From Deltaproteobacteria bacterium (lineage in GTDB: Bacteria > Bdellovibrionota_B > Oligoflexia > Oligoflexales > Bog-1112), in NCBI GenBank assembly GCA_016186945.1, contig JACPKR010000053.1, positions 1 to 64,000 on the forward strand: a stretch of 64,000 nt of DNA, written 5' to 3'. Below are positions 1 to 64,000 of this stretch, one piece after another. Within the stretch, counting starts at the first letter, position 1. Each line of letters begins with the position of its first letter. The position numbers and the translations under genes are program-made. A model generated the notes under the pieces. That model saw nothing but the letters and a program-made list of their open reading frames with translations, was not told where the DNA came from and made no database searches.

Positions 1-1
1 C

Positions 2-490
2 ATTAACGTTCATCGGCAGTGGCTTGAGAAGCAAAAGATATATGGACCTACGAAGAATAACGTTCAAAGGTTCATTGACTTTGATCCCGATGGGCTTCTA
101 GCAAGAGTCTTGCGGGAAACAATCGAATCAAGCCCCGACCCAGAGGTGATCTTTGTCACCGCCAATGGGCGGCGTGTATTACCCTCGTCTTTGGCTCGCG
201 ACACATTCAGGAGGGCGAACAAGCGGGCTGGAGTACCTGACATCTGCTTCCACGGTCTCCGGCATACCTTCGCAAGTTGGTATGTCATCGAGCACGACGA
301 TTTTCGCTCACTCCAGTATCTGATGGGCCACAAGGATGTGAAAACGACTCAACGCTATGCCCATCTCTCTAAGAGGCATAGGCGAACGCCCTTGGGGATG
401 AGTGAGAGAATCCTCGGGAATGAGCCAAAGGTAACCCCGATCTCAGTTGTCAATCCTCGGCCTGTCCAAGGTGAGGAAGGGCGATTTTGA
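2..490 (+). CDS. Tyrosine recombinase / phage-type integrase, C-terminal part (5' end outside window)
   Basis: The frame is open from base 2, so this is the C-terminal ~162 residues of a longer protein; an internal ATG at 110 is not the true start. It shows the tyrosine-recombinase catalytic signature: a GLRHTFASW box (second catalytic Arg with its His), then LMGHKD (catalytic His), then TQRYAHLS with the nucleophilic Tyr. The upstream NNVQRFIDFDP stretch fits the beta-hairpin before the active site. The first catalytic Arg lies left of the window. The gene ends about 115 bp from the 3' end of ssrA and points towards it. Family members recombine DNA at att sites, and the position suggests the integrase of an island inserted in ssrA. 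Confidence 0.85.
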   Translation: MNVHRQWLEKQKIYGPTKNNVQRFIDFDPDGLLARVLRETIESSPDPEVIFVTANGRRVLPSSLARDTFRRANKRAGVPDICFHGLRHTFASWYVIEHDDFRSLQYLMGHKDVKTTQRYAHLSKRHRRTPLGMSERILGNEPKVTPISVVNPRPVQGEEGRF

Positions 491-603
491 GACGTCCGAT
501 GGTTACCCATCAGTTCTGATCGCCCACCTTTCGCCCACCCTGACCTAAAATCACGAGAGTTGGCGGTCTTTTTGTCTTTTAATATTGGTTAGTTAAGCAG
601 GGG

Positions 604-956
604 TGGAGGCGGCGGGAGTTGAACCCGCGTCCAAGCTAGGGGTGGCCCGAAGCGCTACATGTTTAGTCTCGTAATTTGTCCTGTTGAACGAGGCGCCCAC
701 GGACAGGCTACTCGAACCGCATCTCGGGAAAGTTTCGGACTGGCGTTCTCCGAGAAGCAAGCGCCAGTCCTACTCCGGTTTGTATGACAACTTTTAGAAC
801 ACCCCGGCGGTCCTCTAAAAGCCGGCCGCCTTATTTAGGCAGCAAGTGCGTAATCGTTGCCGACTAAGCTTGAAACGCATTTTTACCGGGTCACGTTTCC
901 ACCCCGGACATGCTCTTTTGGGCGCCTGCCAAACCTGTCGAATCCGGAACGCCCCC
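604..956 (-). ncRNA. ssrA: Transfer-messenger RNA (tmRNA)
   Basis: On the minus strand the 5' end GGGGGCG pairs with the 3' end CGCCTCC (7 bp including a G-U), and the T-arm reads GGGTTCAACTCCC, as in one-piece bacterial tmRNAs. The discriminator A is at 604; the genome has CCC, not CCA, after it, so the last A would be added post-transcriptionally. The tag reading frame lies at 835-861 followed within it by TAA at 835-837: resume codon GGC, tag GNDYALAA. It rescues stalled ribosomes and marks the nascent peptide for proteolysis. The 3' end faces the integrase gene at 2-490, as for islands that use ssrA as attachment site. Confidence 0.95.
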
Positions 957-979
957 GTTTAATCTATCGGAGTTTAGGG

Positions 980-1008
980 ATTCTAAATGAACTATGCTAA
1001 AGTGTCAA
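980..1008 (-). promoter_or_regulatory. Sigma70-type promoter of ssrA
   Basis: Minus strand: TTGACA (1008-1003), 17-bp spacer, TAGAAT (985-980). A start site near 973 would leave a short leader removed by RNase P to give the mature 5' end at 956. The -10 region overlaps the first ATG of the divergent hydrolase gene. Confidence 0.75.
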
Positions 1009-1928
1009 TAAAGGTAAGAGCTTGGCGGGCCGATTGCTATCAGGAAAATAGGGCATACAGGCAAGTTATGGGTCCAGAACAATTAAAAATTCGAACATTG
1101 GTCTATGTTTGCCCTGTGGATACCGCAGGAACCTCGCTTTTTGTAAAAGGTTGGATGGCACCCAGCCCTTCCAAGGAACCCATCCCGTTAATTTTTGTGC
1201 ATGATCTCGGGGAGACTATTGAACATTATACGCCGTCAGCAGAACGGCTAGCGATGGAAGGGTTCAATGTCTACTGTTTTGAAATGAGGATACAAAAGAA
1301 ACGTCTACGAGATGCAGGAGCTATCAGCTTCGAGGAACTTGCGTCCGACTTGCTCCAGGTAGTTGCATGGATCAAACATAAAGAGGATGGGAATAAGCCC
1401 ATCGTCATCGGGCAGGGAATAGGCTCTCTAGTAGCCCTTTATTTCGCCCAAGGACACGGTAATTTTGCCTCAAGCCTCGTTCTAAGCTCACCACTCTTTT
1501 CCCTGCAAAAGACCATCCGACCCTTGCAAAGGTTTTTAATACGCACTCTTTCTCAAGCAATGCCAACAGTTCACACACCGCACTGGATGGCCCCTTATCT
1601 GACTGACACACTGGACCCCGATGTATCAAAAAAACGCGTGAAAGTACCTCTCTCGATTACACAAGAATTACTCATAGCTATCTCAAAATCACATAAGCTC
1701 TTCTTCCGTGTCTCTATTCCGACTCTTCTTTTATGCCCAACCGAGGATTCTGTCTGTAAATATGATATTCTTAAAAGATTGATATCTAAACATAAGAACG
1801 AAGAACGCATCACAATGGTCACCATTGATTCCCACGGGCATAATTTGATGACAAAAAGCGATCAAGTTCTTGGAAAAGTTCTTGATGTTCTCATTCCCTG
1901 GCTGAAAACCCATGGGCGTCAATCCTAA
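987..1928 (+). CDS. Alpha/beta-hydrolase-like protein lacking the nucleophile Ser
   Basis: The fold signature of the monoacylglycerol-lipase/serine-aminopeptidase type is visible: LIFVHDLGE (oxyanion loop, ~68-76), a nucleophile-elbow region VIGQGIGSLV at ~140-149, an Asp-containing CPTEDSV strand and a C-terminal DSHGHN with the expected His. The elbow should read G-x-S-x-G but is Gly142-Gln-Gly144-Ile-Gly146, so the Ser nucleophile is replaced by Gly and classical hydrolase activity is doubtful. AGGGA at 976-980 supports ATG 987. That ATG overlaps the ssrA promoter, so Met28 (1068), just before the domain, is an alternative. The next gene overlaps or abuts the stop, so they are probably co-transcribed. 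Function unknown. Confidence 0.75.
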   Translation: MNYAKVSIKVRAWRADCYQENRAYRQVMGPEQLKIRTLVYVCPVDTAGTSLFVKGWMAPSPSKEPIPLIFVHDLGETIEHYTPSAERLAMEGFNVYCFEMRIQKKRLRDAGAISFEELASDLLQVVAWIKHKEDGNKPIVIGQGIGSLVALYFAQGHGNFASSLVLSSPLFSLQKTIRPLQRFLIRTLSQAMPTVHTPHWMAPYLTDTLDPDVSKKRVKVPLSITQELLIAISKSHKLFFRVSIPTLLLCPTEDSVCKYDILKRLISKHKNEERITMVTIDSHGHNLMTKSDQVLGKVLDVLIPWLKTHGRQS

Positions 1929-4353
1929 CGAAAACGGCAGTATGAAAAAGATAGCATCATCTTCCCCGTTTTTGCAGACGAAGCTGCGCAAGCTTCGACG
2001 CATGAAGCGACGCTACTTTGGTCTTTCCGTTTTTTTCAATGTCTTGCGTTCCCTTTTGATTGCTTTAGCAATTGGACTAGCACTTATTGGAATTTCTCCA
2101 GAAACGCCTATTTGGACTATCACAGTTACATTGATTGCATTGGGCATCAGTCTTTATTTGAGTGACTGGAGTCGACATCCGATAGACGAAACGTCGTTCC
2201 TTTTTTCGCTCGATGTTGCAAACCCTGGTGTGTCTACTTCCATTTATAATAGGAAGGGTTGGGGAGCACCTGAGTTCGAGAAGGATTGGAACACCCCCGT
2301 CGTCAACGCTATGAAGGAAATTCGCGAACTCGAACGGGGTCGAATAAGAAAGAAAACTCGTTCGCTCATTTTGCCAGGAATTCTATCAGGGGGACTCCTT
2401 GTTTGGGTTCAACCCACCTCCTTCATAATTTTTTCGGACGTTGTGAGAGCGATTGCCCAAAAGGGTGCACACATCACCATCATCCAGGGAGCAGCCTCCG
2501 GGCAGGTACAAGGACAGATTCCTTTGTCCGTAAAGGAAATGGCAACAATTGACGTCCTAGGGTCCAATCTCCTCGACGTTTCCTTCTATGCTCCCGCTGT
2601 GGACCCGCCACCTAGCGTCGTTTTGAAAAAACCTGACGACGATAACTCGATCTTTCAGCAATTTCAAATGAGCAGTCTGTCACCGCCCCACAAACCGGTT
2701 CTCCATTACCATATTCAGTTCACAGCAAGTGATGACGTGCTTGTCACAATTCCAGCGATCACCCAAAAACCACTGGCTAAAATCTCCGTTCAAAAACTTC
2801 CGGTTCCTGAACTTACACTCGAAACACGCGAACCCTTGCTGACGCCTTGGCCTGACGATAAGCCCCTTGATCTAAAAATCAACGTCGTTGCCAAGCACCC
2901 TCTTCAACAGCTTAACCTCCTCATTAGCATGAACGGGCATAAGATGCGAGAGTCCATCCACTCGATCGCATCCACCGAAATGCTGACACTTGAAACTTCC
3001 TACTCGTTACTTCTTTCCAAATACATGGATACTGATTTCGCAAACATCGAAATTGTCGCTCAGGCTCTTGATCGCGCTCTGCCACAACCGCTTGTTGGGT
3101 ACAGCAACCCCATTCAACTAGAAGTCATCAGCAGTTACGGACGCTACCGACGGACCCTTGAAATGCTAAGAGAGGTCAAATCGTCCCTTGACCAGTCTTT
3201 CGCGGAAAACAGTCCCACTATACACAAGGAAAATGACAAGTTGGCGAGTAAAATCGAGAATGAGGCGGAGGCCACACCTTTCTTCGATGCGCTCGACCGG
3301 ATTCAAATCGGATCGATCCGTCGGATGGTTCTCAAACAAATCCAGGGGCCCGACCCGCACCAGTTTGCCCAACTGCGCGAGTTAGTGACGGAATTTCTTG
3401 AAGAACATGAGATGCTTGATGACCGAGACAGGGATCGAGATTTTTTTGTCGCTGCAAGAAGTCTGTCTCGGATCCTTGAATCAGAGGAATTTTCGAAGGA
3501 TCAGGTGAAAAAAGTTGGCGCACGCATCCTCACATTCCTCGATCAACGCTCACAACGGTGGGAGCTGCGAACGAAGAATCTCGCAGAACCACATAAACTG
3601 AAACTGTGGCCCCAAGTAAGAAGGGACAAGCCCTTTCACGCCGATATCAGGGAGATTACAAGGCAGGCAGAAACAATTGGTAAGGATAGCAGCCTTTCCT
3701 CTCTTCAACGCCTATCGAGCACAGTTGCCGTCTATCGTCAGTGGATCGAGGAACTCGAAGCTTTAGAAGATGGAGAAAGAGAAGCTCGTGAACAGGAACG
3801 ACAAAAAAATCTTCTGTCCGCACAGGAAGAATTACAGGAACTTCAGAAGCGCCAACTTCAAGTCTCATCTCAGCTCGATCACTCCACAACTCGCTCACAG
3901 GATGAATTAGCGAAACAATGGCCCGTCGCTCGTACCCACCAAAACACCAACATAAAAGATGCGAAACGCCTGGAAAGCCAACTGCTCGCCGTGTCCCCCA
4001 AATCGGCGAACCGACTTGGCGCCGCGCTAGAAGCCATGAAACAGACAGCCGATAGCGGGAACGAAGGAAGTTTCATCAAGGCTGAAAGCTTTTCCGACCT
4101 AGCTGGCCGTCTGCTGCGTCAGGCTAATAAGGCCGCTACCCAGCAGGAACGCTCCCGCAGGGGCAGCCGCAACCGCGTCACCGGTGACAACTATTACGGG
4201 CAGGCGATTATCGGAGGAGACATTGTCATTGAACATGAGTACCAAGTGGCCCCACGCTATAGGCAGGAAGTTCTTGATGAGATCCTGGAATCGGGATACG
4301 AAGGAGAAGACCGATCGGTCCTCAACAACTTTCTCCGACGTATTCTAAGGTAA
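1912..4353 (+). CDS. Large membrane protein resembling the DUF4175 family
   Basis: 813 residues. There are two N-terminal membrane segments (~39-61 and ~67-84), a third at ~153-170, then a long extra-membrane region. Residues ~600-700 are rich in Glu/Gln/Lys and likely form coiled coil; the C-terminal ~80 residues end in a basic, then acidic tail. The layout (TM pair, TM, long Pro/Lys-rich domain, coiled coil) is that of DUF4175-type proteins, whose function I do not know; the family call is tentative. ATG 1912 overlaps the previous gene by 17 nt; ATG 1942, just after the previous stop, is equally possible. Neither has a clear ribosome-binding site, so translational coupling is likely. Confidence 0.6.
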   Translation: MGVNPNENGSMKKIASSSPFLQTKLRKLRRMKRRYFGLSVFFNVLRSLLIALAIGLALIGISPETPIWTITVTLIALGISLYLSDWSRHPIDETSFLFSLDVANPGVSTSIYNRKGWGAPEFEKDWNTPVVNAMKEIRELERGRIRKKTRSLILPGILSGGLLVWVQPTSFIIFSDVVRAIAQKGAHITIIQGAASGQVQGQIPLSVKEMATIDVLGSNLLDVSFYAPAVDPPPSVVLKKPDDDNSIFQQFQMSSLSPPHKPVLHYHIQFTASDDVLVTIPAITQKPLAKISVQKLPVPELTLETREPLLTPWPDDKPLDLKINVVAKHPLQQLNLLISMNGHKMRESIHSIASTEMLTLETSYSLLLSKYMDTDFANIEIVAQALDRALPQPLVGYSNPIQLEVISSYGRYRRTLEMLREVKSSLDQSFAENSPTIHKENDKLASKIENEAEATPFFDALDRIQIGSIRRMVLKQIQGPDPHQFAQLRELVTEFLEEHEMLDDRDRDRDFFVAARSLSRILESEEFSKDQVKKVGARILTFLDQRSQRWELRTKNLAEPHKLKLWPQVRRDKPFHADIREITRQAETIGKDSSLSSLQRLSSTVAVYRQWIEELEALEDGEREAREQERQKNLLSAQEELQELQKRQLQVSSQLDHSTTRSQDELAKQWPVARTHQNTNIKDAKRLESQLLAVSPKSANRLGAALEAMKQTADSGNEGSFIKAESFSDLAGRLLRQANKAATQQERSRRGSRNRVTGDNYYGQAIIGGDIVIEHEYQVAPRYRQEVLDEILESGYEGEDRSVLNNFLRRILR

Positions 4354-4356
4354 CTT

Positions 4357-4650
4357 ATGCAAGCACACCTTTCCCGTGAACAACTTGCCCACCAAATTAC
4401 GGAATGGGCGGACTCACTTGTCGAAACCAAGCAGATTCTTGCACGGGCGCAACGGCTTCTCCCCAACAGGTTGAGGGAGGTTTGCAGCAGATGCCGCAAA
4501 GAAAACTCAGGCGGAAAAGCCTTACGCCGTGCACTTACCGATCCAGCATACTTGACGCACATAGATGAAATCTGCGAGCTGTCTTCTTCCTTTGTAAAAA
4601 CGAGGATTTTGTGGGAAACTCACCTCATGTTATTCGACGCGCGGCGTTGA
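4357..4650 (+). CDS. Small conserved-looking protein, function unknown
   Basis: 97 residues, starting three bases after the DUF4175-like gene's stop, so almost certainly co-translated with it. Charged and mostly helical by composition, with no signal peptide or membrane segment, and a Cys pair in CSRCRKE (~44-50). I recognise no family. Placement suggests a cytoplasmic partner of the membrane protein encoded upstream. Confidence 0.6.
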   Translation: MQAHLSREQLAHQITEWADSLVETKQILARAQRLLPNRLREVCSRCRKENSGGKALRRALTDPAYLTHIDEICELSSSFVKTRILWETHLMLFDARR

Positions 4651-4655
4651 ATTTG

Positions 4656-4835
4656 TTCTATAGTATTCAAGATAATCAATTTCGGGAAAAACTTTTTGAA
4701 AAAAGTTATTTCCCCAAGCCCCTTTTCAAAAACTTCAATATCTAAAGTTTTTTGGGGGGAGGGGGGAGGTGTGGAGGGGAACTTTTTTTCAAAAAAGGTC
4801 CTCTCCACAAATTCTTTTTCTCAAATACTATAGAA
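4656..4835 (-). mobile_element. Family B palindromic element, full-length copy B1
   Basis: About 180 bp bounded by inverted termini (left TTCTATAGTATTCAAGA, right its near-complement ending CTATAGAA). Inside are two long hairpins: one of GTGGAGAGGAC...TCCCCTCCAC type closed by A/T runs, and one of GGGAAAAAC...GTTATTTCCC type. Plus-strand G runs at 4754-4779 could form a quadruplex. It fills the gap upstream of the Fe-S oxidoreductase. TATAG...CTATA ends suggest TA-target insertion as in Correia-type/IS630-like MITEs. Confidence 0.75.
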
Positions 4836-4863
4836 AAGCGACAGTTCAAGTCCGGAGACTTCC

Positions 4864-6843
4864 ATGAATATTTATTTTATGCTTCTGACGCTTTCTGCCT
4901 TTGCTTTTTTCATATTTTCTGTTGGCAGAACGTGGGTGCGGATCACAAACATAGGCACGGGTTCCGAGGAAAACCGCACGCATAATATGGGGAGGCGCTT
5001 GTGGGATGTTTTTTTTGAAGGGCTTATGCAGCGCCGCATGTACCAAGACTTCCTTGCAGGTGTCATGCACCTCGTTATCTTCTGGGGATTTTTCATCGTC
5101 TCCGTAGGGACCTTGGAAACACTGGCAAACGGAATGTTCCCATCATTCACCTTTCGTGATTTATTTGGGCATGAAAGTTTTCTCTACAGACTATTTGCAG
5201 TCAGTCAGGACTGGACAAACACCCTTGTCACAATTGCCATCGTATGGGCTTACTCCCGTCGCTTATTTTTCCCCCCGAAGCGATTCGAAAGTCTTGCGAA
5301 AAGTGCCCGAGTCGACGCCTACATTGTCCTTGGGCTTATCGGTGGGCTTGTCTTTACATCCCTGCTCTATTGGGGGGCTGAAGGTTTTGCGAATTCCCGA
5401 GACAATTCCTATCTCGTCATGGCACCTTTGTTTGCAAGGCTGGCAGGATTTGGAATAAGCACGCAAGGGGCGTGGCTGGTTTTCGCAAACGTCGTCTGGT
5501 GGGCTCATATTACCATCTTGTTTGGCTTTATGTGCTTTCTCCCTTACTCAAAACATCAGCACCTCATTTGGGTGTGGCCCAACATTTTCTTCAAAAGCCA
5601 CCTTAGTACGGGGCGCATCCGTCCGATGAAGTTTGCAGAAGACGCGGAGTCGTTTGGCGTCGGTGCGGTTAAGGATTTCACATGGAAGGAGCTGCTTGAC
5701 GGCATGGCTTGCGTCGAATGCGGGCGCTGCACAGAGGTCTGTCCCGCTACTAACACGGGAAAAACTCTCAACCCCCGTCTCATCATCAATTATATCAAAG
5801 ACGCCATGCTTGATTCCGCACATCCTGAAGACAAGCGAAAGAAACTCATCGGTGAAATCGTGACTCCCGAAGAACTTTGGGCCTGCACAACCTGCGGTGC
5901 ATGCATGGAAGCATGCCCTCTACATATTGAGCATCTTCCCCCCATTATCGACATGCGACGCTATATGACGATGACAGAAGGAACCGTTCCTCCAGAACTA
6001 CAAACAGCCCTCTCCCATCTCGAGAACCAGTCCAACCCATGGGGATTCAACAACCAGACGCGGGGTGATTGGGCGAAGGGTCTTGATGTCAAAACCATGG
6101 CAGAAACTAACGGTGACGTTGAATACCTTTTCTGGGTCGGTTGTGCTGGGTCTTTCGACGAACGTTATAAGAAAGTGTCGAAGGCAATTGCCAAAATCAT
6201 GAACGAAGCCAAGATAAGCTTTGCAATCCTTGGTTCTGAAGAAACCTGTAACGGAGACACAGCCCGGCGTTCGGGAAATGAGTACCTTGCCGACATGCAA
6301 ATCCGTGCAAACATCGAAACCTTCCAGAAATACAAAGTCAAGAAAATCGTCACAGGATGCCCCCACTGCTTCAATACGATCAAGAACGAATACCGAGACT
6401 TTGGTTTCCAAGTAGACGAAGTGCTACACCACAGCGAACTACTTGCAAAACTTAGTTCCGAAGGGAAAATAAAAGCTTCAAAAAAACTCGATACGCCTGT
6501 TGTTTACCATGACTCCTGCTACCTCGGTCGACATAACAAGATTTACGATGCTCCACGGAAAGCACTGGAAGAATCTGGCGCTTCTCCCATCCTCGTGGAA
6601 ATGCCTCGCAACCGCAACAAAGGCTTCTGCTGTGGCGCAGGAGGTGCTCGCATGTGGATGGAAGAAAACCAGGATCAGCGCGTCAATGTCAACCGTACTA
6701 AGGAAGCCCTTGCGACAGGGGCTAAAACTATCGCGACCGCCTGCCCCTTCTGCATGACTATGATGCGCGACGGAGTTGCTGCCGAGAAGAAAGACAAGGA
6801 AGTCGAAGTGCTTGATATAGCCGAAGTGATAGCGAGTGCGTAA
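4864..6843 (+). CDS. Membrane-bound Fe-S oxidoreductase, EtfD/HdrD-like
   Basis: 659 residues. The N-terminal ~230 carry several membrane helices of the NarI/DsrM cytochrome-b type. Two 4Fe-4S motifs follow: CVECGRCTEVCP (~282-293) and CTTCGACMEACP (~340-351). Two CCG domains follow: WVGCAGS with EETCNGD (~425-462), and HDSCYLGRH with GFCCGAGG (~548-590). The same architecture occurs in EtfD, which passes electrons from electron-transfer flavoprotein (fatty-acid beta-oxidation) to the quinone pool; no etfAB lies nearby, so the role is inferred. GGAG at 4854-4857 sets the start. The TAA stop (6841-6843) lies in the terminus of repeat A1. Last codons GCG-TAA share the G with the repeat's GTAA end. 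Confidence 0.9.
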   Translation: MNIYFMLLTLSAFAFFIFSVGRTWVRITNIGTGSEENRTHNMGRRLWDVFFEGLMQRRMYQDFLAGVMHLVIFWGFFIVSVGTLETLANGMFPSFTFRDLFGHESFLYRLFAVSQDWTNTLVTIAIVWAYSRRLFFPPKRFESLAKSARVDAYIVLGLIGGLVFTSLLYWGAEGFANSRDNSYLVMAPLFARLAGFGISTQGAWLVFANVVWWAHITILFGFMCFLPYSKHQHLIWVWPNIFFKSHLSTGRIRPMKFAEDAESFGVGAVKDFTWKELLDGMACVECGRCTEVCPATNTGKTLNPRLIINYIKDAMLDSAHPEDKRKKLIGEIVTPEELWACTTCGACMEACPLHIEHLPPIIDMRRYMTMTEGTVPPELQTALSHLENQSNPWGFNNQTRGDWAKGLDVKTMAETNGDVEYLFWVGCAGSFDERYKKVSKAIAKIMNEAKISFAILGSEETCNGDTARRSGNEYLADMQIRANIETFQKYKVKKIVTGCPHCFNTIKNEYRDFGFQVDEVLHHSELLAKLSSEGKIKASKKLDTPVVYHDSCYLGRHNKIYDAPRKALEESGASPILVEMPRNRNKGFCCGAGGARMWMEENQDQRVNVNRTKEALATGAKTIATACPFCMTMMRDGVAAEKKDKEVEVLDIAEVIASA

Positions 6844-6913
6844 TGCGTAAGCCACTTGGGGCAAAATTGGAGGAACCAGCTGCGCAGTTTCCTCCAAACC
6901 ACCTCCTTGCCCC
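6840..6913 (+). repeat. Family A element, internally deleted copy A1
   Basis: Starts GTAATGCGTAAGCCACTTGG like the complete copies, then jumps straight to the core hairpin (GGAGGAACC...TTTCCTCC, 6869-6895) and ends at TTGCCCC. The G-rich arm and the right terminus are missing. It lies between two convergent genes and supplies the stop codon of the left one. Confidence 0.9.
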
Positions 6914-6920
6914 TCTCCCT

Positions 6921-7889
6921 CTAGCTCTCTAAGATGTATTGGAAAATCAGCGGTGCGACGATTGTCGCGTCAGATTCTATGATGTAACTCGGAGTGTCCT
7001 GGGAAAGTTTACCCCAGGTTATCTTCTCGCTTGGAGTTGCTCCGCTGTAAGAACCGAAAGAGGTAGTGCTGTCGCTAATCTGACAGAAGTAACTCCACAG
7101 TCTGCAATCTCTTTGCAAGTCTTGGCGAATCATCGGTACGACGCAAATGGGGAAGTCCCCCGCGATCCCTCCTCCCACTTGGAAAAAGCCGATGGGGTGC
7201 GCTGCCGATATTTCCGTGTACCAGTTGGCAAGAGATGCCATGTACTCAGGACCCGATTTCACCAAATCGAAACGGCTCAAATCACCTGCCATCACATGGG
7301 ATACGTAAATATTGGCCGTGGTCGAATCTTCCCACCCAGGTGTATATATAGGTAAGTTTTTCTCACAAGCCGCAAGCATCCATGAGTGTTTAGGATCAAT
7401 TTCATAGTACTTTTTCAGCTCTCCGCTGCGAAGAAGTTGATAAAGGTATTCATGAGGGAAGTAACGCTTGTTCTCTCTATCTGCTTTTTTCCAGAGTTCA
7501 AGCAGATGACGTTCAAGACGTCGAATCGCCTCATCCTCAGGAATGCACGTGTCGGTGACTCTGTTCATCCCGTTGTCGTAGAGTGCTTGCTCATCTTTTT
7601 TGGAAAGCGAACGATACTCAGGGATGCGTTTATAGTGGGTATGGGCAACGAGATTAAAAATGTCTTCCTCAAGATTGGCACCTGTGCAGGAAATCGCGTG
7701 AACTTTGTCTTTTCTTATCAGTTCAGCGAGAGAAATTCCCAACTCTGCAGTACTCATGGCGCCCGCTAGGGTGAGGAACATTTTCCCATCGCTATTGAGC
7801 AGCCTGACCCAGGCCTCAGATGCATCCACACAAACTGCAGCGTTGAAGTGTCGGTAATGGGTTTTCATGAAAGCTTTGATACTCATCAT
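6921..7889 (-). CDS. Deoxyhypusine synthase-like protein
   Basis: 322 residues. Recognisable DHS-family blocks are the NAD-binding HPIGFFQVGGGIAGDFP, then SFGSYSGATPSEKITWGK and SDATIVAPLIF. The Lys of WGK (Lys294) corresponds to the eukaryotic DHS active-site Lys that carries the aminobutyl group of spermidine. Bacteria have no eIF5A, so bacterial members are thought to act on other amine acceptors (polyamine or homospermidine chemistry); the substrate here is unknown. It lies 10 bp after fabD and is probably the last gene of the rpmF-fabD unit. No truncation is visible. Confidence 0.85.
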   Translation of the reverse strand: MMSIKAFMKTHYRHFNAAVCVDASEAWVRLLNSDGKMFLTLAGAMSTAELGISLAELIRKDKVHAISCTGANLEEDIFNLVAHTHYKRIPEYRSLSKKDEQALYDNGMNRVTDTCIPEDEAIRRLERHLLELWKKADRENKRYFPHEYLYQLLRSGELKKYYEIDPKHSWMLAACEKNLPIYTPGWEDSTTANIYVSHVMAGDLSRFDLVKSGPEYMASLANWYTEISAAHPIGFFQVGGGIAGDFPICVVPMIRQDLQRDCRLWSYFCQISDSTTSFGSYSGATPSEKITWGKLSQDTPSYIIESDATIVAPLIFQYILES

Positions 7890-7899
7890 TGACCTCTAC

Positions 7900-8811
7900 T
7901 TAAGTGGACCTCAGAAATTCTAGGCCAGTTTTCACTTCTATATCTTTGGGGATCCAGCGTTTCACAAGATTACAAAGGATATTCCCAGGGCCGATCTCCA
8001 CAAGGAGTCGACACCCCTGATTCAGGGCAGTTTCTACAGATTTGGTCCACAGGACGGGGTGGTCGATCTGCTCGACGAGAAGTTCATATTTGTAAGGCTG
8101 CTCGACTTCCCCGGAAACGTTAGCGATTACCTTCTCAGGGGTGGAATTCAACGCAAGTGTCTTGAGAAGGGGGAGCATCGTTTCTTTTGCGGAAGTCATC
8201 AGGGAAGAATGAAACGGTGCACTGACGGGAAGGGGTAGACTGCGAATCTTTTTCTCCGCCAATTTTTTCGCAAGAGCATCGACTGCTTCCTTATGTCCAG
8301 AAATAATATGCTGCTCCGGGCTGTTGTAGTTGGCGATCTCGACCCGCTTATCGAGTTGCCAAAGTTCTTGGCAAAGCGCCAGAAGCTCACGTTCGTCAGC
8401 TTTCAGAACGGCAGCCATGGCACCTATGCCTTGTGGAACCGCTTCCTGCATCGCCCTGCCTCTTTCCCTCACGAGTCGGGCGGCATCCCAAAGGGTCAGT
8501 TTTCCAGCGGCCACAAGGGCTGAATATTCTCCCAGGCTGTGTCCTGCGTAAAGCTGGGGTTTGATCCCGCTTTCTTCTTGCAAGATTTTCCACATGGCAC
8601 TGCTTACTGTGAGGATGCAAGGCTGCTGATTTTCCGTAAGGCGTAGCTCGGTCTCAGGTCCGTCATCACAAAGCCGACGGATGGGCAGTTTACATGCCTC
8701 TTCCGCTTCTTCGAAGACGATCGCCAAGCGGGGAAACTGGTTCAGAAGATCCCTAGCCATTCCCACATATTGCGAGCCCTGACCGGGAAACATCGCAAGT
8801 ATATTGCTCAT
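7900..8811 (-). CDS. fabD: Malonyl-CoA:ACP transacylase
   Basis: 303 residues, full family length. MFPGQGSQ at the N-terminus, GHSLGEYS with the nucleophilic Ser92, and SAPFHSSLM with the catalytic His near 200. It transfers malonyl from CoA to acyl-carrier protein to feed fatty-acid elongation. It begins three bases after rpmF. The usual plsX and fabH neighbours are absent, so the fatty-acid cluster is rearranged; a DHS-like gene follows instead. Confidence 0.97.
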   Translation of the reverse strand: MSNILAMFPGQGSQYVGMARDLLNQFPRLAIVFEEAEEACKLPIRRLCDDGPETELRLTENQQPCILTVSSAMWKILQEESGIKPQLYAGHSLGEYSALVAAGKLTLWDAARLVRERGRAMQEAVPQGIGAMAAVLKADERELLALCQELWQLDKRVEIANYNSPEQHIISGHKEAVDALAKKLAEKKIRSLPLPVSAPFHSSLMTSAKETMLPLLKTLALNSTPEKVIANVSGEVEQPYKYELLVEQIDHPVLWTKSVETALNQGCRLLVEIGPGNILCNLVKRWIPKDIEVKTGLEFLRST

Positions 8812-8814
8812 TTG

Positions 8815-9057
8815 TTAGGACTCGTGAGTGTGGTCGTGGTTGCTGTGGTCATGGGATTCCGGCAGATCAGTAGACCCAAATGTTTTTGGTTCAATCACCT
8901 GTCGCCCGCGATAAAAACCACATGAGGGACAAGCGGTGTGGGGAAGTTTGACCTCATTGCAGTTCGAGCAGAAGGATATACCCTTCGCCTTCAGTGCATG
9001 GTGTGAGCGTCTCATATCTCGTTTGGAAGCTGATGTTCGGTACTTAGGTACTGCCAT
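8815..9057 (-). CDS. rpmF: 50S ribosomal protein L32 with His/Asp-rich tail
   Basis: 80 residues. The N-terminus [19 protein letters not shown] is typical L32, and a Cys4 zinc ribbon (CSNC...CPSC) is intact. After the normal end a ~25-residue tail contains [12 protein letters not shown], rich in metal-binding His. L32 usually ends near residue 60. rpmF-fabD adjacency is a common variant of rpmF-plsX-fabHDG clusters. Confidence 0.95.
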
Positions 9058-9073
9058 GGTGCTTAATCCTAGT

Positions 9074-9122
9074 TAGGTTGGGTAACCTATGATGAATTAT
9101 CTTGCTAATCAGGGTACGTCAA
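9074..9122 (-). promoter_or_regulatory. Putative rpmF promoter and leader hairpin
   Basis: Minus strand: TTGACG (9122-9117), 15-bp spacer, GATAAT (9101-9096). Downstream in the leader, TAGGTT/AACCTA (9074-9089) forms a 6-bp stem with a 4-nt loop just before rpmF, a possible operator or leader structure. Weak spacing, so moderate confidence. Confidence 0.4.
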
Positions 9123-9180
9123 GGAAATGTTGCCTGGAAATACCGTTCTTAGGCTACCGCTGAAAGGGCGGGACTCTAAG

Positions 9181-9234
9181 GGATTTCATGGAGGAACCAG
9201 CTGCGCAGTTTCCTCCAAACCACCTCCTTGCCCC
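9181..9234 (+). repeat. Family A partial copy A2
   Basis: Core hairpin GGAGGAACC...TTTCCTCC and the adjoining CAAACCACCTCCTTGCCCC arm only; both termini are lost. It abuts the stop codon (9234-9236) of the minus-strand ATPase gene. Confidence 0.9.
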
Positions 9235-10382
9235 TAGATTAACTCCGCCAAAAACGACGCAACATCTCGAATCACAATTCCTTCCTTCGTTTGCAAGTTG
9301 CAATCCGGGATGTTCACAACCTGAACGGGATGAACTTTGGGAAAACGTTGAAAAAGATACTTCAAGTGAGAGGACGGTTTTTTTTCACCCATTTTGACTT
9401 CAACAAACATTTCCGGGTTGCCATCTCGAAGTACAACAAAATCGACCTCGCGTTTATCTGTATCACGGAAATATCGAAGTTCCATATCCCATCCCTCACT
9501 ATCCTGAATGAAATGGCACCATTTAAGAAGATGACACGCTACCAGGTTCTCCAGTCGAGCGCCGGGATCTGAAACCAAATTCCAGTCGAAGTGGTAGTGC
9601 TTGGCCTCTTTCTTAACTGCACGGATTCTTGGGCCACCAAAGGGATAAACGCGGAATAGACCATAAATCCTCTCCAATATATCAATCCAGCGACTCACTG
9701 TTTGATGGGCAACCTGTAAGTCTTCACGGAGAGCATTGATCGATAGGGGATTGCCTACAAGGTCCGGAAGTCGAAGAGCTAATCGCTCCACAAGAGCGAG
9801 TTCCGAAACGCTTTCCAGGGAGGTCAGTTCTTCGCGCACTAAGCGTGAGCGATACTCGCGACTCCATATCCGAGACTCGTGGTCGCTGGCTAAGACGTAT
9901 GGCTCGGGGAATCCCCCAAAACGGAACAAATTCTCAAATACCTCCCTTGGCGACTTAGAGAGAACCCTCGACAACTCTGCGACCGAAAACGGATGAAGGC
10001 GCAACATTCGATACCGGCCCTGAAGGCTATCGCCACCATAGCGATAGAAATCGAGCTTCGCACTTCCCGTCACCAAAACACTCTGCTGTCGCTTGGGGTC
10101 ATCCCATAGACTTTTCAAAATCGAGCGCCATCGCGAATATTTGTGGATCTCATCAAGGACCAGCATGTATTTCCCAGCCGGAAATTTTTCACCGAGAATT
10201 TGATTTCTGTGTTCTGTAACATCCCAGTTGAGATAGGTCCCAAGCTCCCCCATTTTCTGATTCTTGCTAAGTAGTCTCTGGGCCAGAGTCGTTTTCCCAC
10301 ATTGACGAGGACCACTTACAAACACCATCTTACGGTGAATATTTTTCTCAACAATTTCCTCAAGATATCTTGAAACATCCAC
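9234..10382 (-). CDS. ATP-binding protein, AAA_14/DUF4143 family
   Basis: 382 residues. Walker A GPRQCGKT (~24-31), Walker B LVLDEIHK (~92-99), a sensor-like LVTGSAKLD, and LQGRYRMLRLHPFS, a hallmark of the family. The C-terminal half carries a winged-helix region and a DUF4143/nuclease-like segment (ELRYFRDTDKREVDFVV...FVEVKMGEKK). Such proteins are widespread, mobile and of uncertain function, sometimes proposed as defence or toxin-antitoxin-related. It stands alone between repeat A2 and rpsB. Confidence 0.85.
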   Translation of the reverse strand: MDVSRYLEEIVEKNIHRKMVFVSGPRQCGKTTLAQRLLSKNQKMGELGTYLNWDVTEHRNQILGEKFPAGKYMLVLDEIHKYSRWRSILKSLWDDPKRQQSVLVTGSAKLDFYRYGGDSLQGRYRMLRLHPFSVAELSRVLSKSPREVFENLFRFGGFPEPYVLASDHESRIWSREYRSRLVREELTSLESVSELALVERLALRLPDLVGNPLSINALREDLQVAHQTVSRWIDILERIYGLFRVYPFGGPRIRAVKKEAKHYHFDWNLVSDPGARLENLVACHLLKWCHFIQDSEGWDMELRYFRDTDKREVDFVVLRDGNPEMFVEVKMGEKKPSSHLKYLFQRFPKVHPVQVVNIPDCNLQTKEGIVIRDVASFLAELI

Positions 10383-10644
10383 TTTTTAAACCAAGGATAA
10401 TTTTACTCATGAGTAATTTTAACAATAGTCCAAAATGTTGGCAATACCCAGGTTGTAGAAGGATTCATGCGTTAGCGCCGCTTGGGGCAAACGCAATTAA
10501 GGGAGTTTATCCTAGCATTGGGGACGTTTTCCAAGTATTTAAGGACCTTCAGCAAATCAAGGCAGGTTCCCGGACAAAGGGTGTGTTTCCAAGGAGGCAT
10601 CAACGGGAGCTGAATGTTTAACCTTTTGAAATCACGAGGAAATC

Positions 10645-11427
10645 ATGACAGTAAAAATCGGAATGAAGGAGCTTCTCGATGCTGGAGCTCACTATGGTCA
10701 CCAGTGTCGCCGTTGGAATCCCCGCATGCGCCCCTACATCTTCGGCGAGCGAAACGGAATTCACATTATCGACCTACAGAAAACGGTCCGCTGTTTCAAG
10801 ACAGCGACGGAATTCGTGGAGGGGGTTACCGCCAAGGGTGGGCACGTATTGTTTGTCGGAACGAAGCGCCAGGCCCGCGATACCGTAGCTGAGCAGGCGA
10901 AACGTTGCGGCATGTACTACATCAACTTCCGCTGGCTGGGAGGCACGCTGACGAACTACCCCACGATCCGGCAAAGTATCCACCGTCTCCGTAAGTTGGA
11001 AAAAATGTCAACTGACGGAACTTACGAAAAACTGACGAAAAAGGAAGTTCTCAACTTGGAGCGCCAACGCGAAAAGCTGGAGCGTAACCTCGGCGGGATC
11101 AAAGACATGCCTGGTCTACCCAAGATCATCTTTGTGACAGACGCGCACAAAGAACGCATCGCTGTCGAAGAAGGACAAAAGCTAGGCATCTCAATTGTTG
11201 CCATTACCGACACCAACGCTGATCCAAGCGGGATTGACTACGTCATTCCAGGGAACGACGACAGCCTGAAGTCCTTGCAAATGTTCATAGAGGGTGTTGC
11301 GGAAGCTTGCCTGCAAGGTAAGACGCAATACAAAGGGGCTGAGGAAGAAAAGCCTGCCTTCGAAACAAAGGAAGGAACCATCTACGACAAGGAAGGACAT
11401 TCGGTTAAAGTAGTTAAGAAAAAATAA
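10645..11427 (+). CDS. rpsB: 30S ribosomal protein S2
   Basis: 260 residues. MKELLDAGAHYGHQ, RWNPRMRPYIFGERNG and FRWLGGTLTN are diagnostic S2 blocks. GAGGAAA upstream serves as the ribosome-binding site. First gene of the conserved rpsB-tsf-pyrH-frr order. The 262 bp upstream of it (10383-10644) hold no gene or promoter I can support. Confidence 0.98.
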   Translation: MTVKIGMKELLDAGAHYGHQCRRWNPRMRPYIFGERNGIHIIDLQKTVRCFKTATEFVEGVTAKGGHVLFVGTKRQARDTVAEQAKRCGMYYINFRWLGGTLTNYPTIRQSIHRLRKLEKMSTDGTYEKLTKKEVLNLERQREKLERNLGGIKDMPGLPKIIFVTDAHKERIAVEEGQKLGISIVAITDTNADPSGIDYVIPGNDDSLKSLQMFIEGVAEACLQGKTQYKGAEEEKPAFETKEGTIYDKEGHSVKVVKKK

Positions 11428-11429
11428 GG

Positions 11430-11540
11430 TATAGTATTTGGGAAAAGAATTTGTGGAGAGGACCTTTTTTGAAAAAAAGTTCCCCTCCACGCCTCCCCCC
11501 AAAAAACTTTAAATACTGAAGTTTTTGAAAAGGGGGAAAA
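11430..11540 (+). repeat. Family B copy B2 in the rpsB-tsf spacer
   Basis: Starts TATAGTATT (11430-11438), runs through the GTGGAGAGGAC...TCCCCTCCAC hairpin (about 11453-11491) and the C-rich arm, and stops after GAAGTTTTTGAAAAGGGGG. The right terminus is missing. It ends just before the tsf ribosome-binding site, so the tsf leader RNA will carry the hairpin. Confidence 0.85.
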
Positions 11541-11559
11541 AATAAGGAGTACATCTGAG

Positions 11560-12456
11560 ATGACTATAACAGCAGCTCAAGTAAAAACACTTCGTGAAGC
11601 TACGGGTGTCGGCATGATGGAGTGTAAAAAAGCATTGGAAGATGCCAACGGCGACCAAGGCAAAGCCACGAAGATTCTTCGTGAGCGTGGGCTTGCGAAA
11701 GCAGCCAAGAAATCAGGCCGTTCAGCAGCGGAGGGTGTCGTCAGCTTCCGAATCAGCAGAAACGGTAAAGAAGCTGCCATGATTGAGATCAATTGCGAAA
11801 CAGATTTCGCAGGGAAAAACGAGACGTTCCGCAAACTTGCTGATGAACTTGCTCAGTTGGTTCTTGAGGCCAAAGCGATGAACGCTCAGACGATTCAAGA
11901 TCGCAAACTTCCCAGTGGGCACACGGTGAAGGAAGCTTTGCAGAATCTTGTCTCCACGATTGGTGAAAACATTCAACTGCGACGCGTGAGTTATTTGAAC
12001 GCGGCCGATGGTTTTATTGTTGGTTACAATCATATGCAGGGGAAGATTGGAAGTCTTATTTTGTTCTCCGGCCAGGAGGACGAAAAGGCTCGGGACTTAG
12101 GTGGAGACCTCGCCATGCATGTCGCTGCGTCCGCCCCTCGTTTCTTCGACCGAGAGGAAGTAAGTGCAGGTGAGTTGGAAGAAGAAAAGGAGATCATCAA
12201 AAAACGACTTGCTGCTGAGGGTAAGCCGGAAAACATGATCGAAAAAATCGCGATGGGGCAGGTGAACAAGTTTTACTCGGAAACTTGTTTCCTCGATCAA
12301 CCGTTCGTGAAAGAACCAAAACTTTCAGTAAAACAACACATCGAGAGAAGCGGAGCAAGCGCCCGACCTAGGAAATTTGTGAGGTTCCAACTAGGAGAAG
12401 GTGTCGAAGTTTCCAAAGGCAAGTTCCAACAAGAGGTTGCAGAACTAGCTCGCTAA
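11560..12456 (+). CDS. tsf: Translation elongation factor Ts
   Basis: 298 residues. The N-terminal UBA-like domain with LREATGVGMMECKKAL and the ETDFAGKN...F box are diagnostic. EF-Ts recharges EF-Tu with GTP. AAGGAGT lies about 11 nt upstream of the ATG. A family B hairpin element separates it from rpsB and a terminator follows it, so its expression may be partly uncoupled from its neighbours. Confidence 0.98.
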   Translation: MTITAAQVKTLREATGVGMMECKKALEDANGDQGKATKILRERGLAKAAKKSGRSAAEGVVSFRISRNGKEAAMIEINCETDFAGKNETFRKLADELAQLVLEAKAMNAQTIQDRKLPSGHTVKEALQNLVSTIGENIQLRRVSYLNAADGFIVGYNHMQGKIGSLILFSGQEDEKARDLGGDLAMHVAASAPRFFDREEVSAGELEEEKEIIKKRLAAEGKPENMIEKIAMGQVNKFYSETCFLDQPFVKEPKLSVKQHIERSGASARPRKFVRFQLGEGVEVSKGKFQQEVAELAR

Positions 12457-12461
12457 AACAC

Positions 12462-12491
12462 AAGCCCTGGGAACCCCCGGGGCTTTTTTTT
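12462..12491 (+). terminator. Rho-independent terminator after tsf
   Basis: Ten-base-pair stem AAGCCCTGGG/CCCGGGGCTT (one U-G pair) with AACC loop, followed by eight T. The pyrH ribosome-binding site TGAGGAAA begins directly at the end of the T tract, so pyrH needs read-through or an internal promoter not obvious to me. Confidence 0.9.
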
Positions 12492-12505
12492 GAGGAAACT
12501 TTACC

Positions 12506-13225
12506 GTGTCCAATGAGAAAGAAGTCAAACGTGTGCTTCTGAAACTCTCTGGTGAAATGTTGGGGGGGGAAGACCGTTATGGAATCAATACGAACGCAAC
12601 TGAGCTGGTCGCGGGCGAAATCGCTGACCTGCATAACAAAGGTTATGAGGTTGGAGTGGTAATTGGAGGCGGGAATATCTTCCGTGGTTCCTCAGCCAAA
12701 GATTTTGGCATCGAACGTTCTGCTGCGGATTACATGGGGATGCTAGCCACCTGCATCAACGGCCTTGCCCTTCAAGCCATTCTTGAAAATCATTACCAGA
12801 TCAACACTCGCGTGATGACCGCCATCCATATGCCGGAACTCGCGGAGCCGTATATCCGACGCAAAGCTGTCAAGCACCTTGATTCACACCGTGTCGTCAT
12901 CTTCGCTGGCGGTACCGGTAACCCCTACTTTACAACAGACACGGCCGCTAGTCTTCGAGCGTTGGAAGTAGGCTGTGATATTATTTTGAAAGCAACCAAG
13001 GTGGATGGCATCTATAGTGGTGACCCGGAAAAAGATGCGGGGGCTAAAAAGTTCTTCTCGCTCTCTTATTTGGAAGTCCTGTCCAAGCAGTTGAAGGTTA
13101 TGGATGCAACAGCCATTACCATGTGCATGGATGCAAAATTGCCCATTAAGGTCTTTAAACTCGATCGCAAGGGTTGTGTGTATAAGGCTTTGACGGAAAG
13201 TTCAGTGGGAACTTTAGTAAAATAG
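12506..13225 (+). CDS. pyrH: UMP kinase
   Basis: 239 residues beginning with GTG at 12506, preceded by TGAGGAAA (12491-12498). KRVLLKLSGEML, VIGGGNIFRG and TTDTAASLRA are diagnostic for the hexameric bacterial amino-acid-kinase-fold UMP kinase, which makes UDP. It lies 14 bp before frr. Confidence 0.97.
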   Translation: MSNEKEVKRVLLKLSGEMLGGEDRYGINTNATELVAGEIADLHNKGYEVGVVIGGGNIFRGSSAKDFGIERSAADYMGMLATCINGLALQAILENHYQINTRVMTAIHMPELAEPYIRRKAVKHLDSHRVVIFAGGTGNPYFTTDTAASLRALEVGCDIILKATKVDGIYSGDPEKDAGAKKFFSLSYLEVLSKQLKVMDATAITMCMDAKLPIKVFKLDRKGCVYKALTESSVGTLVK

Positions 13226-13238
13226 ATAGGGAGAACCT

Positions 13239-13793
13239 ATGAATAAGCTAGTCAGCAGTTGTGATGAAAGTATGAAGAAGCGTGTTGAAACACTCGATAA
13301 AGAGTTGGGTCGTGTCCGGACAGGAAGAGCGACGGTTGCTCTCTTGGACGGTATTCGAGTGAATTACTATGGAACCCCTACGCCGCTCAACCAGATCGCC
13401 TCTCTTTCTACACCAGATGCGAGGACGGTTGTGGTCGCACCTTATGAGAAAAAACTGTTGGGTGAAATCGAGAAAGCGATTCAAATCGCTGACGTTGGGA
13501 TTCAGCCGAACAACGATGGTAATGTCATCCGCCTACCGGTCCCACCTTTAAATGAAGAAAGGCGGAAGGAGATTGCAAAGACAGTCAATAAGATAGGGGA
13601 AGATTCAAAAGTAAGTATTCGTAAGATCCGCCAAGACTTCAACACTCAGATTAAAAAGTTGGAGAAAGACAAGGAAATAGCCGAGGACGATTCCCATCGT
13701 CTGCAAAAGGAAGTTCAAACCGCAACGGATCAATTCATCAGCATGATTGATGGAAAAATTGAAAAGAAGAAGAAGGAAGTTCTGACGATGTAG
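13239..13793 (+). CDS. frr: Ribosome recycling factor
   Basis: 184 residues, full length. RTGRATVALLDGIRVNYYGTPTPL and the helical C-terminus with IRKIRQDFN are diagnostic. With EF-G it splits the post-termination ribosome. GGGAGAAC precedes the ATG. The uppS/cdsA genes that often follow are replaced by repeat A3 and a convergent regulator. Confidence 0.97.
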   Translation: MNKLVSSCDESMKKRVETLDKELGRVRTGRATVALLDGIRVNYYGTPTPLNQIASLSTPDARTVVVAPYEKKLLGEIEKAIQIADVGIQPNNDGNVIRLPVPPLNEERRKEIAKTVNKIGEDSKVSIRKIRQDFNTQIKKLEKDKEIAEDDSHRLQKEVQTATDQFISMIDGKIEKKKKEVLTM

Positions 13794-13800
13794 CTCGCTT

Positions 13801-13847
13801 TCTTGGAGGAACCAGCTGCGCAGTTTCCTCCCAACCACCTCCTTGCC
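13801..13847 (+). repeat. Family A partial copy A3
   Basis: Core hairpin and CAACCACCTCCTTGCC arm without termini, between convergent frr and the sigma54 activator gene. Confidence 0.88.
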
Positions 13848-13856
13848 ACGAAGGAT

Positions 13857-14996
13857 CTATGGGGAAATATTTCTCTTCTTGATTTTTTCAACCAGCGTCG
13901 TTCGGTTCATTCCCAAAAGTTTGGACGCCTGATTTTTATTATTATTTGTGCGTTGGAGGGCTTGGAGAATGAGGTTATTTTCCAGCGACTCGATATATTC
14001 GTTAAGGTTCAGTCCCATCTTAGGCAGTTGGGCAGAAGCCCCTGCACGATAGATTTCCGACGATGGAGGGGCAAGTGCGGGCATTTCATCAGCGGGTCGC
14101 GGTTCGAGGTCTTTTGCTTGCACAAATTCTGGGGGCAGATCATCCTTTCCGATCCGTCCCCCGGGGTGGGTTAGGACGAGGCGTTCTACCAGGTTTTGCA
14201 GTTGCCTGACGTTCCCTGGCCATGAATAGGAACGCAGGGTTTCTAACGCCTGGGGGTCGAACCAGCACGAGGTTTCCGGTAAATGCAAGCGATTCATTTG
14301 CTCACAGAAGTGTTCTAGCAGAAGTTCGACGTCACCTGCGCGTGCCCTCAGCGGGGGAAGTTCAACAGGCAATACATTGAGTCTGTAGTACAGGTCTAGG
14401 CGAAATGAATTGTCTTTTACTGCCTGCTCAAGGTCTTTGTTAGTTGCTGCGATGATGCGGACGTCCACATGTTTGACGGTGTGACTTCCCACGGAGGAGT
14501 ATTGTTTTTCCTGAAGGACGCGGAGCAGCTTGGATTGAAGGCGAGGGGTCATATCGCCAATTTCGTCGAGAAAGATCGTGCCTCCTTCGGCAGCACCGAA
14601 GTGACCTATACGTTTTCTATCTGCGCCGGTGAATGCTCCTTTTTCGTGGCCAAACAGTTCGGCTTCCAGAAGTTCTTCCGGGATGGCGCTACAGTTTATG
14701 GCGACAAAGCACTTGTAGCGCCTTTCAGACAGGCGATGTATAGCAGATGCGATCAGCTCTTTGCCTGTGCCACTTTCTCCGAGAATGAGGACGGAGCTGG
14801 GGGAGCGAGCTACTTTGGCAACCAATCTTAAGGCATGGGTGAGAGTGGGACTCCGACCAGCGATTTCGGGAAAGAGTTCCCGGTAATTCTCTTCTCCGGC
14901 GCATTTGGGGCCCAGCAACTTGCTCTGGATCAAGGCGGGATCATGATCTTGGGAATTACCGTTACCAGTACCCATGCTTGATGTTCCCCTGAGCAA
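13857..14996 (-). CDS. Sigma54-dependent transcription activator without receiver domain
   Basis: 379 residues. AAA+ domain with Walker A GESGTGKE (~73-80), the sigma54-contact loop GAFTGA (120-125) and Walker B IFLDEIGD; the C-terminal Fis-type helix-turn-helix (~335-379) ends ASKLLGMNRTTLVEKIKK. Only ~45 residues precede the AAA+ domain, so there is no phosphoreceiver or GAF sensor; activity must be controlled in trans or by expression, as in PspF-like activators. Met8 is an alternative start. It is divergent from the exopolysaccharide genes, whose upstream region has a sigma54-like site. Confidence 0.93.
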   Translation of the reverse strand: MLRGTSSMGTGNGNSQDHDPALIQSKLLGPKCAGEENYRELFPEIAGRSPTLTHALRLVAKVARSPSSVLILGESGTGKELIASAIHRLSERRYKCFVAINCSAIPEELLEAELFGHEKGAFTGADRKRIGHFGAAEGGTIFLDEIGDMTPRLQSKLLRVLQEKQYSSVGSHTVKHVDVRIIAATNKDLEQAVKDNSFRLDLYYRLNVLPVELPPLRARAGDVELLLEHFCEQMNRLHLPETSCWFDPQALETLRSYSWPGNVRQLQNLVERLVLTHPGGRIGKDDLPPEFVQAKDLEPRPADEMPALAPPSSEIYRAGASAQLPKMGLNLNEYIESLENNLILQALQRTNNNKNQASKLLGMNRTTLVEKIKKRNISP

Positions 14997-15143
14997 CGTT
15001 TGTGGTTACATTTAATAGAAAACTGGTTGAGCAGTGAATTTCTGTATGTCGAATTATTGTAATTTTCTTTGCGGCTTCATCTATAATCATAGCCTATCTG
15101 TTGTTTTTAGCGCAAATCACGACTGAGCAGATTTCGGTATGTT

Positions 15144-15160
15144 TGGGGCATTTGTTGCTT
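15144..15160 (+). promoter_or_regulatory. Candidate sigma54 (-24/-12) promoter
   Basis: TGGGGCA-TTTG-TTGCT against consensus TGGCACG-N4-TTGCW: the essential GG and GC are 10 bp apart, with three mismatches. Transcription would start near 15170 and read the glycosyltransferase gene. The adjacent divergent gene encodes a sigma54 activator. Confidence 0.45.
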
Positions 15161-15239
15161 AAAGAATTGTAGTGAGTGGCAAATTTGAGAAAACTAACGC
15201 TTCTCTAAAATATGGCACTAGGAAAAGAAAGGTAGAGCA

Positions 15240-16334
15240 GTGCGAGTTGCCATTGTTCATGACTGGTTGGTAAGTTATCGAGGTGGAGAAAAGGTCCTTG
15301 ATTGCATTTCTCGATTGTTTCCATCCGCACCGATTTATACTTTGTTTTATGACCCTCAATCGCTTCCGGCGCATTTCCAGAAAAAAGACATCCGTTTTCC
15401 GAAATTCCTAAACAGGTTTCGCAGGCTACGTAAGTTGCTTTTGCCAATTTTGCCTAGTGTTGTTGAGTCGATTGATCTTAAAGACTACGACCTTGTTTTG
15501 TCTACATCGTCGTGTGTAGTAAAAGGGGTGATTCCTGGCGGGAAGGCGAAGCATATCTGTTACATCCATTCTCCCATGCGTTACATTTGGGATCAGAGAA
15601 AGGAGTACTTAGGTTCGTGGATGAGAGTCCCTCTTGTTTCAAAGGTGATCCGCTGCTTGATTTTACGTCTACGTGCCTGGGACATTCTAAGCTCGCGAAG
15701 AGTCGATTACTTCATTGCAAATTCCAGTTTTGTGCAAAACAGGGTCCGAAAGTACTATAAACGCGAGTCTGAGCTTATTTATCCGCCGGTGGATATTGCT
15801 GCGTTTCGCTCGCGTTGTGGCACTGTAGGCAAGGGAGGCAATTATTTCCTCGTAGCGGGTGCCTTTGTCGCTTACAAACGTTTCGACCTCGCGATAGACG
15901 CTTGCAACCGTTTGAAGGTCAACCTCGTGGTCGCAGGAGCGGGACCCAAGGAAGCAGCTTTACGTAAGATTGCAGGACCGACTGTGCAATTTATGATTCG
16001 GCCTGCGGATGAAAAACTTCGCGATCTGATGGCTGGGGCAAAAGCCTTTCTCTTTCCTGGAGTTGAAGACTTCGGGATCATTGCCGTCGAAGCTATGGCA
16101 GCGGGAACTCCCGTCATCGCTTTTGAGAAAGGGGGAGCATGTGATTTCATAGTCCCAGGACAGAATGGAATCTTCTTCAAGAAACAGAAGGCCGAGTCGT
16201 TGATGGCAGCCCTTCAGTCTTTTTCGACAGCAAGCTTCGACCCAAAGGGGGTGTCGCGAACAGTAGAAAAGTTTTCCGAAGCACGATTTATGGATCAGTT
16301 CAGAGATTTGGTTACAAGAACCGTGGGAGTTTAA
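15240..16334 (+). CDS. Glycosyltransferase family 4 (WbaZ-like)
   Basis: 364 residues; GTG start with AAAGG seven bases upstream. N-terminal VAIVHDWLVSYRGGEKVL, then CYIHSPMRYIWD, and the C-terminal donor-binding region with EDFGIIAVEAMAAGTPVIAFEKGGACD, where the ExxxxxxxE pattern of retaining GT-B enzymes is clear. Close in style to O-antigen/EPS mannosyltransferases of the WbaZ group. The next gene starts two bases after its stop, so the two form an exopolysaccharide or O-antigen unit. Sugar specificity cannot be read. Confidence 0.9.
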   Translation: MRVAIVHDWLVSYRGGEKVLDCISRLFPSAPIYTLFYDPQSLPAHFQKKDIRFPKFLNRFRRLRKLLLPILPSVVESIDLKDYDLVLSTSSCVVKGVIPGGKAKHICYIHSPMRYIWDQRKEYLGSWMRVPLVSKVIRCLILRLRAWDILSSRRVDYFIANSSFVQNRVRKYYKRESELIYPPVDIAAFRSRCGTVGKGGNYFLVAGAFVAYKRFDLAIDACNRLKVNLVVAGAGPKEAALRKIAGPTVQFMIRPADEKLRDLMAGAKAFLFPGVEDFGIIAVEAMAAGTPVIAFEKGGACDFIVPGQNGIFFKKQKAESLMAALQSFSTASFDPKGVSRTVEKFSEARFMDQFRDLVTRTVGV

Positions 16335-16336
16335 AC

Positions 16337-17740
16337 GTGAGTGATTCACGAGAACACGTTATCAAGTGGTTACATGCGCAGGTGGACATGTTTGCACTGA
16401 TTCTAGCTTGGGTAGGGGCTTATTATCTGCGCTTCTATGGCCCTTTGCCGGTTCCCAAGGGAGTTCCGGAGTGGCAGGTTTACTTCAAACTGCTACCGTT
16501 CATCGTCATCATTTGGTTGCTTGTCTTTAACATGGGAGGCCTTTATAGAAGGAGCATGCGACCCCGTTCTCCTGTTTATGAAGGATTGGATATTTTACAA
16601 CTGTGTATGTTGGCCATTCTTGCCTTTATTGCGACAACCTATTTTTACGAAGAATATCGCTATTCACGGTTAACTCTGTTCTTTTTTGCCATTCTTCATC
16701 CTGTGTTTTTAGTCACGAGTCGAAGCTTTCTGAGGAAGGGTTTGCGGGCTTATCGCAGGAAATATCCTCCGAGGAAAGTTCTCTTGATAGGAGGAGGTGG
16801 CGCCCTTCAGAAAGCATTCGAGATTACAAACTCTCTTGGACTAACAGACGCTGAATTGGTGGGGCTGGTGCCGTTAGGCATTGAAAAACCAAACGAGGAA
16901 CTTTCCAGACGCTGTCGCATCTTCTCTATCCCTGATGACTGGTCACAGTTTTTTAAGCAGCATCCTTGCGAGACGGTGATCCTCGCTCCTCCAAGGGAAG
17001 AACACTCGTTCCTAGACGAAAACTTGGAAAAAATAGCTGAGCATGTTATCGACATCAAAGCCCTTCCCGATTTAAGCTCCTTCACGCGGTTTGCGTCGGG
17101 GATTGAGGTTATAGACAACATAGCGCTTATCAATATCCACGACAGTCCGCTGAAGGGGATAGGGCCTGTAAAGAAGAGAGCGCTCGATCTTCTTGTTGCC
17201 AGTTTATCTCTACTTGTTTTCGGGCCTCTCATGCTCCTTTTAGCAGGACTGACCAAATTAAGCTCAAGCGGACCTATTCTCTACAAGCAGGAACGCATGG
17301 GGTTGGACGGTAAGGTTTTCTCCATTTTCAAGTTCCGCACAATGCCAGTGGGATCGGAGCAGAAAACAGGTGCGGTATGGGCCAGCAAACAAGATGATCG
17401 TGCGACGTTTGTGGGACGCCTGATGCGCACGACAAGTCTGGATGAACTGCCCCAGCTCTTTAACGTCATGCGAGGGGAAATGAGCCTTGTTGGTCCACGT
17501 CCTGAGCGTCCTGTTTTTGTCGAGACGTTCCGCAAGAATGTACCTGGCTATATGCTTCGTCATAAAGTTAAAGCAGGGATGACAGGATGGGCACAAGTTA
17601 ACGGGTGGAGGGGAAACACAAGTGTTGAAAAGAGAATCGAATGTGATTTGTTTTATATACAAAATTGGTCGGTTTTGTTTGACATAAAAATCCTAATTCT
17701 CACTCTTTTCCGAGGTTTTCTCAACCCTAACGCGTATTGA
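16337..17740 (+). CDS. Undecaprenyl-phosphate sugar phosphotransferase (WcaJ/EpsE-type)
   Basis: 467 residues from a GTG two bases after the glycosyltransferase stop. Four N-terminal membrane helices (~15-130), a CoA-binding-like domain with KVLLIGGGGALQKA, one more helix (LLVASLSLLVFGPLMLLLAGL) and the C-terminal bacterial sugar-transferase domain: RMGLDGKVFSIFKFRTM, LPQLFNVMRGEMSLVGPRPE and KVKAGMTGWAQVNGWRG. It transfers a sugar-1-phosphate to undecaprenyl phosphate as the first step of exopolysaccharide or O-antigen synthesis. Confidence 0.93.
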   Translation: MSDSREHVIKWLHAQVDMFALILAWVGAYYLRFYGPLPVPKGVPEWQVYFKLLPFIVIIWLLVFNMGGLYRRSMRPRSPVYEGLDILQLCMLAILAFIATTYFYEEYRYSRLTLFFFAILHPVFLVTSRSFLRKGLRAYRRKYPPRKVLLIGGGGALQKAFEITNSLGLTDAELVGLVPLGIEKPNEELSRRCRIFSIPDDWSQFFKQHPCETVILAPPREEHSFLDENLEKIAEHVIDIKALPDLSSFTRFASGIEVIDNIALINIHDSPLKGIGPVKKRALDLLVASLSLLVFGPLMLLLAGLTKLSSSGPILYKQERMGLDGKVFSIFKFRTMPVGSEQKTGAVWASKQDDRATFVGRLMRTTSLDELPQLFNVMRGEMSLVGPRPERPVFVETFRKNVPGYMLRHKVKAGMTGWAQVNGWRGNTSVEKRIECDLFYIQNWSVLFDIKILILTLFRGFLNPNAY

Positions 17741-17765
17741 CAAGGTCCGAAATCTTCCCGACAGA

Positions 17766-17794
17766 TTGTTTCAAAACGGTAATTCTTTTACAAT
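17766..17794 (+). promoter_or_regulatory. Putative sigma70 promoter of the response-regulator gene
   Basis: TTGTTT (17766-17771), 17-bp spacer, TACAAT (17789-17794), about 45 bp before the ATG at 17840. Confidence 0.45.
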
Positions 17795-17839
17795 ATTGAT
17801 AGACAAATCTCCTACCCTATATTCAATTCCGGGGTCAAA

Positions 17840-18544
17840 ATGGCGAAAGAACTTGGGGTTTGCGTCATAATCCTAGAGGCAGAGTCCGTTTCTAAAACCC
17901 TCTTGGAGGAAAGCACCCAGTACGCAGTGAAAGTTTTCCGAAATTTTGAAGATCTCCTTAAGGCAACTATGCTCGAAAGACCGATCGCCTTCTTCTTTGA
18001 CTTGGAGCATACGGGCAAGGATCAGCTGTTGGCACACTTGCCCCAGATACGGGAAAATTGGCCTGTGTGCCCACTCTTCGTAATCTCAGGGGAGGCCAGG
18101 GAAGACGTTCTTGCGGAAGTACTGAGGTTTGGAATTGACGATTTTGTGCTGAAACCCTTGCAAGGTGACAGAGTTCGTCTGCGTCTAAATGCCAGACATC
18201 TTCAGCGCAGCATGGAGAAAAGGAGTGCAATCGCCGTTTCCGATCTTGTTGTTGATCCGACTGCGCGCAGCTTAAAAAATCTGAAAAACAACAAGATCAA
18301 ATATCTTTCTCCCATTGAAATCAACCTTCTGTCCGTGTTGTTAAGTTCGATGGGTCAAGCGATTTCTCGCGAAAGGGTGAAACGAGATTGTTGGGGGACC
18401 AACTCAGTAAGCGACAATGCGCTCAACAGGAAACTATTCGAGGTCAGGAAGGCCCTTCAACAGATCGATTCAGAACTCACCATCAAGACCCTCTACGGGT
18501 CCGGTTATGCCCTCCAAAAAAAGGATAAGATTCCCAAAGCGTAA
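17840..18544 (+). CDS. OmpR-type response regulator
   Basis: 234 residues. Receiver-like domain with probable acceptor Asp54 in AFFFDLEH, Ser in VISGEA, and Lys105 in DFVLKPL; the usual acidic pair near residue 10 reads EAE (13-15). The C-terminal winged helix (~140-230) contains LSPIEINLLSVLL, SREIV-like ISRERVKRD and LYGSGYAL. No histidine kinase gene is adjacent, so it is an orphan. It follows the exopolysaccharide genes but appears to have its own promoter. Confidence 0.85.
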   Translation: MAKELGVCVIILEAESVSKTLLEESTQYAVKVFRNFEDLLKATMLERPIAFFFDLEHTGKDQLLAHLPQIRENWPVCPLFVISGEAREDVLAEVLRFGIDDFVLKPLQGDRVRLRLNARHLQRSMEKRSAIAVSDLVVDPTARSLKNLKNNKIKYLSPIEINLLSVLLSSMGQAISRERVKRDCWGTNSVSDNALNRKLFEVRKALQQIDSELTIKTLYGSGYALQKKDKIPKA

Positions 18545-18548
18545 GTAA

Positions 18549-18692
18549 GTCATGCGTAAGCCACTTGGGGCAAGGATGTGGTTTGGAGGAAACTGCGCAG
18601 CTGGTTCCTCCAAGAAATCCGGGGGAGGCGACGCTTCACTCGCCCCCCCAAACCCCCCTCTCCCTATTTGCCCCAAGTGACTTACGCATTAC
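18549..18692 (-). mobile_element. Family A element, full-length copy A4
   Basis: About 144 bp with both inverted termini (left GTCATGCGTAAGCCACTTGG, right CTTACGCATTAC), core hairpin at the left and C-rich arm at the right. Flanks share GTAAGTC (18545-18551 and 18694-18700), a possible target duplication if the left end is slightly damaged. Between convergent genes. Confidence 0.9.
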
Positions 18693-18706
18693 GGTAAGTC
18701 GTCTTT

Positions 18707-20848
18707 TCAGTTTGCACCCAGCTCCTTCCCCTTGTATTCAAATGCCACGAGAGGGGTCGGCCTCTTTTCGTAGAGAAGCTGGTAGATGGCATAATTCCTC
18801 AAGACATTCTTGATATAGTTTCTAGTCTCCTGGTAGGGAATGGACTCCACGAATTCGATCGGCGAAAGGTGCCCACGCAGCTTGATCCAGTGTCTAGTGA
18901 CAGCTTCCCCCGCATTATAAGCACTGAGAGCATAGTCAAGGCGATGGTCGAAAATCTCCAGAAGATCCGAGAAGGTTTTTATACCAAGAGCCAGGTTATC
19001 CTTCGCCTTGAGCAGGTCAAAATCGTTCAGCCCCAAACTTCCAGCAGTTCTCCGTGCGGTTGGCTCGATGAGTTGCATAAGACCGTACGCTTGGGCAGGT
19101 GAGCGGGCGTCTGGATTGAAGGCGCTCTCTTGGCGAATGATCGCAAGGACCATAAAGGCAGAAAGGGCGGAAGACTGCTCGGTAAGAACGTTCCTGATCA
19201 GGTCGAGCCTATATGCTGGAAAAAGACCCTGCCAAGTAAGTTTTGCTCGCAAATGAGGAAAGCTTCCCAACAAACGAGCCATACTTAGCGCTTGCCCGTG
19301 GTCAAATTGAAGGCCATTAAATTCAGCGGTAAGATACAGCATAAACGTCTCATTGCCCTCATCGAAGGGGAACGTCATGAGGAGTTTCCAGGCGTCTTCT
19401 TGCAAATCGAAGGCTCGAAGTTCCTTGTATATACGAAGTTTGCTCAACGTTTTTATATTGGCTCTAAATTGCTGATAGGCTGTTTCCTGATAGAAAGGAC
19501 GATGGGACAATCTTGTGAGCAAGACGTCTTCCGAAATCCCCCATTCGTCAAGCACCATGAGCGTATAAAAGTTTAACGGATGTTTTTCCGTAAACGTTTG
19601 AGCGAGACTCCTCACCTCTCCCTCTGCTTTTTCTTTCCTAGCAAGCTGCAAATTGAAATATTCGCATGTCGACGCGTAGCGTCCGCCAGGATATTCCCGT
19701 AGGTAACTTGCGAAACGTTCAGCAGCTTGTCCATGTTTAGCAAGATAACTTGTCCAGGCGATTCGGAATTGGGCTAGTTCACGCAAGGGTTGTTCATCCG
19801 AAAGGTCGAGGAACTTACGAAACGATTTGATGGCCTCCCTGTAGTCACTCGCATCTTCCTGAATGCGACCAAGATTGAAAAGCACTTTGGGAACGGAAGG
19901 GTGACCGTTGTAACGTTTCAGAAAAGCAAGGCTCAGTTGTTCTGCTTCCTTAAGCTTCTGCCGTTTCCACAGTTTGTCGATCAGTATCTCCACCCACTGT
20001 GGGGCAAAAGTGGGCATTGCTTTCTCGAATTCCCCCGCAAATCTGTGCTCCTGGGAACTTAGAGACACCTTTGTCGAGAGAGAGTCGTAGAGACTCAAAG
20101 CTACATTGAAGGTCTTTTCAGCGACACTGAAAAATGGGTGCTTTTTCAGGTAATCCATCGCGGCTCTCGTTTTGTCGAGCATGCTTTCCTGATCGAAAGG
20201 GAGAGAGGAAGGTGTTTCCTTGGGACGTGGGATGCTTATCCGCTCATCTTCCAAGGCAATAATAATGAGCCTCTGCCAGGAAGGAGGCTGCGGCAAATGT
20301 TGGAGGATGCTTCCCTCATTTCGAAACAAGGAGGGGTACTGTTTGACAAGCCTTAGAAAGGCGGTCGTCTGGTGAGTCTCAAAGAGAGACTGTGCGTAAT
20401 AAAAAACCCAACGAGGAGTACTTAGGTCCTGCTCGGGAAGTTTGTCGATAGCGTTGAGGACAGTGAAGTAACGCTTAAGGGCAAAGGCGGTCTCGATCAC
20501 ATCCTTGTAGGTTGCAAACAGGGCCTCTTTCAAAAAGTCCGCGGAAGGCATGCTGTGTAATGCATGTTTAAGGTCAACAAGGGCGGACTCCAAACTTGCT
20601 AGCTTTTTCTCTCCGTTTTCCTTCTCCGCAATGAGTCTCTGTGCCAGACCCCTGTAGTAGAACAGATAGCCCCTGCTGGTGAAGGAAGCCAGATCGAAGG
20701 CGGCAAGTGGGTTTTCCGACAAGGATTGCTTTGAATCGATCGCCGTCCGTATTTGATCCAGACCTCGTTTTACATCGGCGAGATTTTCTTGTGAAAAGCC
20801 TAGCGATGGAAAAAAGGCGGCAAAGATGGCCATATGCTGTATTTTCAT
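18707..20848 (-). CDS. Periplasmic lytic transglycosylase (Slt-type) with TPR-like domain
   Basis: 713 residues. Signal peptide (MKIQHMAIFAAFFPSLGFS), a long alpha-solenoid/TPR-like middle, and a C-terminal SLT domain with IIRQESAFNP (catalytic Glu near 572), SPAQAYGLMQLIEPTA, NLALGIKTF and YALSAYNAGE, all classical. It cleaves peptidoglycan glycan strands, releasing anhydromuropeptides. AGGAG eight bases before the ATG supports the start. Convergent with the response-regulator gene across repeat A4. Confidence 0.93.
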   Translation of the reverse strand: MKIQHMAIFAAFFPSLGFSQENLADVKRGLDQIRTAIDSKQSLSENPLAAFDLASFTSRGYLFYYRGLAQRLIAEKENGEKKLASLESALVDLKHALHSMPSADFLKEALFATYKDVIETAFALKRYFTVLNAIDKLPEQDLSTPRWVFYYAQSLFETHQTTAFLRLVKQYPSLFRNEGSILQHLPQPPSWQRLIIIALEDERISIPRPKETPSSLPFDQESMLDKTRAAMDYLKKHPFFSVAEKTFNVALSLYDSLSTKVSLSSQEHRFAGEFEKAMPTFAPQWVEILIDKLWKRQKLKEAEQLSLAFLKRYNGHPSVPKVLFNLGRIQEDASDYREAIKSFRKFLDLSDEQPLRELAQFRIAWTSYLAKHGQAAERFASYLREYPGGRYASTCEYFNLQLARKEKAEGEVRSLAQTFTEKHPLNFYTLMVLDEWGISEDVLLTRLSHRPFYQETAYQQFRANIKTLSKLRIYKELRAFDLQEDAWKLLMTFPFDEGNETFMLYLTAEFNGLQFDHGQALSMARLLGSFPHLRAKLTWQGLFPAYRLDLIRNVLTEQSSALSAFMVLAIIRQESAFNPDARSPAQAYGLMQLIEPTARRTAGSLGLNDFDLLKAKDNLALGIKTFSDLLEIFDHRLDYALSAYNAGEAVTRHWIKLRGHLSPIEFVESIPYQETRNYIKNVLRNYAIYQLLYEKRPTPLVAFEYKGKELGAN

Positions 20849-20863
20849 GAGATAAGCTCCTAC

Positions 20864-20892
20864 TTGACAGGAAGCAGGTCGGATTCTACTAT
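20864..20892 (+). promoter_or_regulatory. Promoter of tRNA-Ala
   Basis: TTGACA (20864-20869), 17-bp spacer, TACTAT (20887-20892); predicted start about 8 nt before the tRNA. Confidence 0.7.
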
Positions 20893-20906
20893 CAGCGTTT
20901 TCGTGT

Positions 20907-20982
20907 GGGGCATTAGCTCAGTTGGTAGAGCGCTACAATGGCATTGTAGAGGTCAGCAGTTCGATTCTGCTATGCTCCACCA
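20907..20982 (+). tRNA. tRNA-Ala (anticodon GGC)
   Basis: 76 nt with a 7-bp acceptor stem (GGGGCAT/ATGCTCC), D-loop AGTTGGTAGA, anticodon stem CTACA/TGTAG with loop ATGGCAT giving GGC, T-arm GTTCGATTC, and encoded CCA (20980-20982). Reads GCC/GCU alanine codons. Confidence 0.97.
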
Positions 20983-20989
20983 GTCCCGC

Positions 20990-21140
20990 TCCTCCCCTGG
21001 GATTTCTTGGAGGAAACAGCTGCGCAGTTTCCTCCAAACCACCTCCTTGCCCCAACCGGCTTACGCCTCCAAACCACTTCCTTGCCCCAACCGGCTTACG
21101 CCTCCAAACCACTTCCTTGCCCCAAACGGCTTACGCATTA
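20990..21140 (+). repeat. Family A copy A5 with internal expansion
   Basis: The core hairpin (21008-21035) is followed by three tandem copies of the right arm and the element ends in CTTACGCATTA. The left terminus and G-rich arm are missing. Directly downstream of tRNA-Ala. Confidence 0.88.
21031..21135 (+). repeat. Three perfect-register tandem repeats of 35 bp
   Basis: Units 21031-21065, 21066-21100 and 21101-21135, each beginning CCTCCAAACCAC and ending GGCTTACG, differing at one or two bases. They duplicate the right arm of family A copy A5. Confidence 0.95.
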
Positions 21141-21193
21141 TATAACAAGATATCAGGGTTACGTTCGCAAATCACTGCACGGGGTTATTTGAC

Positions 21194-22387
21194 ATGGAAC
21201 AAGGCGATCGGAACGAAATGAATGCAAAAGTTTGGCATTACAGTGCATTATCGGCAGCTTTATTGGGTGTTTTCCTTTCTCTCTATGCGACTTGGCATTA
21301 CCGAGAGCTACGCATGGCGGGAAAAACGGACGCACTTTGCAATATCAACCAGCAATTCAACTGCGATCAGGTGGCGTTGAGTGTTTACGCCGAGTTTCTG
21401 ACGATCCCTTGGGGAATTTGGGGCCTTGCATTTTTCGTCACCTTGTTGGTTCTCCTCGCTTTGAGTCTTTTCAAACCCCAGACCAGGGAGGAACAAGCTC
21501 TCGCTTACTCGTTTTGGGTGGGAATCGGCATTCTGGCCTCCTTGTCGCTAGGTTTAGTTTCCTGGCTCGGCATCGGAGGCTGGTGCTTGGTTTGCATCGG
21601 AGTTTATGCGACAAACCTCGCTCAGGCCGTTCTCCTTTTGGTGGGGTTCAAGAAAAAAATCCTCACGTTCTCCTTTTCGTGGAAGCGCCTATACTCGGGA
21701 TTGATCACATCTGCCATGAGCTTTTCCGCTGTTTTGATTGCTAACAACATCATAGGGGAAAAAGACCCCACTCCCCTTCCCACATTGGAAGAAGTCCTCG
21801 AAGGACGGAAGGTCGAAGTTCCTCAGGCCGACATTCCTATTGCCCTCACCCCATACAGTGGCATGGGAGAAGACTACAGAAAAGGGTCCGATCAGGCTCG
21901 GGTGACGATGGTCGTATTTTCAGATTTTCAATGTCCTGCCTGCCGGGCTTTTGCTGAAGGTGTGGAAGAATTGATAAGTTATTTCGGGGACAATTTGCGA
22001 GTCGTCTTTCGGAATTACCCGCTTGATCAAGCCTGCAACCCTGGCATCCCCAGGCCCTTGCATGTTTTCGCTTGCAAGGTGGCCGTTCTAGCGCGTTGTG
22101 CAGGACAGTACGGGAAGTTTTGGAGCTTTCACGATACAGCGTTCAAAAAGCAAAGCGAGCTGTCGGAAGCTGCCATCATGGGTTGGGCAAAAGGTGTGGG
22201 CCTATCTGAAGAACAAATCCAAGCGTGCTTGAACGATAAGAGCCAAGTTGAGAAAATCAGGGACGATATCGTCTTGGGAAACAAATTGCGCATAGACGGC
22301 ACCCCTAGCGTTTTTGTGAACGGACGACGCCTTCCCCCCTCGCTTGAAGAAATCAAAACTGAGATCCAGAGTTTGTTGGAACATTAG
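21194..22387 (+). CDS. VKOR-DsbA-type fusion: disulfide bond formation protein
   Basis: 397 residues. The N-terminal vitamin-K-epoxide-reductase domain (~12-160, several membrane helices) has the loop Cys pair C49/C57 and active-site CLVC (131-134). The C-terminal thioredoxin/DsbA domain has active-site CPAC (247-250) and a cis-Pro loop GTPSVFVNG (~373). In such proteins VKOR reoxidises the fused thioredoxin domain and passes electrons to quinone, replacing DsbB/DsbA. Met9 (21218) is an alternative start. Two unknown genes follow with 3- and 2-bp gaps, forming an operon. Confidence 0.93.
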   Translation: MEQGDRNEMNAKVWHYSALSAALLGVFLSLYATWHYRELRMAGKTDALCNINQQFNCDQVALSVYAEFLTIPWGIWGLAFFVTLLVLLALSLFKPQTREEQALAYSFWVGIGILASLSLGLVSWLGIGGWCLVCIGVYATNLAQAVLLLVGFKKKILTFSFSWKRLYSGLITSAMSFSAVLIANNIIGEKDPTPLPTLEEVLEGRKVEVPQADIPIALTPYSGMGEDYRKGSDQARVTMVVFSDFQCPACRAFAEGVEELISYFGDNLRVVFRNYPLDQACNPGIPRPLHVFACKVAVLARCAGQYGKFWSFHDTAFKKQSELSEAAIMGWAKGVGLSEEQIQACLNDKSQVEKIRDDIVLGNKLRIDGTPSVFVNGRRLPPSLEEIKTEIQSLLEH

Positions 22388-22390
22388 CAC

Positions 22391-23179
22391 ATGGATGTAA
22401 AATTCGAGTCCGACTTTCAGAAGAAAATCTTGGCGGTTTCGTTCCCGAAAATGACCGTTCTGGGCAACGTCTCGGATGTTGAGAGCTGGCGCAAGCTCTG
22501 GATGGAGCAACTGAAGGCCTGGCACTCTCCTTATAAGGCGATTATCGACTGCTCGCATCTGCGTATTGCTTCTGATTCAGAGGTACAGAAAGCCTTGGAG
22601 CGGATGTTCAATTTCCTTGCCCGTTTTTTTCTTAAAAAAGTTGTGGGCTGGGGAAATGGGAAAGGGCTGGAGCATCTGCCTTTCGAAGTTTTGGCAGAAG
22701 AAGAGGAAGCTTTGGCTGCCTTGGGACTTAGGGAAAAACAGCCTCGTAAAGCTTCAGAGGACTTCCGCTCTCTGATACATCTGGACAATCACTTCGAGCA
22801 GAAAGTCGTCGAGCTGAGCTTCGCTGAACCTGTCGCGTTGGACAAGGGTCGATTGGTGGTTCTGAAATCCAAACTTACAAACAACCTCATGCAATGGCAC
22901 TCCCACTGGAACCTGCTGATTGATTGCACTAACCTTGAAATCCCCCCGGAACTCAACGAGCCGTTTCAAGCCATGATTCGCTTTTTCAAAGGATTCTTCC
23001 TCAGTGAGATGGTAGGCTACCACCCGCAAGGAAAGGGAAAATCTTATCCGTTTCCCACCTTTCGTGCCCGTCATCGAGCAGCAGCACACCTAAAAAGCGA
23101 TACTCTGGAATCCGGACGAGATGCTAACTGCGCCGAGCGAAAAGAACATGAAATATACAAAGCTCCTAAGGGACACTGA
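22391..23179 (+). CDS. Protein with two STAS-like repeats, function unknown
   Basis: 262 residues, no signal peptide. It contains an internal duplication: residues ~1-105 and ~120-225 both show F-x-x-K/V-V-x-L-S-F, W-x-x-x-W/H, an I-D-C-(S/T)-x-L strand and a K/F-F-L-x-x-V-x-G segment ending LPF/YPF. The IDCSHL/IDCTNLEI strands recall STAS (anti-sigma-antagonist) domains, but the expected phospho-Ser helix is not evident. It starts 3 bp after the VKOR-DsbA stop. Family assignment is tentative. Confidence 0.6.
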   Translation: MDVKFESDFQKKILAVSFPKMTVLGNVSDVESWRKLWMEQLKAWHSPYKAIIDCSHLRIASDSEVQKALERMFNFLARFFLKKVVGWGNGKGLEHLPFEVLAEEEEALAALGLREKQPRKASEDFRSLIHLDNHFEQKVVELSFAEPVALDKGRLVVLKSKLTNNLMQWHSHWNLLIDCTNLEIPPELNEPFQAMIRFFKGFFLSEMVGYHPQGKGKSYPFPTFRARHRAAAHLKSDTLESGRDANCAERKEHEIYKAPKGH

Positions 23180-23181
23180 CT

Positions 23182-23415
23182 ATGGTTGAGATCTATTACG
23201 AACAAAACACAATGGTTCTGCAAGCGAGAAGTTCTGAACTTCTCATCATTCCCACTCACGTCGAAAAGTTACAGACTTTGAAAGATATCAAGGAATTTGC
23301 AGAGTACTTCCTGAGCAAGGCTCTCGTGAACAGACCCGCACGCAAACTTTTTTCCTCCTGGCTTCGCAAAGAACCGGGTCTGTGGGAGCGCGTGTTTAAG
23401 AGGATCCACGCATAG
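23182..23415 (+). CDS. Small unknown protein, third gene of VKOR operon
   Basis: 77 residues, starting two bases after the STAS-like gene. Basic C-terminus (RKLFSSWLRKEPGLWERVFKRIHA); no membrane segment or recognised family. The tight spacing makes it a credible gene. Repeat A6 begins just after its stop. Confidence 0.6.
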   Translation: MVEIYYEQNTMVLQARSSELLIIPTHVEKLQTLKDIKEFAEYFLSKALVNRPARKLFSSWLRKEPGLWERVFKRIHA

Positions 23416-23417
23416 CT

Positions 23418-23468
23418 GGATTTCTTGGAGGAACCAGCTGCGCAGTTTCCTCCAAACCACCTCCTTGC
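23418..23468 (+). repeat. Family A partial copy A6
   Basis: GGATTTCTTGG, core hairpin, and CAAACCACCTCCTTGC, without termini; between convergent genes. Confidence 0.88.
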
Positions 23469-23478
23469 GGCAGCTTTA

Positions 23479-24240
23479 CTAAAAGGAAATTTTGATCGTG
23501 TTTTTGAATTCCATATCTTGCTTTTTCACAGAGTCAGGTGGAAGGGAATCGCGGAAAGTTTCCAGAGAGAGTTCAAAGGAAAGGGCCGACAAGATCTTGA
23601 ATTCCCATCCCAGCTCACTGAGAATCCTGTAGTCCTTGAATTCACTAAGGAGGGGCTGGTAGTACATAACAAGTGATACGTTGAGGTCTTTCTTGAAAGT
23701 ATGGTGGAAATATAGGTAGCTTGAAAGTCGCTGCTTGCTTCGTTTCTCTCCTGCATCGGGAAACGCGCCCTCTCCAAGACGTTCTGCTTCCAATAGATAG
23801 GCCATGCCAAGGAAAACGGCGCTGTAGGAGTCCTCAAAGAGGTCAAAGCGGGGCCCAATGCCTGCAACGTTTCTGGTAAGCAGTCGTTGTTGTTCATTGA
23901 AGGCGTGTTGAATGAAAACTTCGCTATTGACTAGCTCAGTGATGCGAAAGCGATGGCGAAGATGTTGCATGGCTTCTTTTGTATTCACCTGTTTTGCTTT
24001 GGTTCCGTAACTTTGGTCGATAGCGGTTATGATCTCGTGCTTTCCAAGATGAAAAATGGAAGTCAGCTCGCCTTCATATTTTTCAACTTCGCTATTTCCT
24101 GTCTTTGCCTCGATTTTAAGCTTGAAATTTCCGGTGTGCAGTCGCTCAGCATCGTGCTCTGATCGTTTTTGTATGTCGAAAATGTTGCTGAAGGATGGTG
24201 TAGTGAACATCAGAGCTAGTGCAATGAAGTGGATTTTCAT
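23479..24240 (-). CDS. Outer-membrane beta-barrel protein, DUF481 (YdiY-like)
   Basis: 253 residues. Signal peptide MKIHFIALALMFTTPSFS, then GNFKLKIEAKTGNSEVEKYEGELTS-type strands characteristic of DUF481, alternating aromatic strands through the rest and a C-terminal Phe (KISF), the outer-membrane sorting signal. Function of the family is unknown; the E. coli relative is salt-inducible. Confidence 0.75.
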   Translation of the reverse strand: MKIHFIALALMFTTPSFSNIFDIQKRSEHDAERLHTGNFKLKIEAKTGNSEVEKYEGELTSIFHLGKHEIITAIDQSYGTKAKQVNTKEAMQHLRHRFRITELVNSEVFIQHAFNEQQRLLTRNVAGIGPRFDLFEDSYSAVFLGMAYLLEAERLGEGAFPDAGEKRSKQRLSSYLYFHHTFKKDLNVSLVMYYQPLLSEFKDYRILSELGWEFKILSALSFELSLETFRDSLPPDSVKKQDMEFKNTIKISF

Positions 24241-24297
24241 CTTGGTGAACTCGCTATGTGGTGTTTACAGTGATTATACCACAGAACGGTTCAGCTG

Positions 24298-25083
24298 CTA
24301 TTTCGCCAGGATAGCAACTGCGAGAGAAAATGCTTGTGCTGGAGCGACGGGGGCTTTGAAATCAAGATGAAACAGGTCGGCTTCCTTATCTGCTACAAAC
24401 TGAACATACGGCCTCCATTCATGTTCCAAAATCATATTTTTGACAGACGGCCGATAGATAGGCCTTTCTTCAAACTGATAGGCTTGTCCCTCTGCCATTT
24501 TGGTCAAGTACATGGGCACAGGTAGGCCTTCACTATTGTCAAAGAGGAAGTTTGCTTTTACTTTCAGCGCTCCACCGAAAAACGGCCGGCTCACGGAAGT
24601 CACGGCAAGAATTTTGTCTTTTTGCGGAGCTACTCTAAGAATCGCCTTCTGCTCTGAGGGAACAAGTGTCAGACGAAGTTCAGCGACTCCATTGGGTCGC
24701 CATTTGACCTCCGCAATTTTTTCCCACACTTCCGGACTACCAGTAGTTTTTTCTTCAAGTCTTTCAACCATCCAGTAGCCTTGTTCCTGTTTGCGAGCTT
24801 GAAGAAGGAATTTATTGGTAGCTCCTGGCCAAAGTGTTTGTTTCGATTCAAGCAACATAACGATTCGAGCTTCTTCTCTAAGAATAGCGGTAAAGATGGT
24901 ATGCTGGGATTTATTTTGGAAAAGGGCTTTAAGTTGGTTACTGCGATAGGAGTTTTCAGCAGCATTGATTCCCCCCGCCCATTCTTTCACTTTGCCGGCA
25001 TGAGCAGGGCATGCCATGCTTGCGAAATAGAATGCGAGCGTTCCGACCGAGAGAAACTGTAAGGATTGTTTTAAGAGTTTCAT
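24298..25083 (-). CDS. Secreted protein, function unknown
   Basis: 261 residues from ATG 25083, preceded by GAGGGGG; an upstream in-frame Met at 25119 would precede the signal peptide and is unlikely. Signal peptide MKLLKQSLQFLSVGTLAFYFASMACPAHA. The mature part is beta-rich with a Trp/Pro-rich middle. No recognised domain. Divergent from the next secreted protein. Confidence 0.7.
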   Translation of the reverse strand: MKLLKQSLQFLSVGTLAFYFASMACPAHAGKVKEWAGGINAAENSYRSNQLKALFQNKSQHTIFTAILREEARIVMLLESKQTLWPGATNKFLLQARKQEQGYWMVERLEEKTTGSPEVWEKIAEVKWRPNGVAELRLTLVPSEQKAILRVAPQKDKILAVTSVSRPFFGGALKVKANFLFDNSEGLPVPMYLTKMAEGQAYQFEERPIYRPSVKNMILEHEWRPYVQFVADKEADLFHLDFKAPVAPAQAFSLAVAILAK

Positions 25084-25226
25084 TTTTCCCCCTCTAACTT
25101 TCAAAAAAGCACAGGACATTGTTAGCAGACTATTCTAATGATTTCAATTTGTTAATTTCATTTCTAAATTTTTTTTTGTGGACATATTCTACCCTCGCGC
25201 ATAAAAGCAGAGAGGGAGGATGGACG

Positions 25227-25679
25227 ATGTTGAGGAAAATGTTTGAACGAGTCTTTCTGTCATCTGTATTGTTTTCTGGTACCTCATTCGCAGCAAGTCC
25301 TGTTAACTTGGAGTGTGCGAACCATCAGTCATTAGCTTTTCAGGAAGTGCAGTCACCTTATGGAAAGTACAGAGTTTCGGGAGTCTTGCTTAGTAATCCT
25401 CCTGGTCTTTCGATTCCGTCATTTGGAGACACTGACTACAATGGTTGGGAACGTCTGGACTGGGTTAGTTATTGGAGCCAGAAAAAGCTTCTTGATTGCG
25501 TTTATCGGGTGCTGAACCCACGAGACGAAGAGCACTCCTTGTCAGCTTTGGAGGCAAGAATTCCTGCTGACCTGACGAATTGTAGACTGCTTGCCTATCC
25601 AAAGCATGGTGAACCTAAGGCAGAGGCACAGTGCGACGCGGTCCGTTTTCGCTGTGTGCTCCAATGCGAAAAGCAGTGA
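25227..25679 (+). CDS. Small Cys-rich secreted protein, function unknown
   Basis: 150 residues from ATG 25227 with GGGAGGA seven bases upstream; the longer frame from 25119 lacks support. Signal peptide MLRKMFERVFLSSVLFSGTSFA. Six Cys in the mature part (LECAN, LLDCVY, TNCRL, AQCDAVRFRCVLQCEKQ) suggest disulfides, which the VKOR-DsbA system upstream could form. No family recognised. Confidence 0.7.
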   Translation: MLRKMFERVFLSSVLFSGTSFAASPVNLECANHQSLAFQEVQSPYGKYRVSGVLLSNPPGLSIPSFGDTDYNGWERLDWVSYWSQKKLLDCVYRVLNPRDEEHSLSALEARIPADLTNCRLLAYPKHGEPKAEAQCDAVRFRCVLQCEKQ

Positions 25680-25690
25680 TCAGAGGTTTC

Positions 25691-27265
25691 TTAAATTCCG
25701 CTTTGCCCATAGTTTGGTAGAACTCTTGCACTTGGGTCGTTGACCTTACAATGTTGCCAGGCCTGGTTGGGCATCCAAAAATCTTTGATCAACTTGCTTT
25801 TCTTTGGGTAGTAAGACTCGAAACATTCCCTGTACATCAGAGATTCGGAGCTAAAGGGTGTGGCGTGGGGGAAGCGACATGCCAGCGTTTTCCCTTCCAT
25901 GGTTTTATAGAGGTTCGCAGCGTGGGACTTCAGACTGTCGACGAGGCTATGACCTACAGCATCGGAAAAGGCAGCTTTTTCGCGCATGAGAATGCTGACG
26001 GGCAGGTACTTACCCTTGGCAAACGCCTGACGAAGCAGGTATTTTCCAATGCCCCAGCGGTTGATTTTCAACTCGGGATGAATCGACATCACGTAGCTAA
26101 CAAAGTCTTTATCACTGAAAGGCACGCGTGCTTCCAACCCGTGAGCGCTTATGCATCGGTCGGCACGTAGAACATCGTACATATAAAGTTCACTGACACG
26201 TTTGACTGCTTCTTCCTGAAATGCCTGGGGAGAGGGTGCAAAATCGGTGTATTTGTAACCGAAAAGTTCGTCGCTGACTTCTCCGGTGAAGAGAACCTTG
26301 ACGTCGGTTGTTTCTCGAATTGCCTTACACAGAAGATACATTCCCATCGAAGCGCGAATGGTCGTGATATCCCAAGTTTCCAGAGCTTCGACTACGCGTG
26401 AGAGATTTGCCAAAACGTCTGATTCTGAAATTATCACTTCCTGGTGCTCTGTCCCTAAGAAATCCGCGGTTTCCCGCGCGTATTTTAGATCGATCGCATC
26501 ACTTTTCATCCCGATGGCGAAGGTTCGTATAGGGCGAGAACTGAACCTTTGCGCAATCGCACAGACCAGACTGGAGTCAAGTCCTCCGCTGAGCAGGAAG
26601 CCTACAGGAACATCCGCATGCAGGCGTTTGACCACCGCCGTCGTCAGCTTCTCGCGAATGTTCACCAGAACGTCGTCCAGGCCATCGACACACAGGGTAG
26701 GCGCAGGGTCCCAGTAGCGGACAAATCGTTCACCATCGAAATAGTGCCCGGGCGGGAAAGGGGAAATGTCCTCGCAAAGGTTTTGGAGCGCCTTGACTTC
26801 TGAAGCGAACAAAATGCCAGCATCGGCGGCGTATCCATAAAACATGGGCCTGATCCCAAGGGGGTCCCGGCCTGCGACGAACCTTTTCTTCTTCTGATCC
26901 CACAGGACAAAAGCAAATTCGCCGTCTAAAAGATCCAGCAATGTTTCAAGGCCGTAACGTTTATACAAAGGTAGAAGAAGTTCGCAGTCCGAGTGGGATT
27001 CAAAGTCATAGTCTGCGAGACTCTTCAAGTGTTCGAAATTATAGATTTCTCCGTTACAGACAACTTTGTCACCGTCGGCGTTGATGAACGGCTGCATTCC
27101 TTTCGAGGAGGTATCCATGATGGCAAGTCTATGAAAACCCATGATCGCGTTTTCAAACTTTATGACACGAGTGTCATCTGGACCTCGATGTTTGATGCTA
27201 GCAAAAGCTTTTTGGAAAGCCTCAACACTTAGACTCTGACCATGGTAGACCATAAAACCGCACAT
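25691..27265 (-). CDS. asnB: Asparagine synthetase (glutamine-hydrolysing)
   Basis: 524 residues from the ATG at 27265, giving MCGF with Cys2 as the amidotransferase nucleophile; the frame extends upstream into repeat A7 but that part is not protein. The glutaminase domain includes IKHRGPDD and GNGEIYNF-like VVCNGEIYNF; the synthetase domain has the PP-loop SGGLDSSL, then FTGEVSDELFGYKYTDF and EARVPFSDK. It makes asparagine from aspartate, glutamine and ATP. Insertion A7 lies about 80 bp upstream and may have moved the promoter. Confidence 0.96.
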   Translation of the reverse strand: MCGFMVYHGQSLSVEAFQKAFASIKHRGPDDTRVIKFENAIMGFHRLAIMDTSSKGMQPFINADGDKVVCNGEIYNFEHLKSLADYDFESHSDCELLLPLYKRYGLETLLDLLDGEFAFVLWDQKKKRFVAGRDPLGIRPMFYGYAADAGILFASEVKALQNLCEDISPFPPGHYFDGERFVRYWDPAPTLCVDGLDDVLVNIREKLTTAVVKRLHADVPVGFLLSGGLDSSLVCAIAQRFSSRPIRTFAIGMKSDAIDLKYARETADFLGTEHQEVIISESDVLANLSRVVEALETWDITTIRASMGMYLLCKAIRETTDVKVLFTGEVSDELFGYKYTDFAPSPQAFQEEAVKRVSELYMYDVLRADRCISAHGLEARVPFSDKDFVSYVMSIHPELKINRWGIGKYLLRQAFAKGKYLPVSILMREKAAFSDAVGHSLVDSLKSHAANLYKTMEGKTLACRFPHATPFSSESLMYRECFESYYPKKSKLIKDFWMPNQAWQHCKVNDPSARVLPNYGQSGI

Positions 27266-27339
27266 CGCCTGTCCCTGTAAAAATTGAAGGTGGCGTCCTT
27301 TATACTCATATTTTTTTATCTGGCGATAGTGGTTTTTGT

Positions 27340-27347
27340 CTGAAGGT
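27340..27347 (+). repeat. Target-site duplication of A7, left copy (second copy 27494-27501)
   Basis: CTGAAGGT directly abuts both ends of element A7, an exact 8-bp direct repeat. Confidence 0.9.
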
Positions 27348-27493
27348 GTAATGCGTAAGCCACGCGGGGCAAGGAGGTGGTTTGGAGGAAACTGCGCAGC
27401 TGGTTCCTCCAAGAAAAATCATGGGGGAGCGACGGTTCCCTCGCCCCCCCAAACCCCCCTCTCCCTATTTGCCCCAAGTGGCTTACGCATTAC
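27348..27493 (-). mobile_element. Family A element, full-length copy A7 with 8-bp target duplication
   Basis: 146 bp, ends GTAATGCGTAAGCC and GGCTTACGCATTAC, core hairpin 27383-27412, then a G-run/C-run hairpin arm and C-rich tract. Flanked by CTGAAGGT on both sides. No coding capacity. Confidence 0.95.
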
Positions 27494-27507
27494 CTGAAGG
27501 TCGGGGC

Positions 27508-28839
27508 TTACAACTGACGTTTTCCTTTTCTCGCGATCTTGGGGAAAAACACATGCCCGCCGGTCGAAGATTTGAAGGACAGAGCAGAGGTCAAATAGCC
27601 GTTCAATGTTAGGATCGTCAGCCTCACAACAGGCCATTTGGAAATCTGATAGACAAAAGTTCCTGCGATAAGAAGGCGTAGCGTGGACGACAGACCAAAG
27701 ATCGAAATGTAGGAATAATCCTGCTTGAGCAGCCACGCACCGACTGACGCTCCCAGGATCGCGAAGAAATTCATGATGGCCATATGGATTCCCAAATACT
27801 TGCGCGATGAGGTCTTAATAAAGTTCTGCACGATCAAGATGGTTGACAGATCAAAGCCTCCCCAGACAATCCCGGCGCAGAATTGTAACATTGCGATATA
27901 GGTGAAGTCCGACGACAGGGTCCAAAGCAGGGGTAGAATGGAGATGCAAAGGCTTGAAATCTGCAGACCGATGAACGGCATCATGCCAAATGAGGCCCTC
28001 GACCAAACACCCAGAAAGAGCGATCGTCCTATCAATGCCATTCCTGTGACGACAGAAAAATCCCACATCGAGAATTTCAACTCGTTCACCATATACGGTA
28101 GGAAAAACGGTGAGCAAAGAAACACGGCAAACTTAAATATGCCTGTCCAAAAAATCGACAATTTCAGAATCTTCTGAAACGTCTCTCCTGAAAAATCGAC
28201 TTTCTCTCCCCCAAGGACAGCCCTAGGATTCAAAGGCAGACGAGTCTGATACAGACTGAGTTTCAACACAAAAGAAAGTAACAATTGGCAAGCAAGAGAA
28301 AGGAAACGGGCCGCCAGGCCGACAATGAAAATCCAAGTGACCGGCAATTCAGGAAATTGGAAAAACACATAAGCCAGACAGAGAAAAAACGAAACGGTCA
28401 CCAGACTTACAAAGCTGCTACGGCGTGATATGAACCTGCGAAACAACTTTGCAGGAACATGGTTAGACATCCAGTCCAGCCAGAGCGGGGAGGCACTCAA
28501 TCCACCCATCCAGTAAACGCACAACGACGCGAAGAGTATCCGAAACTCATGATCCTTATGCACGTAATATAGAAGCCCACCCATGCCAAGAACCTGCGTT
28601 GACATCGCTACCACAATGCCATGACGAACCTGCTCGTTTTTTAACAGCCACGGGATGGCCCACTGACAGGCAGCTCCTAAAAGGAGAGGGACTGTCGAAA
28701 CTAGCGAGATTTGAACCGAACTTAAGCCGTACTTGACCGCTAAATAGAGGGCAAAACTCTCTGACGAGGCTACCATCAGCGCATAGAAGAACGCTTCCCA
28801 GTAGCTCAGGAAGAACATTTTTTTTGAAGGCAGGTGCAT
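27508..28839 (-). CDS. MFS-type membrane transporter
   Basis: 443 residues from ATG 28839 (MHLPSKKMFF); a longer frame runs back into repeat A8 and is not used. About twelve hydrophobic segments, with an arginine-rich loop (AKLFRRFISRRSSF) between helices 4 and 5, as in the major facilitator superfamily. Substrate unknown. It lies between asnB and a large lipoprotein gene, each neighbour separated by a family A element. Confidence 0.8.
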   Translation of the reverse strand: MHLPSKKMFFLSYWEAFFYALMVASSESFALYLAVKYGLSSVQISLVSTVPLLLGAACQWAIPWLLKNEQVRHGIVVAMSTQVLGMGGLLYYVHKDHEFRILFASLCVYWMGGLSASPLWLDWMSNHVPAKLFRRFISRRSSFVSLVTVSFFLCLAYVFFQFPELPVTWIFIVGLAARFLSLACQLLLSFVLKLSLYQTRLPLNPRAVLGGEKVDFSGETFQKILKLSIFWTGIFKFAVFLCSPFFLPYMVNELKFSMWDFSVVTGMALIGRSLFLGVWSRASFGMMPFIGLQISSLCISILPLLWTLSSDFTYIAMLQFCAGIVWGGFDLSTILIVQNFIKTSSRKYLGIHMAIMNFFAILGASVGAWLLKQDYSYISIFGLSSTLRLLIAGTFVYQISKWPVVRLTILTLNGYLTSALSFKSSTGGHVFFPKIARKGKRQL

Positions 28840-28854
28840 ACCTACTTCTTCACC

Positions 28855-28930
28855 GCATGGGGCAAGGAGGTGTTTTGGAGGAAACTGCGCAGATGGTTCC
28901 TCCATTTGCCACAAACAGCTTACGGATTAC
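28855..28930 (-). repeat. Family A shortened copy A8
   Basis: GGGGCAAGGAGGTG, core hairpin, then directly TTTGCCACAAACAGCTTACGGATTAC: the G-rich/C-rich arm is deleted and one terminus is degenerate. Confidence 0.85.
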
Positions 28931-28931
28931 T

Positions 28932-30968
28932 TCAATCCCGGCAATTATCTAGCAGGAGATTGTTTTGCACGTCAAAATAGGCTTTCTGAATCTTCCGTCC
29001 CTGCTGATACAGCTCCGTATAACGTCCCATGAACGTGTTCTGAGCATCGGAGGAGGCTAAGGCAAGCTCCCTCGTTCCCAGATAGGCGACAAAGGCAGAC
29101 ACTCCTACACCTGCCAACCAAGGGAAGGCAGCTGCAAGTTTGGCTTTGACGTTTCCATATTTTAGCTCTTCCATTGTGTAGGCTCGACTCTTGGCGACGG
29201 TCTGAGCTTCAAGATCCACTTGCAAGCCTCGAAGTGTTTCCGTGTCCCCGGATTCAAACCTCCTTAGATCGTCCTCTGTCCAGTCGGTCGGTTTGAGTTC
29301 ACGATGGGCATCAACAAAGTCTTTAACACCTTTGTAGCCTCCCGCCACAAACCCGAGGGTCCCCCCAACGGCAAAGCCCCCGGCTATGGCACCGAGTCTT
29401 CCTCCCGGTATCGGGAGTAGAGGGAAATAGCCCAGCACGACACCTACCCCTGCCCCGAGCACAGCCATCGCCGTAACTTTTTCCCTTCCCTTTGCAAATG
29501 CCGTTGTCGCCAGCCCTGTGAGATAGTTCTCCCACGAATTTCTTTTTGTTCTCAGTGTGGCCGCTATCTCCTTTTTTTTTGCTTGGATCGTTTGTTCGAA
29601 ATTTTGAGTACCGATTTGTCCGTATTTTTGAGCTTTTTGTCTTAGATCGCCGATAAGTTCCTTGTGCTGCATGGATCTTTGAAGTCGTCTGTATGGGGAT
29701 TCCCACTCCAACCCCCTCCAAGACGGGATATCTTCAAAGCTCTCGCGTATGCTCCAGAGGGGTAGGGCTTTATTATAAACTTGGACAATTTCCGTCATTC
29801 TCCGCCATGCGGTTTCGCTATTTAAAGTTCCTTCTTGAATCTCCCTTTTTAGTGTCTCGAATTGTTCCACCATCCGCTGATCGCCACCCCAACCCCACAC
29901 TGGTTGCCAGTGAACAATGATGAAATCCAAATCCCAGACTATCCGTGCTTTAACATTCGCTTCAGTCCCTGAAATAAAGTCAGGGTCGGTTCGATGCTTA
30001 AGGATGTCGTCCAGCTCTTTATTTTCGATTTCGAGTCTGGCCACTTCGATTGCCTCTCTCTTTTTGTCCAGCAGGAAAATCTCTTTACCCAGTTCTTTTG
30101 CATGCTCGGAGACGGTATTTTTCATAGCCAGGTAGGCTTGTAATCCACTGAGGTAGATTCCTGAAGCTCCGATACCTAGAAAAAGAAGGCCCATAAGAGG
30201 AGAGCGGGTATAGACGATAACGGGGGTGGCTTCCTTTTTATCTTTCTCTTTCTCCGGCTCGGGGGTCAGCAATTCCGGGTGGGTTTGTGAGATATCGTCC
30301 AAGACCATCAGTTCACGCGAGAGCAGCGTTTCGCTACAGACGTTTGGCCCTGTGTATTCCAGAAAATTCTGGATTTGAACATAGAGGGGAGATCCCCTGT
30401 CGTCCTCGTTAGCAAGATAGTCCTTCATAATGCGTCTCATGTTGCCGCATATGCCGATCATTTTTTCCCGCAGGCGGGTTTGTTTGGCGAGAAGACTTCT
30501 TGCCTGATCGGAGACTTGCTTAGCGGCAAAGTCCTTCTCTTCTGATTCTGGTCCGCACTGGGCAGTGGCTTTATCGTAATCTGGATAGACGCAGGCACGA
30601 GCTACGACCGTATAATCACCTGGACCAGGAGCAGCGATGAGGGGGCTGAGGTCGAGGAAAGATGCTTGCCAGCACGGTCCTCCCGCTTTGGGACAGAGGC
30701 TATATTCAAAGTAGTCGACATCCTTGTCAGATGTTTTTACACGCAGCAAGGCCGCTTCGTCGGAGGTACAGATTCTTTGGGGGAAAACTTCCAGATCGGG
30801 GGCTATCAGACTTTCGGGATGGACAACACGCTCAGGTCGAAGTTCTGGAACTCCTTGTTTTGGTGTGGTAAGCTGGGTTTGTTCCCGCAGGTGTCTTGAA
30901 CTTTTTTGCATACAGGAACAGAGTTGTAGAAGCAGAAAGCAAGAGAGGATTTGAAGTATTTTTTGCAT
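28932..30968 (-). CDS. Large lipoprotein, function unknown
   Basis: 678 residues from ATG 30968, where a lipoprotein signal starts (MQKILQILSCFLLLQLCSC, lipobox LCSC); an upstream in-frame Met would put this signal internally. One likely membrane helix near 250-275 (LMGLLFLGIGASGIYLSGLQAYLA), a charged helical middle, a Gly-rich double hydrophobic stretch (~530-580, GVGVVLGYF..., GGFAVGGTLGFVAGG) and a last helix near 630. No family recognised. The Gly-rich hydrophobic hairpins resemble Gly-zipper membrane segments. Confidence 0.7.
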   Translation of the reverse strand: MQKILQILSCFLLLQLCSCMQKSSRHLREQTQLTTPKQGVPELRPERVVHPESLIAPDLEVFPQRICTSDEAALLRVKTSDKDVDYFEYSLCPKAGGPCWQASFLDLSPLIAAPGPGDYTVVARACVYPDYDKATAQCGPESEEKDFAAKQVSDQARSLLAKQTRLREKMIGICGNMRRIMKDYLANEDDRGSPLYVQIQNFLEYTGPNVCSETLLSRELMVLDDISQTHPELLTPEPEKEKDKKEATPVIVYTRSPLMGLLFLGIGASGIYLSGLQAYLAMKNTVSEHAKELGKEIFLLDKKREAIEVARLEIENKELDDILKHRTDPDFISGTEANVKARIVWDLDFIIVHWQPVWGWGGDQRMVEQFETLKREIQEGTLNSETAWRRMTEIVQVYNKALPLWSIRESFEDIPSWRGLEWESPYRRLQRSMQHKELIGDLRQKAQKYGQIGTQNFEQTIQAKKKEIAATLRTKRNSWENYLTGLATTAFAKGREKVTAMAVLGAGVGVVLGYFPLLPIPGGRLGAIAGGFAVGGTLGFVAGGYKGVKDFVDAHRELKPTDWTEDDLRRFESGDTETLRGLQVDLEAQTVAKSRAYTMEELKYGNVKAKLAAAFPWLAGVGVSAFVAYLGTRELALASSDAQNTFMGRYTELYQQGRKIQKAYFDVQNNLLLDNCRD

Positions 30969-31023
30969 TAATTTTCTCGTAGATGTTCTTAAGTCTACCT
31001 TATCAGAAATTTCCATTTTTAGC

Positions 31024-32364
31024 ATGGGCCCGCTGAGGCAAGGACTTTTGCCACTAGTCTTCTTGTTGGGGATGGGGGAGCTTTGGGGAGCGGTCATTGC
31101 CATCAAGGCTGGCAGCATCATTGATCCAGCGAAAGGTCTTCAGTTCGATGCGCACACGATTGTGATTCGCGATGGAATCATTGAGAGCATTGTGAAACAT
31201 GCAGACGTTCCCCACGGGGTGTCTGTCATTGATCTTTCGCACTCCACGCTTCTTCCTGGTCTCATCGACTGCCATACGCATTTGGTTGGAGATGCGGGAG
31301 ACCTGGATCCTCACATGATCCTCAGTAAATCAACCGCACAGGTCGCGTACGAATCACTTCCCAACGCGCGCAAGACATTGGAGGCAGGGTTTACAACGGT
31401 GAGGGATGTAGGAACCTATCGTGCTCTTACCGATCTTGCGCTTCGTGACGCTATCTCCCGGGGCCATGTGAAAGGACCACGCATGTTTGTAGCGGGAGCC
31501 TACCTTACGACATCGGGAGGGGCTGGCGCTCTGACGGGTTTGGCGCCCGACGTGGTGCTTCCACAAAATTTGCGTTTTGGGATTGCCGATGGGGTTAACG
31601 AGGTCCGCAAGGTTGTGCGTACGTTAGCGAATTACGGGGTAGACTTCATCAAGATCCTTGCCTCCGGTGCGGTCCTGACACATGGTAGCCGACCGACTTC
31701 TGAAGAGTTTAGTTTTGAAGAGCTGAAGGCTGCTGTGGACGAAGCGAGGCGCCATGGGTTGAAGGTTGCCGCTCATGCCCACTCCGCGCAGGGGATCAAG
31801 AACGCAGTCCTTGCGGGAGCGGTTTCCATAGAGCATGGTAGTATGCTTGATGACGAAGGCATGACACTCATGAAGGAGAAGGGAACGTTTCTTGTGGCGG
31901 ACATTTACAACGATGACTACATTTCTGGAAATCATGGAGAGATGCCGAAAGAATTTGTCCAGAAAGAAAAAAGTCTTGGGATGATACAGAGGAACAATTT
32001 TGCAAAGGCAGTGAAACGAGGTGTCCGCATTGCTTTTGGAACCGATGCGGGCGCCTTTCCCCACGGAGACAATGCGAAGCAGTTTGGTTACATGGTGGAC
32101 TATGGGATGACGCCCATGCAGGCGATCCAATCAGCCACCGTTTGGGCTGCTGAACTTCTAGGTAAGGAAGACAGCCTGGGATCGCTGGCTCCTGGAAAGA
32201 TAGCCGACATTATAGCAACGCCGGAAAATCCTTTGACGAACATTAAAACTCTGGAGAATGTGACCTTTGTCATGAAAGAGGGAGTCGTTTACCTCCATCG
32301 CACACGTAAAGGCCAAGATCCCGCTACAAAACCCGTTTATCAAATCTTGTCGGTGGAGATGTAA
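31024..32364 (+). CDS. Secreted metal-dependent amidohydrolase (imidazolonepropionase/prolidase-like)
   Basis: 446 residues. N-terminal signal sequence (LLPLVFLLGMGELWG). Metal ligands are all visible: HTH in DCHTHLVGD (~82-86), Lys in VDFIKILASG (~215), His in AAHAHSAQG and IEHGSM, Asp in GTDAGAFPHG. This is the signature of the secreted Xaa-Pro dipeptidase-like group of the amidohydrolase superfamily. Substrate cannot be read. A 66-bp near-copy of its 3' region lies at 34319-34384. Confidence 0.9.
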   Translation: MGPLRQGLLPLVFLLGMGELWGAVIAIKAGSIIDPAKGLQFDAHTIVIRDGIIESIVKHADVPHGVSVIDLSHSTLLPGLIDCHTHLVGDAGDLDPHMILSKSTAQVAYESLPNARKTLEAGFTTVRDVGTYRALTDLALRDAISRGHVKGPRMFVAGAYLTTSGGAGALTGLAPDVVLPQNLRFGIADGVNEVRKVVRTLANYGVDFIKILASGAVLTHGSRPTSEEFSFEELKAAVDEARRHGLKVAAHAHSAQGIKNAVLAGAVSIEHGSMLDDEGMTLMKEKGTFLVADIYNDDYISGNHGEMPKEFVQKEKSLGMIQRNNFAKAVKRGVRIAFGTDAGAFPHGDNAKQFGYMVDYGMTPMQAIQSATVWAAELLGKEDSLGSLAPGKIADIIATPENPLTNIKTLENVTFVMKEGVVYLHRTRKGQDPATKPVYQILSVEM

Positions 32365-32535
32365 AACTTCAATCATTCTTAGATGGCATTTGTCGAGAAC
32401 GTCTTGCAATTTTTGCAGAAGATTTACGCGTACTCGGATTCAATGAGAGGTATGACCAGATCTAGTGGATGAGCAGAATCAGGCGGTGTAGTATAACCCT
32501 GATTTATACAAACAAATGTATGGGAGAGGTACACC

Positions 32536-32997
32536 ATGGGTAAGAGTAGCATTGAGGACAGAGTTGTTCCAGCCGTTTCATTGGTCGGTTTTTAGGATGA
32601 GTTGACAGCGTTTTTGAGAGCTGGAGCACGACGTATGTTGCAGGCAGCAATTGAAGCTGAAGTTGCTGAGTATATCCCGGCTAACCAAGATGAGCGTGAT
32701 CTTTCCGGTCATCGTTTAGTTGTTCGTAATGGGCATCACCCTGAGCGGTCGATTCAAACAGGTATAGGCGCGATAACCGTGAAAAAGCCCAAAGTCAATG
32801 ATAAGAGGGTCGATAAATTTGGTGAGTGCATCCACTTCCAAAGCAGCATCCTTCCACCGTACCTCAAGAGAACCAAGAGTATTGAGGATCTGGTCCCTTG
32901 GCTCTATTTGCGCGGTATTTCCACCGGCGATTTTCCCCATGCACGCGAAGCGTTGTTTGGCAAGAACGCCTCCGGCCTATCCTCACTAATTGCATAA
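32536..32997 (+). pseudogene. IS256/Mutator-family transposase, broken N-terminal fragment
   Basis: From ATG 32536 the frame reads MGKSSIEDRVV..., hits an in-frame TAG at 32593-32595, then continues as DELTAFLRAGARRMLQAAIEAE..., RNGHHPERSIQTGIGAITVKKPK and PWLYLRGISTGDFPHA, unmistakable IS256-type transposase N-terminus. It ends after ~150 codons, where ~400 are expected, so the DDE domain is missing. 32365-32535 is non-coding and probably the left end of the element; 32998-33077 may be another scrap. Confidence 0.85.
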
Positions 32998-33077
32998 GGA
33001 TACTTTGAGATAACGAGTCGTCCACGAAAATACCCTGGAAAAGTTGCTGCCGCAGTATTCCACCATTGTCTGTTACG

Positions 33078-34259
33078 TTACGGCTTCTTCTTGCTTTGCT
33101 CCCATTTTTCCAGATGCCCTTCAATGCTTAAGTCATTCTCATGTTCGATAAAAGGAACACCGGGAAGATACTGTTCGGCGGCCTTCTTCACTTCGTCAAA
33201 TTGGTCGGAATTTGCGGCAAGCATGACGGCAACAAGGTATGATTTTAGCGGCACCGGGTCGTAAAGGACTATCTCGTTGTTTGCAAGTCGGGGTATATTT
33301 TGAACGTCTTTTCGATCTTTCAAAAATTGCTCGAATTGAGATGGACTCGAGCATTTTGAGAGGCTACGTACGACAAAACTTCCAAAGTTGTGATCGATGG
33401 ACCAATGATAAGTCACTTTCGGATCATCGAGCAGGGAAGTTTTGAAAACCATCACGACCGGACCGTAGTATAAACCTTGATGAGTAGTACGATCTTCGTC
33501 TATGGCTTCAATAAATTTGAACGGACCGAACCTCGCTCCAGCGACATTAAGTGTGCCATCTTTGGCTTGGGAGATGAAGCCGTTGATGCTCGTCGTATGA
33601 ATGAGATAATCAACTTCATATTTTTTTGCCAAGTCTGCACGCTGGAGCATCACACCCCAGCTTTTGTCGAAGTGCTTGTGCTCATAGGAGGTGTATCCCA
33701 CAAAGTATGCGCAATTATACTCCCGGTCTGAATGTTCATAAAAGTGGGTAAAAAAATCCGGGCGATTCTTGTAGGCATAGATACGCGTCATGCCCTGCCA
33801 TGCACCTTCGGAACGAGCCCAGACGCGCGTTAATTCGGCGTAAATCATTTTTTTCGCCCACGGATCGTGAATCGATGCTAACTCTGTTTGAAAGTCTTTT
33901 TCGCCGTATTCAAAAAAAGACTTTGTGTATAAATTGCGCGCAATGTGACTTGCCGCGCAGTGAGGATTCTTTTGACACTCCGAGAGGTTGTCTGCCTTCT
34001 CACCTAACTCCCATTGTTTGCATAGTTCGGCTGCATTCTTAAGGTGTCCCAGATCATCGCAGGAGTCCTTTCTTTTTCCCTCTGCCGCATAACAAGCATC
34101 AAGCAGTTTTGCATTACGTTCTTTGTCAGTGGAAAATGTTTGTTCACACGCAGTCTCCGCACTACCTGCTCCAAATGTACGTGCAGAAATGACCAGTGTG
34201 ATGAAGATTCCGGCGCCCCACATATAGACCCTCACTCGTGATGATTGTTTCCTCATCAT
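33078..34259 (-). CDS. Secreted protein, function unknown
   Basis: 393 residues. N-terminal signal/anchor (MWGAGIFITLVISARTFG) after a basic start; eight or so Cys in the first 110 residues (ETACEQ, LDACYAA, DSCDDL, LCKQW, SECQKNPHCAASH) suggest a disulfide-rich domain. The central part has YGPVVMVFKTSLLDDP and HWSIDHNFGSF. No family recognised. It is flanked by transposase wreckage and an amidohydrolase scrap, so it may be a late arrival. Confidence 0.7.
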   Translation of the reverse strand: MMRKQSSRVRVYMWGAGIFITLVISARTFGAGSAETACEQTFSTDKERNAKLLDACYAAEGKRKDSCDDLGHLKNAAELCKQWELGEKADNLSECQKNPHCAASHIARNLYTKSFFEYGEKDFQTELASIHDPWAKKMIYAELTRVWARSEGAWQGMTRIYAYKNRPDFFTHFYEHSDREYNCAYFVGYTSYEHKHFDKSWGVMLQRADLAKKYEVDYLIHTTSINGFISQAKDGTLNVAGARFGPFKFIEAIDEDRTTHQGLYYGPVVMVFKTSLLDDPKVTYHWSIDHNFGSFVVRSLSKCSSPSQFEQFLKDRKDVQNIPRLANNEIVLYDPVPLKSYLVAVMLAANSDQFDEVKKAAEQYLPGVPFIEHENDLSIEGHLEKWEQSKKKP

Positions 34260-34318
34260 TGGATCAGGAAAGATTAAGGTTGGAAAGGGGTTTTACAAGG
34301 CGTAGGGTTTGGCCTATA

Positions 34319-34384
34319 CAGGCGATCCAATCGGCTGCCGTTTGGGCTGCTGAACTTCTAGGCAAGGAAGACAGCCTGGGATCT
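34319..34384 (+). pseudogene. Duplicated fragment of the amidohydrolase gene
   Basis: 61 of 66 bases match 32119-32184 inside the intact amidohydrolase gene. Three of the five differences lie in the codons for SATV/SAAV, as expected for a diverged paralogue rather than a recent copy. No frame remains around it. Confidence 0.85.
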
Positions 34385-34418
34385 CTATCAAATCCTGTAA
34401 TTTAGGGGTTAAATTCTT

Positions 34419-36080
34419 ATGACGGTTCCCATGCTTATGAAGATTGGCGCCTGGGGGGACGGGTTGACACGATTCAACATTTCCCAACGTCCTAAGCTTA
34501 TCCCTTATCTTCGGGAACATTTGGGTGTTGAGTCTTTTCCTGATCATCCGTGGACATGGGAACCGAAGAACGTAGGCATCCCTCCTTCGTCTTTGAGCGA
34601 ATCTTTCGTCCGCGAAATGCGGAGCATACTTGGCGCTGAAGATTTGAGTCAGGATCCTATCGTACGGTTCCGGCATGCAACGGGTAAGAGTTATAAGGAT
34701 TTGCTGCGTGTTCGTCTTAATAAGGTGGAGTCCTTTCCTGATGCCGTAGTCTTTCCTCGAGACGAGGAAGTTCTAGCAAGGCTGCTTTCCCTATGTTCTC
34801 GCGAAGGGGTTGCTGTCGTTCCTTTTGGTGGAGGAACATCTGTCGTCGGTGGTGTTGATCCCCTGAAGGGACGGTTCTCGTCGGTCCTGACTTTAAATAT
34901 GCAACGCATGAATCGCGTCTTGCAGATAGATGAAGCCTCCCAAACGGCGACTATAGAAGCAGGAATCCTAGGGCCAGACATGGAGAGACAGTTGAATGAC
35001 CGAGGCTATACGCTTGGTCATTTCCCTCAGTCCTTCGAATTTTCGAGTCTAGGCGGGTGGCTGGCAACGCGTTCCTCCGGACAAAATTCCATTTGCTACG
35101 GAGGGATTGAAAAAATGGTGGTCGCTCTTCGTATGGTGACGGAAAGGGGGATTTATCAAACTCCTCTTGTTCCTCGTCATGCGTGCGGTCCTGACTTAAA
35201 AGAGTTGTTTCTCGGTACAGAGGGCACGTTTGGAATTTTTTCTTCGGCCGTTCTTCATGTTCATCGCGTGCCTGAGCGGAAAGAGTATTTTCTCGTTGCT
35301 TTTCCTTCATTTCGCATGGCAGCAGAGGCAGTCAGGCAGGTGGTACAGAACAAGGTGCCGGTTGCTATGCTTCGACTGTCCGATGAAGACGAGACCCATG
35401 CAATGTTCCACTTTGTGGAAGCGACAAAAATCAATCCTGTCAAACAAATGGTGGAAACGTTAGGAAAATCCTATCTGAAATTGCGCGGAATCTTTCCCCC
35501 GAAAATGGCCGCCTTGATGGTGGGTTTAGAAGGCTCACGTGAACAGATTTCCGAACGCAGAGCCTGGTTAAAACAGATCCTTGGTGAGCATCGATACATG
35601 AATTTAGGATCGGCACCAGGGAGAAAATGGCTGAAGGATCGTTTTTTTCTCCCTTACTTTCGTGATGACTGTCTCGATTATGGTCTTTTTCTTGATACTT
35701 TCGAGACTGCAACGGAATGGTCAAACCTTTTCCATCTGTATGAGACGGTGCGCGGAAACATTGCGGAAGTATTTCGAAGAGACGGCCTGAAGTTAAAATT
35801 GTATACACATGTCTCTCATCTTTACCAGGATGGTGCTGCGTTGTATTTTACGATCCTTGGTCAACAAGGCAAGGATCCCTTGGCCCAATGGCACCGCGTC
35901 AAAGAGATCGCCAATACTTCGGTACTTGGCTCAGGCGGAGTGATTAGTCATCATCATGGGATTGGCGTGGATCACAAAAATCATCAATATGGCGATGCGT
36001 TAGTGAAACGACTTTTCCGCCAAGTAAAACACGATTTGGATCCGGAGGGGATTTTAAATCCAGAAAAATGGAACAATTAA
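34419..36080 (+). CDS. Alkyldihydroxyacetonephosphate synthase-like FAD enzyme
   Basis: 553 residues. The FAD-binding type-4 domain shows VVPFGGGTSVVGGV (~130-143) and GHFPQSFEFSSLGGWLATRSSGQNS (~204-228), then PDLKELFLGTEGTFGI; the C-terminal active-site segment ISHHHGIGVDH (~516-526) matches the His cluster of AGPS. AGPS swaps the acyl chain of acyl-DHAP for a fatty alcohol, creating the ether bond of ether lipids. The next gene, a GlpD homologue, overlaps by 13 nt, so the pair is translationally coupled and may make and reduce alkyl-DHAP. Confidence 0.88.
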   Translation: MTVPMLMKIGAWGDGLTRFNISQRPKLIPYLREHLGVESFPDHPWTWEPKNVGIPPSSLSESFVREMRSILGAEDLSQDPIVRFRHATGKSYKDLLRVRLNKVESFPDAVVFPRDEEVLARLLSLCSREGVAVVPFGGGTSVVGGVDPLKGRFSSVLTLNMQRMNRVLQIDEASQTATIEAGILGPDMERQLNDRGYTLGHFPQSFEFSSLGGWLATRSSGQNSICYGGIEKMVVALRMVTERGIYQTPLVPRHACGPDLKELFLGTEGTFGIFSSAVLHVHRVPERKEYFLVAFPSFRMAAEAVRQVVQNKVPVAMLRLSDEDETHAMFHFVEATKINPVKQMVETLGKSYLKLRGIFPPKMAALMVGLEGSREQISERRAWLKQILGEHRYMNLGSAPGRKWLKDRFFLPYFRDDCLDYGLFLDTFETATEWSNLFHLYETVRGNIAEVFRRDGLKLKLYTHVSHLYQDGAALYFTILGQQGKDPLAQWHRVKEIANTSVLGSGGVISHHHGIGVDHKNHQYGDALVKRLFRQVKHDLDPEGILNPEKWNN

Positions 36081-37738
36081 AAAGAAAGCAACTCAGAGAT
36101 CGGTGCCGTAGTGACGTTTTCGATATCATCATCGTGGGCGGAGGCATCTCGGGTGCAGGCATAGCTCGAGAAGCTGCGTCGCGGGGATATAGTATCCTTC
36201 TTTTAGAAAGGAAAGATTTTGCATCGGGAGCGAGTTCTCGTTCGGGAAAATTAATTCACGGTGGCTTTCGTTATTTGAAGCACATGCGTTTCCGCTGGGT
36301 TCATATATCGTGTCGTGAACGTGACTTGTTATGTCAGAAATTGGCACCCGGTCTGGTCTTTCCCATCAAGTTTGTGCTTCCCTTCTTTCGCAACTCAAGA
36401 ACTCCAAAGTGGATTATGCGCGTCGGAACATTTTTATATTCCCTCTTACAGTGGCCAAGCCGCTTGGGGGGCTGCGAGGTTTGGTCGAAACATAGACTTG
36501 GCCGAGAGTTTCCGCAACTTGCTAAGGAAAATAACAAAGGTGCGGTCGTATTTTCCGATTGCCTAACCAATGACGCCCGCTTGACCTTAGAAGTGATTAA
36601 GACTGTGAGCTATCTTGGAGGACAGGTTTGTAATTATTCGGAAGTAAAAGCCATTCAAAAACACGATAATTTGTGGGAATTTTTGGTTTACGACAACCTG
36701 GAAGGTCTTACCTGGACGGTACGCTCACGAGTCGCCATCAATTCCGCAGGGCCGTGGGTAAATGAGATCTTAAAACGGGCAGATCGATCTGATCTTTTTC
36801 AGCTGAAGCATTCAAAAGGTGTGCATCTTGCGTTTTCTTCTTCCCGTATAAACATTCGAGATACTTTGGCGTTAGAGGTTCCACAGGATGGCCGTTTTGT
36901 GTATCTCATCCCGTTCCCGTCAGGGGTTTGGGTTGGTACAACCGACAATTTTTACGAAGGCGATCTGGATGCGGTTCGTGTCGTGCGTGAGGATGTGGAC
37001 TATTTGCTGGGTGTATTGAATCATTATTTTCCTGACGCACATCTCGGTATTGAAGATATTCTATCGGCTGAAGTTGGTATACGGCCTTTGATCGGAGGAG
37101 AGCTGGACGAAGCAAGTTCCCAAGCATCTCGCGACTGGGAAGTGAAAGTAAGTGACGACGGGTTTCTTTCCGTCACAGGCGGAAAATTGACGACCTTTCG
37201 TGCTATGGCGGTAGAGGCTCTGACCATACTTGGTAAGACCTTTCCCATGAAACTAAAGCCGTCTCGAACCTATCATTCCCTTTCTCCCCTTATTTTTGCG
37301 TTTGATCAAAAAGTTGGGCAGAAGGAATTTGAGCGCCTGGGCCTCGAATCTGAGATGGCGCAAGTCTTAAGCCAACGTTACGGAGCATTTGCCTCAAAGC
37401 TTATGAGAATATTGGAGAAAGATGCGAGCAAAAAAGAACGACTCATCGACACCCCTTGTCACATCTTGGCAGAACTCGATTACTTCATGTTGTATGAACA
37501 TGCTGAAACTTTGAGCGACATACTCATGCGTCGGACACAAATCTACATGTTCTCCCAGGATCATGGTCTTTCTATACTTGACCGCCTGGGGCAATACGTA
37601 GCCAATTTTAAAAACTGGGATGATGCTCGTCTGTCTGCTGAGACAAAAGCCTATCGCCAAGAATTGGAACGCCTGTCGATACCCTGCTTGGGGCAAGGAG
37701 GTGGTTTGGAGGAAACTGCGCAGCTGGTTCCTCCATAA
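36068..37738 (+). CDS. glpD: FAD-dependent glycerol-3-phosphate dehydrogenase homologue
   Basis: 556 residues. GGGISGAGIAREAASRG (~24-40) is the FAD dinucleotide fold; ASSRSGKLIHGGFRYL and SVTGGKLTTFRAMA are GlpD signatures. GlpD oxidises glycerol-3-phosphate to DHAP at the membrane. Overlap with the AGPS-like gene suggests it may instead interconvert alkyl-DHAP and alkyl-G3P, an inference. The last ~18 residues (from PCLGQGGG to QLVPP) are encoded by repeat A9, which also provides the stop. Confidence 0.9.
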   Translation: MEQLKRKQLRDRCRSDVFDIIIVGGGISGAGIAREAASRGYSILLLERKDFASGASSRSGKLIHGGFRYLKHMRFRWVHISCRERDLLCQKLAPGLVFPIKFVLPFFRNSRTPKWIMRVGTFLYSLLQWPSRLGGCEVWSKHRLGREFPQLAKENNKGAVVFSDCLTNDARLTLEVIKTVSYLGGQVCNYSEVKAIQKHDNLWEFLVYDNLEGLTWTVRSRVAINSAGPWVNEILKRADRSDLFQLKHSKGVHLAFSSSRINIRDTLALEVPQDGRFVYLIPFPSGVWVGTTDNFYEGDLDAVRVVREDVDYLLGVLNHYFPDAHLGIEDILSAEVGIRPLIGGELDEASSQASRDWEVKVSDDGFLSVTGGKLTTFRAMAVEALTILGKTFPMKLKPSRTYHSLSPLIFAFDQKVGQKEFERLGLESEMAQVLSQRYGAFASKLMRILEKDASKKERLIDTPCHILAELDYFMLYEHAETLSDILMRRTQIYMFSQDHGLSILDRLGQYVANFKNWDDARLSAETKAYRQELERLSIPCLGQGGGLEETAQLVPP

Positions 37739-37744
37739 TTCTTG
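37685..37744 (-). repeat. Family A partial copy A9, overlapping the glpD 3' end
   Basis: GCTTGGGGCAAGGAGGTGG, core hairpin, then TCCATAATTCTTGG; no complete terminus. It is read through by the glpD frame. Confidence 0.88.
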
Positions 37745-37856
37745 GCAAACCCCTCAAATTAAAAGCCGAATATCTTGCCCCGAGCTTCCCGTCATATTTT
37801 CGTACCAGGAGCAAATTTGATATACTGACTATACTTCTACAAAAACTGAGGGGACG

Positions 37857-40667
37857 ATGATAATGCTCGTAAAGGCAGGGTTTGCACTTTCGTTTCTTAT
37901 GTTCCTCATCCTATCTTGTCGTCCTGCGCAACAGCAGGGAACCCAAGAAAAAAAACTTCAGAGCGTGAGTCAACTGTCTGCAACGGCTCCGTCTTCCGGA
38001 TACGCTTACAACACTGGCTACTCCTCTTATACCGCAAGCCCAGGAACAGCCTATTATTCCTATACTCCCGGGTATTCCTACACGTCAGGCTACTCTTACC
38101 CAGGCAGTTCCCAAAGTCGACCGTATTTAACCAAGGAAAGTGTCAAAAACTTTGGCTCGTACGAATTGATGCAGTTTGTCCAGCTTGACGCCCCCACCAA
38201 GGAACACGATATCGCAATACTGCTGTCAAGTATTATTGAATACAGTAGCCGAAATTTTTTTCGTAGCAAACTTCGCATTTCTGACGCAGAGGCCATAGAC
38301 ATCTTAGCCAGGCTCCAAGTTTTATACGCCATGGACAGTGACTATGAAATGAAAGAGTCGTACTTCGGTGTTATTGCCTCCATTTACGTTTTTGTAAAAA
38401 AAGATCGCGAACTGGTGTTGAGTTTTTTCGAGACTCTTTTTGATTTTAAGAAAATTGATAAAAGGGAAGATGATGAGGGTCCACTTTTTTTAAGCGGTAT
38501 TTGGACGTTTTTTCAGCAACTGAAAGATCTGACCGATTTTCAAAGAATCCTGGAGGATCTCAATGCCCTGGCTGCACGGGATGTGGATAGGAAAACACAG
38601 GCGATGTTTTTATTTGCTCAGACATTTGTTGTTGATGGCCGAGCAAAAAAAATGCTTTGGCGCAAATTCTTCGATGCCTTTTCTCAGCTTGATGCGACAA
38701 CGAAAAAGGGCTATCTCGAACACTTCGTTGATTTCAGTCTCTTCCATACCATTGATAAATTAGGTTATTTGAATGAATTGAAAAATGCCTTGGATGACGA
38801 ACAACGGCAAGTTGTAGTTGCTGCAATGGAACAGAAAAAGAGAGCGTCCGCATCTGCAGGAATAGGTAAGCTTGTGAGAGCGATTTTGGAAACCAGGAAT
38901 CATGATTTTGTAGGTGTATTGTCAAGTAAAAAGATAGATAACGACGTTTTCCTACGACCTCTTTATCTTTCGGCGAAACAGCAAGAGAAACTTAGAGACA
39001 GCCTGCAAGGCATTCTTCCCCACTTGTCAGCCGTATCACAAAAGATGCGTTATAGGATCGCGGCTATCTACCTAATTGTCTTCAGAAAAGTGCATCCGAC
39101 CGTGTTCACGCTACTCAGCGAAGACGATAAAGTAGCCCTGATCAATCATGTCATGACTAGCACTTTGAAGGATGCAAGAAAGAAGGATGCGATTCACACC
39201 ATTGAATCAACAGAAAACCTAAGCCCAGATATTAAGTTACTTCTGGCACTCCATGGCTCGCTCTTGTTTCAAGTGACTGATGTTGAGTCTCTTCTGTCGC
39301 AAATAACGCTCCTGTCATCTACCGTGATTAGAAGGAAAGTCGTTGAACACCTCGTCGATAGTTTATACTTGCTGAATTGGAGGAATATCGTCGATCTCAA
39401 GAAATTTGTCGCGAAACAATCGACCGAAGCGAATGACGAGGATAAGGTTTTTTACAGCTCGCTTCTGACCAAAATTCCAACGATCGTGGAGGAATTAGTT
39501 CCTGAAAAGATAGAAAAAATAGCGGATGGGTTAGAGTATTGGTTCTATAAGGACAAAAAGATCGTGCGTCTGCTCGTTGATCCTAAATTGCTGGATCTTG
39601 TGATTGCCAATGTTGACTCTTGGGGAAAGGCTAAGACTGTAGCGCAGTTTGTTGATGAAAGGGGAGCTTTGGCAGGTCTGAACGGTGGTTTTTGGAACGA
39701 CTCCAATGATAGTAATTTGTCGTGGTTCTTGCGCAAAGTTTCAAGCTCGTACGGGTATGGTACGAAGCCAATTGGCATGCTTAAAGCAGGGAACTTAATC
39801 AGTGATACATCGGATTACTGGGCCGTGATCGGGTGGACTAATAGGGGATCCGACTCCCCACACGTCATAGGTGGCGATGTAAAAGTTAAGTGGCACCTCA
39901 ATCCCCGTTCACTCAACTTGCCTCTGCAACGTCGCGAATATGCGCCCTGGGCCAAAGCACAGGTTATCGAGGTGAAAGGGGATCGTGCCTCGCAGTTTGT
40001 CATTGTCGTGGATCACAACTTCATCTCTGTCGTTGCGAGCTTTGACAATGTCACTGATGCCATCATCAAAGCCAGCAAACAGGCTTCGATCCCTTTCCTT
40101 TTTGGGGGCGCAAGCAAGGAGGTTAAAGAAGAAGATATCAAAGAAATAACCCTCGATCATTTTGTTTTGGAATCCAACGATGCTAACTTGGTGGCTCGTT
40201 TGCGGAACGAGGGAATGCTCTTCATTGAGCCGCAATATCTCATGCCCATTGGTAACGATCATAGTACCGAAGATTCGACGAAGCATCCTATGCTCGCTGG
40301 CGTTGAGTTCTTTATTTCCGGTCTTCCTTTTTTGGTGAGAGGGGGAAAGAAAAATCTATATCCTGGCTCACCAGATTCACGTCTGAGAAATGCATGGAAT
40401 AATGTTTGGGGTTATAGTAGCAACCGTACAACATTTTGCTTTCTCAAAGACGGCAGATGGATGCTCTCGACCTACGATAGTGCAGATGTCATCGCTCTCG
40501 CTCCCGAACACGAAGCATTAGGATGCCAAGAGGCCATCAATCTTGACGGTGATGGGTCCACTCAAATTATTGTGAGGGGTGATGATAGCAAGAAATTTCA
40601 GGCCTCTGACCGACTCATTTCAGATGCTATACTGGTGGTGCCAAAGAAGCAGGGAAATGATCCCTAA
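37857..40667 (+). CDS. Large lipoprotein with C-terminal phosphodiester-glycosidase (NAGPA-like) domain
   Basis: 936 residues. Lipoprotein signal ending LILSC (Cys ~21); then a Tyr/Ser/Gly/Pro low-complexity stretch with repeated GYSY/SYT units (~48-90); a long helical solenoid-like middle (~95-580); and a C-terminal domain with LAGLNGGFWND, YWAVIGWT and AINLDGDGSTQIIV, which match the NAGPA/phosphodiester-glycosidase family. GAGGGG upstream sets the start. Substrate unknown, probably a cell-surface glycan phosphodiester. Repeat A10 begins right after the stop. Confidence 0.8.
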   Translation: MIMLVKAGFALSFLMFLILSCRPAQQQGTQEKKLQSVSQLSATAPSSGYAYNTGYSSYTASPGTAYYSYTPGYSYTSGYSYPGSSQSRPYLTKESVKNFGSYELMQFVQLDAPTKEHDIAILLSSIIEYSSRNFFRSKLRISDAEAIDILARLQVLYAMDSDYEMKESYFGVIASIYVFVKKDRELVLSFFETLFDFKKIDKREDDEGPLFLSGIWTFFQQLKDLTDFQRILEDLNALAARDVDRKTQAMFLFAQTFVVDGRAKKMLWRKFFDAFSQLDATTKKGYLEHFVDFSLFHTIDKLGYLNELKNALDDEQRQVVVAAMEQKKRASASAGIGKLVRAILETRNHDFVGVLSSKKIDNDVFLRPLYLSAKQQEKLRDSLQGILPHLSAVSQKMRYRIAAIYLIVFRKVHPTVFTLLSEDDKVALINHVMTSTLKDARKKDAIHTIESTENLSPDIKLLLALHGSLLFQVTDVESLLSQITLLSSTVIRRKVVEHLVDSLYLLNWRNIVDLKKFVAKQSTEANDEDKVFYSSLLTKIPTIVEELVPEKIEKIADGLEYWFYKDKKIVRLLVDPKLLDLVIANVDSWGKAKTVAQFVDERGALAGLNGGFWNDSNDSNLSWFLRKVSSSYGYGTKPIGMLKAGNLISDTSDYWAVIGWTNRGSDSPHVIGGDVKVKWHLNPRSLNLPLQRREYAPWAKAQVIEVKGDRASQFVIVVDHNFISVVASFDNVTDAIIKASKQASIPFLFGGASKEVKEEDIKEITLDHFVLESNDANLVARLRNEGMLFIEPQYLMPIGNDHSTEDSTKHPMLAGVEFFISGLPFLVRGGKKNLYPGSPDSRLRNAWNNVWGYSSNRTTFCFLKDGRWMLSTYDSADVIALAPEHEALGCQEAINLDGDGSTQIIVRGDDSKKFQASDRLISDAILVVPKKQGNDP

Positions 40668-40669
40668 AT

Positions 40670-40830
40670 GTAATGCGTAAGCCACTTGGGGCAAATAGGG
40701 AGAGGGGGGTTTGGGGGGGCGAGGGAAAAGCCTGCCCTGAGCAAAGCGAAGGGTCGCTCCCCCGGATTTCTTGGAGGAACCAGCTGCGCAGTTTCCTCCA
40801 AACCACCTCCTTGCCCCAAGTGGGTTATCG
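40670..40830 (+). mobile_element. Family A element, long copy A10 with inner insertion
   Basis: Left terminus GTAATGCGTAAGCCACTTGG, complete G-rich arm with four G tracts, then an extra ~25 bp containing CCCTGAGCAAAGCGAAGGG, then core hairpin and degenerate right terminus (GTGGGTTATCGCC). The TAA stop of the convergent ligase gene is within its right end. Confidence 0.9.
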
Positions 40831-42582
40831 CCGCAAACGTGCTAGGGTACCGAAATTGTTAGAGAGAGAGGAGCGAGTGATTTCCTGCAAAAATTCATGG
40901 CTACATACTGCGTTCTTGCGTTCAGTCATTGAACTTGGGTTTCTCAAGATAGCGTCATAAGCCCATAAACTCATACATTCGTCAAAACCGTTACCTTGTT
41001 GTGCTGCAAGGAAAGCCTGTGTCCGCAGTGCAGGATAGTGAAAAGGAAACATCTGTAGAATTCTGTCCAACTTTGCTTTTGCTGCATCAAAATGATTGTG
41101 GTCGATGTTAGCTTGCGCAGCAGCAAGACAGACTGGCCAATGATGGGGAAGCATACGGCAAGCAAGATCAGTATCTGCTTCCGAGTTAAGACGGTTCTTG
41201 GCAACGTATTCTGCTAAATCTACACGGCCGGCCAGGTTAAGAAAAGCGATGCACAGCACAAGTGTGAGTAGCATTTTCGAATAAAATTTGGGTTTGATGA
41301 CCAGTCTTTCCTTCTGTAACGTGAAAAGCAAGGCTGTCAATAAAGCTGCGACTAGAAAACTGAAAGGCAGATAGAGCGGAAAAGAAAAGCCTCCACTCGT
41401 GAGGAGAATAAGTCCTAAGCTAACCAAAAGTTTCCACTTTTTTGTGAGGGATTCGTACTCAGTACTTCCTTGCTGAGTTGCCCGATATTTTCGCCAGCTT
41501 GTCCAGATCAGAGAACAATAAAGTATGCTCAACAGCCCCGTGAACAACCAGCCATCTTCCACCAGAAAGCGCAGAAATTCATTGTGTGGATGATGCCAGA
41601 AAAAGAATTCACGAATTTCCGAATGCGGCGTTTTTCCTGAGGCAAGGAGATGACCGAAGGCAAAATTTCCAGGCCCGATCCCAGCGGGATTAGCAAGTGT
41701 AGTGGCAAGCAGGTCTTGCCAGATAAAGAAACGCTCATGTATAGTTGCAGTCCCTTTAGCCAGGACACTCGTGACAGGGTTGTGGACGACAGGTACCGTC
41801 TGAATCTGCTGCCTGAAGGACTGAAGCAAGGTCGGAGCCGCATAGAGTAAAAAAGACAAGGTGCACACCCTGACAAATGCAAGTTTAGGGAGCACTCTTG
41901 CAAAAATCACAAGGTAAACCAAACTGGCGATGAGTCCGAGAAATACGGCTCGGCAATTTAGGTGTATCACATAAGCAACTGCCGCAGCGGTAGAGATTTC
42001 AAAAAGTAGCCTGCGATAGAACCTGGTTTCATCCTTATGGAAGACCAGGAAAAAGACGATCGCATAAGCTAAATATTCAGCAGTGTAGTTGACGTGTCCG
42101 AAAGACGCACTATTGCCTGAATAACCTGATGGCAAAAAAGAAAAGACCACTCCTGAACACTGCAGCAAACCTATTGTTGTTACCAACACCGCCGAGACCA
42201 ACAAGCTGTAAGAAAGGTACATGAGAAATTTTGGAGTCTCCCTAATTTTCAGGAAGAAAATCCAAGCCCAGATGCAGAACAAAATGCGATCCAGCACCAC
42301 CCTGCCTTGGAATAACCAACCAAAGCGAGTTGTATTCTGAAGAAAAATCACAACAAGTGCGAGTACGACTGCAATCTGCCAGGTTTGTAGGCGAGGGATA
42401 ATGAATTCCTTTTTTGTAAGGGACGTAACAATCAGTAGGACACCAGTTGCCCCGTAAAGGAAGACCCATTTTGCCTCTGTAAAATAGTCAACATATTCCG
42501 CTATGAACACAAAAGGAATGAGGGTGAAGACCATTAATACCAATACCGAGCGGATTGATATCGGATGTAACTTTCCAGTCAT
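40825..42582 (-). CDS. O-antigen ligase-type membrane protein
   Basis: 585 residues. About eleven to twelve hydrophobic helices, with the long periplasmic loop containing GPGNFAFGHLL and FFWHHPHNEFLRFLVEDG, the H-N-x-x-L/F-x-x-x-x-E pattern of the Wzy_C/WaaL family. The C-terminal ~120 residues after the last helix look TPR-like (CLAAAQANIDHNHFDAAKAKLDRIL). It joins O-polysaccharide to lipid A-core or to another acceptor. Ends inside repeat A10. Confidence 0.85.
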   Translation of the reverse strand: MTGKLHPISIRSVLVLMVFTLIPFVFIAEYVDYFTEAKWVFLYGATGVLLIVTSLTKKEFIIPRLQTWQIAVVLALVVIFLQNTTRFGWLFQGRVVLDRILFCIWAWIFFLKIRETPKFLMYLSYSLLVSAVLVTTIGLLQCSGVVFSFLPSGYSGNSASFGHVNYTAEYLAYAIVFFLVFHKDETRFYRRLLFEISTAAAVAYVIHLNCRAVFLGLIASLVYLVIFARVLPKLAFVRVCTLSFLLYAAPTLLQSFRQQIQTVPVVHNPVTSVLAKGTATIHERFFIWQDLLATTLANPAGIGPGNFAFGHLLASGKTPHSEIREFFFWHHPHNEFLRFLVEDGWLFTGLLSILYCSLIWTSWRKYRATQQGSTEYESLTKKWKLLVSLGLILLTSGGFSFPLYLPFSFLVAALLTALLFTLQKERLVIKPKFYSKMLLTLVLCIAFLNLAGRVDLAEYVAKNRLNSEADTDLACRMLPHHWPVCLAAAQANIDHNHFDAAKAKLDRILQMFPFHYPALRTQAFLAAQQGNGFDECMSLWAYDAILRNPSSMTERKNAVCSHEFLQEITRSSLSNNFGTLARLRR

Positions 42583-42899
42583 ATATTCATGCCAGTAAAA
42601 AATTTCATATACTGACTACAATTCTAGAAGCCATCTCGTAAATACCCTGCATCGCAGGATGAGTGGTCAATCCGTGCTGACATCGTTTTTTTTTGGGGGA
42701 GCGACGGTTCCCTCGCCCCCCCAACCCCCCCTCTCCCTATTTATGGGTCGCTCCCCAAGGGATTTCTTGGAGGAAGCAGCTGCGCCGTTTCTCCAAACCA
42801 CCTCTTTGCCACAAGCGGGTTACGTATTACAAGCAAAATGTGGCTTGTCCGTCGGGAGACGTTTCGTTATGGTTTTGTTGATGCATACGAGGGAGTCGA
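42583..42899. other. Intergenic region between divergent ligase and DUF486 genes
   Basis: 317 bp containing a rearranged family A copy (42694-42830) and short flanks. I see no gene and no promoter strong enough to call. Confidence 0.6.
42694..42830 (+). repeat. Family A rearranged copy A11
   Basis: The G-run/C-run hairpin arm comes first but inverted relative to the core (GGGGGAGCGACGG...CCCCTCTCCC), then GGGTCGCTCCCC, GGATTTCTTGG, a damaged core hairpin and CAAGCGGGTTACGTATTAC. Evidence of internal inversion or recombination between copies. Confidence 0.85.
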
Positions 42900-43244
42900 A
42901 TGGATGGCTTAAAGGCAATTATTTTGTTGTTAGCAAGCAACGTTTTCATGACGTTTGCCTGGTACGGACACTTGCGGTTCAAAAATCAGGCACTCTGGTT
43001 GGTCGTTGTGGTTTCTTGGTTAATCGCTTTTTTTGAATATTGTCTTCAAGTTCCAGCCAACCGTATTGGACACAACTCTTTTACCACCCCACAGCTTAAG
43101 CTCATTCAGGAAGTCATTACTTTCGCCGTATTTACTATTTTCAGTTTTGCTTATCTAAAAGAGAAACCAACCAATTATGATTACATTTCATTTTCTTTAG
43201 TCGTTCTTGCAGCGTTTGTTAGCTTACTACAACCACGAATTTAG
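42900..43244 (+). CDS. DUF486 small membrane protein (DMT superfamily)
   Basis: 114 residues, four hydrophobic segments. NVFMTFAWYGHLRFK, VVSWLIAFFEYCLQVPANRIG and the LKLIQEVIT...F segment are the family's conserved blocks. Membrane protein of unknown function, distantly like small drug transporters. Confidence 0.9.
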   Translation: MDGLKAIILLLASNVFMTFAWYGHLRFKNQALWLVVVVSWLIAFFEYCLQVPANRIGHNSFTTPQLKLIQEVITFAVFTIFSFAYLKEKPTNYDYISFSLVVLAAFVSLLQPRI

Positions 43245-43297
43245 AGACAGAACAGGGCTGCGGAAAGACTTTCTTCAGAGGAGATACGGGAATAATT

Positions 43298-43813
43298 TTA
43301 CATTCCGTACTCATTTAGCCTCATGAACGGAATGTCGTCGAATTGACCGTGACCGTTGGCTTCTGACGGGCTGTGGGAGGGGGGGAATTCATCGGCGCTG
43401 GCTTGGGGAAACTTGCCGTCATAGTCACGCGGCGGCGATCGCTCTGCCTCACCGTCTTCAAAGGAAGGAGCAGAGGGAGAGGTCCCCCGGTCAGCGAGAA
43501 ATTGAACGTTGTTAGCGATGATTTCCGTAGTATAGCGTTTCTGTCCGTTCTTGTCATCCCACGCGCGCGTTTGAAGACGTCCTTCGATGAGGACGGAGCG
43601 CCCTTTGCTGAGGTACTTCGAGCAGTTTTCCGCCTGTCGCCCCCAGACGACGACCCTGTGCCATTCGGTCTGTTCTTGGCGTTTTCCATCGCGATTCCAA
43701 ACTTCCGTCGTCGCCACACGCAGGGAGGCGACCGGTGTCTGGTTGGCCGTGTAACGCATTTCTGGATCGAAACCCAGGCGGCCCATGATCATGACTCTAT
43801 TTAACGATGCCAT
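43298..43813 (-). CDS. ssb: Single-stranded DNA-binding protein with extended C-terminus
   Basis: 171 residues from ATG 43813 ([18 protein letters not shown]), with AAAGGA upstream; the frame extends further but without a ribosome-binding site. OB fold: [42 protein letters not shown]. The acidic Pro/Gly-rich tail reaches FDDIPF (Phe163), which normally is the extreme C-terminus that docks repair partners, but eight residues (MRLNEYGM) follow. One extra A in the stop region (TTC-ATGA instead of TTC-TGA) would explain this. Confidence 0.95.
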
Positions 43814-43948
43814 AGTATCCTTTCTCGATAGCTGAGTAGTTTTTTTAACAGCTTGCGCATAAGCACTTGCCACTAATAGCGGTTGTGTGTTTAGCCTACA
43901 AGGATAAATTATCATTTGCTAGTACAGAGCACCCATGACATTTTCAAC

Positions 43949-44046
43949 TTACTAGTATTTGAAAGAATTTGTGGAGAGGACCTTTTTTGAAAAAAAGTTC
44001 CCCTCCACGCCTCCCCCCAAAAAACTTTAGATATTGAAGTTTTTCA
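43949..44046 (+). repeat. Family B copy B3 upstream of a lipoprotein gene
   Basis: ACTAGTATT left end, the GTGGAGAGGAC...TCCCCTCCAC hairpin, C-rich arm, and CTTTAGATATTGAAGTTTTT; truncated at the right like B2. It ends within a dozen bases of the next gene's start and will be part of its leader. Confidence 0.85.
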
Positions 44047-44057
44047 AAGAGGACAAC

Positions 44058-45470
44058 ATGATGCGCATTTTCGCTGTGGTTTTATTTTTTTTGTTTGCCT
44101 GTGCTGATGAATTTGAAGCACCAGAGATTGAACTAAGTACATCCTCCCCCATCGCGTTTGCGACAGATGCAAGCAAGCAGGTTTTCTACGTGCTTAACTC
44201 GGATATGAACCACCGATTTTCCTCCGGTTCTATCCTAGTTCTGTCCAAGGAAGGTGAAAAACTTACGCGCGTAAAAACCCCGCGCATAGGTCGCCATTTG
44301 ACGGTTAGGGGAAACGACCTTTTTGCTACCTTTGATAAGGAGAGCGGGGATAACGAAGGCACGAAGCTTCTCCTTTTTGACATCAGCACCCCCACCAACC
44401 CTAGTCCGGTTAAAGAGTTTCCTCTTGACTCCTGTGACCCGCTCAACATTGTTGCCCCAGCGAATTACGCCTACTTTGCGGTCACTTGCTTGAACGGCAA
44501 ACTGTTCGTAGGTGAGCTGAAGGACCCACGGCGGGATTCCACTGTGAAACACGTCCGCACCTACTCAGGATTCACTCGCCGCGCCATGCACTTAGATAAG
44601 AGCCGAGGTCTTCTTTTCTCCTTCGTCACGGATATAGGGGCTCCGGACCTTTTTGACAAGAAAGATAGGGACGAAGTGTCCTACGAGACCAATGCAAAGG
44701 TAGAAGGCAGCGGGCCAAACGAAATCCCTGATGAAATCGAGAAGAGTAAGACCCGCTCGCTTGCTCTGAATAGAGATTCCAGCCACTTCCAATTCACAAT
44801 CTACGACATCAACAAAGCTATTCAGGACGGCTTTCCTCTCCTGGAAAAAGAACAGGTTCCCCGTACCGAATATCGTTGGCTGTATTTCAACCTCAAAAAT
44901 GGTGACGGCGAATGGGACGATAAGGAAGTTGCAGACGAGCCTACAAAATTCAAATACTACCGTACAAATTTTTGGGAAGCCCAGGCCGACGAGGATAACG
45001 CCGACATCTTCTACCTTTCCCACGTCGGCTATGCCAAGGACGGTTACTCGGAGAAAGCGAACGACGTTATTAAAGTCACAATTTCCACCACCAACGACCC
45101 TCGGACCACGGAAAAGACCTCAGATTTCTTTACGTTCGAGCGAGTTTACGGGTTAAGCAAGGATGAGCGGGGTGGCGACAAGTACCTAGCCTCCTTCCAG
45201 TTAACGAAGCTTAACGACAAAAAGGTTGTCGTTGTGAACAGCTTCCGAGACCTTGTGAATTTCGACAATCCTCGCTATATTGTCGCCGTCAGACGGCTGG
45301 AAGATGGGAAGTTTATGCAGGCTGCGTCGAGTGATCTCGAACAGTCCTACTTTGGTTTGGCGGTGGCGGGCGATACGATTCTAACGGGTTCTTTCTACAC
45401 CCACGGCCTCCGGCTTTTCAAAATAGATTTAGAAAGTGATACACTGAATCTATTGAATTCCTATGATTAA
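44058..45470 (+). CDS. Lipoprotein, probable beta-propeller, function unknown
   Basis: 470 residues from ATG 44058, preceded by AGAGGA. Lipoprotein signal MMRIFAVVLFFLFAC. Repeating strands such as FYVLNSDMNHRFSSGSILVLSKEGEKL, LLLFDISTPTNPSPV and DTILTGSFYTHGLRLFKIDL suggest YncE/LVIVD-type propeller blades. It precedes smc by 17 bp on the same strand, so may be co-transcribed. Confidence 0.65.
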   Translation: MMRIFAVVLFFLFACADEFEAPEIELSTSSPIAFATDASKQVFYVLNSDMNHRFSSGSILVLSKEGEKLTRVKTPRIGRHLTVRGNDLFATFDKESGDNEGTKLLLFDISTPTNPSPVKEFPLDSCDPLNIVAPANYAYFAVTCLNGKLFVGELKDPRRDSTVKHVRTYSGFTRRAMHLDKSRGLLFSFVTDIGAPDLFDKKDRDEVSYETNAKVEGSGPNEIPDEIEKSKTRSLALNRDSSHFQFTIYDINKAIQDGFPLLEKEQVPRTEYRWLYFNLKNGDGEWDDKEVADEPTKFKYYRTNFWEAQADEDNADIFYLSHVGYAKDGYSEKANDVIKVTISTTNDPRTTEKTSDFFTFERVYGLSKDERGGDKYLASFQLTKLNDKKVVVVNSFRDLVNFDNPRYIVAVRRLEDGKFMQAASSDLEQSYFGLAVAGDTILTGSFYTHGLRLFKIDLESDTLNLLNSYD

Positions 45471-45487
45471 TTTCTAAAAGTAGGCTC

Positions 45488-48400
45488 ATGTATTTAAAGA
45501 AAATTGTCATCAACGGCTTTAAGTCGTTTGCTGACCGGGTTGTGATATCTTTTCAAAAAAGCCACATTTCGGGTGTTGTTGGACCGAACGGGTCGGGCAA
45601 GAGCAACATTATAGATGCGGTTCGTTGGGTCATGGGTGAGCAGAACACCAAGATGCTCCGTGGCGAAAAGGCGACGGATATCATTTTCGCCGGTTCGGAA
45701 AAGCGCAAGTCGCAGGGTATGGCGGAAGTTTCGCTTGTCTTCGACAATTCCGAAAATTCACCCTTTTGTCCCGTTGAGTATAGGAGTGAGGAAGAAATTA
45801 CGGTCACGCGACGCTTGTACTCTGACGGGAGTCGCGAGTATCTCATCAACCAGAAAGCTTGCCGCTTCAAGGACATCCTCGACTTTTTCATTTCCTCCTC
45901 GCTCGGGAGCAAGAGCTACTCCATGATTCAGCAGGGTCAGGTGGATCGCATCCTGCAAGCAAAGCCTGAGGAAATTCGAGAGATCATCGAAGAAGCAGCC
46001 GGGACCATCGTGTTCAAACTTCGCTCCCAGGAGACAGAAAAGAAGCTGGAAACAACCCGAGCGAACCTTGCGCGCATTGACGACCTTGCGCTCGAAGTCG
46101 ATCGTCACATGGCTGGCCTTCAGGAGCAGGTCGAGCGTTCCCAGGAATGGCAGACACTCCAGGAAACAGTGCGTTCCTCGGAAATGACGCTCTGGGCTTT
46201 ACGCCATCGGGAATTTAAAGACAAGGAAGAAAGTTTCACCCAGAAGATCGCTGAGGAATCTACAAGAGACGTAAAAAACCTGGCAGATTTATCTCGATTT
46301 GAAGCCCAGCATACAGAAATGCTGCAAGAGCTGGAAGAAAGCGATCCGGAAATTAAAAAATTGAACGAAGAAGTGACCCTCATTCGGGAAAAACTTGCGA
46401 GGACAGAGGAATCCCTCAGCCATGCGTTTAAGCTCATCGCCAACGGTGACCAGCAGATTTCCCAGATCGAGGAAGAACTGACGAAGGAAAATTCTGTCGT
46501 CCACAACCTGGAAACACTCGCAGCCAAACAAAACAAAGAACTTTCCCTCGCAAAGGCAGAGCAGGGAAGCTGCGAAGCGAGTATCGAAGAATTCCGTTAC
46601 CAGGCAGCCCTCTACGAAGAAAAGGAGCAAGTCCTCAGCAACAAACTCGCTGACCTTCGGGAAGAAACCAGAAACATCGACCGCATGATCGACACCAATC
46701 ACGGTCGCATCGAGCTTATAAAGAAAAACCTGCAGAAAGCCAATCACGAGAAAAACGAGCAGATCAAAAAGCTGATCCAGCTCGAAGATCAGCACTCGCA
46801 GGACCTTATTGTTGTTGACAGTGCCAAGTTGAAAGTGGAACGCGCCCGAAGAGACATGAACGAGTGCTTGGACGAGAAAAATGCTCTTGATGCTTCCCTG
46901 GAAGCTCAGAGAAACGCCTTGCAAGAACATGATGGCAAAATAGGAGAGTTGAAAGAAGAACTCCTTGCGAAGAGGGCCGAGTTCCTAAGCTTGGAAGAGC
47001 TGATTAAGTCTTCCAGCACTGTCAAATCCATATGTGAGGAATTAAAGGCTGACAACCCCGACCGTTCCTTCAAGCTTCTTATCGACTTAGTAGCATTCAA
47101 CGAGCGTATCTCATCGATTCCCAAGGCCGCTGCGCTGGCATTTGAAAAGTGGGCTGAGCGTTTCGTTTTCAGTTCCCGTGAAGAATTGAACGGCTTTCTT
47201 AAACTTGCCAAGAAGCGTTCGCTCAACCGAATTCCTGCTAGTTTGTTGGAAGTTAAGGCTGACGCGCTTTCGGATTGGTTGGAGAAAAGCGACGGCACTC
47301 CTTTCTCTGAACTTCTCACCCTGGAGGGGGGTGATGAGGCGCTAGAGATGTTCTTGCGGCACGTCGTTTTCCTTCCTACGCATGAGATCACGGAGCAGGT
47401 ACTGCAAGGTGCTCGTCGTGGGGCAGTGCTCATCACGGAGGACGGGACGGTGATCTCGGCTCCCGGCGAAATGCAGATAGGCAAGACGGCGTCCGGCCTT
47501 CTTACTTACAAATCCAAGATGCTGAGCTTGGAATCCTCCCTGGGTTCTCAACAGAAGAAGCTCGAAGCTTTACAGGCAAAGCGGCTTCAGACAGCCCAGA
47601 AACTGGACTCACTGCAGACGGATCAAAAGCGTTTACAAGAGGAGAGTTTCGAGAAAAACAGAAAGATGCTGGAAGCTGCCTCGGATCTGAAAACTATCGA
47701 ATCTCAGCTTTCCCATAAGGAAGAACTCATCCTCGCCGTCAGGGAACTCACTCGAGGGGTAGAAGAAACGTGCGAAAAGCTGGAGACCGAACTCGGCGAT
47801 CTACAAGGGGCCAATGTCACACTGCTCAAAGAAAAGAAGGAAACCGAATCTGAAATCAAGAGCATCCGGGAATCTATCGACGAATTAAAGGAAGAAAAGG
47901 AAGAGCAGTCTGAAACGTTTCAACAGCAAAAGATCAAGCTGGCCTCTCTTCGCGAACGTTCGCAGTCACTGGAAAGTTCCATTACCCAACTTGAGGACCA
48001 AGTCGCCACCCATCGCACAAAATTCGACGGGAAGCGAAAAAGTCTGGCGAACCTTCAGGAAAATATTGCCGCAGCACGCGACAACCGTTCGAAACTTGAA
48101 AGCGACGTCACGCGCTTGATTAGGGAACGGGAAGAAAAAGACATTCTTTTAACCGAGAAACAGAAAAACTGCTCAGTAACGCGTGAACAGTTGAAGGAGG
48201 TTGAAAGCAAGCTTAAAATCTGCCGAGATCTTCAAAATAGAAACAAAAAAGCCATTTCAGAAACAGAACTCGAGGCAGAAAAAACAAGGCTGGCAGCCCA
48301 AGCCCTTCAAGACCAGGCACATGAAAAATATCAGTTCGACTTGGGATCGGTAGACGTTCCCAAAAACGTCAACCCCGGGACTCTTGGCAACCGAATTAAG

Positions 48401-49087
48401 AACGCTCGGGAAAAACTGGAAAGTTTTGGCCCCATCAACATGCGAGCGTCTCAGGAATACTCGGAATTAAAGGAACGTAAAGACTTTGTAGATAAGCAGA
48501 AGGAGGAAGTCCTTTCCTCCATGGATATTCTGGCAAAGGCAAAGCAAGAGATTGAGGAAAACGCACGGACCAAATTCATGAGTACCTTTGATGCGTTGAA
48601 CAAGGAATTCCGAGAGCTTTTTCCGATCCTCTTCCCGGGAGGGGAAGGTCACATTGCCCTGACGGAGCCAGAAAATCCGTTGACCTCTGGGGCTGAGATC
48701 ATGGTGCGCCTCCCGGGCAAGAAAACACAGGCAATGCGACTTTTTTCGGGTGGGGAAAAGGCGCTGACAGCGATTTCCCTCATTTTTGCCCTCTTGAAGT
48801 CGAATCCTGCACCGTTCTGTTTCCTTGACGAGGTGGACGCACCTCTTGACGAAGCTAACGTGAAGCGATTCAACCGCGTGTTGGAGGTGCTTTCTACGAA
48901 GTTCCAGTTTATCGTCATCACCCACAACCGCAGGACGATGGAGGTTTTCGACACGCTCTACGGTGTGACAATGCAAGAGCCAGGTGTTTCGAAACTTGTC
49001 GGTGTCGACCTTTCCCAGGCACTGCCTCCGCATTTACAGAAGGCGTTCGGTCGAGAAAGAAGCATAGAGGGTGCGAGTGCCAGTTAG
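45488..49087 (+). CDS. smc: Chromosome partition protein SMC
   Basis: 1199 residues, full length. Walker A GPNGSGKSN (~33-41), two long coiled coils flanking a hinge (~520-660), C-terminal ABC signature LFSGGEKALTAISL (~1083) and Walker B CFLDEVDAPLDEANV (~1110). SMC loads with ScpAB and organises the chromosome. scpAB are not in the window. A full-length family A element follows the stop. Confidence 0.97.
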   Translation: MYLKKIVINGFKSFADRVVISFQKSHISGVVGPNGSGKSNIIDAVRWVMGEQNTKMLRGEKATDIIFAGSEKRKSQGMAEVSLVFDNSENSPFCPVEYRSEEEITVTRRLYSDGSREYLINQKACRFKDILDFFISSSLGSKSYSMIQQGQVDRILQAKPEEIREIIEEAAGTIVFKLRSQETEKKLETTRANLARIDDLALEVDRHMAGLQEQVERSQEWQTLQETVRSSEMTLWALRHREFKDKEESFTQKIAEESTRDVKNLADLSRFEAQHTEMLQELEESDPEIKKLNEEVTLIREKLARTEESLSHAFKLIANGDQQISQIEEELTKENSVVHNLETLAAKQNKELSLAKAEQGSCEASIEEFRYQAALYEEKEQVLSNKLADLREETRNIDRMIDTNHGRIELIKKNLQKANHEKNEQIKKLIQLEDQHSQDLIVVDSAKLKVERARRDMNECLDEKNALDASLEAQRNALQEHDGKIGELKEELLAKRAEFLSLEELIKSSSTVKSICEELKADNPDRSFKLLIDLVAFNERISSIPKAAALAFEKWAERFVFSSREELNGFLKLAKKRSLNRIPASLLEVKADALSDWLEKSDGTPFSELLTLEGGDEALEMFLRHVVFLPTHEITEQVLQGARRGAVLITEDGTVISAPGEMQIGKTASGLLTYKSKMLSLESSLGSQQKKLEALQAKRLQTAQKLDSLQTDQKRLQEESFEKNRKMLEAASDLKTIESQLSHKEELILAVRELTRGVEETCEKLETELGDLQGANVTLLKEKKETESEIKSIRESIDELKEEKEEQSETFQQQKIKLASLRERSQSLESSITQLEDQVATHRTKFDGKRKSLANLQENIAAARDNRSKLESDVTRLIREREEKDILLTEKQKNCSVTREQLKEVESKLKICRDLQNRNKKAISETELEAEKTRLAAQALQDQAHEKYQFDLGSVDVPKNVNPGTLGNRIKNAREKLESFGPINMRASQEYSELKERKDFVDKQKEEVLSSMDILAKAKQEIEENARTKFMSTFDALNKEFRELFPILFPGGEGHIALTEPENPLTSGAEIMVRLPGKKTQAMRLFSGGEKALTAISLIFALLKSNPAPFCFLDEVDAPLDEANVKRFNRVLEVLSTKFQFIVITHNRRTMEVFDTLYGVTMQEPGVSKLVGVDLSQALPPHLQKAFGRERSIEGASAS

Positions 49088-49102
49088 CAGGCCCCGCTTA
49101 TG

Positions 49103-49246
49103 GTAATGGGTAAGCCACTTGGGGCAAATAGGGAGAGGGGGGTTTGGGGGGGCGAGTGAAGCGTCGCCTCCCCCGGATTTCTTGGAGGAACCAGCTGCGC
49201 AGTTTCCTCCAAACCACCTCCTTGCCCCGGTTGGCTTACGCTTTAC
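49103..49246 (+). mobile_element. Family A element, full-length copy A12
   Basis: 144 bp from GTAATGGGTAAGCC to GGCTTACGCTTTAC, with G-rich arm, core hairpin and TTGCCCC arm. CCGCTTATG occurs directly at both sides (49094-49102 and 49247-49255), a 9-base direct repeat. Between convergent smc and hldD. Confidence 0.95.
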
Positions 49247-49277
49247 CCGCTTATGGCCTCTCCCTCCTTTTTTCCCA

Positions 49278-50252
49278 CTAGAGATAACGATCCTCCGTCG
49301 CCAGATAATTTGCAACGTAGTCGCGGACTCCGTCTTCCAAAGTTTGAAACGGCTCTCGGTATTGAGCTTGGGTCCGCAAGCGAGACATTTTGGCTTCTGT
49401 GAAATACTGGTACTGGTTGCGGATTTCTTCTGGCATCTCGATCCATTCGAAGTTTGGCTCTTGCTCCATTGCGGAGAAAACCGCACGTCCCAAATCGCCA
49501 AAGGAGCGTGCCGTTCCCGTTCCAAGATTGTAGATCCCTGGCGGGAGTGAAGGATGTTTCCAAAGATGCAGCATGACTGAGATCACATCTTTGACGTATA
49601 TGAAATCTCGCAATTGTTCGCCCTGGGCGTAACCTTCTTTATAAGACTTGAAAAGCTTAAGCCTTCCTGTCTCTTTGATCTGGGGGTATGCTTTCGCGAC
49701 AACGCTCATCATACTGCCTTTGTGGTACTCGTTAGGCCCGTAGACGTTGAAAAACTTCAGACCGCACCAGAACGGAGGCTGCCCCTTCTCCTGTAGAACC
49801 CAGGTGTCAAAGATCTGCTTACTGAAGCCATACGGATTGATCGGTCGAAGAGAAGGGATCACGCGGGAATCGTCAGAAAACCCTTGCTCGCCCATGCCAT
49901 ACGTAGCGCCAGAGGACGCATAGATCAGAGGCACTTCTTTGTCTGTACAGAAGCGGAAAATCTCTGCCGAGTACTTGAAGTTGTTGTCCAGGAGAAAATC
50001 CATGTTCATTTCTGTCGTCGACGAGCACGCACCCATGTGGAAGATGCACTCAATGTCATGTTTCCCTTCCTTTAACCAAGCCAGGAACTGGTCCCGATGG
50101 ATGACTTCACGGAACTTTCTTTTGACGAGGTTTTTCCACTTCGATGCTTCGTCGAACACATCGACGACGACGATATCTTGAACACCTTCCTGATTGAGGC
50201 CCCAAAGGAGCGCACTGCCAATAAAGCCCGCCCCGCCGGTTACAATGATCAT
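49278..50252 (-). CDS. hldD: ADP-L-glycero-D-manno-heptose 6-epimerase
   Basis: 324 residues from ATG 50252, with GGGAG upstream; a TTG 12 bases earlier is less likely. MIIVTGGAGFIGS is the NADP Rossmann start; YGFSK holds the catalytic Tyr/Lys; FFNVYGPNEYHKGSMMSV is specific for the HldD/RfaD family. It makes the heptose precursor of the LPS inner core. Confidence 0.95.
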   Translation of the reverse strand: MIIVTGGAGFIGSALLWGLNQEGVQDIVVVDVFDEASKWKNLVKRKFREVIHRDQFLAWLKEGKHDIECIFHMGACSSTTEMNMDFLLDNNFKYSAEIFRFCTDKEVPLIYASSGATYGMGEQGFSDDSRVIPSLRPINPYGFSKQIFDTWVLQEKGQPPFWCGLKFFNVYGPNEYHKGSMMSVVAKAYPQIKETGRLKLFKSYKEGYAQGEQLRDFIYVKDVISVMLHLWKHPSLPPGIYNLGTGTARSFGDLGRAVFSAMEQEPNFEWIEMPEEIRNQYQYFTEAKMSRLRTQAQYREPFQTLEDGVRDYVANYLATEDRYL

Positions 50253-50333
50253 GTTGACTCCCAAAGTTCTATTCTTTCTCTACCCTCTATATTATGATGA
50301 ACGCTCTTTTGAAACCCTTTCAGGGGCAGCGTT

Positions 50334-50648
50334 ATGTTCGGCATAGGTTTTTTTGAAATTTGTATCATTGCCATTTTTGCCTTGGTCTTTTATGGCCCGC
50401 AGAAACTTCCTGAGTTGATGCGCCAATTTGGAAAATTCTTCGTCCACGCGCGGAGGATGTCCAACGAGGCAAAATCACACTTCGATACAGTCGTACGGGA
50501 AGCGGAGGCTTCCCTCGACGAAGAAGAAAAGGCAGCCAAGCAACGCAAGGCTGCCCAAACATCAGACGTTAGCATTGACAAAACTGCTCTACCGCTATCT
50601 CCGGGAGCAGGACGCTCTAATGCTAATGAGCGAAGTTCCGAATTGTAG
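50334..50648 (+). CDS. tatB: Twin-arginine translocase subunit TatB-like
   Basis: 104 residues. MFGIGFFEICIIAIFALVFYGPQKLPELMRQFG has the TatB-type Glu8 in the membrane helix and the GP hinge, followed by an amphipathic helix and an acidic-basic tail. TatA and TatB are hard to tell apart at this length; the charged long helix favours TatB. Its last ~26 bases overlap the convergent cytochrome gene. tatC is not in the window. Confidence 0.85.
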   Translation: MFGIGFFEICIIAIFALVFYGPQKLPELMRQFGKFFVHARRMSNEAKSHFDTVVREAEASLDEEEKAAKQRKAAQTSDVSIDKTALPLSPGAGRSNANERSSEL

Positions 50649-51183
50649 CTACCAATCCTTGTACCTCTGCTTCTGACAGCATACTTCCAAAGGGTGCCAT
50701 CAACGGGCTAAGTCCTACAGATGGGCCGCCGTTTTTGATCACGTTAGCAATTTGCTCATCAGTTTTTGATTTCTGCCATTCTTTGTCTGTAAATTTTCTC
50801 GGTTTTGGAGTCAACGCTGCTGCCATGGGTGCATCTTTCCCTGCGCCATCGGAGCCGTGGCAGGAAACGCAGAGTGTTGCATACTTTGCTTGAGCAGCGG
50901 CCAAGTCAGGGCCGGCCTTCGCTGGCGCTGCGGCTGGTGTCGCTGCTGTCGGTGCAGGAGCGGAGCTAGCTGGCGGCGCCTTGTCTTGGGTTGGCTCAGC
51001 TTTGGCCAGAAGAACAGGGCTAGCAGGCAGTGTCCCTTCTTCTGTCAGTTTCGGAAGCTGCTGATGAGCATTCACTCGTTCCTTTTCCTGTGTCTCCCAA
51101 TTGACCTGAGGATTATGAGCCGACAAATCACAGCCCCCTAAGCCTAATGCCAACGTAACCGCACCTACTTTTCCAATGATCAT
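50623..51183 (-). CDS. Cytochrome c lipoprotein
   Basis: 186 residues. Lipobox LGLGGC, then an Ala/Pro-rich linker (~65-95), and one class-I cytochrome c domain with CVSCH haem motif (~105-109) and probable Met ligand in SPLMAPFG (~160). Tethered periplasmic electron carrier. Tail-to-tail overlap with tatB. Confidence 0.88.
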   Translation of the reverse strand: MIIGKVGAVTLALGLGGCDLSAHNPQVNWETQEKERVNAHQQLPKLTEEGTLPASPVLLAKAEPTQDKAPPASSAPAPTAATPAAAPAKAGPDLAAAQAKYATLCVSCHGSDGAGKDAPMAAALTPKPRKFTDKEWQKSKTDEQIANVIKNGGPSVGLSPLMAPFGSMLSEAEVQGLVATIRNFAH

Positions 51184-51246
51184 GAGTTTTTCCTTTCAAT
51201 AAGAATACGAAATATCGAACGAAGAATACCTATATTATCGACCTGT

Positions 51247-51340
51247 AGCAAGGAGGTGGTTTGGAGGAAACGTAATGCGTAAGCCGTTTAGGGCAAGGAG
51301 GTGGTTTGGAGGAAACTGCGCAGCTGGTTCCTCCAAGAAT
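51247..51340 (-). repeat. Family A nested copy A13
   Basis: A fragment GCAAGGAGGTGGTTTGGAGG..AAAC (51248-51271) stops inside the core where a second copy's terminus GTAATGCGTAAGCC begins at 51272 and continues through a complete core hairpin. This looks like one element inserted in, or recombined with, another. Confidence 0.85.
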
Positions 51341-51370
51341 TGCGCCAGGTATGGGTGCTTTCTATAGGGT

Positions 51371-51469
51371 GGAAGTTCCGAGACGCGCAGTATGAGGATG
51401 GAAGAACGTCTTCGGTGTATCAATGAGTACATGCGCGCGTGGCTTGCTTATTTCCTAGGTTGTCGCTGA
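51371..51469 (+). pseudogene. Remnant of a group II intron reverse transcriptase/maturase
   Basis: The frame SMRMEERLRCINEYMRAWLAYF resembles the segment near the end of intron-encoded proteins (consensus style SMERRLxxLNxYLRGWxxYF). Only ~30 codons are left. Short, so moderate confidence. Confidence 0.4.
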
Positions 51470-51646
51470 CCCCACAACTCCACCGAGCTATGGGAACCAA
51501 TTACTGGAAGTCTTATGGGTTGAAATCACCAATATCCAAATATCCAGTGTCTGTAAAAGTAAACCACCACTCTCCTAAAATAACATTGTTTTAAGATATG
51601 TTATTATTATATCCACGTTACAGTGGTCTTGTTGAAGGAAAGCAAT

Positions 51647-53386
51647 ATGAAGATACTTGTCAGTTTACTTTTTTCTACTTTTCTCGGGACATCTTGCAAA
51701 AGCATGATTAAACCGAAACCAGGACCCGATAACAAGAAACCTGCACCGGCTCAAAGTGAGCTTTTCCTGTTTGCAAACTGGTGCTCATCAAAGGCAGGTG
51801 ATGAGTGTAGCTCAAGTCAAGGTTGTGTATGGAACCAAACCACGGGTCACTGCCTTAGTGCAAAACTATCAAGTTGCAGCGCGGCGTCAACCTTTGACCA
51901 GTGCGAAAAACTCTATTTTTGCGGGTGGTCTTTGGTACAGAAGTGCAATTTGAGTTTCTGGACTAAGAATGAATCTAAGAAAACATGGGTCAACAACGTC
52001 ACTAATCCGAAAAAATATACCAAGCTTCCGAACGATTCCTCACAGCCAACTCCAAAAAATATTTGTACCAGTGCGACTGAAAATTCTTGCCAACAAAAGA
52101 ACGAAGCAGAGATACAAAACAGCCTGTTCAAATCAGGTGAATTTCAGGCTCAACTTGACAACATTTCAGACAGTGTTCTCTCCGTTGACAATAAGATCGA
52201 GATCATCGCGAATGGGGAATCTTTCAAGAAAAAGCTAAAGCTGATTAAATCTGCAAAAACTTCAATTAACACGGCATATTTTCTTATCTCTTGTGACGAT
52301 TCTGGGATTGCATTCAACAGGGCCTTAGTAGCAGCTGCAAAAAGAGGCGTCCAAGTAAACGTAATAATCAGTGGGGATTGGGAATCCTGGTTGCAAACGC
52401 TCAATCTTAATCGGTCCATAAAATGGGAATCCAGATGTACGCAGATCTTAGTCGACAGAGGAATTAAACTCTACAACACATCGATCGTAACCAACTGGCT
52501 TCTTCATGAAAAATTGCTTGTCATTGATGGACATACCGCCATTGTCGGTGGTCAAAATATTTCGGACGCGTGGAGTAAATCCAACGGCCATAATGAGTAT
52601 TTCCGTGATACAGACACCTTAGTTTCTGGCCCCGTAGTCACCCAAATCGAGAAGAAATTTCTAAACATGCTGAAACAATTGCACGCCGATCCTAAAGATT
52701 ATAAGGCATTTGCTAACACACTGGCGGACAAGGAGAAGATTTTTTCCGAAAAGAGGATGATAGGCAATGTCGATAATCAATATTCTCAATGGTTCAACGA
52801 AGGAAAATCAGGACTCTGTCGTTTTATTCATCAGGAACCCCACCGAAATTACTTTGCGTTGCTTAACGCCTATGTTTTTCTTGTTGAGCATTTAAAGTCA
52901 AATCTCCTTATGGAGGTACCGCAGCTGAGTATGGGCGAAGAGTATAAAGATGCAAAACGCAACCAACTGAGAGACGCAATACTAAATTTTAGCGAAAATC
53001 GTAACGGCCATGTTGATATTTTGACAAATGGACCTGGTTACCGTAATTCAAAAATTATCGATGATTATTACTTGGCGCTACAGTCCCTTCCAAGCAAAGT
53101 TCTCAACTATATGAAAAACTATGCAGCTCGATCCTTCGCGTCAAGAACCTATGATAACGTCGTTGGAAAAAATTTAAATGTTTACACCTATCACCGATGG
53201 CATCATGGTAAAATTTGGTTATTTGACGATACCATTGTTTCTAACGGTAGTTTCAACTACGACGAGTCGGCAGAGGATTGGTCTGAGTGTGCCCTCATGT
53301 GCATTGATGGCGAACTCACGAAAAAGACAAAGGAAATTCTCACAAACGATATGCGCTATTCCCTTAATATGACACTCCCTGATTAA
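51647..53386 (+). CDS. Phospholipase D-like lipoprotein
   Basis: 579 residues from ATG 51647, with AAGGAAAG upstream. Lipobox LGTSC; a Cys-rich segment (~40-110, e.g. SSSQGCVWN, FDQCEKLYFCGW); two PLD half-sites: HEKLLVIDGHTAIVGGQN (~290) and HHGKIWLFDDTIVSNGSFN (~525), each with HxK-x4-D. Related to cardiolipin synthases and PLD-like nucleases but surface-anchored; substrate unknown. Base use is more AT-rich than neighbours. Confidence 0.88.
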   Translation: MKILVSLLFSTFLGTSCKSMIKPKPGPDNKKPAPAQSELFLFANWCSSKAGDECSSSQGCVWNQTTGHCLSAKLSSCSAASTFDQCEKLYFCGWSLVQKCNLSFWTKNESKKTWVNNVTNPKKYTKLPNDSSQPTPKNICTSATENSCQQKNEAEIQNSLFKSGEFQAQLDNISDSVLSVDNKIEIIANGESFKKKLKLIKSAKTSINTAYFLISCDDSGIAFNRALVAAAKRGVQVNVIISGDWESWLQTLNLNRSIKWESRCTQILVDRGIKLYNTSIVTNWLLHEKLLVIDGHTAIVGGQNISDAWSKSNGHNEYFRDTDTLVSGPVVTQIEKKFLNMLKQLHADPKDYKAFANTLADKEKIFSEKRMIGNVDNQYSQWFNEGKSGLCRFIHQEPHRNYFALLNAYVFLVEHLKSNLLMEVPQLSMGEEYKDAKRNQLRDAILNFSENRNGHVDILTNGPGYRNSKIIDDYYLALQSLPSKVLNYMKNYAARSFASRTYDNVVGKNLNVYTYHRWHHGKIWLFDDTIVSNGSFNYDESAEDWSECALMCIDGELTKKTKEILTNDMRYSLNMTLPD

Positions 53387-53815
53387 TTCTACCTATTCAT
53401 GATCCTCCCAATCACTGCCACTGCTTCGAGGTCTCGCAAAGGAAGTAATTAAAAACCATGAGCTTGCCCTCGCCCTATGGAATACGGATTTGCATGAAGC
53501 GCGTATCTTGGCCAAATTTTCCGCCGACCCCTTCCAACCAGCCTGCACTACCATCTATTATGTGCCATACAACTTAATGAAACAACTGGAGGATTCTATA
53601 CAGAAAGTGGATTGCCAAACGAACATTGCGGGAGTCTTTAGCAGTCGTGGCCTTATTCTTCTTTCTAATTGGGGGTGTTTCGAGAAAGTTGCGCGTAGAC
53701 TGAAATGCGCAATATATGGTTATATACGCAACATATAATGGCGCATAGAACTTGATCATTGCGTGCAGATATGGTTTAATTGCGTATATAAGCTACGCGC
53801 AACAAAGGTGTGATA
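53387..53815. other. Intergenic region with AlkD-like scrap and AT-rich repeats
   Basis: 429 bp. 53403-53540 is a gene fragment. 53700-53803 has repeated GCGCAA/TTGCG and TATATA motifs in both orientations (e.g. TGCGCAATATATGG, TTATATACGCAA, TTGCGTATATAAGC), likely promoter/operator DNA for the Fic-like gene with its winged-helix domain. Confidence 0.5.
53403..53540 (+). pseudogene. Fragment of a DNA alkylation repair (AlkD-like) gene
   Basis: Frame LLRGLAKEVIKNHELALALWN then TDLHEARILAKFSADP matches the conserved HEAT-repeat block of COG4912-type alkylation-repair proteins. It starts after a stop and loses similarity after ~45 codons. Confidence 0.6.
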
Positions 53816-55210
53816 TTGGCTAAACGCATACCTGAAGAAGCCCTCCAAGTAATCGAGGCTGCTGCACGCCGACATCCAGAGGGTGTTACGGCCAAGCAGA
53901 TCAGTCGTAATCTGAAAGAGGCCATTCCTCTCCGCACACTTCAATACCGGCTCAAGTACCTCGTGGACAACAAACGTCTTGTCAAAGAAGGTGAAGGCCG
54001 CTGGGCGAAATACCTCCTGCCTCAGTCTATTGAGGCGCTAGCCGAGGTATCTATGCCACTCTCGAAGATAGGGGCCGAAATCCAGAACTATGTCCGCAAG
54101 CCCGTCACAGCGAGGAAGCCGGCAGGATTTAACCGTGAATTCCTGGAATCCTACCGGCCGAATGTCAGCTTCTATCTTTCACCGCGGGAGCACGAGCATT
54201 TGAGGGAAGTTGGAAAGCCGACGGCAGGAGATCAACCGGCCGGCACCTACGCAAAACAGATATTGAACCGGCTTCTCATCGACTTGTCCTGGAATTCGAG
54301 CCGCCTTGAAGGCAACACTTACTCGCTTCTCGACACGAAGCGCCTTATCGATTTCGGCCAGGAGGCAGAAGGCAAGGAGAGGCTCGAAGCGCAGATGATC
54401 CTTAACCACAAGGAGGCAATCGAGTTTCTTGTTAGCGCAGCCGAGGATATCGGCTTTAACCGCTACACCGTCCTCAATCTCCACGCCTTGTTGGCGAACA
54501 ACTTGCTGGCAGACTCAACTGCGGTGGGCAGGCTCAGGCATATCCCTGTCGGCATCGAGAAATCTGCCTTTCATCCGCTTGAAGTGCCGCAGCTTATCGA
54601 AGAATGCTTTGATCAGATATTGGCGACCGCCGCCGCAATCAAAAACCTCTTCGAGCAGTCCTTCTTCATCATGGTGCAGCTTTCTTATCTGCAACCGTTT
54701 GACGATGTTAACAAGCGTGTGTCGCGTCTTGCCGCGAATATTCCGCTCATCAAAGGGAATCTCCCACCGCTATCTTTCACCGAAGTGCCGCGATCAATTT
54801 ATACCGACGCCATGCTCGGCGTATACGAGTTGAATAAGATCGATCTTTTGAAGGACTTGTTCATTTGGGCCTATGAACGCTCCGCCGCCCGCTATGTCGC
54901 CGTCAGGCAATCGCTTGGCGAACCCGACCCTTTCAGGCTGCGGTATCGTGTAGAGTTGCGCGAGATCATCGGCGAAGTTGTACGGGGGTGTATGAGCCGG
55001 AAGAGGGCCGATGCTCATATCACGGCTTGGGTGCAGCAGAAGATCGAACCGACGGAGCGCGATCAATTCAGGGATGTTGTGGAGAGCGAATTACTCGGAC
55101 TGCACGAAGGAAATTTTGCCCGTTATCAGATCAGGCCGTCCGAATTCAACGCATGGCAGCAAACCTGGATAGCAACAAGTGCGGGCACGACCCAGCCTAT
55201 CGATCAATGA
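53816..55210 (+). CDS. Fic-family protein with degenerate active-site motif
   Basis: 464 residues from TTG 53816, with AAAGG seven bases upstream; a GTG at 53810 is too close to that site. N-terminal winged helix (~10-70). SSRLEGN (~161-167) is the inhibitory-helix motif (S/T-x-x-x-E-G/N). The Fic core, normally HPFxxGNGRxxR, reads QPFDDVNKRVSR (~293-304): catalytic His is Gln and both Gly are replaced, while Pro-Phe, Asn and Arg remain. Canonical AMP transfer is therefore doubtful. GC-rich relative to the PLD gene and next to gene scraps, so probably acquired. Confidence 0.85.
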   Translation: MAKRIPEEALQVIEAAARRHPEGVTAKQISRNLKEAIPLRTLQYRLKYLVDNKRLVKEGEGRWAKYLLPQSIEALAEVSMPLSKIGAEIQNYVRKPVTARKPAGFNREFLESYRPNVSFYLSPREHEHLREVGKPTAGDQPAGTYAKQILNRLLIDLSWNSSRLEGNTYSLLDTKRLIDFGQEAEGKERLEAQMILNHKEAIEFLVSAAEDIGFNRYTVLNLHALLANNLLADSTAVGRLRHIPVGIEKSAFHPLEVPQLIEECFDQILATAAAIKNLFEQSFFIMVQLSYLQPFDDVNKRVSRLAANIPLIKGNLPPLSFTEVPRSIYTDAMLGVYELNKIDLLKDLFIWAYERSAARYVAVRQSLGEPDPFRLRYRVELREIIGEVVRGCMSRKRADAHITAWVQQKIEPTERDQFRDVVESELLGLHEGNFARYQIRPSEFNAWQQTWIATSAGTTQPIDQ

Positions 55211-55289
55211 ACTTCCTAAATTTTCCGAACGTCTGAGGACGGGGGTTAGTCACCCCCTCCTACTCGATCCCCTCTCCCTTGTTTGTGGG

Positions 55290-55484
55290 TTAATCCTCTT
55301 CAACATTATAGGCGAGTCCACTGTCGTTGCCCCAGATTTCCACTTTATAGGCGTACTCCTCTCCTTCTTCCGCATCTTCAGGCAAGTCGCCAGGATCGAC
55401 AGTGTAGCCGACCCCGAACTGGTCGAGGATTCTGCCAAATCGGGAGTATTTGTTAGGTTCGCTGATGAGTGTGCCGAGTCTCAC
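55290..55484 (-). CDS. Small acidic protein, function unknown
   Basis: 64 residues, GTG start with AAGGAGG seven bases upstream, one of the best ribosome-binding sites in the window. About a quarter of residues are Asp/Glu (PGDLPEDAEEGEEYAYKVE, YNVEED). No signal peptide or Cys. It follows the lipoprotein gene on the same strand by ~70 bp. No family recognised. Confidence 0.6.
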   Translation of the reverse strand: MRLGTLISEPNKYSRFGRILDQFGVGYTVDPGDLPEDAEEGEEYAYKVEIWGNDSGLAYNVEED

Positions 55485-55553
55485 AAGGCGCCCTCCTTCC
55501 CTTGGGTGTCGGAGAGGAGGGAGAAGGCTTTAGGTGTTTTTAAAAAAACAAGT

Positions 55554-57329
55554 CTATTCGCAAGGTTCTACAAGGACTAGACTCCCCATATAGAGGATAG
55601 CTCCTTGCTTGTCTTTAAGCGTTAGGCTTCCTGTGACCGTACGAAGGGTTTCCCCCAGGCGGGCGGGGAAAAGTTCCAACTCAAAGCGTGTTCCTGCAAG
55701 CTTCTCAAGTAATATTAGAGAGAAGTCTGCATCTTTTTCATTGATCGCCTTTTCTACGAACCCCAAGTCGTCTGCTTCTTCAATTGTGGTCTTAAGAAAG
55801 AGGCGACCAGTTTCCTTATTGAGAGAGGCTTCTTCAGCAGCTACTTCCTTATCGCTGGCTTCACAAGAAACTTGTTTACTTGTAGCCCAGTCGAGGCAAG
55901 CGGTCAGCACCTTGGCGGTTCTTTTTTCTCGCACTTCGACTGCTACCTTTACCGAATCTCCCTTGCGGTCGAGCGAGACTAAAACGTCCGGGTAGATCGC
56001 CAAGCCTAAGTGCTGGTCCGGCAACCTGTTTTCGGGCGGAAGAACTTCCAGAGTTCCATCCTTGATCAGTTTTGCTGCATTCCCGTCAATTGTTTTTGCG
56101 TCGTTGAAATGTTTGTTAGCTTTAAGAAACAGCTCATCCTTCTGAGTTTGGAGCGCTTTAATATCTTCTTCTACTTTTTGCACTTCTGCTTGCGCGGGGT
56201 CCTTGAACATGGATCCCATGATTTCACTATGGGTGCCTGAAAATTCGGTCAATTTCACTTTGTCATCGTTGTTTAAAGTGCTGCCAGGCATTTTATTAAG
56301 GCGGTGACGGTTATAAATGAAATCGTTGAAAGTCAGCTTCGTGCTAAGATCGGTAGCGACCCTCAGCTGGTTCAATTCGTCCACTGCCTTTGCATCCTCC
56401 GCATTGAACAGTTGGGATCGGCTATCGTTCAGCACATCTGCAATCTTTGGGTTGCTATTGGTGGGGTTAAATCCGATTCTAAAGTCCTCCCCCAATTTTC
56501 CGGCTTTAAGGACCCAGCTTTCTTTTGCGTCCAGCCAAGCTTTCAGGCTGTTGAGATTTTTAACAAAGTTCTCGGTGTCCTCGGCTGTAGCCTCCTTCTT
56601 CGCTTTTGTATAAAGTTTGAGGGAAGACTTCAGCACTCCTTCTGCCCAGATACAGGCGAAGTAATTTCCCACATCGGGGGACGGGTCTTTACAAGTAGCT
56701 CCTTTGAACATCCCTCTTTCTTCGTAGGAACGTTCACAGAGGCCTGAAGGAATGGGGCGTTGCGCAAGGGTTTGATTGCGAAGAAACGAGGAACTTGCGA
56801 ATTGCAGTAGGACTGTGTCGCAGTACTGAGTGAGCTGTATCTGTTTTTCTGGCTTCACTCGGGCATTTACCCATTGGTGAGAACTTTCAAGCAGTTTGAC
56901 TTCCTGGTCAAAATGAAACTCCATTTCTTTCATAGGATCGCCCAGGGTAGCTTTGATTTTTTGGATGGAGTTTTGTTTTTGGCGAATCAAGGCATCGACC
57001 TCGGCAACTGGTTTTTTTGCCATGAGGTAGCGGTCCTTGGCTTCTCGACTGAGTTTCGAAAGTTCCAGGACCTTAGCAAGTTTTTTTGTGTCGGCGTCGG
57101 GGTTCCATATCGTGAGGGAACCTCTGTATTGCTCGCTAAGATTCCCGTCTATCAGGTTTGCACTTTCAGTTAGGCGAAAGACGTCACCCACGGGTGGATA
57201 GCTTGGTGTTCCTCCATTGACGGACTGTGGGTTAATTTCGGGGTCTTTGACACCGCAGGACAAAGCGCCTGTAAGAAGAAGGAGCGAGCCTAAGGACTTA
57301 AACGTTTTTGAATATGTTGTTTTGCTCAT
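55554..57329 (-). CDS. Large lipoprotein, function unknown
   Basis: 591 residues. Lipobox TGALSC (Cys ~25) after MSKTTYSKTFKSLGSLLLL. A helical region with coiled-coil-like heptads (~75-130 and ~375-410), seven or eight Cys spread through the mature part, and a beta-rich C-terminus ending SLVLVEPCE. It starts 26 bp after the stop of the upstream outer-membrane protein gene, forming an operon. No family recognised. Confidence 0.7.
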   Translation of the reverse strand: MSKTTYSKTFKSLGSLLLLTGALSCGVKDPEINPQSVNGGTPSYPPVGDVFRLTESANLIDGNLSEQYRGSLTIWNPDADTKKLAKVLELSKLSREAKDRYLMAKKPVAEVDALIRQKQNSIQKIKATLGDPMKEMEFHFDQEVKLLESSHQWVNARVKPEKQIQLTQYCDTVLLQFASSSFLRNQTLAQRPIPSGLCERSYEERGMFKGATCKDPSPDVGNYFACIWAEGVLKSSLKLYTKAKKEATAEDTENFVKNLNSLKAWLDAKESWVLKAGKLGEDFRIGFNPTNSNPKIADVLNDSRSQLFNAEDAKAVDELNQLRVATDLSTKLTFNDFIYNRHRLNKMPGSTLNNDDKVKLTEFSGTHSEIMGSMFKDPAQAEVQKVEEDIKALQTQKDELFLKANKHFNDAKTIDGNAAKLIKDGTLEVLPPENRLPDQHLGLAIYPDVLVSLDRKGDSVKVAVEVREKRTAKVLTACLDWATSKQVSCEASDKEVAAEEASLNKETGRLFLKTTIEEADDLGFVEKAINEKDADFSLILLEKLAGTRFELELFPARLGETLRTVTGSLTLKDKQGAILYMGSLVLVEPCE

Positions 57330-57355
57330 GATGTTTCCTCAAATTCTTATGCAAA

Positions 57356-58588
57356 TTAGAAGTAAAGTTTGACATCGAGTGTATACATATCTTTTCTTAC
57401 GGAATTTGTGCTCGCCAGATGCTGTTTCGCTTCCAGAGCAACGGAGAAAGGTACGGGGAATTCCTTACGTTTGAACGAGGGCAGGCTGCTGTAACCGATC
57501 AATGCCTCTGCATAGGACGCTCGTTCGTCCGTGCCATCCTCCCAGGCTTCGTCAGACGCTCGTACGGACGTGCGGTAGTGGTCACGGAATTTCCTCATAT
57601 GGGTAACCCCGATACCGGAGAGCAGTCCAAAGCTAGGCTCAAATTGAAGCGATCCGCCGACTTCCCATTCGTCACCCAGTCTGAAGTTGACGTTACGAAC
57701 GTCATCGGTAATGGGATCTTTTGCTGTTTTTAAGCGGACATCTTGTCGCGATGGCCATCGTGTCGTGTACTTTGCGTACTGGTTAAAGAACAGGCCGTCC
57801 GTAATGCTTTCATCGGCAAGCATAGCTGTAAAGAAAGCATAGGAATTTTTTCCAAAGGGAATATCAATAAGGTTGTTGGGATCTTTAGCCGCTCCCGTCG
57901 GGAACACCAAACCGTTCGTGGCTGCCATGCTTAAAGGGCCAGCTTCGAGGAAGCGCAACTTACTCGCGAGGACGATATCGCCCAAACCTGATCCTTTCCA
58001 GGCTTGCAGATCAGCCATACCGTTGTCTCTAAGTTTTTCCCTGAAACCTACGGTGGGGTTGGATGCTTTGATGGCGCTTTCTACCTTGTTAACCGCTGGG
58101 CTGGCGAGGATCCCGACAAATTTATGTCCGGTCTCATTCATGGCAAAGCCGAGGTCAACGTTCATCTTGGCTTGGTAATAAGGGACCACGAGAGCGAGTG
58201 TCAAATTTTCAGTGACTCCGTATGAAAGGAATGATGCGGTGACAGCGATGTTGCCTTTCATGTCAGCTGTAAAATGACCGATTGACTTTTCCAGGTCGAG
58301 ATTGTCACCCTCGGCAAAGTTCTGGTGGAGAAGAGCTTGCGCCAGCATTTTCTTGATACCGTCTTCTTTGTCTACAATTTTTTGAAAGGTAAGGTCCTTT
58401 TCAAGCGCTGTAGCGAGAGGTTGCAGGACGCCATCGCCGGAGCTTTTTTCTCCGATGGAGGTGTTGATGCTCTTGATATTGAGCTGCCTGACGCCTTTGG
58501 GGAGAACCTTTGTATGTTCAAACCCGTAAGATAGGCTGGTAAATGTCAGCATAGAAAAGGAAATAAGAATCCGTGAACTTCTAAACAT
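57356..58588 (-). CDS. Outer-membrane beta-barrel protein, function unknown
   Basis: 410 residues; ATG preceded by AAGGAGGTGAT, a perfect ribosome-binding site. Signal peptide MFRSSRILISFSMLTFTSLSYG; many amphipathic strands (VTENLTLALVVPYYQAKMNVDLGF, MAATNGLVFPTG, EVGGSLQFEPSFGLLSGIGVTH) and terminal VKLYF with a final Phe. The style is that of MetA/transporter-like barrels. Operon with the lipoprotein downstream. Confidence 0.75.
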   Translation of the reverse strand: MFRSSRILISFSMLTFTSLSYGFEHTKVLPKGVRQLNIKSINTSIGEKSSGDGVLQPLATALEKDLTFQKIVDKEDGIKKMLAQALLHQNFAEGDNLDLEKSIGHFTADMKGNIAVTASFLSYGVTENLTLALVVPYYQAKMNVDLGFAMNETGHKFVGILASPAVNKVESAIKASNPTVGFREKLRDNGMADLQAWKGSGLGDIVLASKLRFLEAGPLSMAATNGLVFPTGAAKDPNNLIDIPFGKNSYAFFTAMLADESITDGLFFNQYAKYTTRWPSRQDVRLKTAKDPITDDVRNVNFRLGDEWEVGGSLQFEPSFGLLSGIGVTHMRKFRDHYRTSVRASDEAWEDGTDERASYAEALIGYSSLPSFKRKEFPVPFSVALEAKQHLASTNSVRKDMYTLDVKLYF

Positions 58589-58670
58589 TCATCACCTCCT
58601 TCAGGGGGACTGTAATAACATTATTGTGAAACTGGATTGCTTCGTCGGGCTTCGTTGCCCGGGGGCAAGG

Positions 58671-58783
58671 AGGTGGTTTGGGAAAACTGCGCAGCTGGTT
58701 CCTCCAAGAATTCCGGGGGAGGCGACGCTTCCCTCGTCCCCCCAAAAAACCCATCTCCCTTTTGCTCCAAGCGGCCTAGCGGT
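58671..58783 (-). repeat. Family A degenerate copy A14
   Basis: GGGGCAAGGAGGTGG, damaged core hairpin, GGGGGAGGCGACGC...CCTCGTCCCCCC arm and CTCCAAGCGGCCTAGCGG; the termini are eroded. Confidence 0.85.
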
Positions 58784-58786
58784 CAA

Positions 58787-59713
58787 CTAATCATCGTACT
58801 TCTTGGACAAGCATGTCGCCCATGAAGAGCTAGCTTCACACTCGTCGATGTAGCCTTTTAGCTTTTTCATCATGCCGTAGTAATATTCATGCTCGGGTTC
58901 ACGTCCTTTAGGCAATTCCTCTCCCAATTCATCCATAAGTTCCATAGTGGCTACTATTTTTTCTCGGGCTTCATTAACGAGACTAAAGTCATTTTTTTGG
59001 ATACCGAGGGAGCTGATAGCCTGTGCCAGGTAGAAATGGTTTTCATAGAAGTCTTCCCCGGTCAAAGGTTTTTCAAAGGGACGAGACATGGTCGCAGGAG
59101 AAGCGAGGGATCTCTTTGCATAGTCGACACCTTCCTCTGGATTGTAGAGTCCCAGAGTTCTTGCTTTTGGGTTCCCCCGTACAGCGGACATGACGCGAAG
59201 GATACCGCCACCCTCAAAACCACCGACAAGTTCTCCATTAACTGTTGTGGAAGCGAGAGCATCTGCTTGTGCTCCTCTGAGTTTCAGTGCCCATTTCACG
59301 CGTCCGAGCAAACCAGCGAGTTTGCCTCGTATGGCAGCGCAGGAGACTCGGAAATATTGTGCAGTTTGATTTTTAGAGTTTACAGACGTAAGTTTCTCTG
59401 CTTCCTCAACACAAGTTTCAAGAACTTCTTCTCGATCTTTTTGAGTGGCCCCCTCCAGCATTCCCCCTCGGGCTACATCGAGGCGGCGCATTTGAATCCA
59501 AGCGTAAGATCGGTCCTCCTGGCTTAGAGAAGCCGATCTGTATAATTTTTCATAGGCTTTATAAGCTCTTGTGCTGGACGCGAATTTTTCATTGTCGTTG
59601 CTCCCTTCTCCTCGTTTGAAGAAGAGCTGATCTGCTTCTTCGATACTATTAGCGAGGGCCCATCCTGCGAAGGATAGACCTAGTCCCATCATTACCACCT
59701 TTAGAACTTTCAT
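58787..59713 (-). CDS. Periplasmic TPR-like protein
   Basis: 308 residues. Signal peptide MKVLKVVMMGLGLSFAGWALA; helical repeats through the protein (FASSTRAYKAYEKLYRSASLSQEDRSYAWIQM...). The NGELVGGFEGGGILRVMSAVRG / GLYNPEEGVDYAKRS segment recalls TatT-like TRAP-associated periplasmic TPR proteins, but no TRAP transporter genes are near. It is upstream of the barrel and lipoprotein genes, separated by repeat A14. Confidence 0.65.
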   Translation of the reverse strand: MKVLKVVMMGLGLSFAGWALANSIEEADQLFFKRGEGSNDNEKFASSTRAYKAYEKLYRSASLSQEDRSYAWIQMRRLDVARGGMLEGATQKDREEVLETCVEEAEKLTSVNSKNQTAQYFRVSCAAIRGKLAGLLGRVKWALKLRGAQADALASTTVNGELVGGFEGGGILRVMSAVRGNPKARTLGLYNPEEGVDYAKRSLASPATMSRPFEKPLTGEDFYENHFYLAQAISSLGIQKNDFSLVNEAREKIVATMELMDELGEELPKGREPEHEYYYGMMKKLKGYIDECEASSSWATCLSKKYDD

Positions 59714-59861
59714 TTTTTACCTCTTCTTTTCCCAATTGAAACAAATGAGTCGAGGTTTTGTTTCTCACAACTAAGGAGATGGGTCAACGAACAATTAATT
59801 TTAACCAGTTAATTTTATGGGAGTTTATCAATAAACGTCAATGCGGAAATTAACCTATTTT

Positions 59862-60006
59862 GTAATGCGTAAGCCACTTGGGGCAAATAGGGAGAGGGGG
59901 GTTTGGGGGGGCGAGTGAAGCATCGCCTCCCCCCGGAATTCATGGAGGAACCAGCTGCGCAGTTTCCTCCAAACCACCTCCTTGCCTCAAGTGGCTTACG
60001 CATTAC
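59862..60006 (+). mobile_element. Family A element, full-length copy A15 with perfect 8-bp target duplication
   Basis: 145 bp, GTAATGCGTAAGCC...GGCTTACGCATTAC, G-rich arm, core hairpin and CCTTGCCTC arm. CCTATTTT abuts both ends (59854-59861 and 60007-60014). The right terminus provides the TAA of the minus-strand GGDEF gene. Confidence 0.97.
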
Positions 60007-60632
60007 CCTATTTTAATGAAATCGAATTTGCTTTTATTGTCTTTCATAAACACCTTGTTCTTTCCATTTCGTTTGCTTTGGTACATGGCTTGGTCTGCTT
60101 GTGAGAGAAGTTCGTTCGCGTGAAGACCGTGGTAGGGGTAGATTGCGATTCCTATGGAGATGGAAATGCGGAGCTGTTTGCCATTGGCTGGGAAGGGGAA
60201 TTGGTCAACTGTGTCCCTGAGGCGTTGTGCGACGAGGCTTGCGCTGTCTTGATTTGTATCAGTAAGAAGAATGACGAACTCGTCTCCTCCATAGCGTATA
60301 ACAGAATCGTTCTCACGTACGGTCGCCAGGAGCAGAGCACCCAACTGTTTCAGGAGAGAGCTTCCCACGAGATGTCCGAAGTGGTCATTGATCCGCTTGA
60401 AGTCGTCTATATCAATGAACAGCAGGGCAAACTTGCTATCGTTTCGCAGGCAGCGTTTGATTTCTTTCCGGAGGCTTGCCTGAAGGTATCGGTAGTTGTA
60501 GAGGCCCGTCAATTCGTCCACGTGGAGGAGGGCTTGGCTGTCCTCAAGTGTTTTTGCCCAGTAAGCTTCTCTATCGACGATGATCCTGATGAGGGTGCGA
60601 AGCAGTTGTCGAAGTAGTGTGAGTTCGTTCAT
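60003..60632 (-). CDS. GGDEF diguanylate cyclase
   Basis: 209 residues, no membrane segment. DELTGLYNYRYL, FIDIDDFKRINDHFGH and GGDEF (115-119) are all canonical, and an inhibitory RxxD (106-109) sits five residues before GGDEF. It makes cyclic di-GMP and should be product-inhibited. Start overlaps the prepilin peptidase stop by 4 nt, so the pair is co-translated and could link type IV pilus/secretin maturation to c-di-GMP. The stop TAA is inside element A15. Confidence 0.93.
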   Translation of the reverse strand: MNELTLLRQLLRTLIRIIVDREAYWAKTLEDSQALLHVDELTGLYNYRYLQASLRKEIKRCLRNDSKFALLFIDIDDFKRINDHFGHLVGSSLLKQLGALLLATVRENDSVIRYGGDEFVILLTDTNQDSASLVAQRLRDTVDQFPFPANGKQLRISISIGIAIYPYHGLHANELLSQADQAMYQSKRNGKNKVFMKDNKSKFDFIKIG

Positions 60633-61516
60633 AACTGGGGTGAAACGAGAGTATGGAGTTTGTACACTAATTCGTGCCAGTGCAAAGGAAGCAGCAGGTG
60701 CAGCGTGGCTCCGAAGGCGAGAAAGGGACCGAAGGGAAGCTCAGTTTGTAGGTTCATCGTGCGCTTTGCCATGAGCAGCCCGATACCGACCAGGGAGCCT
60801 GTCACCGAGCCATAGAGAAAGATGGGGAAGAGTGCTTCCACCCCCAGCCAGCCTCCCATTGCTGCCAGGAGTTTCGCATCTCCCATACCTATGCCCTCCC
60901 GTCGCCTTATAAGAATGTAGAGCCAGGCGATCAGGTAGACGACAGCTGCTCCCATGATTGCTCCCATCATACCGCTCATCCAGTTAAGTTCTGGATGCAC
61001 GAGGATGACAACAGGTGTTGCCGCAATCATGGAAATGCTTAAGCTATCGGGGATGATCATGTGGTGAAAGTCAATCACAGAAATGATCAGCAGGAGCGAT
61101 GTAAAAAGAGCGGCATGCAGAAATCGGATCCCCTCTAGCCCGTTCCACACGATCCTTGCTTCTTGCCACCTGAGAAAAGGAAAACGCCAGAAAACTATGA
61201 CTAACAAAATCGCCGCAAGAAGTTCTACAATAGGATATTGCCACGAAAGCGGCTGTCGGCAACAATGCGTGCGACCGCGCAAGATGATGAAACTCAGGAG
61301 CGGAATATTGAGCCAGAAAGGTATCGGTGTCTGACAGTGCGGGCAAAAAGAACGATGGGACTGGAAAAAATTTCCCCTGGGAATACGATAAATGCAAACG
61401 TTGAAAAAACTTCCAAAAATCGAACCAAACACAAAGACAACCCATGTCAGGGGCGATGTCAGAAGCTGGGAGAAGGAAAGAGACAAAAGGGTATCCTTTT
61501 CTTGAAGCACGGGCAA
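60629..61516 (-). CDS. pilD: Prepilin peptidase / N-methyltransferase
   Basis: 295 residues; TTG start, with a GTG two codons later as alternative. N-terminal GSFFNVCIYRIPRG and FCPHCQTPIPFWLNIPLLSF; aspartate protease sites in VIDFHHMIIPD and GMGDAKLLAAMG. The zinc-binding Cys motif is incomplete: CPHC (58-61) is intact but the second pair reads THCC (83-86) instead of CxxC. It cleaves and methylates type IV prepilins at the inner membrane. Confidence 0.93.
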   Translation of the reverse strand: MPVLQEKDTLLSLSFSQLLTSPLTWVVFVFGSIFGSFFNVCIYRIPRGNFFQSHRSFCPHCQTPIPFWLNIPLLSFIILRGRTHCCRQPLSWQYPIVELLAAILLVIVFWRFPFLRWQEARIVWNGLEGIRFLHAALFTSLLLIISVIDFHHMIIPDSLSISMIAATPVVILVHPELNWMSGMMGAIMGAAVVYLIAWLYILIRRREGIGMGDAKLLAAMGGWLGVEALFPIFLYGSVTGSLVGIGLLMAKRTMNLQTELPFGPFLAFGATLHLLLPLHWHELVYKLHTLVSPQL

Positions 61517-61534
61517 GAATGGAAGTTTGGGGAT

Positions 61535-61570
61535 AACTGCTTTCCTCCAAACCCAACACCCGCCACAAGT
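61535..61570 (+). repeat. Probable eroded family A remnant
   Basis: AACTGCTTTCCTCCAAACC followed by GCCACAAGTGAG resembles the core end and right terminus of family A with several changes. Lies in the pilD-mutS2 divergent spacer. Confidence 0.4.
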
Positions 61571-61602
61571 GAGTGAGACTAACTTCTTAAAACAAGAATA
61601 TC

Positions 61603-64000
61603 ATGAATGCAAAGCTACTCGAAAAATTAGAATGGCCCTTACTTCTTAAACACCTCGTCTCGTACTGCAAAACGAAGGAGGGGCAGAACAAAGCAAGCGC
61701 CCTTCTTCCGGATAAAAAGCGGGCGGAAGTCGAGGAGCGCTGGGAACTTGTTGAATCTCTGCGACAGCTCGTTCAACAGGGCTACTCTCCGCCGTTGGGA
61801 GAACTTCCTGAAATTGCCAAGATTGTGCGGGCGGCGTCTATAGGTCAAATCCTGGACGGTGAGCAACTGAAGGTCATCCTACTTTTACTGGAGATGACTA
61901 ACCGATGTTTCATATTTGCCAAGGATTTTAAGGACAATTTCTCAAGCTTGGCTTTTGTACAGAGCAAGCTACGTCCCCTGCCTGAGCTTGTGAAAACGAT
62001 AGGCCGTACGATTGATGAGAGTGGCTTTGTCCGCGACGATGCGACCCCTGAGCTTCTGGAGATTCGGCGGGCCAAGCGGTCTCTTACAAGAAAAATCGAG
62101 CAGCACTTAGAGCATCTCAGTCAAGATACGGAGTATGCGAAGTACTTGCAGGATGACTTTTTCACGATTCGCGATGAACGATACGTAGTCCCCATCCGCG
62201 TCGATGGGCGTGGTCGAGTGGCTGGTTCGATCGTAAGTACGTCAGCCAGCGGACAGACTCTTTACATAGAACCTGCGGGGATTGGTGCTTACAACGCAAG
62301 TTTGAAGGAGCTGGAACTATCCGAAAAGCTAGAAATCTACAAAATTTTCCGCGAGCTTAGTCAGCTCGTCAAGACGGTGCTCAGCGAAATTGTCCTCAAC
62401 TATAACGAACTGGTGTCCTTAGACTTGTTGATGGCAGAAGCCCACCTGGCTCACAACTTGGACGCCTCTGCCGTTACGCTCAGTGACAAGCCCACGATAA
62501 AGTTGCGGGACATGAAACACCCGCTCCTGAGTTTAGCGGGAGACCAGGTCGTTGCCAATGGCGTCGAGCTATTAGCTGGACAAAAGATGCTGGTCATTTC
62601 TGGACCTAATGCGGGGGGAAAGACGGTCATACTGAAGACGGTCGGGATGCTCCACGTCATGGCCAAAGCGGGGCTAATGCTTCCCGCATCGCCTGCTTCG
62701 GAAATGTTTCTGTTTGATAACGTTTTCATTGAAATGGGTGATACCCAGGACATCAGCGCCCACCTGTCCACCTTTTCTGGTCACCTGAACGGGTTACGCC
62801 CGATCGTTGAGAAAGCTGCGCCGTCTGACCTTGTCCTTCTTGATGAACTATGCGTAGGCACCGAGCCACACACGGGAGCTGCCCTCGGACAGTCGATACT
62901 GGAGCATCTTGCGGCATCCCGCGCCTGGGTACTCGTCACGACGCACTTTGACGCACTCAAGCTCTTTGCTTTGAACCAAAGCTTCTGTCGAAGTGGGGCC
63001 ATGGGTTACACTTCAGACTACCACCCAACGTATAGGCTAAGCTTTGACGTTCCGGGCCTGAGCTTTGGTCTTGAAGTTGCAGAGCGTGTGGGATTGCCCC
63101 GCTCCCTTCTTCAGAGAGCGAGGGAACTTAAAGGACAGGAGTCATCGTCTATCGACAATGCGATTGCTCAGCTAATGACGCAAGTGGAAAAACACAGACA
63201 GATTTCCGACGTGATGGAGAAGAAAGTCGCTCAGGCAGAAGCCGAGAAAGCGCGATGGCTGCAGGAAGTCGACCTTCTACAGAAGCGTCGACATGACCTG
63301 GCAGAATCTCTTATTGAGCAATACGAAGAGGTCTTCCGCGAGCAGCGGAATAAATTCGAGGCTTCCTTTAAGAAAGCTAAGCAAAGTCCCGCGCAACAAG
63401 AAGAAGCAAAAGGGGAGATGAAAGAAGCTCTCTCAAAACTGCGCGATGATTTGGGAAAACTGGAAGACACTTACATTCTCAAAGAAAAAGCCCCCGGTAC
63501 ACCGGTCGTCTTTGACAAGTTAAGGAAAGGTGACCAGGTGTACGTCAGCCGCTTTCGAAAATTCGGTCGGGTACTAAACCGCGGCAAGACTCCCGATGAT
63601 CAGGTTGAAGTTGAAATCGGCATGTTGAAATTCAAAGTCAGACTTACCGAGCTTCGTCTGTGGGATCAAAAAGATGCCAAGAAAGTGCAGCTAGCTAAGA
63701 AGGAAAGCCGAAAGTTCCAGAGTTCCGAAGAGGTGCGACCTACGGTCATAGCGAGTTCCACAAATAGCCTGGACTTAAGGGGATTGACCGTGGAAGAGGC
63801 TTTAGAAAAAAGTTGGGACTTTATCGACGCGGCAATCCTTCGTGGAGAACATGCTATTATCCTTATTCATGGGCACGGGACCCAGACGCTCAAGCAGGCA
63901 ATCCGAAACGCTCTCGCCCATGACTGCCCCTATGATGTTCATTTCGAAGCCGGGTCGAGGGAACTGGGTGGAGATGGAGTGACCGTTGTATTTTTCGACA
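61603..64000 (+). CDS. mutS2: MutS2 family DNA mismatch/recombination ATPase (3' end outside window)
   Basis: The frame is open from ATG 61603 to the window end (799 codons). MutS core and lever helices (~1-300), Walker A SGPNAGGKT (~333), Walker B LVLLDELCVGTEPHTG (~409), a coiled coil (~530-630) and a C-terminal Smr domain starting SLDLRGLTVEEAL (~722) with IHGHGTQTLK. Only a few residues are missing. MutS2 limits homologous recombination and, in some bacteria, splits collided ribosomes. Confidence 0.95.
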   Translation, partial: MNAKLLEKLEWPLLLKHLVSYCKTKEGQNKASALLPDKKRAEVEERWELVESLRQLVQQGYSPPLGELPEIAKIVRAASIGQILDGEQLKVILLLLEMTNRCFIFAKDFKDNFSSLAFVQSKLRPLPELVKTIGRTIDESGFVRDDATPELLEIRRAKRSLTRKIEQHLEHLSQDTEYAKYLQDDFFTIRDERYVVPIRVDGRGRVAGSIVSTSASGQTLYIEPAGIGAYNASLKELELSEKLEIYKIFRELSQLVKTVLSEIVLNYNELVSLDLLMAEAHLAHNLDASAVTLSDKPTIKLRDMKHPLLSLAGDQVVANGVELLAGQKMLVISGPNAGGKTVILKTVGMLHVMAKAGLMLPASPASEMFLFDNVFIEMGDTQDISAHLSTFSGHLNGLRPIVEKAAPSDLVLLDELCVGTEPHTGAALGQSILEHLAASRAWVLVTTHFDALKLFALNQSFCRSGAMGYTSDYHPTYRLSFDVPGLSFGLEVAERVGLPRSLLQRARELKGQESSSIDNAIAQLMTQVEKHRQISDVMEKKVAQAEAEKARWLQEVDLLQKRRHDLAESLIEQYEEVFREQRNKFEASFKKAKQSPAQQEEAKGEMKEALSKLRDDLGKLEDTYILKEKAPGTPVVFDKLRKGDQVYVSRFRKFGRVLNRGKTPDDQVEVEIGMLKFKVRLTELRLWDQKDAKKVQLAKKESRKFQSSEEVRPTVIASSTNSLDLRGLTVEEALEKSWDFIDAAILRGEHAIILIHGHGTQTLKQAIRNALAHDCPYDVHFEAGSRELGGDGVTVVFFD

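What the first reader, a model, noticed from the sequence alone, without database searches (positions are those of the whole stretch)
59854..60014. Reconstructable empty site: element landed exactly on a stop codon without changing the protein
Removing A15 and one CCTATTTT gives the pre-insertion gene end ATA-GGT-TAA; with the element it reads ATA-GGG-TAA. Both encode ...KIG-stop. The insertion therefore replaced the native stop with the TAA in its own GTAA end and was invisible to the protein.
Basis: seen in the sequence. Interest (0 to 1): 0.6.

Follow-up and report, generated by a model that had tools for sequence, protein, structure and literature searches.

The report
Mobile repeat replaces gene's stop codon
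A 145-base mobile DNA repeat, present in very many copies in this bacterium, inserted one base before the stop codon of a signalling gene and its own first bases now serve as the stop, leaving the protein unchanged; this is real but is an ordinary, previously described side effect of such repeats.

Summary
A 145-bp MITE (59862-60006; ends GTAATGCG...CGCATTAC) lies between perfect 8-bp target duplications CCTATTTT (59854-59861, 60007-60014). The minus-strand GGDEF gene (60632-60003) ends AAA-ATA-GGG-TAA, with G-TAA from the element. Without the element and one duplication it reads AAA-ATA-GGT-TAA: the same protein, ...KIG-stop. Small correction: the insertion is one base upstream of the native stop, inside the last glycine codon; the native TAA survives, unused, at 59850-59852.

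It is not special. Genome-wide, 213 element ends match within one mismatch; 31 examined copies carry 8-9-bp duplications. In three more of these the element supplies the stop of a clear gene: rmlA (3 residues lost), cdsA (tail changed), miaB (24 residues lost). In four others the stop lies inside the duplicated target. The end GTAATGCGTAA has a stop in two of three frames within 11 bases. The empty site itself was not seen: the one same-genus contig breaks inside the gene. Pneumococcal BOX elements are a published precedent (36 genes). The mobilising enzyme is unknown; ends resemble IS66.

The parts
59862..60006 (.). 145-bp MITE (non-autonomous element), ends GTAATGCG...CGCATTAC
   Evidence: inverted repeats; 40 near-full copies scored in the genome at 92-97% identity, several more in the window
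59862..59891 (+). left terminal inverted repeat
   Evidence: I1, 90% complementary over 30 nt
59977..60006 (-). right terminal inverted repeat; its outermost G-TAA (60006-60003, minus strand) supplies the third base of the Gly codon and the stop codon
59854..59861 (.). target-site duplication copy 1, CCTATTTT
60007..60014 (.). target-site duplication copy 2, CCTATTTT (AAA ATA GG on the minus strand)
59850..59852 (-). native TAA stop codon, now separated from the gene by the element
   Evidence: sequence; reconstruction
60003..60632 (-). GGDEF-domain (diguanylate cyclase-like) gene, 209 aa, ends ...KIG-TAA
   Evidence: Pfam PF00990 E 7.7e-52; TIGR00254
60629..61516 (-). prepilin peptidase gene overlapping the GGDEF start; used as the marker to find positional orthologs
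   Evidence: PF06750, PF01478

Best explanation
A high-copy MITE transposed into the last codon of the GGDEF gene with an 8-bp staggered cut, duplicating AAAATAGG. The joint fell after base 2 of the last glycine codon, so the element's first four bases, GTAA, took the place of native TTAA: GGT-TAA became GGG-TAA, a silent change of the last codon with the stop at the same place. The insertion survived because it was harmless to the protein; the element's end (GTAATGCGTAA) holds a stop in two of three frames, so landings in the last codons of genes are often harmless. Shown: the duplication, the reconstruction, and other copies that do the same. Inferred: survival through lack of harm, and mobilisation in trans by a transposase not found in this genome (IS66-like ends; 8 or 9 bp duplications).
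For: Exact duplication and intact inverted repeats. Filled and reconstructed proteins identical. 213 matches to the first 14 bases of the end (up to 1 mismatch) against 0 for the reversed control pattern. Of 31 duplication-bearing copies, 24 have 8-bp and 6 have 9-bp duplications, one unclear. Four of the 31 supply the stop: for GGDEF, rmlA and miaB by G-TAA, for cdsA by the second TAA at +8; four have the stop within the duplicated bases (gene names). Over 111 exact GTAA ends, 8 coding-like frames enter the element; 7 stop within 11 nt, six at +1 and one at +8. Only 2 of 31 copies sit more than 30 bp inside a called gene, against 63% of random positions.
Against: No genome with the uninterrupted site was found; in the same-genus relative the neighbouring gene product is only 57% identical, too far for base-by-base comparison, and the tail after residue ~195 is not conserved. 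The homologs, including both positional orthologs, have an extra ~140-150 N-terminal residues, so this gene has changed at its other end. Gene calling for the site statistics was by a simple ORF and codon score and misses genes.
Confidence: 0.93

Rival explanations
1. The family is adapted to land at gene ends: the transposition machinery prefers sequences around stop codons, or the GTAATGCGTAA end has been selected as a stop cassette.
For: 13 of 29 duplication-bearing copies at tolerated sites lie within 20 bp of a gene 3' end against 4.2 expected, while 4 lie within 20 bp of a 5' end against 4.7; six of seven early stops use the +1 frame.
Against: The expectation is too low because the gene caller missed genes, so random 'tolerated' sites are over-counted; removal of harmful insertions alone gives a 3' bias. 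The duplications show only a weak A/T preference at inner positions, no stop-codon motif. GTAA ends occur in IS66 elements generally (PMC12888890).
Confidence: 0.05
2. The native protein was longer and the element truncated it; the KIG-stop end of the reconstructed site is a coincidence or a later mutation.
For: The C-terminal tail is too variable among homologs to fix the native end.
Against: The flank beyond the outer duplication reads T-TAA in frame; positional orthologs end +3 and -10 residues from this point.
Confidence: 0.03
3. The direct repeat is chance and the element is ancestral at this place.
For: About half of the full-length copies examined have no clear duplication.
Against: Perfect 8-bp repeat exactly at both ends of an element with perfectly paired outer ends, in a family with many such duplications; the family is not found in the same-genus genome G001.
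Confidence: 0.01

Closest known systems
BOX repeats of Streptococcus pneumoniae (PMC3049150)
   Same: Short high-copy repeats; in 36 genes the repeat encodes the stop codon at the extreme 3' end, with no strong evidence of truncation.
   Different: Different sequence and host; here the exact target duplication lets the pre-insertion end be written down base by base.
Bacterial MITEs in general (Correia/NEMIS, RUP, ERIC, YPAL; PMC2229807)
   Same: 100-200 bp, terminal inverted repeats, target duplications, strong hairpin, mainly intergenic, empty/filled site comparisons.
   Different: Unrelated sequence; ends GTAA rather than TA; 8-9 bp duplication.
MITEAba12 (PMC6382973)
   Same: MITE whose sequence ends a host gene; stops in all six frames.
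   Different: That case removed 398 residues from the protein; ends differ and the duplication is 9 bp.
IS66 family insertion sequences
   Same: GTAA outer ends; 8-bp duplications (an IS66 of the same order, L200, has GTAAGCG ends and AATTATTC duplications).
   Different: No IS66 transposase in this genome; a fifth of the MITE's duplications are 9 bp; no autonomous parent identified.

Membership tests
MITE (non-autonomous DNA transposon) | short, terminal inverted repeats, no transposase | tested here: met
   145 bp, 30-nt inverted repeats at 90%; no transposase-sized ORF
MITE (non-autonomous DNA transposon) | target-site duplication of constant or near-constant length | tested here: met
   8 bp (mostly) or 9 bp in 31 copies
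MITE (non-autonomous DNA transposon) | many similar copies in one genome | tested here: met
   40 scored near-full copies, 498 first-look candidates; 213 matches to the end
IS66 family (as source of the mobilising enzyme) | ends beginning GTAA | tested here: met
   IS66 ends GTAAGCG in PMC12888890 and L200
IS66 family (as source of the mobilising enzyme) | 8-bp target duplication | tested here: inconclusive
   about 80% are 8 bp, 6 of 31 are 9 bp
IS66 family (as source of the mobilising enzyme) | IS66 transposase (PF03050) present with matching inverted repeats | tested here: not met
   none in the 91%-complete own genome; IS66 elements of order relatives have other inner repeat sequence
IS256 family (alternative source) | 8 or 9 bp duplication plus Transposase_mut (PF00872) | tested here: inconclusive
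   duplication lengths fit (PMC3189936); only a 131-aa remnant in the genome, window 32602-32997; no matching end sequence near it

The most novel reading that the evidence does not exclude
The element's end GTAATGCGTAA works as a built-in stop cassette that makes insertion into gene 3' ends harmless, and this property, beyond passive filtering, helped the family reach hundreds of copies in a 2.7-Mb genome.
Probability: 0.1. Interest if true: 0.4.

Novelty: new member of a known kind. Interest (0 to 1): 0.2.

Why it matters
It is a clean, base-exact example of how a mobile repeat can take over a gene's stop codon without changing the protein, and shows why gene 3' ends collect such repeats. 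The phenomenon was already described for pneumococcal BOX elements; the repeat family itself did not turn up in the collections searched but is of a familiar type.

Tried and rejected
IS66 transposase in the own genome: none. IS256 transposase: a remnant only. The element in plasmids: none. The full element in 55 relatives: none; only its 40-48 bp core in G005 and G007. Empty site in the same-genus genome G001: contig ends inside the gene. The genome-contig scan for the GGDEF protein gave nothing above 49% identity. Terminator role: the hairpin is very strong (-81.6 kcal/mol, z -8.65), but this follows from the long inverted repeat, and no U-run follows it on the gene's strand. Two paper searches failed on query syntax.

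Full report
What is there. The window holds a 145-bp element at 59862-60006 with terminal inverted repeats of 30 nt at 90% complementarity, flanked on both sides by CCTATTTT. The minus-strand ORF 60632-60003 is a GGDEF-domain protein of 209 aa, whose start overlaps the end of a prepilin peptidase gene. Its last codons are AAA ATA GGG TAA; AAAATAGG is the duplicated target, and G-TAA is the outermost part of the element.

Reconstruction. Joining the flanks with one copy of the duplication in a script gives AAA ATA GGT TAA. The stop is at the same position and the last residue is glycine in both, so the protein is unchanged. Precisely, the element did not hit the stop codon; it entered between bases 2 and 3 of the last sense codon. 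The native TAA is still present at 59850-59852, now unused.

Is it a real insertion? The element family is abundant: 40 near-full copies were scored among 498 first-look candidates, and 213 sites match the first 14 bases of the end with at most one mismatch, against none for the reversed control. In 60 further stretches, the 30 first loci and the window, 31 distinct copies have target duplications: 24 of 8 bp (five of them with one mismatch), 6 of 9 bp, one unclear. The full element is absent from the same-genus genome G001 and the other relatives searched.

Is it unusual? No. Among those 31 copies the element supplies the stop for three further well-identified genes: rmlA (L007, 3 residues shorter), miaB (L176, 24 residues shorter; a 77-bp derivative whose duplication has one mismatch) and cdsA (L185, stop at the second TAA, tail ...FIH becoming ...FIRNA). 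In four more (L005, L168, L008, L014) the native stop lies within the duplicated bases, so it is simply copied. Across 111 element ends with an exact GTAA, eight coding-like frames enter the element, and seven stop within 11 bases: six at G-TAA and one at GTAATGCG-TAA (some of these lack a duplication or have modest coding scores). The end has stops in two of three frames, so this outcome is expected from its sequence.

Site distribution. Two of 31 copies lie more than 30 bp inside a called gene, against 63% of random positions; 13 lie within 20 bp of a gene 3' end (4.2 expected among tolerated positions) and 4 within 20 bp of a 5' end (4.7 expected). The expectation is biased low because the simple gene caller misses genes; I read this as removal of harmful insertions with perhaps some real 3' excess, not as targeting.

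Test against relatives. The gene lies next to the prepilin peptidase gene in G006 and G003 as well, and there it ends +3 and -10 residues from this point. Other homologs of 45-51% identity have variable tails ending close to the same place. G001, the same genus, has the locus but its contig ends inside the gene. So the inference stands but the empty site has not been observed.

Which machinery? GTAA ends and 8-bp duplications suggest IS66; an IS66 element in the same order has GTAAGCG ends and 8-bp duplications (L200), and published IS66 ends are GTAAGCG/GTAACCG (PMC12888890). But no IS66 transposase is found in this genome, and a fifth of the duplications are 9 bp, a mixture reported for IS256 (PMC3189936), of which only a remnant is present. 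The source is open.

Known before? Yes in kind: in S. pneumoniae 36 genes have their stop codon encoded by a BOX repeat, without strong evidence of truncation (PMC3049150). Bacterial MITEs with stops in several frames, and empty/filled comparisons, are standard (PMC2229807; PMC6382973).

Noticed in passing
window 9181-9232, 13800-13847, 23418-23468, 28858-28905, 37687-37741: Solo copies of the element's ~50-bp core (GGAGGAACCAGCTGCGCAGTTTCCTCCAAACCACCTCCTTGCC) without the terminal repeats; similar cores give over 100 first-look candidates each in two other genera of the family, G005 and G007, so the core may be an older, separate repeat captured by the MITE.
   Followed up: partly
window 32602-32997 (+): 131-aa IS256-type (Transposase_mut) remnant, the only such hit in the genome.
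   Followed up: partly
window 60003-60632 (-): This GGDEF protein lacks the ~140-150 N-terminal residues that its positional orthologs in G006 and G003 carry between the prepilin peptidase and the GGDEF domain.
   Followed up: no
window 20991-21141: A copy whose right end is repeated about three times in tandem (units like CCTCCAAACCACTTCCTTGCCCCAAACGGCTTACG).
   Followed up: no
window 51248-51344: One copy apparently inserted into another copy of the same family (nested).
   Followed up: no
L176:1523-1599, L171:1670-1746: 77-bp internally deleted derivatives with intact ends; the L176 one, at the end of miaB, has an 8-bp duplication with one mismatch, so short forms may also move.
   Followed up: partly
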